Shown in pieces: positions 1-64,000 of a DNA stretch of 64,000 nt (the stretch's first letter is position 1; each line of letters starts with the position of its first letter). The position numbers and the translations under genes were made by a program. The notes under the pieces are model-generated. The model did not search any database. It was not told the origin of the DNA and worked only from the letters and a program-made list of their open reading frames with translations. The stretch comes from Charina bottae (lineage: Eukaryota; Chordata; Lepidosauria; Squamata; Charinaidae): the NCBI GenBank assembly GCA_023362775.1, contig JALMGJ010000004.1:83783798-83847797 (forward strand), written 5' to 3'.

Positions 1-347
1 GTAGCAGGCCCTCTCTGAATGATCGGGTGGGGCAGGTCGATGATATGGGGATAAGACGGTCCCTCAGTTATTCTGGTCCCATGCCATGTAGGGCTTTAAA
101 GGTGATAACCAACACCTTGAATTGTACCCGGAAGCAAACCGGCACCCAATGCAGCTCGTGGAGTAAAGGTGTTATATGCACTGATCTTGGCGCACCTAGA
201 ACTGCTAGTACGGCCGCACTCTGCACCAGCTGTAGCTTCCGGATAGTCTTCAAGGGTAGCCCCATGTAAAGCGCATTGCAATAGTCCACATGGGAGATGA
301 CGAGAGCATGAGTGACTGTTCGGATGGCATTCCTGGAATCCTTGCTC
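1..347 (-). mobile_element. L2-type LINE fragment, end of ORF2 (degraded)
   Basis: Read on the minus strand, positions 289-68 encode an L2-type reverse transcriptase C-terminus: a DYCNALYMGLP block, then IRKLQLVQSAA, then HITPLLHELHWVPVCFRVQFK and FKALHG. This is the stretch after the RT palm and thumb in L2-clade LINEs. The same DNA recurs at about 48290-48610 in the long L2 copy, which fixes the family. The copy continues past the left edge of the window. Its 5' limit is near 347, where similarity to the long copy stops. The frame lacks the rest of ORF2, so it is a dead fragment. Confidence 0.85.
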
Positions 348-1467
348 TGTCTTACCTAGCCTACTTCAAAGGTAGGCTGGCACTATGGGGAAGTGAAACT
401 TGTGAGAAAAAGGTTATCCACTCCTGTCCTGTATACTGTATACATATACTCTGGAATTGAATACAGCTTTTGAGACATTTGGTTATTATTTTTATTGTTT
501 CTAAAAGAGATAGGAGGCTTATCATCACACTGTCATCATTTGATTGACTTTGAATTTGGAAAGAAGGGAAAGTCTGGAGAATATAATTGCATCACACTAG
601 AAATATATCTTTTTAATAGGGGCTCTCAAGCCCTTTGGCTCCTGAGAATATTTAAATAAGATTACATCTTAATAATATCTTCTTGATATTGAGTTGGCCG
701 TAGTATGTATATCCCTTTGAGGGTCTTTATAGCTGTATCAGTATTTTCAAAATATTTTGTTTTCTAAAGTATAAAAATGTTCTAATAATACTTGCTTCTT
801 CATAGAATTTGGCATCTGAAGGATAAATGATCTCTCGTTAAACCATAAGTCTGGGAAACACAGATCATAAGTGCTGCTGTTGAAGAGTAGAGCTAAAGGA
901 ACAATTTTTGAAGTGTATTTTTTCAAGAATGGGATTGATAAAGTTTCATATGATTGTCAGATTCATTAGGATACTACTAACAGGTGTCATACTATGAGAG
1001 CTTACTAAAGAGCTTACATTGTTTGATTTTTTCCCATTTTTTAATTGTAGTTTACACAGACAATGAATCCTTTTCTATTATAACTGTTTAAGATGTGACT
1101 CAAACAAAAAATTCACAGCCCATTCCCACTGATTAGCTCAGCATACCTTTGTAAGCACTAACCTAGAAAAAATTATGTTGTAGAGCTAATGAGTTACAAA
1201 GCATCATTAGACTGATCCTTACAGTGAAAGTGATTTTGCTTCAGATTAAACACAATAAATCTTCTGATTGATCATTAGAACACACTCTCTCTCTTTCTCT
1301 CTCTCTCTCTGTCACACACACACACATATCATAAGACCCTTTAGCAGTTTCCTTATTGTTACATGGACACAGATTAAAAACAGAGTCAAGATTATAACAA
1401 TATTAACTACACATTTGTTACAACCACTTGTTCAGTGACCATTCAAAATTAAAATGGTGCTGAATGA
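348..1467. other. AT-rich stretch without a recognised gene; short (CT)n(CA)n at 1282-1327
   Basis: No long frame, RNA gene or recognisable transposon is visible. The only structured sequence is a CT-rich run that passes into CA repeats at about 1282-1327, a common type of compound microsatellite. The rest looks like unique or heavily decayed intergenic DNA. Confidence 0.5.
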
Positions 1468-2590
1468 GGGGGACTTGCAACCAGTCCATCAAGTTTTGGC
1501 CATTGCAGCGTCCCCATGGTCACATGATCGTAATATTGGGCACTTGGGTGCCTGGCTCGTAATTACGACATCACAGCGAGCTGCAGTCATGTGATCGCCA
1601 TTTGCAACCTTCCCTGCCAGCTTCCCCATTTGGTTTTGCTTGTGGGAAGCTGGCAGGGAAGGTTGCAAGTGTTGGAGGTCGCAGCAAATCAGCATGCCTC
1701 ATTAGCATGTAGATGAGCGCTCTAGGATGACTCTGTATATGCTTCCAGAGGAAGCTGTTCGTTGCTCCTCCCACTTTCTATTTCTCTCCCTCTCTCTGAC
1801 TCCATCTTCCCTCGAAGCAGGAGCATGCAGCTGTGGCTCCCTATCAAGAGGCCATGCCTAGGCCTCAACCTAGGAAACTTTCCCATTTCTGCACGCAGCC
1901 CCTGGCAGCAAAGAGGGCCAGGGGTCTACATAAAGTTTAGGGAGAAAGAAGAACAGGAATGTAACTGGACCAAATAAACGTAAGAACTCTTCTTACTTAC
2001 TTTTGAACCTACTTTGTCTAAGTGTCTAATTCTTTATGCTTGGGTGGGCTAAGTGTGTTATGATCAATAACCTATGTCTCTCTAGCATGCTCATTAATGC
2101 TATTGTTGATAATATTCTTTTCTCTGCGCTCATTGCCTCGCTGCACTAAGCTCTGCTCCATTCAGTGGTCCTAGCAGTCCACTAATGGCCATCAGCAAGT
2201 TGCTCCTGTAAGTAGTTCCCACTGCTTTTACTCCTGGGGAGCCCCAGTGCAGGGGATCTCATACTCCATAGCACACTCTGCACTTCCCAGCATCCACCTG
2301 CTGCCCTTGCCAGCCCACCCACACACTCAAGCACCCACTTGCAGCTCTCATTGACCTGTCCACTGCTCTTGCCAGCCCACCTGCACTTCCCAGCACCTGC
2401 TCACAGTCCACCATTCCCCCATGCTCCTTACCTGGGACTCCCACCTCTTCATGCCTAATGACTCACACAGTCCTGGGTTTACGACGGCAATGCGGACTGC
2501 TGGGATTGCTGTTGTTAAGCAATGTGGTCACAAGATGTGTTTTACAAATCCCAGTCCCAATTGCTGTCATAACCCAAGGACTTACCTGTA
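1468..2590. repeat. Composite dispersed repeat, possibly a DNA transposon or MITE with an inserted LTR-like segment
   Basis: The left part (1468-1700) and right part (2460-2590) use the vocabulary of a non-coding repeat common in reptiles: phrases like GTCACATGATCG and CAATGTGGTCACAAGATG, and a closing CCAAGGACTTACCTG. The centre (1700-2060) looks LTR-like, with CATAAAG near 1929 and AATAAA at 1971-1976 on the plus strand, but I could not find paired LTR ends or a target duplication. The segment 2100-2450 is C-rich and unassigned. No real coding capacity is seen. The family assignment is inference. Confidence 0.35.
1602..1668. repeat. Perfect inverted repeat (25-bp arms, 17-nt loop)
   Basis: Positions 1602-1626 and 1644-1668 are exact reverse complements, so transcripts of either strand could form a 25-bp hairpin. 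It lies inside the composite repeat starting at 1468 and probably reflects that element's internal structure rather than a microRNA gene. Confidence 0.9.
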
Positions 2591-3020
2591 TTCTTGAAAT
2601 ATGTCTACTCTTAAAATGTAACAGTTAATGTCAATGTCAAAATCAATTTTATTTTGTATCTGGCACAATATTCTCTTGTGCATATAAAAATACATGTTAT
2701 ATATAATTTAACAGGCAGCTTGAAGAACTGTGGTTCAATTCCATAGTATGGACAAGAGAGTGCACCTCATGCTTGACAATCTAAATATGGCAGAACACAT
2801 TGATTTAAACACTGAAATGCAAGAAAAAAATTCAGTATGTCTTCAGAATTCTGATATATTATTACTTTGGATGTTCATGTTAAGCAATAAGAGACTGCAA
2901 TGTTACTTCTTCAAAGATAGCTGATGTATACAATATTATAATTAAGTCTTCTATAAATTTGTGACAAGTGCATATATGAAGAACTGAAGGCCTTGTCTAT
3001 GTAAAAGTTGGTATGTCACA
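2591..3020. other. No recognisable feature
   Basis: AT-rich DNA with only a short open frame at 2730-2924 that matches nothing I recognise and has no supporting gene structure. Confidence 0.5.
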
Positions 3021-3023
3021 AAT

Positions 3024-3145
3024 ATCCTTCTCCTTCTCCTTCTCCTTCTCCTTCTCCTTCTCCTTCTCCTTCTCCTTCTCCTTCTCCTTCTCCTTCTCCT
3101 TCTCCTTCTCCTTCTCCTTCTCCTTCTCTTTCTCCTTCTCCTCCT
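3024..3145. repeat. (CTCCTT)n microsatellite
   Basis: About 20 near-perfect hexamer copies with a single C-to-T interruption near the 3' end. The arginine-rich minus-strand open frame across it (2951-3166) is an artefact of the repeat. Confidence 0.97.
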
Positions 3146-3179
3146 AAAAAATTCTGAATTTAGCAAATGTCTAATTTAG

Positions 3180-5345
3180 GGTTGATTCAAGCTTTACTGC
3201 TGTAATTGATATGTGGTTCTGAGCAAAGCTGCTTTTTGTAAACTAAATGTTGTGAGATCAAATAATATTTTTTTTCCAGCTGTTTTGACAATTCTTTTGT
3301 TAGAACTCCCAATGCTCCAACAATAATGGGGAAAACGTTTGCCGGTTTATTCCATAATCTCTGTATTTCAATTGTTAAATTCAGATATTTTTACAAACTT
3401 TTGCGGTTTCTTTTAAGTTCCTCTGAAATTGATATTGGTATTGCCACTTCTTCAACTACCACAATGTCCATCATGTTGTGTTCTAGATGTCAGAAATCCT
3501 CATAAATTCAGAAATCTTATAAAAATTTACAGTTATTCTGGAGCACTTTTTAAATATTTTTAAAAGCACTTTTTAAATGGTCGTACCAATATTTTGGGGC
3601 ATCAAATCCATGCCTTGTATATAAATTCCAATGTACCATATTTTAAAAAAAACATTTATTGTAAGGCAATCATATCTTAAAATCTACAATTTTTCTACAG
3701 CCACTTACTAGGCAGTGAACAGCATTGTTTTCTCTATGTATGTTCTACATTTGCTGTTGATTCCAGGTTTTTATTGTTGTTTTTATGGCATTCGTTCCTA
3801 CTGCTTGTGCTGCAAATATTAATCCTTATGTTTTCATCTTGATGGATCCTATCAGAAGCACTGTCTAGTACCATTATTACTCACATTATCTTCAATTTAT
3901 TTCAGGTATTGGCAAGTAGATATATATCTTTTCATTTTTTATTTGCTTTTGTAACTATTCAGTATTATATGCCACCTTTAATTCTGACACATTCAAAATG
4001 TTTTCCTTGCAGATACTTATTAAAACACTATAAAAGCTGCTTGCTTTTATGCAATGTTTAAGACCTCTGATTTCATCTTTCACTGTCTTCTTCACTTATA
4101 ATAAACCATGATCACTATTATTCCTTGTTGAATACAAATGGTCCATGCTGCTTTTGGAGTGCAGTGCATGATGTATTGTCATAGGTTTTGGGTCTTGTGA
4201 TCAAAAGCATCTAGTTCACCCTGTGTCCATTAAAAATACCTGCTATGTAGCATATTACAGGGATAACATATTAAGAGTTGTCATTGTATTATCACAATTA
4301 AGCATGATTTTAGATGTTCTCTAAGTTATACATATTCAGAGCTAGTTTTCTTTTTCACTTGAGCATGCAAAATATTGTTTACTTCTAAAACTTTCGAATA
4401 CTTATAACTTTGTTCCATTCTCAAGCTCTGATTTTAGCACTATTCCATAGTTCAATACATACTGAATATTCAGTTTTATTTTTTATTGTCAGTATTACAT
4501 ACTTATCCAATACAAATTCCAGTTTAATGTCATCACTAAACATTAAAACTGTATTTAAATATCATACTATTTCTGTAGATGATTTTGTTTCAAATGATCC
4601 ATGAAAAGCAACTGTGAGACTTTTGTCCCTTGCTTGGATAATTCATATCTCAATGACACTTTGTTCAACATTATCATCAATGAAATTTGAACCACATGAA
4701 AAGCAATGAAAACAAAGAATCTCCTTGAAAAAAAATCTCGTTTTACTTGTGGCTTCTCAAAGTTCTTCCATGTTTGCCATCAGTGGCTTTTTTTAAAAAA
4801 AATGCATTATTCTAAAAATATATATAATTTTTCTTTGTTAATTCTAAATATTTCCAAAAATATGTTTAATCCAAGTATGGAGTAGTGAGTTAAAAATATA
4901 AGGTGTATTTTACAAATTTTAGAGTTTTTAAATATTGTTTTATCAGTCAGAAATTGATATTTTGTATCTATATATTTTCTGAAATTCCTCTTTGTTTTAT
5001 ATACGATGCAATAAATTTGAGATCAGATTTTTGTACAAGTTACTGGCAACGATTCCTGTTAAGAACTTGAATATTCTAGGAAGACAAGTGATGGGACAAA
5101 ATTGTTGTATACTTTATCTGTTGTTTTATCTTTCATGATCAGAAACATTCATCCTCTAGTGAGCTAGTCATCTACTGATCCTTCTTGAAATATTTGATTA
5201 ATATGATTTTCAAGATGAGAATGTAAAATGGATAGATGTTTGAGCTAAAATCCACAAACATGGTGCAAATTTCACATTCTTAGCCTTTTCTTTCACAATT
5301 TTGCTGTTACAACAATATTTTACCTTTATTCAGATTTTGCTTGCT
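3180..5345 (-). mobile_element. Decayed R4/Dong-like LINE (RT and restriction-like endonuclease region)
   Basis: Minus-strand translation, with frameshifts and stops, gives ordered pieces typical of the R4 clade. A piece like CLPRIFKFLTGIVASNLY near 5060-5100 belongs to the RT. One like YVIPVICYIAGI near 4250 and HHALHSKSSMDHLYS near 4140-4170 follow it. A zinc-binding-like piece with SGCRKIV and HWNLYTRHGFD lies near 3600-3720. The C-terminal endonuclease region near 3300-3480 reads DIVVVEEVAIPI then IQRLWNKPANVFPIIVGALG. R4-type elements carry one ORF with a central RT and a C-terminal PD-(D/E)XK endonuclease, which matches this order. The copy is old and inactive. The region 5440-5745 may be its 5' continuation beyond an inserted L2 tail. 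Confidence 0.7.
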
Positions 5346-5354
5346 TTTCTATAT

Positions 5355-5440
5355 TAGATATTTATTTATTTTATTATTTAAATTTGTAGCACCGCCCATC
5401 TCCTCTACACCAGGGAACTCTGGGCAGTAGATATCCATGT
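5355..5440 (-). mobile_element. L2-type LINE 3' tail (severely 5'-truncated)
   Basis: The reverse complement reads CTGCCCAGAGTTCC followed by an A/T-rich ATAAATAAAT tail. This is the same 3' end seen in the L2 copies at 27330-27868 and 47869-51261. It lies in the R4-like LINE and is probably nested in it. Confidence 0.7.
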
Positions 5441-5749
5441 GGCCATTTCATTGTCTTGTAATTGGTTATCCCAGAAGTTTAGTATTTTCCTCCTCAAAAT
5501 TCCAAAATTTGTTCCTTAGATGATTCAGTGGGTTTTGTATTTTCAGTTAAGCTTTGGAAAAAAAATGTTGATTTATTGGAAATTGTCTGTAAGGCTGGAA
5601 TTGCTTGAAACTACTATTGTATCTTTCACTTTTCTTAGAAGACTCTCTTTGTTTCAATTCTTCCATGACTTTTGCAATCATTTTGCTATCACTTTTTCAA
5701 CTTCTTTTTATTTTCTCATTTTTCCTTCATTGTTGTTTTAAACTTTGTA
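5441..5749. other. AT-rich DNA, possibly the 5' part of the R4-like LINE
   Basis: Short open frames (5520-5741, 5605-5880) are T-rich and hydrophobic by composition and match no family. The reverse complement is lysine-rich, as would suit a decayed LINE N-terminus, but no motif decides it. Confidence 0.3.
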
Positions 5750-6083
5750 AAAAGGTAAAGGTTCCCACTTGTACATTTGTGCAGTTGTGTCCAACTCTAG
5801 GAGCTGGTGCTCATCTCCGTTTGTTAGCCGAAGAGCCAGCGTTGTCCGAAGATGCTTCCATGGTCATGTGGCTAGCATGATGCACGTGGAACGCTGTTAC
5901 CATCCCACTGAAGTGGTACCTATTCATCTACTTGCATTTGCATGCTTTCGAATTGCTTGGTTGACAAGAGCTGGGGCTAGTGCAGGAGCTCACTCCATCA
6001 CACGGGGCTAGGGATTCGAACCTCCGAACTTGCGATCTTCTGATCGACAAGCCTGGCGTCTTACCCGCTGAGCCACCATGCCA
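5750..6083 (-). mobile_element. tRNA-derived SINE with BovB-like 3' end, near full length
   Basis: The reverse complement starts with a tRNA-like head: GGCTCAGCGGGTAAGACGCC (box A region) and GGTTCGAATCC (box B, plus-strand 6012-6022). It continues into a conserved body with CACTAGCCCCAGC and GGTACCACTTCAG. Near the 3' end is AGTTGGACACAACTGC, which resembles the AGAGTCGGACACGACT seen just before the BovB tails in this window. SINEs that share a 3' end with a LINE are thought to be mobilised by it, so BovB is the likely partner. A second copy lies at 7949-8200. Confidence 0.85.
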
Positions 6084-6204
6084 GTTTCTGGTAATATACA
6101 GGTACTAGATAATGAGGTACTGAGCCTTAGCCATCCTTTACAGCTTCCCAAATGCTTTCAACCACATGTTTTTATTAACAGTGTATCTAGGTCTGAATTA
6201 CAGA

Positions 6205-6325
6205 GCAATGTTAGGTCCATTTATTATTTATTTATTTATTATTCAGATTTATCACTGCCCATCTCTACAGCAGTAGACTCTGGGTGGTTTACAACATTTG
6301 CCCAAAGGTCTGCAGAGAGCAGCAC
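6205..6325 (-). mobile_element. L2-type LINE 3' tail fragment
   Basis: The reverse complement shows AAACCACCCAGAGTCTA and an AT-rich ATAAATAAAT tail, as in the longer L2 copies in this window. No coding part remains. Confidence 0.65.
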
Positions 6326-6440
6326 CTATGGGGATCCATGACAAAAAGGCGAGGCAAGAATACCTAGGACTGCCATGATCTATCAGGCTCTAGCAGCATT
6401 TTTAAGAACGCAAGTCAGAAATAATGCCAATAATGCCAGG

Positions 6441-6535
6441 ACTGACTGACTGACTGACTGACTTATTTACTTATTTACTTATTTACTTATTTACTTATTT
6501 ACTTATTTACTTATTTACTTATTTACTTATTTATT
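6441..6535. repeat. (ACTG)n then (ACTTATTT)n microsatellite
   Basis: Five to six ACTG units pass directly into about nine ACTTATTT units, suggesting the second repeat grew by mutation and slippage at the edge of the first. Confidence 0.95.
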
Positions 6536-6685
6536 TTCTATCCTGCCTTTATTGTTTTTTATAAATAACTTAAGGTGGCAAACATACATAATACACCTTC
6601 CTCCTCCTATTTTCCCTACAACAACCCTGTGAGGTGAGTTGGGCTGAGAGAGAGTGACTGGCTCAAGGTCCCTTTCAGATTTCCC
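6536..6685 (-). mobile_element. CORE/MIR-like SINE fragment
   Basis: The reverse complement contains CAAGGGACCTTGAGCCAGTCAC-type sequence, CTCTCTCAGCCCAACTCACC, ACAGGGTTGTTGTAGGG and a 3' end with ACCTTAAGTTATTTAT followed by ATAAAGGCAGG. The same arrangement is present on the plus strand at 52812-52960. The conserved central part resembles the core of MIR-type SINEs. The tRNA-like head is missing here. Confidence 0.6.
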
Positions 6686-6914
6686 TACATGCTCTCATTT
6701 ACCGGACTACTGACTTCCAATAGAGAATAATCAGTTATCAAAAAGTCCATTGGTGTAGGATGCTGCAAGAAGAGAATGGGGAGGCAGGGAGAGATAATCA
6801 GATGGGCAATATGCCTTGGATTTTTAAGTAGGCCCTGGTTCACAATTTAGCTAAGTCACACACTAATTAAGACACGAAGGATTCAAGTAATTAATTTATA
6901 CATGTGAATTGTCC
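6686..6914. other. No recognisable feature
   Basis: Ordinary intergenic sequence with no motif I can name. Confidence 0.4.
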
Positions 6915-7064
6915 GCAGCAGTTAGCAGCACCTAGCTGATCTTGGTTGATTTTGAAAAAGCCAAGCAGGGTTAGATTTGATTAGTATTTAGATGGGAGAC
7001 CATCTGGAAATGTCAGGGCTATAGGCTACACTAGAAAGTAACAACAACAACAACAACAACAACC
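6915..7064 (+). mobile_element. 5S-rRNA-derived SINE copy with (AAC)n tail
   Basis: Positions about 6930-7030 follow the eukaryotic 5S rRNA: GATCTTGGTTGATTTTG, AGCCAAGCAGGGTTAGATTTG, TTAGTATTTAGATGGGAGACCA and a closing GGGCTATAGGCTA. The box C-like AAGCAGGGT and the ATGGGAGACC segment are well preserved, while other positions are mutated, so it is not a functional 5S gene. It ends in ACTAGAAAGTAACAACAACAA, an AAC tail like that of BovB. This points to a 5S-headed SINE mobilised by an RTE/BovB LINE. A plain 5S pseudogene with a chance AAC microsatellite is the alternative. Confidence 0.75.
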
Positions 7065-7526
7065 CAGAAGAAAGCAACATTCCTGGCATATTTTTTTGCT
7101 AAAAAACACCCCCACATTCAACGTCATCAATAACAGTTGACCTTGACTTGAGACTTTTTTTATGAAATTGCCCAGAACCATACCGTGAATTCTAATGAGA
7201 AATATGATTAGTACTCTACTGTCTGACATCAAAATTCAGTTTTTTGTTGGGTAATGGTGATGCTTAGTTACAATATTATTTTCCCCCAGGCAAGAATACC
7301 CAGAGGAGCCCTCCAGATGGCTTGGATGGAAACTGCCACTAGGAATTCTGGGAGTTGCATCCCAACACATCTGGAAGGTGGCAAATTGAGGAAGAGCATT
7401 CCAGAAGATTTTTAGAGTCTGGCTTTCTCCCCCTGCAAATACTGATGAACCTGTGAGGTTCTGCTAAGTAATATGGAAAAATCAAAGCATATGTGAAAGT
7501 TTGTTTGCTCTTAGCTTACCTTAAGA
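7065..7526. other. Intergenic DNA with a short MITE-like palindrome at 7308-7382
   Basis: 7308-7382 begins CCTCCAGATGGC and ends with CACATCTGGAAGG, flanking a central GGAATTCTGGGAGTTG. This is the organisation of a short non-autonomous DNA transposon. Similar phrases occur at 7745-7860 and 59706-59790. No target duplication was confirmed. Confidence 0.5.
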
Positions 7527-7645
7527 CAGTGTTTCTCAACCTTGGCAACTTTAAGATGTGTGGACTTCAACTCATCCTTGCTGGCTGGGGAATTCTGGGA
7601 GTTAAAATCCACACATCTTAAAATTGTCAAGGTTGAGAAACACTG
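7527..7645. mobile_element. hAT-type MITE (119 bp) with perfect 8-bp target duplication
   Basis: The element starts CAGTGTTTCTCAACCTTG and ends with its near-exact reverse complement, CAAGGTTGAGAAACACTG. The whole unit is almost a full palindrome around GGAATTCTGGGAG. It is flanked on both sides by CCTTAAGA (7519-7526 and 7646-7653), the 8-bp duplication made by hAT transposases. It has no coding capacity and would have needed a transposase in trans. Confidence 0.93.
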
Positions 7646-7948
7646 CCTTAAGATGTTAACGTGGTAGTCACTAAAAGAAGCCATGAGTTACACATCCCAA
7701 GTGAATGAAAATGAGGCAAATAAGATGAATCAAGCCTTTAATTCCCTGTTGTAGCTTTTCTGAACACTTTCCAGATATGTTGGACTACAGTCCCCATGCT
7801 TTGCCAGTCAGCAGGGGAATGGGTATACAGACTGGAATTACAGTCCAACAATCCTTAAACCACTAAGTTGCAAAGGGTGGCTGCTGCTGCACAGGACCCT
7901 GAAATGAGAAAATTAGGGCAAAGGAATATGTACCATAATGAGAATATA
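7646..7948. other. Intergenic DNA with a possible degenerate MITE at 7745-7860
   Basis: TTCCAGATATGTTGGACTAC near 7750 and a partly inverted CTGGAATTACAGTCCAAC near 7832 suggest a decayed palindromic element. No gene is visible. Confidence 0.35.
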
Positions 7949-8200
7949 AAGGTAAAGGCTCCCCCTACACATTTGTGCAGTCGTGTCCGACTCTAGGGGC
8001 TGGTGCTCTTCTCTGTTTGTTAGCCGAAGAGCCAGCATTGCCTGAAGATGCTTCCACAGTTATGTGGCCAGCATGACGGACGCAGAATGCTGTTACCATC
8101 CCACTGAAGTGGTACCTATTCATCTACTTGCATTTGCATGCTTTCAAATTGCTAGGTTGGCAAGAGCTGGGGCGAGTGTGGGAGCTCACTCCATCACATA
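7949..8200 (-). mobile_element. tRNA-derived SINE with BovB-like 3' end, 5'-truncated
   Basis: Minus-strand copy of the family at 5750-6083. It has the same GGTACCACTTCAG body and AGAGTCGGACACGACTGC near the 3' end. The tRNA-like head with boxes A and B is missing beyond about 8200. Its BovB-like 3' motif is closer to the BovB sequence than that of the first copy. Confidence 0.85.
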
Positions 8201-8354
8201 TCTAATGTGGAATGGGGATGAATGGGATGCATTTAGACAGATGCTTAGATGCTTAGTGAATTTAGCCACCTGTCCAGTTACCCAACTAACAGATGGCAGG
8301 CACTAAGAAGGTCATGGGGTAAAATGAGAGGAAGCTGCCCCTGTGATCCTTATG

Positions 8355-8642
8355 ACCCTTCCTCTGTATTTGTTACTTGTCAGTCAGCCTGTTTCTAAAC
8401 ATGGGCATTATGCTTTCTGAAAAAGCATTAAATATGGGTTCATAAATAGGTCCACTAGCAGGCAACCTGAATAAGGGCACAGGATGAAGCAGGGGAAACC
8501 TCACCTGATGTTTCTACGTGGTGCAACCCCACTTCTGTCAATGTTACCTGTTAGTTGAGCTATTTCTGAACAGGGGTAAAGTTTCTGATAGTATGTTGCA
8601 TCCGGGTTCAAAACTAGCCCAGCTGGCAGATAAAATGTATGG
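8355..8642. repeat. Divergent tandem duplication, two units about 171 bp apart
   Basis: Unit one near 8355 contains TGTTACTTGTCAGTCAGCC, TTTCTAAACATGGG and GGGTTCATAAATAGGTCCA. Unit two near 8526 contains ATGTTACCTGTTAGTTGAGC, TTTCTGAACAGGGG and GGGTTCAAAACTAGCCCA. Words occur in the same order with many substitutions, so the duplication looks old. Confidence 0.55.
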
Positions 8643-10119
8643 AGAATTAGATGAAATTAGGAAGTGAATTAGGAGGGAACCATCAGTCAAATTCTAACCA
8701 CATGGCCAGTAGCACCCAGAAATAGATGCTTGATGCCATGGAGAATGTGCACACTTATATCAGACTTCCAGACTTATTCATTTGTGATTGGGCATACATA
8801 ATAACAAAAGTAATCATCGTTACACCTGCTACTGTCAAAGCTGAAATGGTATCCCCTAGCCCCAAGGGAGAAATAAGTAACTATGGCATGTTGCTGCATA
8901 AGATTGGCCATGGAAGATTGGTCAGGCATTAAAAAGGACACAACCCAAGCCAAAATGGCCAAGGAAGGCAGTCCCCAGTGACCAGAGGTAAGATAATATG
9001 TTCACAGCATCCTGAAGTGGCCAGATGGGCAGACCCTAACCAAAGACAACATCAGCAACCAAACAGTCAATGTAGAGTGCATATACACCAAAAAAAAAAA
9101 TGTTGACAGAAAAGTTGAAACTGTACTCTAAAACTGGAATACCTAAGGAAAACTTCAGGATAGGCTGGAGATGAGATGAAATAACATCATCAGGATATAG
9201 TGGAAAAAATTGGCATGCTTGTAGCATAGTTATGAGCAAGTTAGGAATAATCCATAGATCTACATTTGGAAAAACAATCAAGCTCCCCAATCAAACACTC
9301 TAATGGGCGGGGGGAGAGAGAGAGAGAAAGGGAGAGAGGGAGAGAGGGAGAGAGGGGAGAGAATATTTGAGAAAACCTAACCCTTAACTTCACAGGATTT
9401 TTTGTCAAGATAAGAATAAGCTAGAAACAGTAAATTTTCAGTAAATTAAATAGGAAGAGTTATTCCAAGAAATATGCAGGTCTTAATCTATTTAGGGTGC
9501 ATTCTACAGTTTTCAAGGACCATAGGTTTCCTCCCTTTCTGAAGTCAAAGAGAGGGCTTATATCCCTCTACTATCCTGTCCACCAGCTTCTGCAGGTCAG
9601 GTAATCACCACAGTATAGTAAAACAAACAAACAAAAACCTACAAAGATGCTGCATGTTGAGGATTATGCAAATATTCTAACCAACATTCATGCCAAACCA
9701 AGGACATAATGTAGTTCAGCTCTTAGGCTGTTTGAAATATATTCCCTCTCTCCCATTTGCAAGTAAACAAAAGCCCACTAAACCTCACTATCCACCTGCT
9801 GTCCTGTTACAAGCAGTATACTAAAAAAATATTAGAAAACTCTGAGAACTTAGTAATACTTACATACCTTGGTAATACTACTAAGTTGAACTGGGCTTGG
9901 TAGCTACAGAATGTCAGTATATCTGATTTAATAATATGCTATAACTTCCATACTATCTTCAAAAGCAAATTCACATCTAAATTCAAACAATTTTTAAAAT
10001 CCATCCAAATATTTATTTTTCAATCATAAAAAATGAAGGCTTTGTTTGGACAATAGTGTTTAAAGACAGTTGCTTCAGAAAAGAAAATGAGAACATTCTT
10101 TATGTAAGTTAATTGGTAA
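8643..10119. other. No recognisable gene; GA-rich run at 9309-9362
   Basis: Apart from a purine-rich (GA)n/(GGGAGA)n run at 9309-9362, this reads as unique intergenic DNA. Short frames at 8726-8932 and 9036-9290 match nothing I know. Confidence 0.5.
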
Positions 10120-10235
10120 GGAAAATTCACCATCAAGTCAGTGTTGACTCCTGGTGACTACTTGGCCAAGTTTCTGTAGTTTTATTGGCAAGATTTCAAA
10201 AGTGGTTTGCCATTGAAATGCTACAAAGCCATCAA
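10120..10235 (-). mobile_element. SINE fragment (MIR/CORE-like, minus strand)
   Basis: Contains CAGTGTTGACTCCTGGTGACTA, then TTATTGGCAAGATTT, then AGTGGTTTGCCATTG on the plus strand. This block is common in squamate short interspersed repeats. Both ends are degraded. Confidence 0.4.
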
Positions 10236-10439
10236 TTTCATATTGTCTGTTGAAGAGGGAAGTAGTCTGGAAATGGATTAAAGAAAAAAAAAGACCTATA
10301 TTTTGGTAAACATAAAAAGAAAGGGAGCTACTTTCCTAATAGAGTTTTATGACCTCCAAACTTGACTAATAAATCTTTCAGAAATTAGCTGGTATATTGA
10401 AATTATCCTGTCCCAATATGTTTCATTTTATATAAACAA

Positions 10440-10484
10440 AGAAAGAGAAAGAGAGAGAAAGAAAAAGAGAGAAAGGGGGAAGGA
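10440..10484. repeat. GA-rich simple repeat
   Basis: Purine run of GAAA and GAGA units, directly followed by C/T-rich DNA up to about 10530. Confidence 0.85.
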
Positions 10485-10545
10485 ATATTTTCCATCCTTT
10501 TTCCACTCTCCCCTCTCTCCTTCTCTTTTTCACAAACACCTACCC

Positions 10546-10622
10546 ATATATCTTATTATTTATTTATTATTTAATTTTATCCCCGCCCATCTCCCCGAAT
10601 AGGGGACTCTGGGCGGTTATCT
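10546..10622 (-). mobile_element. L2-type LINE 3' tail fragment
   Basis: Plus strand runs from TTATTATTTATTTATTATTT into CCCGCCCATCTCCCC and GGACTCTGGGCGG, the exact reverse of the L2 3' end in this window. Confidence 0.75.
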
Positions 10623-12949
10623 TGTAATGCTTGCAAAGTTTCCTGTTCTAATGTAATCTGGAATGTGTATGAACACTGTTTCAATACAGCTATTTTACTC
10701 CAATAATATATTTAGTGTTATATACTAAAAAGCAGACATGTTTCATTGAGAATGTGTGCATATTTCTTTTTATAAAAAGAAAATTTATTCTCCATTTGGA
10801 GGAAAAATAAGCCATGGGTTAACACTTAAGATGAGCTTCAGATTTTATGAATGACTTTGATGGCACAGTCTTTATTCTTCAAATCCATCCTTGTCCCTGA
10901 CCTGCATTAGAGTCACAAAGATGTAATTTACAAAAAGCTTTACTAAAGCTCAATTCTACTCAGTTGAGATATTCTAAATTTGGAAGATAATTAATCCATT
11001 TCAAAGAGTTGCACCTCTCCCAAATCCATGTGAAATAATTTCCCATGAGAAATTAAATTAACCATCATTGTTATACAATATTTTATATCTGCAAATTAAC
11101 CCTTTTATTTGCTAATTACAGTCAGTTTATTTGGAGTCCTGTCCAGTAGGTGGGTTTTAGCAATGGTGACAACACATTTTGCAGTTTATACTTCAACTAT
11201 TGGGCAATAAAATAAGTACTACAGATTTATTATAAAAACAGGATCTAACGTATTCTAGTTTTTGATAATTATGCTATTAATTCATACAGATCATGTAGTG
11301 CATAATTAAAATATCATGACAGGTTTTTAAAAGTTCTTCTCTTCTTTGCTTCAGACAAAATCAATAATTTTTAAAGTATAAAAGGAAAATTTAACATTTT
11401 AAATCAAGTTACCTATCACACTATAAATTGAAACCTGCCTCTGCACAAGCATAGTTTACTGAGTATAGAGGTTTTAAACTATTGCGAAGTTCATTATTTG
11501 TCTCAGAAAGGAAAGACTTAATGTACGAATTAATAGCTATCAATCCCATGGAGGTACTGCTCCTTTTAAAAGGCCTGCCACATCAATTCAGGGACTAGTT
11601 AAATGTTCAAGCTTATAATTGAACATTTCAGAAACAGAACTTTGAAATGAATTACACTCTTAAAATACTTTGAGGACATTTCAATAGGACTCCAAGGTAC
11701 AAGCAATGTACTTATAGATTGTTAACACATTTTAAGATCATAATGGAAGATTCATGTACCCTCATTTGTAAAAGAGAACAATGGAGCTTTAATTTTTTTT
11801 AAAAAAGATAAATACAATGCTCAGATTTCATCTGAACTATATGCATGCAATGTACAAGTTCTGTTAAAAATAATAAAATCCCCATTGAGTGGTCTATTGT
11901 ATCAGAATTGAATCATGTGCACAATTAAAATGATGAGAACCGATTTATTGGGAAGTCCTCGCTAGAACTCATAGTAACCCTCAGTATTGGCTATGCTCAG
12001 TGGGAACTCTAAGTTTCCTGAATTCTGCCTGTTAACATGGATGTCTAAGGAGACATATCTTGCCACACTGTCAAGAAACATGCATAACCAAATACAGAAA
12101 TGGGGAGGACATATCTTTGGGGTCAAAGAAACTTACAGTCTTTGGGCCCATTATATTAGGTGAAAAATGACAGTGAACTATAGATGATGTCTGAGGTTGC
12201 TTTGTGCATATTACATTATATAAATGTATATAAGTCATCTGAAACTCCTAGCAAAATGACAGAGTATAACCTCATATAGAAATGTCTAGAAAGTATGAGG
12301 GAAGGGTTAATACTAATTGGTGCCACCAAGATGTTGGTGATATTGAGAGAGAGTGCACCTCAAAGAATTTATAGAAGTCAAAAAAAGTCATATAAATAGT
12401 GAGTTAGTTGACAGCCTCCAGAATGCAAAGAAATTTAACACTAGATCTCAGGGATAGTGAACAGTTACTAAATGGCAGTTGTTACTGTTATATAAGGATG
12501 AAGCCAGAAATGAGGAACTTAAAAAAACCTGAAAAAATATTAAACTGTCACCCAAGTCTTCAAAGTAAACCATGTCATTCATTGAGAAGAAACTTTCATT
12601 GTCTGGAACATTAGCAGAGTTTTCCATCACTAGTAATAAAAACTTAGTATGTGTGGGATGGGGCATAAAATCTGGTGCCCCCAAGACGTGTGATGACTGC
12701 AATTACAGAATCCCTAAAATTTAATAGGCAATAGACTCTCTACTGACATATAAGGTTATAAGAAGGGTCTTTATGACAAGTTCTACTTGTTCTTTTAATT
12801 CAAAGGTTCAGGACAGGAGAAACAAATACTGATTGACATCTTTTATTATTCACTTTATGAATTAAAAATTCCACTAACACTTTCATACAACTCTAGCTAG
12901 CCAGGGTAGGTTTACTTTCCACAAGAATCAAAACTGAACACCTGACTCC
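10623..12949. other. AT-rich unique DNA, no gene recognised
   Basis: More than 2 kb with no confident repeat, RNA gene or coding frame. Short frames at 12408-12614 and 12448-12702 (opposite strands) match no family. It is a candidate for conserved non-coding sequence only because it lacks repeats; conservation cannot be judged here. Confidence 0.45.
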
Positions 12950-13818
12950 AGGCTTGGCTGCCAGCTCGACCAGTCGAATTTCTCAGAGTGCTGGGAACTG
13001 GCTGAATTTTCCTTGCTTGCAGTGGATTGCAGAAGTTGTGGACCACTGAAGTTTTTTTTCCCCTGAAGAAGGGGAGACCAGAAGATTACTCGGGGGGCCA
13101 TTGGAATTGCCTATCCTTGTTTTTTCTCTGTAGTTTCCACCACGGAGAAAACAAGGTAAGTGCAAGGGAAATGGCCGAGAAGATATCTTGCTCTCGCAGG
13201 GAAAACAAGTCTCTTTGAAGAGACACAAGAGCGTACAGCCGCTTTTAGATCACTTTAGGAAATTATTTTTTTTAGATTAGGAACTTTTTTGATATCTAAG
13301 ATCTATTTTTTGGACTTTGTTTTAAAATGTTGGCTGGTTTTGTGCTTTCTTTGTTTTGACTGATTCTGGTGGAAGCTTGATGGACTCTATATTTGCAACA
13401 TAATGAAACGTCTGCATTTTTTTTTTACTTTTCTTTTGTATTAGAGGGATTTAAGAGATTTAAGAGTAATTCTTCGCTTGATAAACTAAATGACTATTCA
13501 TTTTTTGAGAAACTCTTTGTTTGGATTAAGCAGCTTGCAGCTTGAAGAACAAAAACACAGGGTAACATGTTTTTTTCTTTTCTTCTTTTTCTACATTCTC
13601 CCTGGTTGGATTCTGTTTCACTTGGAATATATTTTTTATTTCTCCTTCCATAAACTGTTTAAAATATTATTCTCTCCTGTATTTTGGATTATTGGAACTC
13701 TCTTTTTTCTTTTAACTTTAAAAAAAAAAACGTTTTGCTTAATAGATCCTGCTGGTAGTATTCCATGGATAGATTACATGACTATTGTTTTGACTAGAAG
13801 GGTTGTTATTTTAATTTG
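12950..13818 (+). mobile_element. Possible LINE-1 5' region
   Basis: The segment holds a GC-richer start with GGAAATGGCCGAGAAG near 13166, reminiscent of L1 5' ends, followed by T-rich DNA with CTTGATAAACTAAATGAC near 13477. It is cut off by the BovB insertion at 13819. No ORF1 motif is visible. An LTR remnant is an alternative. Confidence 0.3.
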
Positions 13819-14812
13819 AAGAAACCTGTATGTGGGTCAAGAATCAACAGTTAGAACCGGACATGGAACAACCAACTGGTTCAAAATTGGGAAAGGAGTA
13901 TGACAAGACTGTATATTATCACCCTGCTTATTTAACTTATATGCAGAGTACATCATGAGAGATGCTGGGCTGGATGAATCACAAGCCGGAGTTAAGATTG
14001 CCGGGAGAAATATCAACAACCTCAGATATGCAGATGATACCACCCTAATGGCAGAAAGTGAAGAGGAACTAAAGAGCCTCTTGATGAGGGTGAAAGAGGA
14101 GAGTGCAAAAGCTGGCTTGAAATTCAACATTAAAAAAACTCAGATCATGGCATCTGGTCCCATCACTTCCTGACAAATAGAAGGGGAAGAAATGAAAGCA
14201 GTGACAGATTTTATTTTCTTGGGCTCCAAGATCACCGCAGATGGTGACTGCAGCCATGAAATTAAAAGACGCTTACTCCTTGGGAGGAAGGCTATGGCAA
14301 ACCTAGACAGCATATTAAAAAACAAGAACATCACCTTGCCGACAAAGGTCCGTATAGTTAAAGCTATGGTTTTTCCAGTAGTAATGTATGGCTGTGAGAG
14401 TTGGACCATAAGGAAGGCTGAGCACTGAAGAATTGATGCTTTTGAGCTGTGGTGCTGGAGAAGACTCTTAAGAGTCCCTTGGAGTGCACAGAGGTCAAAT
14501 CAGTCAATCCTAAAGGAAATCAACCCTGACTGCTCATTGGAAGGACAGATACTGAAGCTGAAGCTCAAATACTTTGGCCACCTAATGCGAAGAGAGGACT
14601 CACTGGAAAAGACCCTGATGCTGGGAAAGACTGAAGGCAAAAGGAGAAGGGGACGGCAGAGGATGAGATGGTTAGATAGCATCACCGATGTAACGAAAAT
14701 GAATTTGAGTAAACTCTGGGAGACAGTGGAGGACAGGAAGGCCTGGCGTGCTATGGTCCTTGAGGTCATGAAGAGTCGGACATGACTAAATGACTGAACA
14801 ACAACAAAGCCC
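13819..14812 (+). mobile_element. BovB LINE copy A (RTE clade), 5'-truncated, with stops
   Basis: Encodes the second half of BovB RT. After a broken TGA where other copies read GVRQGC come SPCLFNLYAEYIM, NNLRYADDTTLM (catalytic YADD), LGSKITADGDCSHEIKRR, PVVMYGCESWT and LEGQILKLKLKYFGHLMRRE. Stops interrupt it near 14172 (a Trp codon turned TGA) and 14428 (an Arg CGA turned TGA), typical of CpG decay after insertion. It ends with GAGTCGGACATGACTAAATG then AACAACAAC. No target duplication was recognised. It abuts the minus-strand Penelope piece. Confidence 0.95.
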
Positions 14813-14911
14813 AATCCTCCCCTTTCCTTCACATCTTGTAGTACCTTACATTTAACTTGTGGTCTGTGGCTTGAATCATGTCAACTGGATTTCTATTTTC
14901 TCAGTAGAAAT

Positions 14912-14942
14912 GTTTCACTCCCTATCCAAGGAGCTTCTTCAG
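14912..14942 (-). ncRNA. Hammerhead-like core in Penelope P1 3' region (candidate)
   Basis: Minus strand reads CTGAAGA, then GCTCCT, a short loop, GGGAGT and GAAAC. The two arms pair over six positions, counting G-U pairs, as helix II of a hammerhead ribozyme would. CUGANGA and GAAA are the two conserved boxes. Penelope-like elements are known to carry hammerheads. I could not see a clear helix III, so this is only a candidate. Confidence 0.35.
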
Positions 14943-15042
14943 TCTGAGTAAAGTTAGTAAGGGAATCCTTAAATATGTTTCTAGTGTGGCTGTGTGACCT
15001 TCCACCTGGGGCTAGGTCATGGTTATTTTGAGATGTTTATTT

Positions 15043-15672
15043 CTAAGTCCCTTTATCATCTAAAGGAGGATCGTTAAGATTACCCTGCTGCTGTTGAGCT
15101 TGCGAAATGGTCTTAATCTTCCTAGGCACAGAAGACAAAGCAGGAAGGAAGATAGGGGAAAGGTTGTGCCTGAGGCCCCCAACTCTATTCAAGGAAGGAT
15201 TTTCCAAGTTGGCATAAATGGATTCCTTGACCCCTCTCTCAAACCACCTATCTTCTCTGTCTAAAATGTGAACATTAATGTCCTCAAATGAGTGTCCTTT
15301 TTCCTTTAGATGAAGATAAACTGCTGACTCTGGTCCTGTGTTGTTACTTCTCCTGTGTTGGGCCATCCTCCTGTACAAAGGTTGTTTGGTTTCTCCAATG
15401 TAGAGTTCAGAGCACTCCTCACTGCACTGGATTGCATACACTACTTTGCTTTCCTTGTGTTTTGGAGTTTGATCTTTGGGGTGTACAAGCCTCTGTCTCA
15501 GTGTGTTGGTGGGTTTGAAATATACAGGTATGTGGTGTTTGCCAAATATCCGTTTTATCTTTTCAGACACGCCAGCCATGTAAGGAATGACCAGGTTCTT
15601 CCGTTTACTCTGAGTCTCATCCCTATCTGTCGCTGTTTTAGGTCTGGTAGACTTAGACTTAGACTGTTCCAC
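15043..15672 (-). pseudogene. Penelope-like GIY-YIG endonuclease region (209 codons open, truncated)
   Basis: The frame begins inside the element, so the Met is incidental. Around residues 75-95 is YAIQCSEECSELYIGETKQPLYRRMAQHR: the GIY-like and YIG motifs with a downstream Arg, as in Penelope-type GIY-YIG nucleases, which nick DNA for insertion. A His (LKEKGHSF) and Glu (RGVKESIYA) follow in the usual order. Cys at positions 80 and 84 could suit the zinc-finger-like part reported in this group. The frame is uninterrupted to its natural stop despite loss of the RT domain, suggesting a fairly recent truncated copy. Confidence 0.85.
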
Positions 15673-15740
15673 CTGGATGACTGAGAACCTTCATCAACAT
15701 TTAACTTGTGGCTTTTTCCCCTTGCCATACAAATTTAGAT

Positions 15741-16588
15741 ACAGTATATCCTTGTTGTTTATTCGTTCAGTCACTTACAACTCTTCGTGACTTCATGGAC
15801 CAGCCCACACCAGAGCTTCCTGTCAGCCGTTGCCATCCCCAGCTCCCCCACGGTCGAGTCTGTCACCTCCAGAATATCATCCATCCATCTTGCCCTTGGT
15901 CGGCCCCTCTCCCTTTTGCCTTCCACCTTCCCTCACATCAGCATCTTCTCCAGGGTATCGTGTCTTCTCATTATGTTGCCAAAGTACTTCAGTCTTGCCT
16001 TTAATATCATTCCCTCAAGTGAGAAGTCTGGCTTTATTTCCTGGAGTATTGACTGGTTTGATCTTCTTGCAGTCCAAGGCACTCTCAGAATTTTCCTCCA
16101 ACACCACAGTTCAAAAGAATCTATCTTCCTTCACTCAGCCTTCCTTATGGTCCATCCATAAGGTAACTACGGGGAATACCATTGCTTTGACTATGCGGAT
16201 CTTTGTTGTCAGTGTGATGTCTCTGCTCTTAACTATGTTATCAAGATTTGTCATTGCTCTCCTCTCAAGAATTAGACGTCTTCTGATTTCCTGGCTGCAG
16301 TCAGTGTCTGCAGTAATCCTTTCACCTAGAAATACAAATTCTGTCACTGCCTCCACTTTTTCTCCCTCTATTTGCCAGGTATCAATCAAGCTGGTTGCCA
16401 TAATCTTGGTTTTTTTGAGGTTTAACTGCAACCCAACTTTTGCACTTTCTTATTTCACCTTCCTCATAAGGCTCCTCAGCTCCTCCTTGCTTTCAGCCAT
16501 CAAAGTGGTATCATCTGCATATCTGAGATTGTTAATGTTTCTTCCAGCGATTTTAATTCCAGCCTTGACAGTATATCCTACCATTGTT
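15741..16588 (-). mobile_element. BovB LINE copy B, minus strand, more diverged
   Basis: Minus-strand frame 16431-16135 reads NLKKTKIMATSLIDTWQIEGE, TEFVFLGERITADTDCSQEIRRRL and KIRIVKAMVFPVV, homologous to the BovB C-terminal RT but only moderately similar to copies A, C and D. The plus strand at 15748-15790 shows the reversed 3' end (TTGTTTATTCGTTCAGTCAC). The coding region continues upstream to about 16588, where L1 DNA begins. It is older than, or a different subfamily from, the other BovB copies. Confidence 0.88.
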
Positions 16589-16589
16589 T

Positions 16590-17015
16590 AAATGGTAGAT
16601 CAGTTGTCAAAACAGCTACTGTCTGAAACAAAAATAACATTCTAGGTAAAACATTCATCTTAATCACAGAAATTCTATCCAACAATGACAATTGTAATTT
16701 TTCCCATCTTAACATATCTCTTTTAACTTCATTCCATTTCTTAACATAAGTATTTTGAAATAACATATAATTCATATTTGTCATAATAATCCCCAAGTAT
16801 TTTTCCTTCTCAATCTTAAAACCTGTTTTATTCATCAATTCTGTTTGATCTTGTATTTTCATATTTTTGTTAATTTTTTTGTCTTCTGTTTATTAATCTT
16901 TAAGACTGCTAATGCCCCAAATTCCTTTTATCTACTCATTAAAAGTTCAGTTCTGTTTATAGGTTCTGCCCAAAGCAAAACCAAGTCAAGAGCAAGAGAA
17001 CCAAACCTCATTTCT
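16590..17015 (-). mobile_element. L1 fragment (RT, minus strand)
   Basis: Minus-strand frame 16862-16578 reads NKTGFKIEKEKYLGIIMTNMN then VKKWNEVKRDMLRWEKLQLSLLDRISVIKMNVLPRMLFLFQ, the post-catalytic part of L1 ORF2 RT. Upstream DNA to about 17010 corresponds to the stretch just after the FADD catalytic box in the L1 copy at 22190-22330. The 5' half of the element is missing on this side. Confidence 0.85.
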
Positions 17016-17019
17016 TAAC

Positions 17020-18385
17020 CACTTTTGGATGTAATTAATTTAGAGCTAAACAGAGATTTTCTGAGTGGCAGGATAAGATTGCACTTGGTGAGTTATTATT
17101 TTTTCTGGATTACAATGAAATAAAAAAATAAGACTTAAAAACTTTTGGCAAAAAACTTAACAAGGAATCAATGTAAGAAAGTATACAATGGATAAGGGGG
17201 ATAGTTGTTTTGAAAGATATACATTTTTTTGTGAAAGTGCTTTTGAAAAAAAAATTGGAATTAAGTTAGACAAATGAACTGGACCTTCATGGGAATTTGT
17301 TGTTTTTGTTTTTTATTACTAAAGATTGCAGACAATTGGTGGATTTTAGAAAACAAAAGATAAAGGTAATATGAGCCAGACTGTGATGCTGACTGTAACT
17401 ATAGAGTGCCATTTGGGATGAAAGTATTAAAGGTACAGGAAGACAAAGAAGAAGAAAAAAACAAGGGGAAAATTTGCCTTTTCTTTTCCCCCTGTTTAAG
17501 ACACTTTCAATTTTGGATTATAATATCATAATGGTAGTCACCAGAAAAGAAGAAAGAATGGAGAAGAGAATCGCTATAGCAACCTATAGAGAGAGGAATT
17601 ACACCAGATTTGCTTCAGAAATTATTTGAGCAATGATAATGAACTAAGCACTACAGATATTGATTTTTCTAAAAATTTTGCTTGATTATTGATCACAAAT
17701 TTTTAACGTGGAATATACGTAAATGGAGCAAAATCTCAAAATAAAAAAACAATTATTTGAAAAAATTTAAACACATATAATTTGCCTACAAGAAACATAT
17801 ATTAGAAAAAAGGACATAAAATATTTGATTTATAAAAATTTTGGTGAAGAATTTATTTCACCAGGAAAGAAGGAAAGAAGGAAGGAAGGAAGGAAGGAAG
17901 GAAGGAAGGAAGGAAGGAAGGAAGGAAGGAAGGAAGGAAGGAAGGAAGGAAAGAAAAAGGGAAAGGGAAAGGGAAAGGGAAAGGGAAAGGGAAAGGGAAA
18001 GGGAAAGGGGAAGGGAAAGGGGAAGGGAAGGGAAGGGAAGGGAAGGGAAGGGAAGGGAAGGGAAGGGAAGGGAAGGGAAGGGAAGGAAAGGAAAGGAAAG
18101 GAAAGGAAAGGAAAGGAAAGGAAAGGAAAGGAAAGGAAAGGAAAGGAAAGGAAGAAATGGGGTTGTTTTGCATATAAATCCCCAACTAAAACCTGGAACT
18201 TGTATTGATGAGCATGGTAGATTTGTTGGGTGGAATTTAATATGCATGGGACTAAGACTTTGATATGGGGAATTTATGCCTCAAATAAAGACAAAGCATT
18301 GTTTTATAAATGACTTATGGAGAGATTAATAGGATTTTACCTATGAAAATTGGTGTTCGATGAGTGATTGGAATGGAGTGATACA
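17020..18385 (+). mobile_element. L1 fragment (ORF1 end and endonuclease start), plus strand
   Basis: 17700-17870 and 18155-18385 correspond to the start of L1 ORF2, the apurinic endonuclease. CCTACAAGAAACATATATTAG matches the CLQETHI-type box, ATTTGATTTATAAAAATTTTGG and GGGGTTGTTTTGCATATAAA match the L1 at 45180-45280, and TGGAATGGAGTG at 18370 matches the GDWNGV box. Upstream A-rich DNA is the inter-ORF and ORF1 end. The frame is interrupted by a large GGAA microsatellite and cut off by the Penelope insertion near 18386. Confidence 0.75.
17865..18153. repeat. Compound purine microsatellite (GGAA)n/(GGGAAA)n/(GGGAA)n/(GGAAA)n
   Basis: Four blocks in order: AAGG tetramers (about 17868-17950), GGGAAA hexamers (to about 18015), GGGAA pentamers (to about 18085) and GGAAA pentamers (to 18153). 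It sits within the L1 endonuclease segment, so it grew from an A-rich stretch of L1 sequence. Long open frames on both strands here are artefacts. Confidence 0.97.
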
Positions 18386-18420
18386 AAGGGTCTGAGTGCA
18401 GGGAGCATCCCTGAGATGGG

Positions 18421-19983
18421 ATGCATCCCAACATACTACAACGTATTTGCAAGACAGAAGCTCTCTCACCTAGAGTATACGGACTCCCCAAAATCCACAA
18501 AGACTCTATCCCACTTAGACCCATTGTAAGTGCCATTGGCTCCCCGACATATGAATTATCCAAACATTTGGCAACCCTTTTACAGACCCACATCGGACAG
18601 ACTCCATCCCACATCAAAGACTCAGGACACTTCATCAACAAAATCAGCACCCTAAAACTCAACCACACAGACAAACTGGTCAGCTTTGACGTGGTCTCCC
18701 TGTTTACCAAGGTGCCAGTAAGGGACACCCTGGCACTCATCAAGCAAATCTTCCCAGAAGACATTACAGCTTTATTTCAACACTGCCTAACAACTAGTTA
18801 CTTTCAATGGGAAAATGAGTTCTACGAACAGATGGATGGCATTGCCATGGGAAGCCCCCTGAGCCCAGTCATAGCAAACTTTTACATGGAACACTTTGAA
18901 AAACAGGCTTTGGAATCGGCACCCATTACACCAACAGTCTGGTTCCGGTTCGTGGATGACACCTTCGCAATTTGGAGTCATACTGAAGAAGAACTGGAGA
19001 CATTTCTGGACCACCTAAACGGCATCCACCCCAATATACAATTCACTATGGAAAAAGAAACTGATGGCAAACTTCCATTTTTAGATACACTGGTCATACG
19101 CAATCCGGACCTCAAACTAGGACACAAAGTATACAGAAAACCCACCCATACAGACCGGTATCTACACAAAAATTCCAATCACCACCCACGACAAAAGAGA
19201 GGCATGATCAAAACCTTGGTGGATCGTGCTAATCGAAACTGTGAAACCCAATTTCTCAACAATGAACTTAACCATCTGAATTGGGTCCTACAGGCAAATG
19301 GCTATTCCAAGAATGAAATAAAAAGAGCCATCAAACCAAGAGAACAACATCCAACTGAAGAAAAACAGCCCCCCACAAACAAAGTATTCCTGCCCTACAT
19401 CAAAGGAGTCACTGACCGCATGGGAAAACTGATGGAAAAACACAACTTTCAAACAGTCTTCAGACCCACCAGAAAAATACAACAAATGCTAAAATCAGCA
19501 AAAGACAAAAGGGACCCCCGCACCGCTGCAGGAGTATACCGCATACCATGCAGCTGTGGACAAGTATACATCGGAACCACAAAACGAAGCATTCACACCA
19601 GGATAAAAGTACACGAAAGACACTGCAGACTACAGGAACCGGAAAAATCTTCAGTAGCTGAACATGCTCTCAAGCAAACGGGACACAAAATCCTATTTGA
19701 AAACACAGAAATACTGGACAACACCAAAAGCCACTACACCAGATTATATAGAGAAGCCATTGAAATTCACAAACACCAGCACAGTTACAATAAAAAAGAA
19801 GAAAGTTTAAAAATTAGCAAAACCTGGCTACCAGTCCTGAAAAACACAGCCTGCAAAAGGTCAACGAACTCAGTCCAACCACCAGGACATGGGAATACTT
19901 CTCACAATGAACATGCTAATCACGCTCATCAGCCACTCGTTAACATTTCAACACAACAAAAAACCCCACCTAATCTCCTATAA
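18421..19983 (+). CDS. Penelope-like RT with GIY-YIG endonuclease (5'-truncated frame)
   Basis: The frame is open upstream, so Met-1 is only the first in-frame ATG. RT landmarks are: RVYGLPKIHK near residue 18, LVSFDVVSLFTKVP near 82-95 (first catalytic Asp), MDGIAMGSPLSPVIANFYMEHFE near 137-160, and FRFVDDTFAIW near 172-182, an FVDD version of the catalytic YxDD box. LPFLDTLV near 215 follows. The GIY-YIG part near 370-385 reads GVYRIPC, CGQVYIGTTKRS. The downstream REAIEI segment holds the expected catalytic Glu. Such proteins prime reverse transcription at nicked chromosomal DNA. Loss of the N-terminus makes autonomous mobility unlikely. The subfamily could be Neptune- or Poseidon-like; I cannot decide. 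Confidence 0.9.
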   Translation: MHPNILQRICKTEALSPRVYGLPKIHKDSIPLRPIVSAIGSPTYELSKHLATLLQTHIGQTPSHIKDSGHFINKISTLKLNHTDKLVSFDVVSLFTKVPVRDTLALIKQIFPEDITALFQHCLTTSYFQWENEFYEQMDGIAMGSPLSPVIANFYMEHFEKQALESAPITPTVWFRFVDDTFAIWSHTEEELETFLDHLNGIHPNIQFTMEKETDGKLPFLDTLVIRNPDLKLGHKVYRKPTHTDRYLHKNSNHHPRQKRGMIKTLVDRANRNCETQFLNNELNHLNWVLQANGYSKNEIKRAIKPREQHPTEEKQPPTNKVFLPYIKGVTDRMGKLMEKHNFQTVFRPTRKIQQMLKSAKDKRDPRTAAGVYRIPCSCGQVYIGTTKRSIHTRIKVHERHCRLQEPEKSSVAEHALKQTGHKILFENTEILDNTKSHYTRLYREAIEIHKHQHSYNKKEESLKISKTWLPVLKNTACKRSTNSVQPPGHGNTSHNEHANHAHQPLVNISTQQKTPPNLL

Positions 19984-20056
19984 TTTAGCTCTATAAATAG
20001 AACATTGCCACTCTACCTGGGCACAGAGATTTTGCTTCTATCTGTGCTCCTGCCCT

Positions 20057-20088
20057 CTGAAGATGCTGGCCACAGATGCTGGCAAAAC
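20057..20088 (+). ncRNA. Hammerhead-like core in Penelope P2 3' region (candidate)
   Basis: CTGAAGA (20057-20063) is followed by GCTGGC, a short loop, GCTGGC and AAAAC (20084-20088). The arms pair through two G-U pairs. AAAAC replaces the expected GAAAC, which a CpG decay event (CGAAA to CAAAA) would explain. Same layout as 14912-14942 and 58767-58797 although the element family is different. Helix III is not evident. Confidence 0.35.
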
Positions 20089-20159
20089 GTTAGGAACCAC
20101 AACTTCCAGAACACGGCCACACAGCCCGGAAGACCCACAACAGCTATTATACTTTTATA

Positions 20160-21575
20160 CTTAATACTACAACCTTACCCCATTAAACTTTAAAAATCAA
20201 ACTTTAAATCATTAAAAAAAAATAGAATCATACAACCTTATAATCAATCCATATACCTATAACTGTTATTTCAATCTTTCCCCTTTTAAACCTTAAAAAC
20301 AAACTTTAAATCATTACAAGAAACTTTAAATCATTAGGGAAAATAAAATAAAATCAATCTACATACAGTATTTATTCTTAATTTTAACAATCAAATTGTA
20401 AAAGTATTTTAAAAAACATTTAAATTAACTACTTTTATACTTAGTACTATTATTTCAATCTTACCACTTTATCCCACCTCAAAATAAAACAAAACATTTA
20501 TTTGTCTCCATATTATGCACAACAGTATTTTTATAGACAGATCAAAATAAACCCTAGCTATCTCCCTTGCAAAGTCAACAAAAAATTTCCCACATGACCG
20601 AGCTATCTCAATTTCCAAACAAACCCTGTAATAAACAAGCCATTTTTCTTCTTGAAAGCCGAATTGTAACTCGTTCATGTCTCTCGTTTCTTCACCATCT
20701 GAATTCTCGCAATCAGGAGGGATACTTCTTCCTTGATGAACCTCTTCCTCTCCCTTCAGAAAATCCTCAATTGATTAATACATTTTAAAAGCAATATCCT
20801 GTACTTCTTTTAAATTAGCTTGGACAATTTCTTGGAAAATCTTCTTAAAGTCAGCTCGAAGGTCTAAAAATGTTTCCTTAAGGTATTGCATAATTCAAAC
20901 AATAAAGTCTGGCACCTTCTGCTGATATGTATAAACTAGTGGGTTAATAAAAGGGTTCCAGAGACTAAAATACAGCATCCAAGGCAAGTAAACATAAAAC
21001 TGAAAACTAAAAACATCAAATTAAATGTGTAGGAAAATATAAAGTACTTCAAACTAGATAGAAAAATAATAACAGAGAGATGATTATTTATTCTCAGTCC
21101 TCCTTAAATTTGAATGGAAAGCAAGCTAGCAGCTAGAAAAAAAATTTTTTAAGCCTCCTCCAGAAACAACATTATTCAGCACCAAGAGATTTGTATCTTC
21201 TTGTTGTTAAAAACCTCTCTTGGGGTCCAAGAACTTAAAAATATACAAACTGGGTGATTTAGAAATGAAAAAGTCTTGACCTAGTGTCCCAAAAAGGCTA
21301 CAGTGTGGTCTGGAAATGATGGCACCCCCAACTCCCGTCTCCTCTTACCGGAATAATGCCAACACTGTTGACGATCTTCAGGCTACAAGGTGACATTATG
21401 AAGCGCAAATGGGATGATTCCAAGTGTTTTCTGTCCACGAAAACACTCTAGGGGAACAGGAGAAACCTGCCTGTGCCTCTAAAAATAATCCACGCTGTTA
21501 GGTCTGCCCGCTGATTTTGCGAGCAGAGTGTTCAGTCGGCCATCTTTTCACTGGAAACCTCAACTTTTACAACTT
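20160..21575 (-). mobile_element. L1 5' segment, inverted (5'UTR and ORF1)
   Basis: Read on the minus strand it begins near 21560 with GAAAAGATGGCCGACTGAAC, an L1-like 5' end. It then passes through a long UTR into ORF1-like codons near 20900-20470: FKKIFQEIVQANLKEVQDIAF (coiled-coil type) and NELQFGFQEEKWLVYYRVCLEIEIAR. The following block 21590-23260 is the 3' part of L1 on the opposite strand. The 5' end of the RNA therefore lies at the inversion junction, as produced by twin priming. Confidence 0.7.
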
Positions 21576-21589
21576 TTACAAAGCACAAT

Positions 21590-23262
21590 GAATTCTATCC
21601 TATAGGGAGGAAAGATGCCAGAAAGTTGGAAAGAGGCCAATATAGTATTAATTCCTAAGAGGGACAGGATTTGAGTTTCACAAAAAACTATAAGCCAATA
21701 TCCTTATTGAATAATGACTACAAGTTGTTCACAACCATTTTAGCTGATAGAGTGAAAATAATTTTGCAAGAATTTATTCATGAGGATCATTGTGCATTTT
21801 TACCTAAAAGACAGTTAAAGGACAATGTCAGAAATGTGTTGGAGATTTTGGAATATTAGGAGCAACATAATGAAAAACAAGTCACATTGATTTTCTTGGA
21901 TGCAGAGAAGGCCTTTGACAATTTGAACTGGGCTTTCTTGTTTGAGGTTTTGGAAGATATGAAATTTGGAGAGTACTTTATACAATGGGCAAGATTGATT
22001 CACACTTTACAGAAAGTACAAATAATTGTTAATGAAGATCTAACAAAACCCTGTGAGATACAGAAAGGAACAAGACAGGTATGCCCACTGTCTCTTCTCT
22101 TGTTTATTTTTGTTCTTGAAATACTGAATTGAGATATAAGACAAGATGAGAAGATTGTGGGAATAAAGATTTAAAAAGAGACTTATAAGTTAAGCTTTTG
22201 CAGATGACTTGGTGTTGGTTCTGGAAGATCCTTTAAAGGGATTTGAAATATTAATGAGCAAATTAAAAGAATTTGGGGTGTTAGCAGGCTTCAAGATTAA
22301 TAAACAGAAGACAAAAATGTTAACAAAAATATGAAAATAGATAAAAAATAATTGATGAATGAAATGGGTTTTAAGATTGAGAAGAAAGTAAAATATCTGG
22401 GTATCACTATAACAAATATGAATAGTCTGTTATTTCAAAATAATTATGTGAAGACATGGAATGAAGTTAAAAAAGATATGTTAAGATGGGAGATACTACA
22501 ACTGTCATCACTGGGGAGAATTTCTGTGATAAAATGAATTTCTTGCCTAGAATGATGTTTGTGTTTCAGATAGTACCTGTTTTGATAATTTATGCACTGT
22601 TTAAACAGTGGAAGAAAGATATCTCTAAATTTGTGTGTCAGGGGAAAAAATGAGTTAAATACTGTTACAAGATGCAAAGCAAAGAGGAGGATTGGGTTTA
22701 CCTGACTTGAAATTGTATTTTGCACCTTGCTGTTTCGTTTGGATGAAAGAGTGGGTGCTGCTGAGAAATAGAAGGCTTTTGGAGTTAGAAGGACATGACC
22801 TGAGATTTGGGTGGTATGGATATTTATGGTACCCTAACCCTAACCATAAATAATGGTTGGTGAAGATGATGGAACTTGCCGAGATGGCTAAATTGACTTC
22901 TTTGATCAGAGAAAATACAATATCAACATTTATTGCTCACTGGAAACTTCTTATAGACTTTTTGCCTGAAACAGAAAAAAATGAACTTTTGATTTATGGT
23001 TTTGATGATTAAACAGGATAGATTACAGAAAAAAGGGAGTTATGTTGTAACCATAGAGGAAGAGGTAAATTTATAATTGTACTTATAAATTATATAATTA
23101 TAAAGAAAATTGCAAGCTAATTTGTATTTTTTCTTTATTTTCTATTTACTTTTACTTTCCTCCCCTTTTTTGTACGTTTAGCTGTCTGTTTGATTTCTTT
23201 CTTCTTGTTTTCTTTTTCTCACTTTATATTAATTTGTATTAATTTTTATCTTCCCTTTTTAA
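21590..23262 (+). mobile_element. L1 3' segment (ORF2 RT to 3'UTR), degraded
   Basis: Plus-strand pieces in order: PESWKEANIVLIPK near 21615, NYKPISLLNNDYKLFTTILADRVK (21680-21750), FLDAEKAFDNLNWAFLFEVLE (catalytic Asp, 21890), IQKGTRQVCPLSLLLF (22060), a FADDLVL box near 22197-22215, and GFKIEKKVKYLGITITNMN with MLRWEILQLSSLGRISVIK (22352-22537). Stops and frameshifts separate them. The 3'UTR runs T-rich into the GAAA/GGAA microsatellite at 23262, which probably grew from the poly(A) tail. Confidence 0.88.
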
Positions 23263-23268
23263 AAAAAC

Positions 23269-23316
<48 letters not shown>

Positions 23317-23392
23317 AGGAAGGAAGGAAGGAAGGAAGGAAGGAAGGAAGGAAGGAAGGAAGGAAGGAAGGAAGGAAGGAAGGAAGGAAAGA
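23262..23392. repeat. (GAAA)n then (GGAA)n microsatellite
   Basis: About ten GAAA units pass into about twenty GGAA units. It is placed at the 3' end of an L1 copy, consistent with seeding from an L1 poly(A) tail. Confidence 0.97.
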
Positions 23393-24499
23393 AAACGACT
23401 GCTTTTGAAACTCAGCTGAATTTTTAAATCCTTCTGAATTTTTTATTATGGGTCATGTTCTTGAACTTCTGAGGGAATTCCCTCTGTGTTTCTGAGAGAA
23501 ATCATTTCATGTACTCACTCAATTTCTGCCACCTGAGCAGGGTTGAAACACTGAGGATTTCATGTTTCGTCTTCTGAAAAATTGTGAGCCTGAACTAGTT
23601 CAATAATAGCTGGTGTATTGAAAGCTACCAGGGGAGTCCATTTAGTGCTAGCAAAGCAGAGCAGAACAGAGCAGTTACATTTGTATGCAAAATTCAGTGC
23701 AAACTCTGCAAAATGTACAGCACAACTAGGAAAATGCTAGTTCTGAGCTAGCCAGTTATTCTATTACAAGGTCATTCTTTTTCTTCATACTTTAAAAATG
23801 TTTTAAAAAATGAGTGATTAATTTTTCATAACTCATAGCACTCAAGGATTATGCATTAAATCTCTAGCATTTTGGTGCTGTTGAGTTATGGGCTCTGTGA
23901 AGGCATAAGTAAAAGGTTGTATTTCTCTAGATAACAAACTGTTGTCACCCTAGCAAGAACACAAAAGGCACTTGAGACTGGTTGGTGTGGTATCTCTGCA
24001 ACCAAAGATCAGTATAGAATGCAGCCATCAGAGGTTTCTGCTTTCTTCTACAATATCAATGGAGATGAAAACCAAGCTTCTTTACCCCAATAAATTACTG
24101 CAAACATAATGAAATAACACCATTATGGGACCAATGTATATGACCCTTGTGTTCACCACTAGGTTACCCCAGGAATTCCACATCATCCAAATTCAGTGTA
24201 ATAACTTATAGCATTGCACTGTATCACAGCGCATCAGAGTTTGTACGGTGTTGGTGGTTCCCTCAGAGAGTGCCTCTGAGTGGAACCAGGACCTGTTTTG
24301 GGATGGGGGTTCAAGAGTTTTAGAGGAAAGATATGGGTGCCTTTAGCTCAAAAATGATTAATAGCAGCCATTTTGCCCCTAAAACTCCCGCCAAATGCAT
24401 ATTGGGGCACATATTTGGTCCCACCTGTTATAAATGGAATGTTGGTGGGGGTTTTGCACCCTTCCTCCAAGTCCTTATTATGTTTCTTATCAATTTATC
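23393..24499. other. No recognisable gene
   Basis: Unique-looking intergenic sequence. It contains a short (AGAGC)-like stretch near 23655 and nothing else notable. Confidence 0.5.
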
Positions 24500-24504
24500 A
24501 CTGA

Positions 24505-25671
24505 TGTCCTGTTTAACAAAGGAGAGACCCCAAGGTAGCAACAATTCAACTTTATTTAACAATCAATAGTCACTTAACTAAAAACTCTATTCTTCTCCTC
24601 TTCAGCCTAGGAGCACTTTTGTGCTATGGAATTCGATGGTCTTTAGGACCGACTCGGAGCTGGAACCGGCAGGTGATCCACTTCAGCCGAAGAAGGAAGT
24701 GGAAGCAATGGACAGGTGGCTGAACCAGGTAAGCTGACTTTTCTGGAAGGGTGGATTGTGGCTGGTGAGGAGCCCAATGGCTGTGGTGACAACAAGGGTG
24801 GGTAGACCTGTTGTGAGGGCGGTGGCGGTGAGGGCGGTGGCAATGGTAGAGCCTGTTGTGGCAGTGGCAGCGGCGGCAGTTACAGCAACGGTGGGGCCTG
24901 TTGCAGCGGCGGCAGTGGTGGTGGTGACAGTAGCAGCAGCAGTGGCGACGGTGTTGACCACAGGGTCTCTTGCGGTGGCAGTGCTGGTGGTGGTGACAGT
25001 GGCACTGACAGCAGTAGCGGCAGTGATTACAGGGTTTCTCATGGCAGCAGCAACAGTGGTGGCAGCAGCCAGTTTGTAGTATAGGTGGCGGTGGTACTTA
25101 CTGCAGCAGCGGTGGTCTCTGATGAGACTAAGGTGACAGCAGGTTCTGGAATAGACTCAGGAGCATCCCCGGTGGCTGCGATGGTGTCAGTAGGAAAGGT
25201 GCTGACTGTGGGTGAGGTTACTTCCTTGGAAGTAGGAGGAGGAGTTGTCAGGTCAGGTGTAGGGACTGGAAAACTGGAATGCAGCTCTGAGGGAAAAGAA
25301 GACTTCAGCTCTGAAGGAAAGGAGGGCTTCAACTCTGAGAGAAAGGAGGACTTCAGATCTGAGGGAATATCTTCACTGGGTCCGAAGGCTCTTGCAAGAC
25401 AGTTGTCACTGGCACTTTCCCCTTGGTTCTGCTGCATTTTTATACTGTTGATTTCCCCCTATTTTTGACAGGAGCCAATCACCTTTCCTTCCGTTACACA
25501 CGTCTTGCCGCCCTTCTGGTGCGTGCGCTGATTGGTGGTGGGGAGTCTTCTTCCATCTCTTCTCCAGTTGGAGGCTCTGGGCTTGATGTTGCCACTTGGT
25601 TGAAACTTGTTTCTTTCCCAACCTTTACCCCCTCTTCTATGTCAGATTCAGTCTCCCCTTCAGTCCTCACA
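24505..25671 (-). mobile_element. Solo LTR 1 (LTR retrotransposon, minus orientation) with 5-bp target duplication
   Basis: On the plus strand the element begins TGTCCTGTTTAAC and ends AGTCCTCACA, so on its own strand it starts TG and ends CA as LTRs do. ACTGA flanks both sides (24500-24504, 25672-25676). In the minus reading, AATAAA (plus 24551-24556 reversed) lies about 50 bp before the 3' end, where a polyadenylation signal should be. No internal coding region or second LTR is present, so it is a recombined solo LTR. It contains a GCN-rich expansion at about 24780-25090. Its 5' end resembles that of solo LTR 2. Gypsy-type elements often make 4-6-bp duplications, but the family is not proven. 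Confidence 0.85.
24780..25090. repeat. GCN/GTN-rich imperfect repeat inside solo LTR 1
   Basis: Runs of GGTGGTGGTGACAGTAGCAGCAGC-type trinucleotides with phrases like GGTGGCGGTGAGGGCGGT repeated. Because the period is three, open frames on both strands persist (24756-25079 plus, 25042-24683 minus), rich in Ala, Val and Thr. These are treated as artefacts of the repeat. Confidence 0.8.
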
Positions 25672-25748
25672 ACTGATCACAAAATAGCAATTAAACTTGA
25701 CTCAGTTTAAGAAACTGAGATTGTATTGATTTTATTTTATTTTACTAA

Positions 25749-26222
25749 ATGTATATGAACCGAGAACTACCAGAAGTGCAAGCTGGGTTTCGAAGAGGCA
25801 GAGGAACTAGAGACCAGATTGCCAACATTTGCTGGATCATGGAAAAAGCAAGAGAGTTCCAGAAAAACATCTACTTCTGCTTCATTGACTACGCTAAAGC
25901 CTTTGATTGTGTGGATCACAACAAACTGTGGCAAATTCTTAAAGAGATGGGAGTACCAGACCACCTTACCTGTCTTCTGAGAAACCTGTATGCGGGACAA
26001 GAAGCAACAGATAGAACCGGACATGGAACAACTGACTGGTTCAAAATTGGGAAAGGAGTACGACAAGGCTGTATATTATCACCCTGCTTATTTAACTTAT
26101 ATGCAGAGTACATCATGAGAAATGCCGGGCTGGATGAATCACAAGCCGGAGTTAAGATTGCCGGGAGAAATATCAACCGCCCAGAGTTCCCTTGCGGGGA
26201 GATGGAGCGGTATATAAATTGA
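25749..26222 (+). pseudogene. BovB RT, N-terminal part (157 codons, ends in the L2 insertion)
   Basis: Open frame from the 5' truncation to the nested L2 tail. It includes RT motifs for template binding and the first catalytic Asp (FIDYAKAFDCVDH), plus GVRQGCILSPCLFNLYAEYIM. Its last residues (RPEFPCGEMERYIN) come from the inserted L2 tail, not from BovB. It cannot make a full RT because the YADD region is downstream of the interruption. Confidence 0.9.
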
Positions 26223-26244
26223 AACATAAATAAATAAATAAATA
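26178..26244 (+). mobile_element. 67-bp L2-type 3' tail nested in BovB
   Basis: CGCCCAGAGTTCCC, then GGGGAGATGGAGCGGTATA, then AAATAAATAAATAAATAA interrupts what is uninterrupted ATATCAACAACCTCA in BovB copy D. It is the minimal 3' end of the L2 family, or of a SINE sharing it, inserted with a duplication of only about 3-4 bp (CAAC). Confidence 0.88.
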
Positions 26245-26420
26245 AACAACCTCAGATTTGCAGACAATACCACCCTAATGGCAGAAAGTGAAGAGGAACT
26301 AAAGAGCCTCTTGATGAGGGTGAAAGAGGAGAGTGCAAAAGCTGGCTTGAAACTCAACATTAAAAAAACTCAGATCATGGCATCTGGTCCCATCACTTCC
26401 TGCAAATAGAAGGGGAAGAA

Positions 26421-26978
26421 ATGGAAGCAGTGACAGATTTTATTTTCTTGGGCTCCAAGATCACCGCAGATGGTGACTGCAGCCATGAAATTAAAAGATG
26501 CTTGCTCCTTGGGAGGAAAGCTATGGCAAACCTAGACAGCATATTAAAAAGCAGAGACATCACCTTGCCGACAAAGGTCCGTATAGTTAAAGCTATGGTT
26601 TTTCCAGTAGTAATGTATGGCTGTGAGAGTTGGACCATAAGGAAGGCTGAGCGCCGAAGAATTGTTGCTTTTGAACTGTGGTGCTGGAGAAGACTCTTAA
26701 GAGTCCCTTGGAGTGCATTGGAAGGACAGATACTGAAGCTGAAGCTCAAATACTTTGGCCACCTAATCCGAAGAGAGGACTCACTGGAAAAGACCCTGAT
26801 GCTGGGAAAGACTGAAGGCAAAAGGAGAAGGGGACGGCAGAGGATGATATGGTTAGATAGCATCACCGATGTAATGAACATGAATTTGAGTAAACTCTGG
26901 GAGACAGTGGAGGACAGGAAGGCCTGGCGTGCTATGGTCCATGAGGTCACAAAGAGTCGGACACGACTAAACGACTGA
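26421..26978 (+). pseudogene. BovB RT, C-terminal part (185 codons)
   Basis: Reads EAVTDFIFLGSKITADGDC, KAMVFPVVMYGCESWTIRKAE, AFELWCWRRLLRVPW, then directly SALEGQILKLKLKYFGHLIRRE, because the segment corresponding to RRSNQSILKEISPDYS of copy D is deleted in frame. It ends KSRTRLND near the AAC tail. It lacks the catalytic core and is non-functional alone. Confidence 0.9.
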
Positions 26979-27000
26979 ACAACAACAACAACAACAACAA

Positions 27001-27329
27001 TATACAAGTGTATGAAAATGAAATGTTTCTACATAAGGAGAAAAGTTAGTGAACTTTTGAGGAAAGAAGAAAACAAAAAGAAAAGCCCAAAATAAGGAAA
27101 AGTACATTGAATTTTACCTTCGTAAGCACAATGATCACCAAGCAATTTTACAAAATTAAACTGTAATGTAAGTAATGGGAGCAAGGGAGGTCAACACTAT
27201 ATTAAACATAATGATATATTAGGTAATATAAAAGTGATGTGGCATGCTGAGTCTCACTGCAACAAAGTCTAAAGTCATGAAAACTGCAGAATGCTATCGA
27301 GTGAACCCATGAGGAATATTGAATTTACA
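27001..27329. other. No recognisable feature
   Basis: A-rich intergenic DNA between BovB copy C and the L2 copy. Confidence 0.4.
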
Positions 27330-27868
27330 GCAAAGTAATGCTTGAAAGAAGAATGCAGCATAAATAAAATAGAAGGAGCATCTGACAGTGTCCTTTTGTT
27401 AGCATAATGGACATCCACCCGGACTTGCAGACAGGGCATGCTACGGACCCCATTAGTTAAAGAATTCCATCTAACGGGGTCACAGAATCGTGCCTTCTCT
27501 GCAGTAGCCCCTGCCCTGTGGAACATTCTGCCCCCAGAGGTAAGACAGTCCCCCTCGCTCCTGGACTTCCAGAAAAAACTCAAGACCTGGTTTTGTCAAT
27601 TTACCTGGGGTGGGAATAAGAGTGTACATTCTTGGGGATGGCTAGTGCCTTAGGGTGGCCTTAGAGCACCCTTTCCCCTCGGTTTTAAGAAGATTCTGTC
27701 ACTTGGATTTTATCATATTTATTATATGTAGAAGTTTTATTTGAATATTATTTTAACTATTTATAGTTGTATTTTAACTAATCATATTTTATTGTAAACC
27801 ACCCAGAGTCCCCCTTGGGAGAATGGGCAGTGGTAATTAAATTAAATCAATCAATCAATCAATCAATC
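27330..27868 (+). mobile_element. L2-type LINE 3' end (ORF2 C-terminus, 3'UTR, tail)
   Basis: Encodes the last ORF2 residues, LRTPLVKEFHLTGSQNRAFSAVAPALWNILPPEVRQSPSLLDFQKKLKTWF (codons near 27438-27600). This ALWN/LPPEVR/SLLxFxxxLKT ending is standard for the L2 clade. A 200-bp 3'UTR and the tail GTAAACCACCCAGAGTCCCC plus GGGCAGTGGTAATTAAAT follow, then (TCAA)n at 27846-27868. This copy ties the short tail fragments elsewhere in the window to L2. Confidence 0.9.
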
Positions 27869-28655
27869 TCTGAGGGAACATATAGCATGTACAAGGTGCC
27901 AAATCTAGACCTACCAGTTCTGAGTTATGACTACCTATATGATCACTAGAGAGAGGCAAAGTGTTAAAATTTTCTATATCTCTGCTGCCATCTAATGATA
28001 ATCCAGATATTTGCAGACCAGATCTGGTAGCCCAACAAATGTATCCCAGGATGTTCTTAGGACTTTTACATCTGATTCAGTTCTAATCTGGAAGTATGTA
28101 CACATTTAGAGGTAAGGACATACAGTAAAAGCATAAATCCATTCACCTCCAATTTGAGGTAACCTACTTACATATGTTAAAACAGCAAATAATTCAGCAG
28201 TAATAATAAACACTCAAATTATATCAAAAAGACATATAAAGAGTCCAGCATTTATGGGGACAGGAATATATTTCCTATTATTTTAAGTGGAAGAGACAGT
28301 TACATGTTTACTAAGGGAGATCAGGCTGTATGGAATTGACCTGTCTGATTAAGTAAATAAGTTAGCCAATCCCTTCCCTAAACCTGCTTCAAACTTCTAG
28401 AGCAGAGTATCATGTCCCCATTCTATAAAAACTAATAGATACAATAAAAGATTGTATCTTATGCATTCTATTTTAACTAAAAACTGGAAATTGTTTATGG
28501 TAAACCTGTTAAGTGATACTTTCATTGCATTGTGCAATTGAAAGCACTAAAAAGCCTTATTGTTTAGTCATAACCAAACTTGAAATACACAGAGAAAACC
28601 AATTCTCAGTTTCCTGAGCCATGAAATACTGCAGAGAAGCTGCAGAGAAACTGTA
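27869..28655. other. No recognisable gene
   Basis: Intergenic DNA without recognisable elements. Confidence 0.45.
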
Positions 28656-28768
28656 TTTCCTTCCTTCCTTCCTTCCTTCCTTCCTTCCTTCCTTCCTTCC
28701 TTCCTTCCTTCCTTCCTCCCTCCCTCCCTCCCTCCCTCCCTCCCTCCCTCCCTCCCTCCCTCCCTTCC
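28656..28768. repeat. (TTCC)n then (TCCC)n microsatellite
   Basis: About fifteen TTCC units pass into about thirteen TCCC units with no interruption. The minus-strand Gly/Arg/Lys-rich frame through it is an artefact. Confidence 0.97.
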
Positions 28769-29623
28769 CAAGTAATTTTCTTCATTAAGCTGACAGGCTG
28801 TGAACACCACGGAAGGTGACCTCAATAATATTGCTAAGTTTCACAATTCCTCCAGATCTATATTCTGTTCCTTTCCCTCCTGAAGTATCCAAATGTTTCC
28901 TATGAGCAGATGCATTGGGTTGGTGGTGGTGGGGGAGGGATTGGATTGCAAAGAAAGAGTTTAAAAATGTACTCTGCCCATTTGATTATAATTAGCTGTG
29001 TGTATGTAGCAAATGAAGCACAATGCTTATGGCTCGGCATCTCTACTCCCACATGCATGCCCATGATAGTAGTCAACCTTCACAGAATATTCATGTGATC
29101 AAGCAGAGCAGCTGTCAGATGCTCCATAATTTAGTTAACTGCCGCATCATAAGATCAAGGCTATGAAGATAGGAAATCTGCATCATCTTCTAATATTGTC
29201 TGATTATTCCACTTGAATTATGACATGCTAATTCTTTAGTTATGGCCATTTTTTTTTTACTCAACATAAAGTTATATTAAACTTTAAAGTAGTGGCTGGA
29301 ATGAAAAATGGTTCAGGGGTTTCTTTAGACTGCTCATGGACTGATAACTTACATGTTGGGATTAATGTAATGGGGAACAATGAAAGACAATTTGCAAGAT
29401 TCCATTATCTTCACTATCCATTGTTTTATGATGTATTCATCTTCCTTCATACACAGTACAAGAATGCTTCAAATGGTTTAAGTGAAGCTATATTGTCCGG
29501 CAAAATGGAAAGTAACAAGAATTAAAACTACAATGTGTTTCCAGTGGTACATATGCATTAATCAGAAATTAATTAAATAAATTGGCATGTTTCATCAATT
29601 TTCAACAGATGTACAACTCCTGA

Positions 29624-29626
<3 letters not shown>
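28769..29626. other. No recognisable gene
   Basis: Unique-looking DNA. A frame at 29292-29525 (77 codons) has no recognisable domain or exon structure. Confidence 0.45.
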
Positions 29627-29678
<52 letters not shown>

Positions 29679-29680
29679 AA
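29627..29680. repeat. (TC)n(AC)n compound microsatellite
   Basis: Roughly fourteen TC units followed by thirteen AC units. Confidence 0.95.
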
Positions 29681-29867
29681 AAGTTTATATATAAACTTTT
29701 CTGAAAGCAAGTCTTTTCTCAAAATTTTACCAACTTAGTCTCTTTATTTCTGTTAAGGCTAATAACTCTCAGATAGTAGTGGAAAAATACACTTCAAATA
29801 AGAACTGCTCTTTTTTTTTTTTGTTTTCAGTTCATATTGTTCCTCATTTTTATAAATCATTTCTTTT

Positions 29868-29956
<89 letters not shown>
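29868..29956. repeat. (GA)n microsatellite
   Basis: More than forty GA dinucleotides with one AAA interruption near the start. Confidence 0.97.
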
Positions 29957-29958
<2 letters not shown>

Positions 29959-30497
29959 TTTCAGGGAACTGTTACAGATAGGTTTGATGTAGACTGATAT
30001 ACTGATATTTGATTATTGTTAGTCTCTAAGGTATGTGATTATACCTACAAATAGCTTGTGATCATATAGAACATCCATGGGCCTAATATATACTCCAAAT
30101 CTAGAAACCATTCTCAAAGATTTAAAGGCCAATTTATAAAGAATTGAGAGAGATGTAGAGAAAAATAAACAGGAGAGGTAGACAAAACTAAGAAGTTTCT
30201 TTTCAACAAATGGTGATGGTATTTTCCTACTTCACTTTATCTTCTTGAAAGTCAAGTAACATATGGCTGACCTTGACAGTTTAGAAAAATTGAAGAAGAA
30301 ATGTACAGGATCCTTATCTGAATCAGAAACATATCAGTTGGAGAAGTTAAACCTTCCAACCCAGATATTTTTAGTGGAGGGCAATGGAAGTTTTTGTTTT
30401 GTTTTCTAAACTTCCATTTACCCAGAGAATAGAATTTCAGCAGCATCAGAGTGACATATACAAGTACAGTATAAAACAAGCCTCTCCCTTTTCTATA
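29957..30497. other. No recognisable gene; may include the diverged upstream part of the RTE copy
   Basis: No motif is readable before about 30500. A minus-strand frame (30252-30620) overlaps the RTE copy antisense and is not credible. Confidence 0.35.
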
Positions 30498-31130
30498 TGG
30501 ATTACAGCACTGCACACATGCCCCAAAGAGGTGGAGCTTGCACTGTATCATTCTGATGGAAGCCTCAAAAGCCACTGGGGATTTGGTGGATAGCTTCTGT
30601 CTTTTAGGATCAACCATCAACAGTAAAGGAACAAGCAGTCAAAAAATGCACCACAGACTAGCCCATGGTAGAACAGCCATGAAGGCCTTGGAAAAGATAT
30701 TGAAATGCTGTGATGTCTCTATATTTACAAAGATCAGAATCATGCAAGCAATTGTATTGCTTCTGACATTCTATGGAAGCAAAAATTGGAATTTGAAGAA
30801 GCAGGATAGGAAGAGTATTGACACTTTAGAACTTTGGTATTAGAGAAACAAATGGATCATCAAACAAAACAACCCAGAGTTCTCACTTCAGGCATAAATG
30901 ACCAGGCTCAAATTATCCTACTTTGGACACATTATGTGAAGACTTAGCTCTATGGAAAAGGCTCTAATGCTGGGAAATGTAGAAGAAAAGAGAAGAAGAG
31001 GAAGGATGACCAGCAGCAAGGTGGGTAGACTCAGTTACAGTGGCAATGAGATCTGAAAGACCAGGTTAGGGAGAAAATCTATCTATGTAGTCTTTAGGAG
31101 TCAAAATTATTTGACAGCACGTAATCAAAG
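30498..31130 (+). mobile_element. RTE-clade LINE fragment, diverged from BovB
   Basis: Frames near 30538-30843 read ILMEASKATGDLVDSFCLLGSTINSKG, HRLAHGRTAMKALEKILKCCDVSIFTKIRIMQAIVLL, TFYGSKNWNLKKQDRKSIDTLELWY. These align step by step with the BovB C-terminal RT (FLGSKI, GRKAMANLDSI, TKVRIVKAMVFP, YGCESWTIRKAERRRIDAFELW). The later STMEKALMLGNVEEKRRRGRMT-like DNA near 30950 also fits. The copy is older than BovB A, C or D and is full of stops. It is either a separate RTE family or an ancient BovB relative. Confidence 0.75.
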
Positions 31131-31650
31131 TATCATTGCTTTTAAGGAAATGAATTACCTAGTGATTAAATTGCAGAATACTACTTTCCTTTTGAATTGA
31201 AGGAATGCTAGGCAAATTACATAAGTCAGATAACTGAAAAAAGAATATTTTTTACTGAATTAATACTTTTCTCTTTCCCTGCCCTAAGCACCATCGTAGC
31301 TCTGAATCATGCTGTGGCTACTTGGTCTCCAAATAAATTATTTACTGAAAATTGTTAGTACAGTATTTTCAAATTAAGTCTTTTAAATTTGCATTTTACC
31401 GAAGGTACAAATTTTAGCTCAAAATATATGGCTGAAGTTCTACCTAAAAGAACATCTACTGAGGAACAGAAATTATTATAATCTCACATGAATGGGTGAA
31501 TAGAAAAATGCAGCTTTTTCTTTATAGTTTAAAAAATATTAGCTTAGTTGTTTCAGCAAAAGAATGAACATGCAGTAGGAAGATTATTTGGCACTTGCAT
31601 GATGACAATGTTTTTCTTGTGTATCCTGAAATCATCAGGATACCTACACT
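31131..31650. other. No recognisable gene
   Basis: AT-rich intergenic DNA. Confidence 0.45.
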
Positions 31651-31655
31651 GTAGT

Positions 31656-32625
31656 TGTCCTGTCCTGACTAAGACCCGAAGCAGGAAGGCATGGAATAAG
31701 TCTTTTATTTACAATTAAAACACATACTAAATATATCTAGAGGAAACAAAGGTGACACGAGGTGCTCACAGAGTTTGGGTGGCCTGCGGTGATCCGTTCC
31801 TGCTCGGCACGGCTGCGAGGTAAGGTGCCGGCGCAATGCTTGGTGCTGTGGTGAGGCAAGGCTCCAGCACAAGGCTTGGTGTGGTGGTGAGGAAAGGCTC
31901 CAGCGTAAGGCTTGGCATGGCTGCGAGGGAAGGCTTCGGTACGAGGCTTCACATGGTGGCAGGGCGTGACTCCGGCACATGGCTAGGTGCAGCAACTGCA
32001 CGGCAAGGTTCCGGCTCAAGGCTTGGCATGAAGGCAATGCAAGACTCTGGCTTGAGGCTGGACATGGAGGATGGGCAAGATTCCAGTGTGGAACGGGGTG
32101 TGGCGGCAAGGCTAGGTTCTGGCACGAAGCGGGGCTGTGCTGCGGGGCAGGGTTCCAGTGCAGTGCATGGCGGGGCTACAAGGCAAGACTCCAGCACGAA
32201 GCGTGGCTGGATGGCAAGGCAAGTTTCTGGCAAGCAGCTTGGCTGGCCTGCAAGGCAAGGTTCTGGTGTGGAAGCAAGGCGAGGTCCGAGTGGGGATTCT
32301 GGCACTGCGACGGGATCACGATTCACTCCAGGATGCAGTACAAAACATGAACAGTTGTCTCCGGCAATGGGCACACGCTGCGCTCTCCTTTTAGCCTTTT
32401 GATATTCGCACCATTTGTGAGTGGGAACTAATCACGCCTCGCGTTGCTCTGCCCGCCTTCCCCACCTCCATTCTCATGTGCTAATAGGTGACCGAGTCTC
32501 CTTCTAGGCTGCCTCCAATCAGCTGTTCTGGATGTAATTCAAATTTCATGCCAACTCCATTCTTTACTGCTTCTATTGTTATCGGCCCCTCTATTTCCAG
32601 ATCGGACTCGGCCTCCATCAGGACA
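31656..32625 (-). mobile_element. Solo LTR 2 with perfect 5-bp target duplication and 36-bp minisatellite
   Basis: The plus strand begins TGTCCTG (31656) and ends CAGGACA (32625), exact inverted 7-mers with the TG...CA rule. GTAGT flanks both ends (31651-31655, 32626-32630). In the minus reading AATAAA lies about 50 bp from the 3' end (AATTGTAAATAAAAGAC), marking the polyadenylation site and orientation. No coding region is attached. The 5' end in minus reading (TGTCCTGATGGAGGCCGAGT) resembles that of solo LTR 1. The interior holds a ~36-bp minisatellite. Confidence 0.92.
31800..32300. repeat. 36-bp minisatellite inside solo LTR 2, about 13-14 copies
   Basis: The phrase AAGGCTCCAGC with AAGGCTTGG recurs every 36 bp (for example GCTCC at 31861 and GCTC at 31897, then diverged copies near 31933 and 31968) and continues more loosely to about 32300. 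Since 36 is a multiple of three, several frames stay open on both strands, up to 188 codons. They are a by-product of the repeat. Confidence 0.85.
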
Positions 32626-32630
32626 GTAGT

Positions 32631-32925
32631 CTGATCACAATTTTGTGTCACTCTGAATTATGATTGTACAATAGAATCAGTAAAGTCTATATTCACAAGT
32701 TTTATGTTATTGTCTTTTGTATAATACTTTTTTGTGCTACAATTTGATATCATTCAGCATATCATTGGATTTTATATATTTATATCTAATTTATTTTAGA
32801 GTTGTTATATTGTATTTTATATGTTTTTAATTACTAACTTTGTTGTAAACCACCCAGAGTCCCCTTTGTTGGGGGAGATGGGTGGTGATAGAAGTTGGAC
32901 AAATAAAATAAATAAATATCCATGA
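32631..32925 (+). mobile_element. L2-type LINE 3'UTR and tail
   Basis: Ends GTTGTAAACCACCCAGAGTC, then GGGGGAGATGGGTGG and AAATAAAATAAATAAAT. Upstream T-rich sequence from about 32700 matches an L2 3'UTR in composition. No ORF2 codons are seen. Confidence 0.75.
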
Positions 32926-33734
32926 CTAATCGTGCACAAAATATAAGACAAATCTAAGTTAGCAATTGCTCAGGTTGTAGTGCAAGAACAGCACTTTGAT
33001 CTTGCAAGACTACCTGGAAAACAAATAAATGTCCAGGTATCAAAATGATGATGAAGTGCCCCTCAGGATGAATGTATGATGCATTATTTACTGCCACCTT
33101 AGCTAGCTGTAGTAAGGAGACCACTAAAAATTAAGTGTTTTTTCTTTCTTCCCTCAGGTAAGTTTTTAACAGTTTCCCTCTAATGGTTTTTGATTCATAT
33201 GCTCTTGTAAATATTTCATTAGAATATAGTACATTAAAACCATTTCTGCTATCTGTTTTAAAATACCATAATGACAAATGCACCATGGAGGAAGAAGGAA
33301 GTTTCCATATGCTTCCTCTTGCCATCTATAATGTATTGTATATTTAGTCATTTAGCTTCATTGTATAGTATTACAATGGAATCCAAAGTTCTATGTTAAA
33401 ATGCCCACATATTCTTGTGCTTTCACAAACTTCAAATAGGCTATGTGTCTAGCATTTTTGCCTTCTTACAAGCTTGGACATCAGTCTTTAAAGATGGCCC
33501 AAACTGGTCTGTTTTTCAGACTGAATAACAATGAAATTTTATTTATCTAAAGGATTACTGCCTGAAGAAATACAAAATAATGATCTCATTGAGATTTAAA
33601 CAAAGTAACATAATATATCAAAGTAGTAAACTATTTTGATTGATAAAAGGGTTTGATTGACAAAGCAGGGATATAACATTTTCCTTCAAATTACAAACAA
33701 CATTTACAATTAAAACATGCTCTAGAAATGCCTA
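32926..33734. other. No recognisable gene
   Basis: Ordinary AT-rich DNA. Frames near 33131-33351 are short and match nothing. Confidence 0.45.
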
Positions 33735-34500
33735 CATTTATTTATTTATTTATTTAATTTATATAAAGTATAATATATTTATTATACATCTTTACAATCA
33801 TAAAATAGTTTAAAATCCCATAACATGAATGGTGCAACCAAAAGCAAAAAAGCTGGATCACAAATTAACTATAGAACTGAATGAAGAGGTGCATCTTTAG
33901 CAGGTATCCAAATTTTACCAATCTGAGATGCAACCATCACTGAAGAAGGATTTCCTCAAGGAGGAAATTCTGTAATGTCTTAGAATGTATAGAGGACTAC
34001 AGAGATGAACTTGAAGAAAATATTCAACAGCCTTTAAGGAAATACCAGCTTAGATCTGAAAGGGAGGAAGGAGTAAAGAAGAAACTTAAGATTGCCCTTC
34101 CTTGATTTCCTTTGGTATAAGCGTGGAGAAAGGCAATCTCTACCAGGCTTTCAAGATTCAGTTATCATACCCTGAATCAATAAAGTTTCAATAGTCTTTG
34201 TGAATATTTTTCCTGACCTAGCCTAGCCGTTTTTCCCACTAGGATCATAATGATTAGGCAAGTATGTAAGGGAGAAGGTGTTATAGCAGGTCCCAAGTGT
34301 ACATAGGCTTTATATATCATCACAGCAAACATGTTTTGGTAGAAAATAGTAGCTAGTGCAGAACTTTCACAACTAGAATAATAGATTCCTAGTATGTTGC
34401 CCCTTTTAGAAGCTAGTTGGAATATTTGGCACTTCCTGCAGCTTCCAAGATAACATATACTACATAAATATTACCCAGTCATAAAGTTGTAAGATAGACT
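33735..34500 (-). other. Possible old LINE 3' region, minus strand (unclassified)
   Basis: Opens on the plus strand with (TTTA)n at 33737-33756, as a reversed AT-rich LINE tail would. It continues with moderately GC-richer DNA that could be a decayed 3'UTR (AAGAAGGATTTCCTCAAGG, CAGGCTTTCAAGATTC). No protein motif confirms it. Confidence 0.25.
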
Positions 34501-34774
34501 TTTATGTAACTCTTGCTACTCTTTGCCTAGAATGCAGAGTTGGCCAAACTCCAAACCCAATATATAAATGTTTTTTTGGATCCAAAATACTGTACAGTCC
34601 TACTAACTAACTTGTGGTATTCTCTGTATTCCAAGACTGATAGTAGTAAAGACAGTCACAGTTCAGTTTCAGTCTGCTTTGTGATGAATTAGAAGTGGAA
34701 ACACTGGTGATATGAAAGTGCCCAAGTTAATCATAATGGAACTTAGATTATTATGACTAATTAACTAATTGTCA
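34501..34774. other. No recognisable feature
   Basis: Short intergenic gap. Confidence 0.35.
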
Positions 34775-35281
34775 TCGGTACCTAGTCCAGGACTCAAATC
34801 CATATAGGAGAGAAGAGATAACCATAGCTCTGTAGAATTTCACCTTTGTGGAGATATGGACATTGTGTTGATTGAGCACTCTACTACACAGCCACCCCAG
34901 AGCCTGGCTCACCTTGTTGATCCTGGAGTCAATTTCTTTGTCCAAAGATCCATCAAGATGATGCTTCCCAAGTATTTGAAACTGTTTGCATTTGTCAGCT
35001 GGGTGTTGTAAACAGTGATTTTTGGTTCTATGGTATTGATATTTGGCACAGGCTGGTAAAGTACTCAGTCTTGTTCGGGCTGATGGTGAGGCTGAAGAGT
35101 ATAGCAGCATCTGAGAATTTGTTCAGCATCAATGGTAGATCACTACCTTTGTGCACCAGGAGTGCACAGTGATCAGCAAAGAGAGTTTCTTGAATGACTG
35201 TATGGAGGCAGTTTGTCTGTGCGTTCAAGTGGCGAAGGTCAAAGAGAGCGCCATCCAATTGGTACCTAATGTGCACTCCCT

Positions 35282-35777
35282 TTTGTAGTTTTTAATAATT
35301 TGTGAGATCTGAGTTATAGAAATATTAAGAGATAAATGAACTGAAAACTTGCAGTAGAAAAAAATGCTGCTTTTATTTTAAAACGAAGAAAACAGGAACT
35401 TAGCTTGCTTTCTTCAGCCGAAGAAAGCACATGGCTTAATTAACATAGCTAGAGGCAATTGCCTCTCCGCACTCACCAACAACAAACTCTTAACATAAAA
35501 AGGAAGTTTTACATTTTAAAGCCTTTACAATTACAACTTGGCAGTACCTGAGTGGACAATGTGTAACATGTGACCACTCACCCATTACTTATTTGGAATA
35601 GGACCAACAGGTAACTTTCTGATTGGTCAAGCAAACTAGACCCTCAGGCACCAGCAATTAACATTCCTGAGGGGGGAGTTAGCAAGAGCATTTCTGACTC
35701 CTACAGGAAAAAAGTTTTCAGCCTGACTTTTAAAAACTAGCTTTCTATATTCTTTCTGAATCATAAAATATATACAA
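35282..35777 (-). mobile_element. LTR-like insertion (about 496 bp) with 8-bp flanking duplication CACTCCCT
   Basis: CACTCCCT occurs at 35274-35281 and 35778-35785, on both sides of a block that interrupts the RTE-like RT. In the minus reading the block begins TTGTATATATTTTATG and ends AAAAACTACAAA, contains CCAAT-like and TTTTTATG motifs, and has AATAAA about 85 bp before its end. That layout fits a solo LTR. An 8-bp duplication is more typical of hAT, so a non-autonomous hAT is the alternative. Confidence 0.6.
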
Positions 35778-36480
35778 CACTCCCTCCTTCAGAGCTTGGA
35801 CAGCATGTGACAACATGGAAGCAAAGAACAGATTGAACAGGACTGGGATAGCATACCACCCTGCTTCACCCCATTGGAAATAGCAAATGCAGCTGACATA
35901 TCATCAGTGTAAAGGACCTGCCCTATCATTCCATTGTGGAGCAGCTGAATCAACTTCACGAATTTCCTTGGGGATCCATAATGTCCCAGATGATCCAGAT
36001 TGCCTCCCTGTTTACAGTGTCAATACCTTTGACAGGTTAATGAAGACAGAGTAAAGAGTGCAGCAATGTCAATGCTATAATGGCAAAGTTTGGCTGCTAT
36101 GAGTGCTGTTCATCTTTTGGGCCTTGACACCTTGTCTCTACCAAGCTAGGTGTGGACGTTCCAGGCTCTGAAGATGAGTTTTCTTTGATTTCTTTTCCTT
36201 GATACTTGTTGATCGCTAAAGAGATGATCCACAAGCCGCAGTTAGCTAGCCAGATGTTGTGGGGCAGGCAGTGTTTATGGTACCTTTTCTAACTCCCTCC
36301 ATGCCAGGGTGGGCAGTGCTATCCTAAAAAGGGCTGCCTAGTCACCCTAGATGCTGCCAGACATCTCTGCTGCCCCGGATACAGAGATGAATGACCAGTG
36401 GTCCAGAGGCTGCCTATGTGCAGGTTTGTGACTACAACTGCCAGTGGTCATCTCCACCTGTTGCTTCCCCACTTCCCCAT

Positions 36481-37058
36481 TGTCACAGAGCTTAACTAAT
36501 TAAGTTTGGACTGAGACAAATCACACAACGGAATCCTGTGTGTGGTGGAGTTTTAAGTGGAACAGCTGTTGCAGAGAGGAAATTCCAGTCTCTTGGCAGA
36601 AGAGACCTTAATCCAGTGGCACAGACTGATGGAGTTTTGAAGGTTAATAAAAGAACTCCAAGCAGTTAACAACAATCTTGCAGAGTAGAAGCGTGAACCA
36701 GCAGGGACTTGCACTTTAAGATTAATTAGGTTCAGAAATAAATTCAGTCTTCGCACATTAGTTAGATTAAGAAAAAGAGAGATAGCTTACATTTATTCAG
36801 TAGATCTGGATACAAGTAGATTCATGGTAGATCTGCATGCAAGTGAGATGTAATGGATGAGAGCTGCTTTGTGCAGCCCTCCTGCTTGCAGGTGTGCCCA
36901 AGGATTAATGGAGGTTGTTAATCTCCCAAACTCAAGAAGAAGGAAGTGGAAATCAGGTGACCCATGTGACATCCCACAAGAGATGTGTTTACTAGAAAGT
37001 ACCCCTTTATGCTTATGAGACAATGCTGAGTTGACCCCTGATGATTCCAACACAGACA
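36481..37058. mobile_element. LTR-like insertion (578 bp), TGTC...GACA ends
   Basis: Begins TGTCACAGAGC and ends CAACACAGACA, with short inverted TGTC/GACA termini. It is flanked by CCCAT (36476-36480) and ACCAT (37059-37063), four of five bases alike. It interrupts the 5' region of the minus-strand RTE-like element. AATAAA occurs twice on the plus strand (near 36643 and 36736), so the plus orientation is possible but not secure. No coding sequence. Confidence 0.5.
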
Positions 37059-37482
37059 ACCATTATGGCTGGAGACCTCTCCTGCTGCAGTGGATAACCA
37101 CGAAGTCTAAGTGTCTTATTGTGCTCTTAGCACCCCACAACACGTGCTGGGCCTGCCTTCTTGACATTTAAATCATTGATCGGCCTCCTCCACTCAATCT
37201 GGAGAGGGTTGAGACTTTACATGCTAGGATAGACAAATCCCCTACCTCACCGAGGGTCAAAGACACATCAGCTACCCTCATCTGGTTTGGCCCATCTGCT
37301 GAGACAGTTTACAAGGGTGTGATCTCTGCATGTGTTACAGCTACTTGGAGCCACAGGTGGATCTGAGTGCCATGTGGGGAACAAAGGTGAACAAGCAGTC
37401 CTAAAAAGGGCATGGCAGGCCCCTCCACCAGAGGTGCTACCCCTCCCTGGACACCCCATATACCCACAATTAATTTATTGTT

Positions 37483-37568
37483 GTTGTTCAGTCGTTTAGT
37501 CATGTCCGACTCTTCGTGACCTCATGGACCATAGCATGCCAGGCCTTCCTGTCCTCCACTGTCTCCAA
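37483..37568 (-). mobile_element. BovB 3' end, copy E (about 86 bp)
   Basis: Plus strand TTGTTGTTGTTCAGTCGTTT, AGTCATGTCCGACTCTTCGTG and CCTTCCTGTCCTCCACTGTC is the reverse of the BovB 3' end in copies A, C and D. It is extremely 5'-truncated. Confidence 0.9.
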
Positions 37569-37599
37569 TGTAAAAGCATCATTCTGACACCAAGCACTG

Positions 37600-38612
37600 G
37601 AGTATTCCTCTATGCTCATTTTGCTAGTGTGTTTTTTAATCAGTTGCCAATATATGAGAGCTCCTGTCTTTGTGTACCCATAGTTGGCCCATTAGTTTTT
37701 CTGATGAGGGGCTTTGGCAAAGATTCTTGAAAGTCTAGTATAGAATATCTATTGAGTTATGCTTGTCTACTTGCTTGCTGATGGCCTCAAAGAAATCTGA
37801 AAGGTTAATTAGACAAGACCAAGTGTTGTGAAAGCAATGTTGATTAATTTTCAGCAAGGGTCATTCTTCTATGTGTTTGTTTATTTTCTCTTTAATAATA
37901 CTTTTAACCAATTTCCCCAGAACAGATGTTAAACTAACTGCCTATAGATTCCTTTATCAACCTCAATCCCATTTGTAAAATATTGAGGTCACAATAGTTA
38001 TTTTCCATCCCTAAAGAACAGATGTTATTTTAAAAATAAGTTCTATATTTTGTAAAAAATATTGGTAATTTCATATTTACATTTTAAAGAACTCTTGCAT
38101 AGATACCAATTGGACCTGGGGATTTATTTATATTAACTTTAACCAGTTTCACTTATTAGTAATATCTTGTTACCTCTATCTGTATCAATTCATTCAATCA
38201 TTCCCCTGAAAAACATCAGCTTGTACATAGACATTTATCTTACATCCTCAGCAGAAAAGATAGAAACAAAGAATTGACTCCATTTCTCTGCTGTTTCCTA
38301 CCTTCCTTTATTACATTTTTAAAAACCCCATCATTCAATAACTCAAAGCCTTCCTGGTCAGTTCCCATTCTGCAAATATTTGTACAATTTCCTGTTGTTT
38401 ATTTTAATGTCATTTGCCTTGTGTACTTATATTTTTTTATTATTATATTGCAGTTTGTAATGATTGATTGCATTATTTTTCAATGTTTAAATCCCTTTTG
38501 TTTTCATTTGGGAAAGACTTCCAAGTTTTGAAGAAAGCTTTCTTGCCTTTAGCCTCATTACTTACTTTGTTTGCTAAAAAGTCTTCATTTTTTTTCAAAT
38601 ATAAACTATTCT
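37600..38612 (-). mobile_element. Old CR1-like LINE, RT region, minus strand
   Basis: Minus translation with stops gives KSPGPIGIYARVL near 38110-38140 (the CR1 KSPGPDGI box). WKITIVTSIF, then AVSLTSVLGKLVKSIIKEKINKHI near 37880-37960 follow. Further on come a QHxF...SCLINLSDFFEAISKQVDK piece near 37780-37850 and SIDILY near 37740. This order (fingers to first catalytic Asp region) is CR1-type. The copy is ancient. It is split by BovB copy D at 38624, and more CR1-like DNA lies beyond it at 40030-40620. Confidence 0.7.
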
Positions 38613-38623
38613 AGTAATTATTA

Positions 38624-39826
38624 ACTACCAGAAGTGCAAGCTGGATTTCGAAGCGGCAGAGGAACTAGAGATCAGATTGCCAACCTTTGCTGGATCATGA
38701 AAAAAGCAAGAGAGTTCCAGAAAAACATCTACTTCTGCTTCATTGACTATGCTAAAGCCTTTGATTGTGTGGATCACAACAAACTGTGGCAAATTCTTAA
38801 AGAGATGAGAGTACCAGACCACCTTACCTGTCTCCCGAGAAACCTGTATGCGGGTCAAGAAGCAACAGTTAGAAACGGACATGAAACAACCGATTGGTTC
38901 AAAATTGGGAAAGGAGTATGACAAGGCTGTATATTATCACCCTGCTTATTTAACTTATATGCAGAGTACATCATGAGAAATGCTGGGCTGGATGAATCAC
39001 AAGCCAGAGTTAAGATTGCCGGGAGAAATATCAACAACCTCACATAGGCAGATGATACCACCCTAATGGCAGAAAGTGAAGAGGAACTAAAGAGCCTCTT
39101 GATGAGGGTGAAAGAGGAGAGTGCAAAAGCTGGCTTGAAACTCAACATTAAAAAAACTCAGATCATGGCATCTGGTCCCATCACTTCCTGGCAAATAGAA
39201 GGGGAAGAAATGGAAGCAGTGACAGATTTTATTTTCTTGGGCTCCAAGATCACCGCAGACGGTGACTGCAGCCATGAAATTAAAAGACGCTTGTTCCTTG
39301 GGAGGAAAGCTATGGCAAACCTAGACAGCATATTAAAAAGCAGAGACATCACCTTGCCGACAAAGGTCCGTATAGTTAAAGCTATGGTTTTCCCAGTAGT
39401 AATGTATGGCTGTAAGAGTTGGACCATAAGGAAGGCTGAGCGCCGAAGAATTGATGCTTTCGAACTGTGGTGCTGGAGAAGACTCTTGAGAGTCCCTTGG
39501 ACTGCAAGAAGGTCAAATCAGTCAATCCTAAAGGAAATCAGCCCTGACTACTCATTGGAAGGACAGATACTGAAGCTGAAGCTCAAATACTATGGCCACC
39601 TAATGCGAAGAGAGGTCTCACTAGAAGAGACCATGATGCTGGGAAAGACTGAAGGCAAAAGGAGAAGGGGACGGCAGAGGATGAGATGGTTTGAAAGCAT
39701 CACCAATGTAATGAACATGAATTTGAGTAAACTCCGGGAGACAGTGGAGGACAGGAAGGCCTGGCGTGCTATGGTCCATGAGGTCATGAAGAGTCAGACA
39801 TGACTAAACGACTGAAGAACAACAAC
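38624..39826 (+). mobile_element. BovB LINE copy D (1203 bp) with 11-bp target duplication
   Basis: AGTAATTATTA flanks both ends (38613-38623 and 39827-39837), defining an insertion of 1203 bp that is 5'-truncated inside the RT. It reads QAGFRSGRGTRDQIANLCW, CFIDYAKAFDCVDHNKLW, then a TGA in GVRQGC (CGA to TGA), NLTxADDTTLM with a TAG replacing the Tyr codon of YADD, and a long open C-terminal part. It ends GACTAAACGACTGAAGAACAACAAC. The intact duplication indicates relatively recent insertion into the CR1-like element. Confidence 0.96.
39066..39803 (+). pseudogene. BovB RT C-terminal half (245 codons open)
   Basis: Begins MAESEEELKSLLMRVKEESAKAG just after the catalytic box. It continues TSWQIEGEEMEAVTDFIFLGSKITADGDC, KAMVFPVVMYGCKSWTIRKAERRRIDAFELWCWRRLLRVPWTARRSNQSILKEI, and ends with RRGRQRMRWFESITNVMNMNLSKLRETVEDRKAWRAM. 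It is the longest BovB frame here. Stops upstream (38922 and at the YADD) separate it from the polymerase core. Confidence 0.92.
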
Positions 39827-39949
39827 AGTAATTATTATTTTGGTTTTGAATAATTTCCAAGAACTATAGAGGGAATTGGCCCTTTTGACTCACCAATGTT
39901 TCACCAATGTGCTCATTTGTTGGGAGTTTTCTTCTAATTCTAATTCTTC

Positions 39950-40012
39950 TTCTCTCCCGTTTGGGGGAGTTGGGCGGTCATATAAATTTAAATAATAAAT
40001 AAATAATATCAG
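39950..40012 (+). mobile_element. L2-type 3' tail fragment
   Basis: CTCTCCCGTTTGGGGGAGTT, GGGCGGTCATATAAATTTAA and AATAAATAAATAAT repeat the L2 3' end without any coding part. Confidence 0.75.
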
Positions 40013-40029
40013 GGACTGCAACTTTTTCA

Positions 40030-40620
40030 CCTTGGCTCAGACGCTCCTGGCATTTGCTTCAGAGCACCTAAACAGAATCCTATCTTTGGATGTGCTATGA
40101 CATATGCCTTTCTACTCATATCAAAACTTTTTATTGGCTTTTGCCTCAGAAATCTATTTAAAATCTGTCCTGGCACCAGTCTGGATCCTACATCCTGATT
40201 CAACTGCAGCCATATCTTTTTGTATAGTTTTTGCTTGTTCCAAAAAGTATCCCAGTGCTTTACAAATCTAAATCCTTCCTCCTAACACCACTGTCTTATT
40301 CATTCTTTGATACTACTTAGCTCTTTCTATCGTTTTGGCCCTGTGCATGGATCCAGTAGTACTAAGAAAGCCTAAGAAAACCTTGGCCATCTTGTATTTC
40401 AGCATTATATCTGACAATCTTAATTTGATTTCTAACTGCCCATTACTTTTGTTCATGTTGCTAGTGCGAATATGCACCATGACCAATAGCTCCTACCTGG
40501 CACCACCAACCATGGAATACAATGCCTTCATCAATTTCCCAGCAAACTCATGTCTGCTTCCCTGCAATTTATAAAAGGGTATGAATGGGCTATGACCTTC
40601 AGTTGGGGCTCATTCATGCT
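40030..40620 (-). mobile_element. Possible CR1 5' region (ORF1 esterase-like), minus strand
   Basis: The minus translation near 40490-40330 reads LLVMVHIRTSNM, then KYKMAKVFLGFLSTTGSMHRA. CR1-type ORF1 esterases carry VVHIGTND followed by a VFSGVLPV-like strand, so this looks like a decayed version. It would be the 5' continuation of the CR1 at 37600-38612 on the other side of BovB copy D. The family link is inference. Confidence 0.35.
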
Positions 40621-40846
40621 CAGAGAGATGGAGTCCCTAACAAGAGCACCCCTTTTCATACCTCTGACTGGTTTTCCCATCTTTGGCTACAGCCAATGCG
40701 ATCAGTAAAGATAAATTTAAAACCTGAAGTTGTATACAGAATTTAGGGTGTGATTAGAAGTCATCTATAGCTCTTGGGTATGGAGATTTTATTTCTAAGT
40801 GATAAATAGGGGGAGATTAGCAAGTAAGGTCAGAAAGTTATGGGTC
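40621..40846. other. No recognisable feature
   Basis: Intergenic DNA up to the hAT duplication TGCTAAGT at 40847. Confidence 0.35.
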
Positions 40847-40854
40847 TGCTAAGT

Positions 40855-42126
40855 CAGGGATTGGCAACCTGTGGTCCGTGGCCCACTGGTGGTCTGCGGG
40901 CTCTTAGGAAGTGTCACGGTGGCTCAGCGAGTTAAACCGCTGAGCCGTTAGACTGCCGACCATAAGGTTGGCAGTTCGAAACCGCGTGGCGAGGTGAGCT
41001 CTCGTCACTAGCCCCGGCTTCTGTCCACCCAACAGTTTGAAAGTGGAATGCAAGTACATAAATTGGGTACCACTCACGTGGGTCAATTTGCTGGCATCCA
41101 TTCGGAGGGTCGTCCTTGAACCAAGAAGACCTGGCGAATCCCGACAATGGCGGCGGAGGACGATGGATACTGAACAACAACTTCCTGGACGTCAGCAGCC
41201 GGCACGGAGCGAGGCATTCTGGGGCATGTAGTCCAATGCCTGCAGCTGAAGAGTCGGTTCCTTCACCTCCTTCCTATCGTGCGGTAACATTGTGTAATAT
41301 ATATATGATTGTATAATATATGAATTTACATGTATGTAAGCCGCCTAGAGCCCTCCATTAGGGAGGGGATAGGCGGGGTATAAATAAGTTAAAATAAAAA
41401 ATAAATACAAATAAAAGTGGTCCACAGGGTGAGCTGAAGCAGCTGATTGGTGGGGGACCAGAAGGGGAAACACCTCCACCTATCAGCGCGCAACAAAGAA
41501 GGGCGGAGGCGGGCCAAGGAGCACCCCTGCCAATCAGCCTCCTCTCGCGGTGGCAGCGTGCATGCCCAGCTGAGGTGAGGCTTGTTGCTTCCCTGCCGCT
41601 CAGTGCAGCGTTTTTGCTCCCTGTGTTTTTTTCGGCCCCTACCGGGTAGCTCCGGCATGCCTCCGCTTCCCTACCGCACAGCTGATCAGCGCTCTGGTGT
41701 GCCTCCACTTCCTGCCGCACAGCTGATAAGCGCTCCAGTGGGCCTCTGCTTCCCTCCTGCACAGCTGATCGGCATGGAAATTTTCCACCCGGGGAACCCC
41801 CCCACCGTCACTTTTTGCAGTGATCTGAGGCTTTTTTGCCTTGGATCAAAAGTGGGGGGGAGGAAATGTCCATCCCACACCCCGCCAGGGTGCCCCTTCG
41901 AAAGGGCAGGCTTTGAGGACCCCGAAAATGCCCTCGCTGCCAGGAAAAAACTCTGCACGGAGCGGCAGGCCTGCAAACCCCGCCCCTCCATCCAATTGGC
42001 TGCTGCCCGCAAGCCCCGCCCCCCATCCCCCCGATTGGCTGCCACCCACAAACCCCAACCCCAGGTCCTTGGAAAAAAATTTGCGAGGGAAGTGGTCCCT
42101 GGTGCCAAAAAGGTTGCCAACCCCTG
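40855..42126. mobile_element. Non-autonomous hAT transposon with a nested SINE
   Basis: Left terminus CAGGGATTGGCAACCTGTGG and right terminus AAAAAGGTTGCCAACCCCTG are inverted copies. TGCTAAGT (40847-40854) and TGTTAAGT (42127-42134) flank it, an 8-bp duplication with one change. The right part (41860-42090) is GC-rich and has ATTGG/CCGCCCC motifs repeated (41980-42045), like the end of the palindromic hAT at 55518. No transposase is recognisable in the remaining ~800 bp, so it is non-autonomous. A SINE inserted at about 40916-41400. Confidence 0.88.
40916..41400 (+). mobile_element. tRNA-derived SINE with L2-like 3' tail, nested in hAT
   Basis: Head: GGTGGCTCAGCGAGTTAAAC (box A region) and GGCAGTTCGAAAC (box B, near 40969). 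Body: CACTAGCCCCGGCTTCTGTC and TTGGGTACCACTCACG, closely related to the SINE at 5750-6083. The 3' part differs: instead of the BovB-like end it has GTAAGCCGCCTAGAGCCC, GGGGATAGGCGGGGTATAAA and an AAAATAAA tail, as L2 has. It is therefore a chimeric SINE class with another LINE partner. Confidence 0.82.
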
Positions 42127-42134
42127 TGTTAAGT

Positions 42135-43010
42135 CCTTCTAGAATGCATCTGTGCAAGACTGTCTTTATTATTTTTCCCTTTAAAGCTGCCTTCTACTTT
42201 TTCCCATTTTATTTTAAGTAAAGTTCCAGTCTGTTCTTTGCCAAACCAGATGTGAAGGCTGGATTTTGCACTCTGAAATGGAAGGCTGTACCTAGAGTTA
42301 GGTTGTACTATTGTACTGTAAACTTAATGTGCTTGTTTTATAAGCAGACCTTTGAAGTTGATAGGTTACTGCTATGTGGCTTTTATTAAAATACTTGGTT
42401 TAAATCTACTCCCCAACTCGAGGTTTAGAGCTTAGTTTACCAGTCCAATTAGAGCAGGGCAGCAAGAGCTGTAAGTTCTTGCATGGTTCCTTCTCCTGGG
42501 AGCAATTTCCTGGGTGATAGGTTTTCTAAGAATTACACTCCTGGGATTCAGTTAATATTTTGTTTAATAAGTGAGCAAATGCCACTTACTATGACTCTGC
42601 AGTGCTTTGATCTGCTCTTCAGAAAGTGCTTGGGAACATGAACATAACACTTGCCTACAACACTTTAAATCAGATGTTCCCTTTCCAGTAAAAGTTTGTG
42701 ACATCCAAGGAAAGACAAAGGTGTTTTAAGATGTTACAGAAAAAGAAGTGCTTACATTCCTAAATTGGTCCAATGCACTTTCTGAAAACAAGATCCAAGC
42801 ACTCTATATACCTAGTACTTCCCCATCCATTATTTGGATCCTTAATTCACCAATCTGTTTCAGTATAATTTGTGAATGAGTACCAACACTATGCTTTGTC
42901 AGCTGGGGCTCTCATGCTCAGAAAGTAATCCATTCCTATTAAGTTCTCTCCGGTTTTGATGTGTCCTGTGTGCCAGTAGTTCTCCTATCCCCCTTTAGTG
43001 TGTTGACTGA
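42135..43010. other. No recognisable gene
   Basis: Unique-looking DNA. Nothing found on either strand. Confidence 0.45.
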
Positions 43011-43607
43011 TGGGATGTATGCTGGCTTAAAGGGAAAAAACTCGAGGCTTGAGAATAAACAGACAAGGAGTGCAGCTTTTAGGGCTAGAAGTATTTTACT
43101 TGTAGCATAAGGCAATAATGTATATACAGTACATTATTGCAAAAAGAAAGTTGAATATACATGGTACAGCATTGTAAAAGGAAAACAAAAACAAACTTAT
43201 AAGCAGAGTTCCGTGTATTGATCCCAGGGCCAGAGCTCATGCCATGCATAGCCTCCCATAGCTATGCACTGCTCAGTCCTCAAAAGTAGAATACACATGA
43301 AGAACTACGTGGCTAAAAGACACTAGAAATCAAGAAGCATAGAACACCATTTTGCATGGTTGTATATTGAGTTCTTCTACCTTTCTGATTGGCTGGAAGT
43401 TAGCTGTGACACACACTAGGCCCAAAGCATTAGGCCTAAAGCACATAGCATGACCTGCTTTTGGGTAGCAGTGCTGCATCTAAGCGAGCACGTGATTTCC
43501 TCCCCCCTTGCTCTAAACTGAGCAAGGCTGTCCACAGACGGAATCAGGCTGAGGGTTTGTTCTCATGGGAAGGTCCCATTGCTTGTATAAGCGCTAGCCA
43601 TAACAAT
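43011..43607 (-). mobile_element. Probable solo LTR, minus orientation
   Basis: Minus reading starts TGTTATGGCTAGCGC and ends CATCAGTCAACA. Inside are CCAATCAG, a TTATAAG near 43198 and AGTAAAATAC about 80 bp before the end, which looks like a mutated polyadenylation signal. No internal coding region. A matching target duplication was not found, so the ends are approximate. Confidence 0.45.
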
Positions 43608-44039
43608 ACGTGACAATTGTTATCTTGCACCTGCACTTCACGTCACCATGAGAAGCCTTTGCTTTGTAAAGGATGCAATTTGCCAAAACACTTTTGCTTT
43701 GTAGAGAAACCCAATTTTCCAATTTCATATGAGAAATCTGACATTGACAGCTGGTGAGCATAGAGATTGGTCACTAGTACATCGGAGTTGCCACCCTAAA
43801 TTCAGCATGGAATTAGAACAATACATTTGATTGTCTCAAAATATTATATTGAGACAGTATAATATACTACTGCACTGTGTATTTCATTGCATATTGAAAT
43901 ATATGCTAGTCTGACACTACTTAACACGTGAAAAATGGTTTAATATTAGAGCTATACAGCACTGGATCAAGGAAATATTTAATTATAATTTGTAAATGCT
44001 GTTCCCAGATTTGACAGGAAGGCTACATTGTTTTCATGA
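43608..44039. other. No recognisable feature
   Basis: AT-rich intergenic DNA. Confidence 0.4.
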
Positions 44040-44662
44040 GGTCAGGTAAGCAGCTGTATTCCTCTATAGAGGAATGGCTAATGTATTTTATCCCTAATTT
44101 GACTGGCATTTGGAAATAGATCAAAAATGACTTTTTTGAGGTGTTTATTTTGTTACTCTTGGGGTTATTGATTATGTTTTATATTTTCACAGTTGTTATG
44201 TTATAAGTTGTATTTGTTGTTCTTGTTCTTGTTTTGTCTTCCATGTCTTCATTACCCCTCTTGAACTAATCATTGTCCTTTGTCAGGCTGGTCTCCTTAT
44301 TACTCAATTTATCCCCTTCTTATGAATCTGTCCCTGGTGGGGAGAATAAAGAAATGGGGGAATGTTGTGATGGAATGTCTCCCTGAGGAGGGTGGTGGGG
44401 TGATGAAGCTTGAAGAGGGAGGAGAGGAGAGCGCATTCCAGGCTGATAAGAGAAGTCGCAGCTTGCTTAGCATGAAAAGTGAGGGGGTGCCAAGAAAGAG
44501 GGTTCAGCTGGCACTGCCCTAGGTTCCCAAAGGTATTTTTCCTTTTAGCTCAGAACAGGGACCTTTAGTTTGGAAAGATTCTGTGTATGGTAGAAACAAT
44601 AAAGAAACTAGAGTTAGAACTTGGACTCACCATTGTTTCTTCACCGATTTCCCTGACAGATG
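44040..44662 (+). mobile_element. 3' end of an LTR retroelement: polypurine tract and LTR
   Basis: AATAAAGAAATGGGGGAA (about 44346-44363) has the look of a polypurine tract. It is followed at once by TGTTGTGATGG, an LTR start. The LTR-like part runs to CCCTGACA near 44660 and holds AATAAAG at about 44599, about 60 bp from its end. Upstream 44130-44345 is T-rich internal DNA with a short hydrophobic frame. The 5' portion and any coding region are gone. The class (endogenous retrovirus or gypsy) is undecided. Confidence 0.5.
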
Positions 44663-45567
44663 TGGAGTTTAAAAGTTAAAATTCTTTAAAAGTAGGTTTT
44701 CTTAATTAAGACTTTGATTTTTATGTTTAAATTGTGTTTCCTGTGTCAATAAAAAATTGCAAAGCATTACGATAGTTCTTGGGATTCAGGATGCCCTTTG
44801 ATACAGTAACTTAATCCAAGGATACCATTCTGCTGGGACAAATTGGGTGGAATGATTTTAACTTTCAAACACTAGATATTTTGACTTAACTCAGCCCAAA
44901 AGGGAAGAGTTTTCTTTGAAAGGTTTAAAGAAGAATTGGAGAAAATGCAAGTGATCCAAAGGGAAGGAACCATACAACAAATACAAGAGACTGAAGAAGA
45001 TACTATTACATTGGGCGCTACAGGCATAGACTTTTCTAAGCTTACAACATAAACAAAGATTTTTAATGCCTAATAGGGAATATAAATGGGGCAAATCCAC
45101 AAAAAAGAAAAAAAAGTATTTCATTATTTGAAAAAAAAAATTAAAACAAGATGTAATTTCTCTACAGGAAACACATGTAAGAAAAAAAGATTTAAAAAAG
45201 ATTTGATTTATAAAAATTTGGGACAGGAATGTATTTTGGCAGGGGCAAGCAAGAAAAATGGAGTTGTTTTGTATATAAACCACAACCAAAATTGATATTG
45301 ACTGATGATTATGGCCCATATGTTGTAGTTGAAATCAATTTGAATGAAACTAAGATTATGATACTGGGATTATATGCCCCAAATTAGAATAAGGCTATAT
45401 TTTTCAAGTGACTTATGGAAAATTAATAGATCTACCATATTAAAATTGATGCTTTTGGGGAGATTGGAATGGAGTTGTTTGCCCACAAAATGATAGAACT
45501 TCTGTGAAAGAAATTAAATCAAAAATAGGTAAATTACTGAAAATATTTTGGAAATGATGGATAACTC

Positions 45568-45573
45568 TGAGAT

Positions 45574-45608
<35 letters not shown>

Positions 45609-45610
45609 TT
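45568..45610. repeat. (ATTT)n microsatellite
   Basis: About ten ATTT units inside the L1 copy. Confidence 0.93.
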
Positions 45611-46489
45611 ATGGTGATATAAAAAGATGATTCCAAAGAATACACTTATTTCTCTGAAAGACATAGATCTTTTTCAAGAATAGATATGATTTGAATTTCT
45701 AAAAACCTTGCCACATGAATTAATAAACTAGAGATATTGCCAAATACTTTTTTTCAGATCATAACCCAGGGACTTTAACATATAAGAGAAAAGTTAGAAC
45801 TTATACATGAAGGCTAAATGAAGCTTTCATACAAAAGGACTCAATAATGGAGAACTATAAAAATAAATGAAATAGTTTTTCAAGATTAACCTTAATAATG
45901 GCATTTTTAAATTAATTTTATTAAATTTAATAAAATTACTAAAAAAATAAAGGCCTTGATATAAGGACAGTATGGGATGCTAGAAAAGTCTTTATGAGAG
46001 GACAAGTTATACAGCAAAATAGTAAATTGAAAAGACAAAGACAAGAGAAGATGCAAAATATTATAATGGAGATAAAATTGAAATAGGAAGAGTTAAAGAG
46101 ATCTCCAGGAAGGAAAAGTATCTCACGGAAAATTAAACTTTTACAATGCCAGCTTCCTATTTTAATGATTAAAGAAATGGAAAACTGAACTTTGCAAAAC
46201 AAGAATTGTGAGTTGGCAAATGATCCAGTGAGATAAGCCAGTAAGATGGTTAACATACAAACTGAGAAAAGAAAGTGAGAAGAAAATGATATTAAAACTA
46301 CAAAATGGGATGGTGACAGATAATATAAATATGCAAAGAATATTCCATCAGTACTATACAAAATTCTAGAAATGATAAAAAAAGATCCCCAGCAAAAATG
46401 GATGAATATTTAAAGAAACGAAGATAACGGATGAACAAAAGCAGATAATAAGGGAAGTGTGTGAGATTATAAAAAAGAATAAAATAGAG

Positions 46490-46760
46490 AAGGACTCCAT
46501 GGTGGATGGTATCAAACGCTGCTGAGAGATCCAGGAGAGCCAGGACAGTTGAACCATCCACGTCCCGAGCCCTTCAAAGGTCATCATCAAGTGTGACCAA
46601 TGCCATCTCAGTGCTATACTCTGTCCTGAACCCAGACTGAAAAGGGTCCAGAGAATCCACTTCATCCAGGGCCTTCTCAAGCTGCATGCCAACCACCCTC
46701 TGAACAATCTTTCCCAAAAAGGGAAAGTTAGAGACTGGATGAAAGTTATTTAACATGGCT
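46490..46760 (-). mobile_element. L2-type RT fragment nested in L1
   Basis: Minus reading gives LNNFHPVSNFPFLGKIVQRVVGMQLEKALDEVDSLDPFQSGFR, a frame-shifted TEYSTEMALVTLDDDL, and VDGSTVLALLDLSAAFDTIHHGVLL with the first catalytic Asp. This is an L2-clade RT. It is not a 3' end, so it is either an internally broken insertion or a rearranged piece. Confidence 0.85.
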
Positions 46761-47442
46761 GATAAAACGGGCTAAGAATTTTGATTGTAACCTACAGATG
46801 GATCAATGGGAGATAATGTGAGTAAAAGGATTGAAATTCACATTGTGTTATAACTTAAGAGATATTTTTTATAAAATGATGTACTGTTGGTATATGACAT
46901 CAGAGAAATTATCTAAGGTGTATAAAGGTACTTCTAGTCAATGCTGAAATGTGAAAAACATAAAGGGAAACCAGAACTATTTTTATTAGGATTTATGGAT
47001 AGCCAATTAGGAAAGACTCATAGAAGGTGGTAACTACAGCAAGACTATTACAGTATATGCACAACAATGGAGAAATACTTAAATACTCATAACAGTGGAA
47101 TGGATTGTGAAGATGCAAAATTTGATCTGCTTCATCAGGGATAAAACAGTAAGTACTTTTATAATAGACTGGAAACCTTTTATGGACTTTTTGCTAAAAA
47201 TGGAAAAAATAAAATGGTAATTTGTAGATTTAATGATTAAAAAGGGTTGAATATGGAATAGAAGGGAACTGTGTAATGTAATCTTGAAGAGGGAAGTTTA
47301 ATTTAATCTTTATATCTATATTGTTTCTTGCACCTTTTCTTTTCCTTAACATGTCTTTATAGTCTTTTATGTTTATATTTTACCTATATAAAAATCTTTA
47401 ATAAAAATTATATTAAAAAAGAGATACAGTAACTTAACCCAA

Positions 47443-47857
47443 AGTGACCCTGAGAAAAGGATCAGGAGCCAGAAAATATGGCATAAAAATGTTTGGCAAA
47501 GGATAGTGTAAATGGATGAAAGCAAGGCTACAGCACCAGCCTCAAGATCTGGATTGGGTGATTAGTTTATTGCTGATTTAGAGTTGGGGACTTTTCCTGC
47601 CTATGCAAATATAATGAATTATTCATGACTGTTGATGCACCTTTTCTACCTCCTATATAAATCTTTGTCAGTATATTGTCAGGGCCCTCAGACAGTTTGC
47701 CTGGGAGTCCAGCAATGATGCTTTTGGGGTATTTTTTAAAGCCATTGCTTTGGTCCATATTATAGCGGGTCACTTTTCCCCCAATGACACAGTGTTTCAA
47801 TGCAACTGCCATTTAAAAGAAAAAACACAAAAATAAGTCAGCTGCATTCATAAAAAA
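47443..47857. other. No recognisable feature
   Basis: Between L1 and L2 insertions. The 81-codon minus frame at 47567-47812 has no known domain. Confidence 0.4.
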
Positions 47858-47868
47858 CTTTAAACAGA

Positions 47869-50800
47869 ATACACCCTTTGTCATAATTTACACATATTAG
47901 ATATTTATTTACTATTTATTTATTTTATTATTTATATCACCACCCATCTCCCCCAAAAGGAGGACTCTGGGCGGTTTACAGTAAAATCAACAATTAAAAC
48001 CATAGAAAGATAAAATTACAAACAAACACTGTAAATAAATATAAATAAATACAAAATCCAATGATGGTGAGATCTTATTCAGTAGGGAGGGCTCTATGGC
48101 ACAAGCCACTCCCAGGAGGAACTGTTACCCCCCCATCCCAAGCAAAGCAGCAGAGCCAGGTATTCAGACTCTTCCGGAAGGCTGGGAGTGAAGGGGCCCG
48201 CCTCACCCCTAGGGGCAGAATATTCCAAAGGGTGGGCGCTACTGCAGAGAAGGCCAGCCAAATGAAATTCCCTTGTCGACGGAGTCTGTAGCATGCCCTC
48301 TCTGCATGACTGGGTGGGACTGGTCGATGTTATGAGGATGAGACGGTTCCTCAGGTAACCTGGTCCTATGCCATGTAGGGCTTTAAAGGTGATAACCAAC
48401 ACCTTGAATTGGACCCGGAAGCATACCGGTACCCAGTGCAGCTCGTGCAGCAGTGGTGTTATATGTGCCAATCTTGAGGCATCAGTAACTGCTCACATGG
48501 CTGTATTCTTGACCAGCTGAAGCTTCCGGATACACTTCAATGGTAGCCCCATGTAGAGCGCATTGCAGTAGTCTATATGGGAGATGACGAGGATATGATT
48601 GACTGTGCGGAGGGCATCTCGATCCAGGAACGGGTGTAACTGGTGCACAACCCGAAGTTGCACAAAGGCCCTTCTGGCCATGACTGCCACCTGCTTTTCA
48701 AGCAGGAGTCGTGAGTCCAGAAGGACCCCCAATTTCCACACTGGGTCCAAACGGGGCACTGCCACACCATCCAGGACCAAGGATGATAATTTCATGGATA
48801 CCGAGAGGCCATCAACCCACAGCCACTCTGTGTTACCAGGGTTCAGCTGAAGCCTGTTGTTCCCCATCCAGGCCCCCACAGCCCCCAGGCACTGAGACAG
48901 GGCAGCCACCACATCACTTACCTCACCCAGGATGGAGGTATACATCAAGGGGTCAAGGGTCAGGTCTCTCATCCCCTATCACCACCGATTGGGAATGGCC
49001 CTGGAGGAAGGAGGTGAACCAGTAAAACTATGCTGCCACCCCCAACTCAGTGAGCTGCCCCAAAAGGATACCATGGTTGATGGTATCGAAAGCCACTCCC
49101 TCCATCCTGCTCTCGCTGGAGATCATCCATAAGCACAATCAATGCAGTCTCTGTCCTGTATCCTGGCCTGAAACCTGACTGAAAGAGGTCTAGATAATCC
49201 GTTTCATCCAGAATCCTCCGGAGTTGCAATACCACCACTTTCTCAACCACCTTTCCCAAAAATGGAAGGTGGGAGACAGGACGAAAATTGTCCAACACAG
49301 TAGGGTCCAGGGATGGTTTCTTGAGGAGAGGGTGTACCAGCACCTCCTTAAAGGCAGCTGGAAACACCCCCTGCCCCAGAAATGTATTAACCATTGCCTG
49401 GACCCAGCCACATGTCACCTCCCGGGCTGTCTTTACCAGCCAGGAATGGCACAGGTCCAACAGGGTCAAACCGTTCCCAGATAACAGGATAAGTACACTC
49501 CCTCAGCATCTCCCCAGACTGTGCCTCATGCTGAGAGTCTAACTTGGAATGGATCTGAGCAATTTTATCCTGCAGATGCTGGGAGAACTCTTCTATATGG
49601 CCCTGTAAGTGGGTCACTGAATCTACTTGACCCAGAAGAGATTGAGTAATTTTAAACAGGGCCGTTGTGCGGCATTCTGCGGATGCAGTAAGAGCGGAGA
49701 AATATTCATGTTTTGCCGCTCTTACTGCCACAAGGTAGGCCTTAATAGTGGCTTTAGCTTGTGTTTGGTCAGATTCAGTCTTCGTCTTCCTCCAGCAGCA
49801 CTCCAGACATATTCAAAACCCTCAACTCCTCCGTGAACCATGGGGAGTGATGGGTTGAATGGGGCAGGAGAGGTAACACAGGCGCAATCCTGTCCAAGGC
49901 CCCAGCAACCTCCCTATTTCTCAAAATTTCCTGGCCCAGTTACCTCCACTCCTGGACCTCTGGAAACCCTGGGTTTAGACAAGGGTCCCCTCTCCCACAC
50001 ATACATCTTTCACACTCAGTCACCCTTGAGTGATGGCAGGGCCCCCAGTGCACCAGCTGCCACTCTCAGCACTGGTAGGTTCTAACCACCACCCCCACAA
50101 CCTCACTGTGCCCCCCAAACTTCTCTCACTAGTTACAGGGGTTCAGCCCAGCTACTCCTACCTACTCTGTCTCTCAATCAATGATAGCTACTCTTGCACA
50201 AAGTTATACAGTCCTGGACCCCCCTCCATGTGTCTCACCCCCAGAGGGGACTACCACACTCACACCAAGGGACCCCCAAAACCCTCCACTGCCCTAAATA
50301 GACTGGGGGGTGGCCAGTCCTCCACTCAATCCACTGTGCCCTTACAATATCAAAGTCCATGTGGGTGTTGTCCCAAACCATTCTACCACCCAGGTCCCAT
50401 ACACTATGCAGCCGGCCCCCTTACACCACCAAAATATGTTGCACTTCCAGGTCTTGCTCTGCAGCACTGGGGCTTGAAATGACATCAAGGCCGGCTCTCC
50501 ACATGGGGGCTCACTATCAGTCCTTAGCCAAAAAGCCCAGAAAAGCCCAGACAACCCCCAAAGAAAACCACCGTCCACAAAAGCACACAGGAGATCCACT
50601 GGAGTCTGCCACTACCACAAGGCCTGCTGTACTCCATTGCTCTGCCATTCCAGGCTGGGGGCTCCACCCTCAGGGCCCGACATGCTATGCCACCTCACCA
50701 GAGCTGCCAAGGTCTAACAACTCCCCCCCCAAAACTGCCAGAGTTCTCTCAAGGCGGTAGGAACGTGCTATGCTCACCGCCGCCACAAGTCCACCATGCT

Positions 50801-51261
50801 ACGCCATTCCATCTGTGAGGCTCCACCCATGAGGCCTATCGCACTCTGCCCGTGAGGCCCATCATGCTCCACCGCCTTGCTGAGGCCACCCAGTGTGTCA
50901 AGTCCACCGGGTCCATCTGGTCTACAGGGCTCTTGGTCCACCAGGCTCTGCCAAGATCTCCAGGAGAATCTCCAGGAGGTCTGCCCAAGTATACACAAGT
51001 CTTGCCATCGCCACCAGGTCTACCATGTTCCACTGCATTCTGCCACTCCACCGCTCCACCTGGGGTGGGGGGTTTCCAATCATCTCCCCAGCACCATCAC
51101 AGGTTCCAAAAGCTGGAGAACCAGCCAGAGTCTCCCTAAAACCCCAACTGATAAAACGGGGGTTTGGGGATTAGGGGTTCATGGAGACTAGGATCCTCTC
51201 CCCCAAGAGCAGTGATTAGTGTCTTCTCCCAGTCGCCATCTTGGATCATGATGTCTTTTGT
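47869..51261 (-). mobile_element. Long L2-type LINE, nearly full length, degraded
   Basis: Minus reading: the 5' end near 51255 holds CCAAGATGGCGACTGGGAG, a common LINE 5' start. A C-rich ORF1/endonuclease zone at 51200-49850 has broken frames. PWFTEELR follows near 49830, then NFRPVSHLPFLGKVVEKVVVLQLRRIL with FQSGFRPGYRTETALI (49400-49150), a region with WMGNNRLQLNPGNTEWLWV and LGVLLDSRLLLEKQVAVMARRAF (48870-48650), and DYCNALYMGLPLKCIRKLQLV (about 48530). Then come the 3'UTR and tail at 47940-47890. CTTTAAACAGA occurs at 47858-47868 and 51262-51272 and may be its target duplication. Stops and frameshifts make it inactive. Confidence 0.85.
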
Positions 51262-51272
51262 CTTTAAACAGA

Positions 51273-52811
51273 GACTCCAGAAAAGATAAGTAGCAGAAGC
51301 AAACAGGAGTAGAAGCAACCATGCATAGAAAACAGAAAGCAGTAAGCCGTAAACAGTCTGCTTAAGTTAATACTGTGCAATAATCCATTCATACTGGAAA
51401 TATTTAAAGTGTGTTGTTTGTTTGTTTGTTTATAAATCAGGAACGAATTTGAAAAAGGTGAAACCATCTTAGATATTTTTAACCTTGTAGCAAACTTATA
51501 GGTCCAACCCTTTTTACAATTTTGTTATGCAATATTTTTGCAGGAATTTCACCTGAAATATTGAATAAATGAAACAAAACTTCAGAAAATATCTTTATGC
51601 ACACCCAACAATTCCCATCTCAATGAGATCTACTCTTTTTTCTTTCTTTCTTTTTTGACATGGGAAGATAGAAAGCCTATATAAATATCAATTTTTGCTC
51701 ATCAGTAAATACTATATACTTTCAAGCTAAGTTTGCTCAATGCCCCAAGGTTACAGTTCTGTCACATGGCCAGTTCTGGAAATTGCCTTTTTTATTGTGA
51801 ATTACTACTCGTGGCTACTTCAGTTCAGTAAGTGTGGATAATACAGATATGTTCCATTCTTGAGCAGTGACACTGTTTATCAAACAAAATGCTGCAGTTT
51901 ATGAGAATCGTCATATTGCCACACTTGTAAATATCCTTACAGATTGCCAGTTAAAGCTACAGAATGCCACTTCCATTACTTTCTGAAACTGTGATATCAT
52001 CATAGGTGACTTTAGAAAAATATAAAATACCCGGAGAGATAACATAAGTAGTTAAAAATGAAACCAGTGCTGTAAGCTTTTGAGGAGAAGTTAAATTGAA
52101 GGGAATTTTAAATCGATAGGATCTGAAGTATTCAGGGCTTAAAATCCAACAATTCAGGGGAGCTGTTTAGTGGTTTAAGGGACTTAGCACTCTGTGCCAA
52201 GCCCAAATTCATGTTTCTCAAGAACAAGCAAAGAAAAGAAGTAGTAATATAACCAGTATAGAGCTTGACAAATACAGTTTCTGATACCTTCTTATTTATA
52301 GTACTAGTTAATACACTTCTAAAACTAAAATAAAATCTACAGAAAGGGATTATGGTGCCACTGTTTCTTAACGGCAAATCCAGCTAGCTTTCTAATTTTA
52401 GTTCACAATATAGAAGCCAATGAGCAACTTGATATTACAGTCTTTATATTACAATTACAGTCTGTTCAGCTGTAGTGTCATCTTTTTCATTTCAAATTAT
52501 TTAAGTATAGGAACAGATGAAACATTATGGTCCACAATATTGATGTAGTTTAAAGCCGTGCTTCAAAAATTACCTTTTGTTGGCAACATGTTTGAAAAGA
52601 GCACTACTACTTTATATGTTTTATTTATTGTATATATTTTTCAACAGAAGCCATAACTTTCAAATGTATATAGTTCTATTTCAAGTGAATTTCACTGTTT
52701 TTAAAATTTCCATCTAATAATATTTTCCATTTGAAATCTCATATAAGGCAAGTTAAAAACTTTTTTTAAAAAAATCAATTTCCTTTATTGTTCTTGATGA
52801 TATTTCTGTTA
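51273..52811. other. No recognisable gene
   Basis: AT-rich intergenic DNA. A (TTTG)n-like TTGTTTGTTTGTTTG lies at 51417-51431. No RNA gene or coding exon was recognised. Confidence 0.45.
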
Positions 52812-52956
52812 TGAAAGCCAGCTGGGTGACTTTGGGCCAGTTACTCTCTCTCAGCCCAATTCACCTCACAGGGTTGTTGTTGTAGGAAAAATAAGAGGAG
52901 GAAGGAGTATTATGTATGTTCTCCGCCTTGAGTATTTACAAAAATAATAAAGGTGG

Positions 52957-52958
<2 letters not shown>
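52812..52958 (+). mobile_element. CORE/MIR-like SINE, 5'-truncated
   Basis: GAAAGCCAGCTGGGTGACTT, TGGGCCAGTTACTCTCTCTC, AGCCCAATTCACCTCACAGG and GCCTTGAGTATTTAC follow the same order as the minus copy at 6536-6685. The tRNA-like head is absent. The 3' end passes into a (TA)n repeat. Confidence 0.7.
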
Positions 52959-53025
<67 letters not shown>

Positions 53026-53048
53026 TACACACACACACACACACACAC
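52959..53048. repeat. (TA)n(CA)n compound microsatellite at a SINE 3' end
   Basis: About 22 TA units followed by CA repeats broken once by CATACA. Its start coincides with the SINE tail, so the tail probably seeded it. Confidence 0.95.
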
Positions 53049-53354
53049 TGTACAATAAACATTTCAAAGTGTAGAAGCCATAATTTATTATAATAATCCA
53101 TAGTTAATATATGTTATAAATTATTGGTTTGTAAATTGCTGGTAACATCTATTCTTCAGACAGCTGAATAGTTGGGGCCATATGTTCATCTTTCCAATGC
53201 TAAACAATAAGTCTTTCAGCTGTAAATAGGGTACAGAAGATCTTATTTCTTTGTCAAGATGTCAACTTCCCTGTGATGGAAATAAACTTCAAAAGAATAT
53301 GAATATCTGGAAATATTGAATCTCAAAGTTAAAGTACAATATAAGATCTATTTA
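53049..53354. other. No recognisable feature
   Basis: AT-rich intergenic sequence. Confidence 0.4.
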
Positions 53355-54620
53355 ATTTGGGTTTTTTTTAAAAAAATATAATTTTTATTAAAGAAGTTTT
53401 CAACAGAGTAAAAACAGTACAAATTTTGAATTGAAGACAAGACTGGGGAAATGTAATATGAAAGTGAAAAAGAAAAAGAAGTAATAAATAAGTGGCTTCC
53501 AATCTTAAAAGCAGTCATAAGTACATTTATATTTTACCGTCTGTCTCTATGGTTATATCATAATTTCGTTCTTTCCATAATCTATCCTTTCCAATCATCA
53601 AATCCATAAATCACCAGTTCATTTTTTTTCTTTCTTCAGCAAAAAAGTCCATAAGGGGTTTCCATTCACTAATAAATATGACTGTGCTTTTCTCTAAGCA
53701 AACAAGTTAATTTTGCCATCCCTGCTAGTTCAGTCATCTTTACCAACCATTCCTCTGTTGTGGGTATTTCAGAGTCTTTCCATTTTTGCACATATAGTAG
53801 TCTCACAGCAGTGATCATATATAACAAATCTTCCATGGCTCTTTTCTAATTGTCTGTCCATTAGACCCAGCAAAAAAAAAAGTTCTGATTTCATATTCTG
53901 GTCTATGACCATAATAAAGATTTGATTTGATTTGTTCTGGTTTAAGACAAATATTTGTCTTTAAAATTATTTAAAATTATTTAAAATTATTTTAAAAGTA
54001 TCATTGTATTTTTTTGAACCCAAAATTTTCTGCCTTTTTTACAAGTCAACCATGTATGATAAAATGACCCTTCATGTTGTTCACATTTACAACATAAATT
54101 TGAAATACCTTTATACATTCTAGATAATTTTTTTGGAGTCATATACCAACGGTACATCATTTTATTAAAAAATCTCTTTTAAATTGTAACAGTGTGAATT
54201 TCAATCCTTTCAACCACATGTTTTCCCACTGTTCCAACAACATGTTATAACCAACGTTCTTAGCCGATTTTATCATATACTCTTTCACTTGTTCTTCCTC
54301 CATTTCAAATTTCAGCAAGAGTTTACACATTTTAGCAATTACATGTTCATCATTTGTACATAATTCAATTTCAAATTCTGTCTTCTGCTGCTCAATTCTA
54401 AATGTCCTATTGTCTACTTTAAATCTTTCTCTAACCATTGAAAACTAAACCCCTCTGCAACCAGTTGCTCTTTTGGTTTCATCTTATATCCTCCATGTTC
54501 TTGTTCTAACAACTCTTGATGGGTAAACCATTTCTCTTTACCTGCTGTTTCTTTCCTATTAAATGCTTCTTGTGCTGATACCCATAAAGGCATTTTCAGG
54601 CAGAGTCTGGGTTTATTCAG
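53355..54620 (-). mobile_element. L1 3' part (ORF2 C-terminus), minus strand
   Basis: Frame 54438-54157 and its continuation read [25 protein letters not shown] then [18 protein letters not shown], the region near the end of L1 ORF2. A Cys-rich part follows near 54060-54090. The element ends on the plus strand at AATATAATTTTTATTAAAG (53378), the reverse of the L1 3' end at 47400. The 5' limit near 54620 is approximate. A frame of 93 codons remains open. Confidence 0.82.
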
Positions 54621-54755
54621 TATCTATCCAATATTCTCAAAACATTTTTGTTAAATAAAACATGCAAAAATAAAGTAAAAACAAAGACAAAACAATACAT
54701 ATACATACGTAAATGATTATAAAAATATTTCTTTAAGTTAAAAAGGTAAAGCAAT

Positions 54756-54798
54756 CAAATTATGTATGTATGTATGTATGTATGTATGTATGTATGTA
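54756..54798. repeat. (TATG)n microsatellite
   Basis: About ten TATG units. Confidence 0.95.
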
Positions 54799-55180
54799 GT
54801 GTATTCTGCTAGCCTTCCCTCTCATTTTCCCCCCTCCCACTTTTTTTTCCCCAGCCACTAATTGCCACTTGAATATTTTTATACTTTACTTTGGACATCT
54901 GCAATTACTGCTCATTTCTATTTGGATCATTTTAATTATTATAATTGTGTTAAACAGTTTCTCTATTTTTCAAAAAGCATGTCTTAGCTTGCCTTGCTGT
55001 GTGATATGTTATATGTAAGGGAACCATTCCTGCTTGAATTTGGTTAGATTTCTGCTGTGGATATTGTCATAGGGGCTAGGTCTCAGCGTCCATTGGGGGG
55101 GGGGGTTGGGCTCGGAGTCAGACGACGAGGATGGGCAGCCAGCCTCTGACGTAGAGTTGGAGGGCGAGCAGACAGATTCA
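54799..55180. other. No recognisable gene; G-run at 55096-55106
   Basis: Contains C-rich CCCCCCTCCC near 54830 and GGGCTCGGAGTCAGACGACG near 55109, the latter somewhat like LTR U3 sequence, but with no paired ends. Confidence 0.3.
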
Positions 55181-55184
55181 TCCC

Positions 55185-55509
55185 CAAGTGGATCATTAAA
55201 TGTGGCCTTGCTGGTGAACTTGTGAAGTGGTCTTAATCTTAATCTTCCTGGGGACTAATGAAAGAGCAGCATGATAAATGGGGGACAAGTTGTGCCTTGT
55301 GGATGCCAAAGTGGAAAATCCTTCCCTCAATAGAGGTGGAGGCCTCAGGCACAACTTGTCCCCCATTTATCATGCTGCTCTTTCATTAGTCCCCAGGAAG
55401 ATTAAGGCCACTTCACAAGTTCACCAGCAAGGCCACATTTAACAATCCACTTGGGGATGAATAAAGGTTTTAGGAGTAAGACATCCTAAAGACTATCTAT
55501 ACCTCAATT
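55185..55509 (+). mobile_element. Penelope P1 copy, left part, with a ~115-bp inverted repeat
   Basis: Right arm 55345-55470 (plus) encodes LRHNLSPIYHAALSLVPRKI then a QVHQQGHI-like end of the GIY-YIG frame. Left arm 55188-55305 is its reverse complement, with ATGGGGGACAAGTTGTGCC facing GGCACAACTTGTCCCCCAT. Penelope insertions often carry such partial inverted copies at the 5' side. The element resumes at 58688, so the hAT split it. Confidence 0.8.
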
Positions 55510-55661
55510 GCCCAGTTCAAGGGTCGGAAATGGCGGCTCGCGAGCCACATGCGGCTCTTTGGCCCCTTGAGTGTGGCTCTTCCGCAGCTGAACTCACCCC
55601 GCCCCTTCCACGTGATTGGATCCCGCCCCCAAACTCTTACGCTCTTACGCGCGCTCGCTCT

Positions 55662-58357
55662 CGCTGTCCAAGGCCGGGGCCACCCGCAGCCGCCCACACC
55701 TCGCGCACAGCCCGCGGGGCTCTCTGCCGCTCCCTTCAACGGAGGAGGGACCGGCGTGCCTTGGGAGCTGCTGCTGGCGGCATGTCTGGGCGAGGCGCGC
55801 GGGCGGAGCTGCCCGTCTGGCACTTGGGCGCTCCCGAGCCTCTTCCCTTCTCCCTCGCCACGTTCGGGCGTTGAGGCCAGGCAAAGCCGGGCGGTCGCGC
55901 AGGGGTGAGGCGAGGAGTCCCGCTCCTGCGCCTACCGCCACATCCGTCCGTTCCCGGCCTCTCTCCCCATATCCGGCGGGTGCCCATGCCAGAATCCCCG
56001 CGACCCGGAGGCAGCGACTGCTCGGAGGGCCCCAGCGAGAAGAGGCGCGTGATCCCCGGTGGATCCCTTCGAGGGGCCGCGGGGCTTCCCCGCTTTCCTC
56101 CCAAGGAGGCCTCGACGGCGCACCCTCCCGCCCCATCAATCCCCCCACCCCGCCGTTGGGCGTCAGAGGCTGAAAGGATGTGGCAGGAACGGCCCTGGAA
56201 AGCGGGGCCTGCGGAGCGCCACCTTTGGGGAGGAGGGTCCAGCCGGCGAGCAATGGCGGCACTGGAGTTTTCGCCGGAGCGCTGTCTGTCGGGAGAGAAA
56301 AGCAGCCACCACACAGGCCCGCTTAAAAAACCACCACCCCGAAACCGCTTTCGAGCCGCCTCTCCGGAGGGTCCCTGCGGTCCCGCCGGGTGCACCCCCC
56401 CACCCCGCCGTTCGGCGTCCTCTCCCCCCGCTAACCCGAGCCCTGCGGCAGCCGGGGGAAGCTGAGCCAGGCGGGGGTGCAGCGGGCCCAGCGGCATGCT
56501 GAGGGCGAAGAGCCGCCTGCTCTCCCCTTGGCCGCCTCCGGTCGCTACAGTCGCCCCGCCGGAACGGAGCCTGGCTTGGCTCCCCCGGCCACCGCAGGGC
56601 TCGGATTAGCGGGGGGAGAGGACACCGAACGGCGGGGTGGGGGGGTTAACCCGGCGGGACCGCAGGGACAATCCGGAGAGGCGGCTCGAAAGCGGTTTCG
56701 GGGTGGTTGTTTTTTAAGCGGGCCTGTGCGGTGGCTGCTTTTCTCTCCCCACAGACAGCGCGGGCGGGCGGGTCCTCTGGAAGGAGGCCGGCCGGAGTTC
56801 TGCTTGCAGTGGACGAGTTGCTGCTGGGCCGAGCAGATGCTTTTGAGACCTAACGGCGGGGTTACATCGGGACCGAGTCCGGCCTATCCCCGGTCTGTGT
56901 CGCGTTAATGCCGCCCCCTTTCCCACCTGGGAGGCCAGCTTGCAGCGCAAACGGCAGTCGCTTACTGAGCGAGTGCATTTTAAAATCTGCTTAAGACTGA
57001 AACTGCGCTTTTCCGGCCTTCCTTTTTCAAAGAGGGAGAAGTGCGGGGGGGGGGGGTGGTTAAACAGATTTTAAAATGCACTCGCTCAGTAAGCGACTGC
57101 CGTTTGCGCTGCAAGCTGGCCTCCCAGGTGGGAAAGGGGGCGGCATTAACGCGACACAGACCGGGGATAGGCCGGACTCGGTCCCGATGTAACCCCGCCG
57201 TTAGGTCTCAAAAGCATCTGCTCGGTCCAGCAGCAACTCGTCCGCTGCAAGCAGAACTCCGGCCGGCCTCCTTCCAGAGGACCCGCCCGCCCGCGCTGTC
57301 TGTGGGGAGAGAAAAGCAGCCACCGCACAGGCCCGCTTAAAAAACCACCACCCTGAAACCGCTTTCGAGCCGCCTCTCCGGAGGGTCCCTGCGGTCCCGC
57401 CGGGTGCATCCCCCCACCCCGCCGTTCGGTGTCCTCTCCCCCCGCTAACCCGAGCCCTGCGGTGGCCGGGGGAGCCAGGCCAGGCTCCGTTCCGGCGGGG
57501 CGACTGTAGCGACCGGAGGCGGCCAAGGGGAGAGCAGGCGGCTCTTCGCCCTCAGCGCGCTGCTGGGCCTGCTGCACCCCCGCCTGGCTCGGCTTCCCCC
57601 GGCCGCCGCAGGGCTCGGGTTAGCGGGGGGAGAGGACGCCAAACGGCGGGGTGGGGGGGTGCACCCGGCGGGACCGCAGGGGCCCTCCGGAGAGGCGGCT
57701 CGAAAGCGGTTTCGGGGTGGTGGTTTTTTAAGCGGGCCTGTGCGGTGGCTGCTTTTCTCTCCCGACAGACAGTGCTCCGGCGAAAACTCCGGTACCGCCA
57801 TTGCTCGCCGGCTGGACCCTCTTCCCCAAAGGTGGCGCTCCGCAGGCCCCGCTTTCCAGGGCCGTTCCTGCCACATCCTTTCAGCCTCTGACGCCCAACG
57901 GCGGGGTGGGGGGATTGATGGGGCGGGAGGGTGCGCCGTCGAGGCCTCCTTGGGAGGAAAGCGGGGAAGCCCCGCGGCCCCTCGAAGGGATCCACCGGGG
58001 ATCACGCGCCTCTTCTCGCTGGGGCCCTCCGAGCAGTCGCTGCCTCCGGGTCGCGGGGATTCTGGCATGGGCACCCGCCGGATATGGGGAGAGAGGCCGG
58101 GAACGGACGGATGTGGCGGTAGGCGCAGGAGCGGGACTCCTCGCCTCGCCCCTGCGCGACCGCCCGGCTTTGCCTGGCCTCAATGCCCGAACGTGGCGAG
58201 GGAGAAGGGAAGAGGCTCGGGAGCACCCAAGTGCCAGACGGGCAGCTCCGCCCGCGCGCCTCGCCCAGACATGCCGCCAGCAGCAGCTCCCAAGGCACGC
58301 CGGTCCCTCCTCCGTCGAAGGGAGCGGCAGAGAGGGTGGCCCCAGCCTTGGAGAGCT
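55662..58357. repeat. Giant inverted repeat (about 1.3-kb arms, 75-nt spacer) inside the hAT
   Basis: Left arm 55662-56989 and right arm 57065-58357 are reverse complements, with sparse substitutions and about 45 bp extra in the left arm near 55685-55730. At the centre, GCGAGTGCATTTTAAAATCTG faces CAGATTTTAAAATGCACTCGC. Each arm repeats a block B inversely: 56279-56460 against 56587-56762, and 57293-57470 against 57597-57775. Mirrored open frames (for example 56477-56908 and 57577-57146) come from this symmetry and are not separate genes. Confidence 0.9.
56737..56757 (+). promoter_or_regulatory. Splice-acceptor-like site in palindrome block B
   Basis: A pyrimidine-rich CTTTTCTCTCCCCACAG followed by ACAG looks like a 3' splice site. 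The matching site in the other B copy near 57770 reads CTCTCCCGACAG. Function is inference. Confidence 0.25.
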
Positions 58358-58395
58358 GGGGTGCAGGGGGACGGGAGCGTCGCCGGCAGCCCGCG

Positions 58396-58420
58396 AGGAC
58401 CAGCCATGGAAGGTGAGCGA
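58396..58420 (+). promoter_or_regulatory. Kozak-like ATG directly followed by a splice-donor consensus
   Basis: ACCAGCCATGGAAG (ATG at 58406) is followed by GTGAGC (58413). A short first coding exon ending seven bases after the start codon in a CpG-rich region would look like this. It lies in the unique right part of the hAT, outside the palindrome. Confidence 0.35.
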
Positions 58421-58453
58421 GGACCGGGGTGGCCGGCCAAGCGCAGCGCAGCC

Positions 58454-58612
58454 CTTCCACGCGATTGGATCCCGCCCCCAAACCCCGCCCCTTCCACGCG
58501 ATTGGATCCCGCCCCCAAACCCCGCCCCCTTCCACGCGATTGGCTCCTGCCCGCAAACCTCGCCCCCTTCCACGCGATTGGCCCCCGCCCGCAAACCCCG
58601 CCCCCTGGCTCT
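58454..58612 (+). repeat. Four subterminal ~37-38-bp repeats with CCAAT and GC boxes
   Basis: CTTCCACGCGATTGG starts at 58454, 58491, 58529 and 58567, each followed by CCCGCCC-type sequence. ATTGG is an inverted CCAAT box and CCCGCCC a GC box. One related unit (CTTCCACGTGATTGG) lies near the left end at about 55605. Repeated subterminal motifs are usual transposase-binding sites in hAT elements, and these could also act as promoter elements. Confidence 0.85.
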
Positions 58613-58687
58613 CGAGCACTTAAAAATGTGCACAAGCATACCAAAATGGCTCTCGGCTCAAAAAGTTTGCCGACCCTTGGCCCAGTT

Positions 58688-58885
58688 AACAAGCCAATCA
58701 GGTGTAAGGTCAATACAGACACCCTGGAAGACATTTATGGGGTCCCCTCACCAACTTTTGCCAAGACTGAAGAAGCTACTTGGACAAGCAGTGAAACATT
58801 TCAACCAAAAGAAAGAAATCCTGTTGCCATGACTCAACCTACAGACAATTCCGCCTGGATGACTGAGAATCTTCATTGACATATG
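58688..58885 (+). mobile_element. Penelope P1 copy, right part (3' end)
   Basis: Continues the element interrupted at 55509: AACAAGCCAATCAGGTGTAA, GAAGACATTTATGGGG, then CTGAAGAAGCTACTTGG, CAGTGAAACATTTCAACC and GGATGACTGAGAATCTTCAT. The last phrase also occurs in reverse at the P1 copy near 15690, as GATGACTGAGAACCTTCATC. Confidence 0.85.
58767..58797 (+). ncRNA. Hammerhead-like core in the Penelope P1 3' end (candidate)
   Basis: CTGAAGA (58767-58773), arm GCTACT, a short loop, arm AGCAGT and GAAAC (58793-58797). The arms pair with one mismatch. Compared with 14912-14942, the arm sequences differ yet pairing is mostly kept, which is what a conserved helix II predicts. Confidence 0.35.
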
Positions 58886-59999
58886 TCCTTTTTAATCCTA
58901 GCCAGTGATTATCAGCATCAGCTGCTATCCTCCCTCTGGTAGTTTTTTTTTTAAGATGTCCTGGAACTTTTCAGAAACCTCCTCTTGAACCTTGCTTCCT
59001 CCTACTGTATTTGGTCTGTAGCCATCTTGTCCAAGGAGCAGCAGTTTCAAACAACAAGCAACAGCAGCAGCTGGGAAAGAAGGCAACCACTTTGAACAGT
59101 GTTGTAGCCTGTCTTAAAGTAAAAAGCCAATTAGCCCCCTCTTGTATTCTCATGACAATAAAGTATTTGTGCAGGATGAAAACATCTATCTAGATAAGAT
59201 GAAGGTTGCAATTATTCCCCATTACTTGGACAAGACAACTCTGTGAGAGGAAAGCTATTTTTTAATTGCCTGGTTATCGCATAATTTTTAGTCCACAATT
59301 TTTTGAACCCAAGAACCTAGTTCAGGCTGTGAGCCTGAATAGGAATGGAATAATGCATAATTTAAAAAAAATATTTTAATGATATTTTCTAAGTTTAATT
59401 TCTGCTTCATCAAGATGAGGTAGAAAGAAAAAAATGTTCCCCATAGTTTTTTCAATACATTTCTTTCTGCAAGTGAAAAATGCTCAGGTCTCAGCCTGCA
59501 TGAAAGTACATACCATCTGCTCATTGCTACCCTCCTGATGATACATCTCACTAATTTGAAATCAGAGGAAAAGTTAATTTTCTTAGCTTCTGTTAGAATT
59601 CTTCCTTTATGACCCTTAGTTATCTGTTTCCATTAGATTCTGATTTGGCTTGGGCAACAGATTCAATAATAAGAGTACATAGAATAAAATTTTCCAACCT
59701 GTTCAGTTTCAGATGTGTTGGAAAAACAACTCCAATAATTCCCAGACAATTCTGAGGGTGTGGCCCTTGGACATCTGGAGGCCACTAAGTTGGGGAAAGA
59801 TTCCATGTGGAGACACCTTTGCCAGTGCCTCTGCTGTTCATGGGAACAGCCACATAGTAGCCATTTGTGAATCAGCATATGTTCTCAAAATTGCAAATAT
59901 GCCCACTGGTTCCAAAGGTTACACATTCTATCTTAAAAAGACTGTTATGATTTGAGAGTATTTCTTAATTTCAAGGCAATAATAAATCACTCCTAGAAA
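58886..59999. other. Intergenic DNA with a MITE-like segment at 59706-59790
   Basis: 59706-59790 shows CAGATGTGTTGGAAAAACAA, AATAATTCCCAGACAATTCTG and GACATCTGGAGGCC, the same words as the MITE-like block at 7308-7382 in partly inverted order. The remainder is unremarkable AT-rich DNA. Confidence 0.45.
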
Positions 60000-60180
60000 G
60001 GCTGTAGGTCAGTGGCTGAACATATGCTTTACATATACAAAGTCTGGGTTCAATGTATTGTCGAAGTTCAATGTATTGTCTGAGTTCAATGCCTAAAATC
60101 TCCAGGAATGTTAAAAAAAAAACTTGTCTGAAATATTGGACAGATATCAACCAATGTACATAATATGGAGGTCAGTTAAT
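60000..60180 (+). mobile_element. Decayed tRNA-derived SINE with an internal triplication around box B
   Basis: GGTCAGTGGCTGAACATATG resembles a box A region, and GTCTGGGTTCAATG a box B. The segment GTTCAATGTATTGTC then recurs, giving three copies of TTCAATG within 45 bp. Downstream, CTAAAATCTCCAGG and GGACAGATATCAACCAATGT fit a known squamate SINE type. Confidence 0.5.
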
Positions 60181-61829
60181 TTGTTAAATGTGGTTAAAAA
60201 GAAAAAAAACAAACCACTTCATACTTCTTCTTCCTAAAGATGGTTTGTTTTGCTGTTCTGTTCTCATTGCAGTCACAAAAAGCTGATATTTTCTCTGCAT
60301 AATAGTGCAAATGACACTTCCAAACCCTCAGTTACCAATTCTGGTTATTTGTGCTATCCAGAACAAACATTAGCCTTCTGGTTGAAATGAAACCTCAAGT
60401 ACTTTTTCTTAAATGGAGCATATGCAGAGAAGTCCTGCCCTGCAACTGGGTAAAAATATTTATCTGCTTCACTCTGCAGAAGTGCTTCTTTGCTTGGAAG
60501 AGACAACAACCAGCATGGTAAACAATAGTAGAGTGGCTCATTAGTACTCTGTTTGGCTTCATTCCAACAGGAACATTTGTTCCTTTAGTTGCTGAGGGCT
60601 GGTAGCACTCTAAACACCAGGCTTAGTTGAGATCCAAAACTGAATGGGAGGGACGTGATTAGAGAGCAGCTGCAATTTCTTTTCTTTTCTTTTGCTCTGT
60701 GAATCATAGAACAAGCTGCAGCAGCGACTTCTCTATTAGTCCCATTTGGGTATATTTATTCCTCTTTCCCTAATGAAGGGTAAGTGCTGGAAAGAGAGCT
60801 TGATGGAGGAATTCCCTCTTGCTGTAAAATTTATGTGGTTTCAAATCCAACTGTAAGAATCACTTTGATTAACAATTGATATAACAAATAGTGATAGCAC
60901 TTCAGATGGATGATATTCCTTAGTTAGGAGAAAAACTGATGGGTCATAAAAATTTGCCAGTATGTCTTGTGTAGGATTAAAATTCTAGGTAATTAAAGCT
61001 GGGGCAATTTTAATCCTTTTTTTTAAATTATTTCTAAGATAGGCAAATGCTACATGCTGAAGATGTTAAGCCATTGAAATGCAAATGTTCACTTGTTGAG
61101 ATGGGTGGCTATAGAAATCAAATAAGTAAACAAACAAATAAATAAAATGTTCAATAACTAAAAGCAATCCAAAAAAGGATGAGAACGTATCTAGTTACTT
61201 AGGAATACAAAGCCCTAAGAAAGAAGAGTGGGAAGCAGCTACATCTGCTATGACCTGCTTGTAGACTTCCCAAATGTATGTGGATAGCTATTGAGTTAAA
61301 CAGACTGGATTTTATCACCAGGACTGACTTTATGTTTGAGATAATATTTGGCATCCAATGAGCTCCATTAAAATATTACAGATATAACATATTCTCCCAG
61401 TTTCCTTGAGCCAACTGTTTTGCAAGTCAAGATAAAATACAATCACGTTTCATCAGCATCTCAGTGAAAAAAATTCCAGGTATCTGGAATACTTTTATCA
61501 TATTACCCCTAAGATTAAGGGATTCATAATTCAAGAAAACAGAACAATCTGAAACTTTCCTTTCAATGATATGTATTCCAATATTTACATGCCTGTTTTG
61601 GAAAAGAACAAGGTTTATAGTACAGTATACAGTACATGAGATGAAGCACATTTTAAAAAAATGTGCTGAAATTTGACTTCCCGTCCTCTGGATATTTTCC
61701 TCTTCCCCTGTGAAAGAGTGTCCTCTTTTTTTCTACCTCGTTCTCTTCGTGCTTTAGTATTCCTTTTATGTTTCTCCTGCCTGGCATGCTTGAATTTTCT
61801 TATGGCTCCAAGGCAATGGAATATGACAA

Positions 61830-61830
<1 letters not shown>
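60181..61830. other. No recognisable gene
   Basis: Unique-looking AT-rich DNA. AAATAAGTAAACAAACAAAT at 61118 is a short low-complexity tail, possibly of a truncated LINE (GAGATGGGTGGCTATAGAAA just before it is L2-tail-like, 61088-61146). Confidence 0.45.
61088..61146 (+). mobile_element. L2-type 3' tail, minimal copy
   Basis: GAGATGGGTGGCTATAGAAA then AATAAGTAAACAAACAAATA matches the last bases of the L2 tail (GAGATGGGTGGTGATAGAAG at 32874). There is no CACCCAGAGTC part, so the copy is extremely short. Confidence 0.5.
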
Positions 61831-61860
<30 letters not shown>

Positions 61861-61890
61861 CTGGGGGTGTGTCTGGGGGTGTGTATTTTG
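61831..61890. repeat. (GT)n microsatellite with two GTGTGTCTGGGG units
   Basis: About fifteen GT units followed by a short tandem CTGGGGGTGTGT. Confidence 0.95.
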
Positions 61891-63449
61891 GGGGAGGGGT
61901 GTTGTTACATTGCTGTCTATCCTTCTCAACTGTTGCTTTCTGCCTTTGGTTCTTGATCTTAAAAGGTCCATGGGATGAGTTCTCCTTCATATATTTTCTT
62001 AGGGTTTACTGTGAGAAGGAAAACCAAGAAAACGGCAGACCTCTGATGAGATTATCATACAATAAAAAAAAAGGATCTTCCCGTATCCCCATGGATTCAT
62101 TGTAACAAATTATCCTGATCTTGTACCATAATAAAGATTTGATTTGACTTGTAACTAAGGGATGTCCAAGATCCCTGTACCCTACTTATGAGAATTGTAC
62201 TGAAAAATGCTTCTGATATATAAAAAACTTGCAAATTACTTTCCCTTATATTAAAATAGAATGCTAAAAAAATGCAGACGTAGTTTTTAGTACAGCACTG
62301 TGCTTTCCAATGAAAGGGTAGTGCTCTATTTTTGCTGTAAAGTGGCTGATTATCCATCTTCTCCCAGTACACTGAACTATATGCATTGCTGTATGTGTTA
62401 ATGGTCAGCTCACAGATCTACGATTAACAAGGAAGCTACAAATGATGCAAAACATTTTTTTAAAGGAAATGATAGGATAAGGGAAAAAGGGGGGAATGGT
62501 CTTTCCCTACAAAGCTAATAATCTCTAGATTATATCTCTGTCATTTATCTTTCATGGTACATTAATATTTTGATCAAAATCTGTCATATCTTGGAGATTT
62601 ACTATTCATAACTCTGTAGGATAAAAAAGTTAATGAAAGTAGGACCATTCAGACTGAAAACTGAATAGATAACGGGCCTTTAACTTAATGATGGGATTAG
62701 ACGTGACTTTTATTTAGGGATCAAGTTTGATTATAGTTTCATGAACTGACTGATCAATATTTCTTACATGGATAAGGTCATAATTATTTTCCTTTTTGGT
62801 TTTTCATTATCTATTGTTCTCTGGTAAAGATACAATCAATGTGAAAAATATGCTTTTTAAAATTGAAATTATTGCTTTATTTCCATTTTTCTTCTATTTT
62901 TTCTTTAAAGTTTGTGTTAAAAGCTATGAATACTAATGTAAAAACCTCTGCTGGACTATAGCATTTTAATATAAAAATAATAAATAATTAAATATATAAA
63001 GTATTTTAATATAGATAATTTGCCCAACACTAAATCAGATGGGAATAAAACTTTTATTCTCCTAATTAAATAAAAGCCATGATACAATGGGCAAAGTAAA
63101 GGAATAAGGACATATTTTTTACTTAAAATGCTTCGATTTAGTGAATCTTAAAAGTAGTAGAGCAAAACAATACTCCAAAGATCTCAGAGATCCTGCTGAT
63201 GACTAAACATCTGTAGAACTATTTATAAAGATATCTCTGCAGGTAAAATATATGGAAAATAATTTAAAAAACTATATCAAAGTGTGGTATAATAATATTA
63301 AAAGGAAAAAACATGCTAAATAAAATTAACAGCTTATTTCCATTCATTATGTAATTCTATTTTGAAAGCTTATACTAAGATAAGTATGATTAGAATATTT
63401 AGGGTTCTCACAGGTCTAGTATCTACTTAAATAAACATTTTCTTCATCG
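61891..63449. other. No recognisable gene; a LINE-tail-like motif at 62127-62153
   Basis: CCATAATAAAGATTTGATTTG at about 62127 also occurs at about 53909, suggesting a dispersed retroelement 3' end. Otherwise AT-rich intergenic DNA. Confidence 0.45.
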
Positions 63450-63503
63450 TATGTTTGATATGTATATATTTTTGATATGTATATATTTGATATGTATATA
63501 TTT
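63450..63503. repeat. Three tandem copies of TGATATGTATATATTT
   Basis: Three units of 17-19 bp, differing in the length of a T run, end exactly where the RTE-like 5' region begins. Confidence 0.9.
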
Positions 63504-64000
63504 TTCCCCCTCGCTGGATCATCACCTTGTTGTGGTGAGTGGGCTTGTGTGTTCCCAATGAACCCTGTGAGCGAAGCCGTCGGGAGTCATGTACTCCTGG
63601 TAGGGTCACCCATGGCGGTAAGGTCCAGGGGGAGGAACCAGACAAAGAACGATCCAAGAAAGTCCTCAACGGCAGAACAGGCGGAAGATAACAAGGTGTA
63701 TAGTTACAACGGCTGTGAAGGCGGATGAAGGCTGCAGCAGACAAAAAGTCACCAATCGTCATGGTACCCATGCCATTGGATTAGAGCCTTTTTCTGTGAA
63801 GGTTGTGTGCTGATCGTTGTGCACTGATCTCCACACATAAAACAAATTCACGCACAGGCGTCTTCCAACCACACCAAACCCAAAACAACCAAAAGTCCCA
63901 TGGCGATTGACGAATGGCAACAGGGGCAGGACTGTGAAATCCAGAAGCTCCTAGTCATGGACCAGCACATGGGCGGTGGATACAGATTCAGTCATCCTGA
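63504..64000 (+). mobile_element. 5' region of an RTE-like LINE, continuing past the window
   Basis: Starts CCTCGCTGGATCATCACCTT then GTTGTGGTGAGTGGGCTTGT and has GAAGCCGTCGGGAGTC, TAGGGTCACCCATGGCGGTA, GGAACCAGACAAAGAACG and GGCGGATGAAGGCTGCAG. I recognise this as a 5' untranslated block common in vertebrate non-LTR retrotransposons. No ORF motif appears before the edge, so the clade is tentative. Confidence 0.6.

Follow-up and report, generated by a model that had tools for sequence, protein, structure and literature searches.

The window, a stretch of 64,000 nucleotides from Charina bottae, contains a transposable element of 3162 bp with 68.9% G+C and a CpG ratio of 0.84 (Table 1). Its limits, inverted termini and perfect 8-bp target duplication were reread from the sequence and are as the original prediction had claimed, and the bases beyond the duplication differ between the left and right sides of the site. 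Outer palindrome arms of ~1.3 kb had been proposed; these measure 1275 nt and are 98% complementary. Each arm also holds the second palindrome described there, with one block present four times, although the claimed block and core lengths of 178 and 126 bp were off by a few bases from the measured 181 and 121 nt.

Table 1. Parts of the element at the window locus (positions in the window)
Feature	Position	Strand	Remarks
Left target-site duplication GCCCAGTT	55510-55517	.	Perfect pair with 58680-58687
Left terminal inverted repeat CAAGGGTCGG	55518-55527	+	10 bp
Block L, left unique end	55518-55719	+	First 63-117 bp common to elements with other interiors
Left outer arm, blocks A B C B' D	55720-56994	+	1275 nt
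Inner palindrome of left arm	56279-56761	.	B 56279-56459, core C 56460-56580, B' 56581-56761; arms of 181 nt, 94%, around 121 nt
Block D, direct repeat	56762-56994	+	Would hold the joint of an 885-bp loss from the 4.05-kb form
Central spacer S	56995-57059	+	65 nt
Right outer arm, blocks D' B C' B' A'	57060-58334	-	Full length in 37/37 complete copies
Inner palindrome of right arm	57293-57775	.	Arms 57293-57473/57595-57775, 181 nt, 96%, around 121 nt
Block R, right unique end	58335-58679	+
Subterminal repeat of 38 bp	58452-58606	+	4.1 copies; CCAAT-box and GC-box like by eye
Right terminal inverted repeat, complement of CAAGGGTCGG	58670-58679	-
Right target-site duplication GCCCAGTT	58680-58687	.	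Pairs with 55510-55517

Self-repeats cover 55% (direct) and 86% (inverted) of a 4.04-kb copy of the element, while none of 30 control stretches of 1760 bp, drawn at random from the rest of the window, exceeded 10% in either orientation; chance is thereby ruled out as the source of the structure. Seventeen open frames of at least 100 aa overlap the window element, as is expected of DNA so rich in G+C, and Rfam returned no matches in the window at gathering scores. Subterminal 38-bp repeats like those at the right end of the element also stand in two other hAT-like relics. One of these, at window positions 41420-42126, ends in GGTTGCCAACCCCTG and carries a similar repeat at 41974-42065 (80%). 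The other is a separate 420-bp hAT-like element (L034:5045-5464) with ends CAGGGGTCCCCAACC / GGTTGGGGGACCCTG, duplication CTTTAACC and about three such repeats (about 80%).

The source genome (1.80 Gb, 278 contigs) was searched with the element, and the best 38 of 4837 first-look candidates were scored. From the 37 places fetched, 36 complete copies were obtained, giving 37 with the window copy; L034 was left out, as it is without a left end. Because the copies come from the best 38 candidates, the mix of forms described below is skewed towards the query. All 37 complete copies are flanked by perfect 8-bp target duplications, and 35 of them have TA at duplication positions 4-5, where the window copy has CA. 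The preference is symmetric, with CTAG commonest at positions 3-6, the C and G weaker than the TA, and A/T outside. In 35/37 copies the left arm matches the window arm over at least 609 bp and adjoins a full right arm, the exceptions being L044 (141 bp) and L045. The structure thus recurs at independent sites of this genome, which bears out the suggestion of a fold-back hAT element; it exists in many copies, and a separate target duplication flanks each of them. What had been called a family is, however, a subfamily, its interior being one of many found between the same ends. Assignment to the fold-back class is based on the 1275-nt inverted arms around a 65-nt loop, and on 19 copies of 4.00-4.05 kb that lie at different sites with perfect duplications. 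We conclude that the fold-back element is very young and was recently mobile.

Divergence between copies averages about 0.9% per arm (30 left and 37 right arms), and the left and right arms within one copy differ by 1.3% on average. Among the arm changes, 238 are found in three or fewer arms, 152 of them CpG transitions; at non-CpG sites these rare changes amount to 0.00096 per base. If a neutral rate near 1e-9 per year is assumed, the burst would be about a million years old. When the majority sequence of the left arms is set against that of the right arms, 13 of 1279 alignment columns differ, with alleles common to many copies, and the palindrome therefore predates the burst. A second lineage comprises eight copies, in which the alleles of the two arms are almost identical. 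Private mutations present in both arms were considered as proof of arm-to-arm conversion and set aside, as there were 0-3 per copy among 30 copies, too few for the purpose.

Membership in hAT is supported by the termini and target duplications of what is predicted to be a trans-mobilised element, namely the 8-bp duplications in 37/37 copies and short terminal inverted repeats of 10 bp (CAAGGGTCGG). Seven open frames of the window copy, compared with Pfam, gave no match to the dimerisation domain of hAT transposases (PF05699) or to any other family. The TA typical of Buster elements stands in the duplications of 35/37 copies and in 17/17 left flanks read from related elements. MITEs are short elements, under about 600 bp, a size that the window element at 3162 bp and its copies at 2073-6310 bp exceed. 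A target duplication of the form nnnTAnnn is reported for Buster elements in the available part of the source (PMC3517528). Mar and other Buster-type hAT elements share this 8-bp duplication with the fold-back element; Mar is a MITE, unlike the fold-back element, and the word stem 'palindrom' occurs 0 times in the text at hand (PMC3517528).

The left end of the element also occurs with interiors other than its own. With up to three mismatches, the terminal 29 bp gave 3521 + 3457 = 6978 genome matches, whereas a reversed control gave 0. About 100 of the 6978 places counted were listed, and 17 of these (places 1-10 and 13-19, with 11 and 12 skipped), all exact matches in the first 7 Mb of contig C1, were read 1.9 kb inward. 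The fold-back interior was found at 0/17 and other G+C-rich interiors (60-74% G+C) at 17/17, of about nine types by our own count of shared interiors; the fold-back copies L010 and L022 stand at two other places of the list. We therefore regard the fold-back form as a subfamily with young copies inside a large group with common ends. Repetition is frequent among the 17 relatives: direct repeats extend over at least 30% of the length in nine, inverted repeats over at least 10% in nine (0/30 control stretches of the window exceeded 10%), and nine have modules in common with the fold-back form. Of seven relatives examined for this, five (L046, L052, L054, L060 and L062) have parts of C and B' single, adjoining and unmirrored, though L060 and L062 show inverted repeats of their own over 29% and 16% of their length. 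A right-end match lay within 1.9 kb in 10/17 relatives, and nine of these ten have a perfect duplication, eight as cut and L062 once its shortened end had been set by eye; L058 has a right end in reach and no perfect duplication. Four elements with the same left end (L048, L055, L057 and L059) carry an array of ~205-bp tandem repeats, and L048, L055 and L057 match each other's complement at about 67%.

These interiors could be captured 5' ends of host genes, which would make the elements Pack-hATs and the group a large exon-shuffling system. We consider this unlikely, though it has more in its favor than the other alternatives below: the G+C content of the 17 relatives fits it, as does an open frame near the left end that is of protein-like make-up in our judgement and recurs in L046, L047 and L052, and hAT elements make up 208 of the 370 animal Pack-TIRs reported in the accessible text of one survey (PMC8277862). 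The same text gives only four cases of multicopy Pack-TIRs in 100 genomes (PMC8277862). Against capture, the protein-like frame was without a match in Pfam (three frames), in PDB (one frame) and in a protein database (one frame, in a search that took in only proteins of about 64-203 aa), and seven open frames of the window element gave zero matches to Pfam families. A broader proposal, which we put forward tentatively, is that the hAT ends serve as a chassis for thousands of elements, in which G+C-rich interiors are taken up, shuffled from one element to another and afterwards multiplied as tandem and mirror blocks; nested palindromes and tandem arrays would arise repeatedly and spread by transposition. 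The group would then be an ongoing factory of complex repeats in one genome, possibly fed by the 5' ends of host genes.

The fold-back copies were divided into blocks L, A, B, C, D, S and R. By our own grouping the 37 fall into 15 size classes spanning 2.07-6.31 kb, with 19 copies at 4.00-4.05 kb, four at 3.16 kb including the window copy, two at 3.28 kb and 12 single sizes. One of them, L041, is a near-complete simple palindrome (3240 of 3788 bp). Direct repeats within the 4.04-kb copy L013 are spaced 885, 767 and 1130 bp, and these spacings recur as differences between size classes. Alignment of L013 with the window copy leaves one 885-base gap, and the 885 bp lie between two 231-bp direct repeats of the longer copy. 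Once they are removed from L013, the window copy is 99.2% identical to it with 3 gap bases, and the four 3.16-kb copies are 99.2-99.6% identical with 3 gap bases each. Likewise, the two 3.28-kb copies match L013 minus 767 bp at 99.4-99.5%, the 6.31-kb copy matches L013 plus 2 x 1130 bp at 99.3% with 18 gap bases, and L042 matches L043 minus 1670 bp at 98.5% with 31 gap bases. On these alignments the best reading of the window copy is that it derives by deletion from the 4.05-kb form, and it is not itself the commonest form; its neat second-order symmetry would be partly a by-product of internal recombination, given the 885-bp loss between direct repeats.

Whether this loss took place once or repeatedly was addressed with a tree of 25 main-group copies, in which good support is limited to 1 of 22 inner branches. 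The AU test rejected a single clade for the 3.16-kb copies, four in number (p 3.8e-5), and a single origin of the two 3.28-kb copies stays compatible with the tree (AU p 0.73). Because the 3.16-kb group was named after an earlier tree had been seen and so few branches are well supported, the former result lends support to recurrent deletion behind the 3.16-kb copies and is not proof of it; sequence exchange between copies could mimic several origins. The opposite direction of change, in which a 3.16-kb master gave rise by tandem gain to the forms of 4.05 kb and more, appears improbable. Tandem gains probably do occur, as in the 6.31-kb and 5.49-kb copies, and the tree is without an outgroup, so that it cannot root the change between 3.16 and 4.05 kb. 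Copies of 4.00-4.05 kb nevertheless make up 19 of the 37 against four of 3.16 kb, and the latter are scattered among the 4.05-kb copies in the tree, with weak branch support. In addition, an inner module of smaller size (B 2-87, C 82-121) is present both in the 4.05-kb form and in L040, L041, L042 and L043 of the second lineage, and is absent from the 3.16-kb form.

Taken as a whole, the locus most probably holds a copy of a young, non-autonomous, Buster-type hAT element, belonging to a fold-back subfamily whose interior has been reshaped by its own repeats within a larger group with common ends. Three observations underlie this explanation: repeated insertion with 8-bp duplications, forms linked by near-exact loss or gain between direct repeats, and single-copy relatives of a mirrored module. 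Movement would be by cut and paste, with a Buster-type transposase presumably supplied in trans. The fold-back interior probably came from the inverted duplication of modules, among them one that related elements carry in single copy. As it is full of direct and inverted repeats, the interior would keep changing by recombination or template slippage between them, probably during repair of the excision gap or during replication, and a 4.00-4.05-kb form would have given rise to the window copy by losing 885 bp between two copies of block D. Change of this kind through excision-gap repair or replication has been proposed for Galileo (PMC4168063) and for multicopy Pack-TIRs (PMC8277862), according to the parts of these papers available to us.

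One pattern counts against this explanation, as recombination between repeats does not predict it. Deletions in six copies (L012, L036, L038, L039, L044 and L045) sit in the left arm and centre, with none in the right arm, and a left-arm deletion bias is possible. The joints are not all independent, since L039, L040 and L045 have one in common. L044 and L045 were also considered as ancestors that had never had a left arm; this was ruled out, as their left parts hold pieces of the left arm joined across deletions.

Cruciforms or long double-stranded RNA had been suggested in the original prediction. That the palindrome has been retained because one of these is of use to the element, such as a cruciform that aids excision, is an idea to which we give little credence. 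In silico, a transcript of the + strand is predicted to fold at -3394 kcal/mol with 1259 arm-arm pairs, whereas two shuffled versions reach -1570 and -1556 kcal/mol. Such a low energy follows from the palindrome itself, and perfect duplications also flank L044 and L045, in which the left arm is small or missing, so that the arm may be dispensable for movement unless it was lost after insertion. Least credible by far is an assembly artefact in which a collapsed or mirrored contig end produced the palindrome: long palindromes are known to cause misassembly, but the structure is repeated at many sites on contigs 3.5-255 Mb long, always with a perfect duplication of its own, and the arms differ in majority allele at 13 sites, as those of a mirrored copy would not.

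The closest known systems, as described in the available portions of the papers concerned, are Galileo and a hAT-derived element of Atlantic cod, and neither is identical to the fold-back element. Galileo, a member of the P superfamily in Drosophila, likewise has long and variable inverted arms, into which internal sequence and tandem repeats are drawn, and many non-autonomous copies of differing length (PMC4168063). It differs in superfamily and in target site (7-8 bp, GTATTAC, compared with 8 bp and a central TA here), and the portion of its description at hand contains no nested second palindrome (PMC4168063). The cod elements gadMor-hAT-1784 and -8043 are hAT-derived, without an open frame, and have inverted arms of ~600 bp built of 167-169-bp tandem units (PMC12368964). 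Their arms are shorter than those described here, and they stand at inversion breakpoints on chromosomes 1 and 7 and are read by the authors, in the text available, as old copies (PMC12368964); the present element, in contrast, has dozens of young copies, perfect duplications and a two-level palindrome. Pack-TIRs and Pack-hATs resemble the wider group in having transposon ends around foreign interiors, with multicopy cases spread by transposition (PMC8277862, in part). A Pack-TIR holds a segment of a host gene; for the elements described here such a segment is a possibility, with no Pfam, PDB or protein-database match among the frames compared. The FB elements of Drosophila, such as FB4, have repetitive inverted arms (~700 bp) and are frequently rearranged, but FB4 and MULE duplications are 9-10 bp rather than 8 bp, according to the same partial source (PMC8277862). 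No account of this fold-back element was found in the titles and abstract openings of the literature searched, which took in few subscription journals and neither Repbase nor Dfam.

Long palindromes are generally considered unstable. Despite that supposed instability, a young and numerous transposon in this genome carries nested palindromes on the kilobase scale. Its copies, of which dozens are nearly identical, have known termini and differ in inner order, and they constitute a natural experiment on the growth and shrinkage of palindromes and tandem blocks: for several of the sizes seen, recombination between named direct repeats predicts the length to within a few bases. With about 7000 left ends in common and many interiors, the wider group would allow tests of where complex G+C-rich repeats originate.

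Other mobile DNA was also observed in the window. Open frames at 18415-19983 and 15043-15690 contain reverse transcriptase (PF00078) and GIY-YIG (PF01541) domains, and we take these frames to be Penelope-like. Three copies of the 3' part of a LINE, presumably BovB-like, lie at 13820-14807, 25765-26988 and 38623-39825; they are mostly 95-98% identical, and one frame among them gave a reverse transcriptase match below the cut-off.
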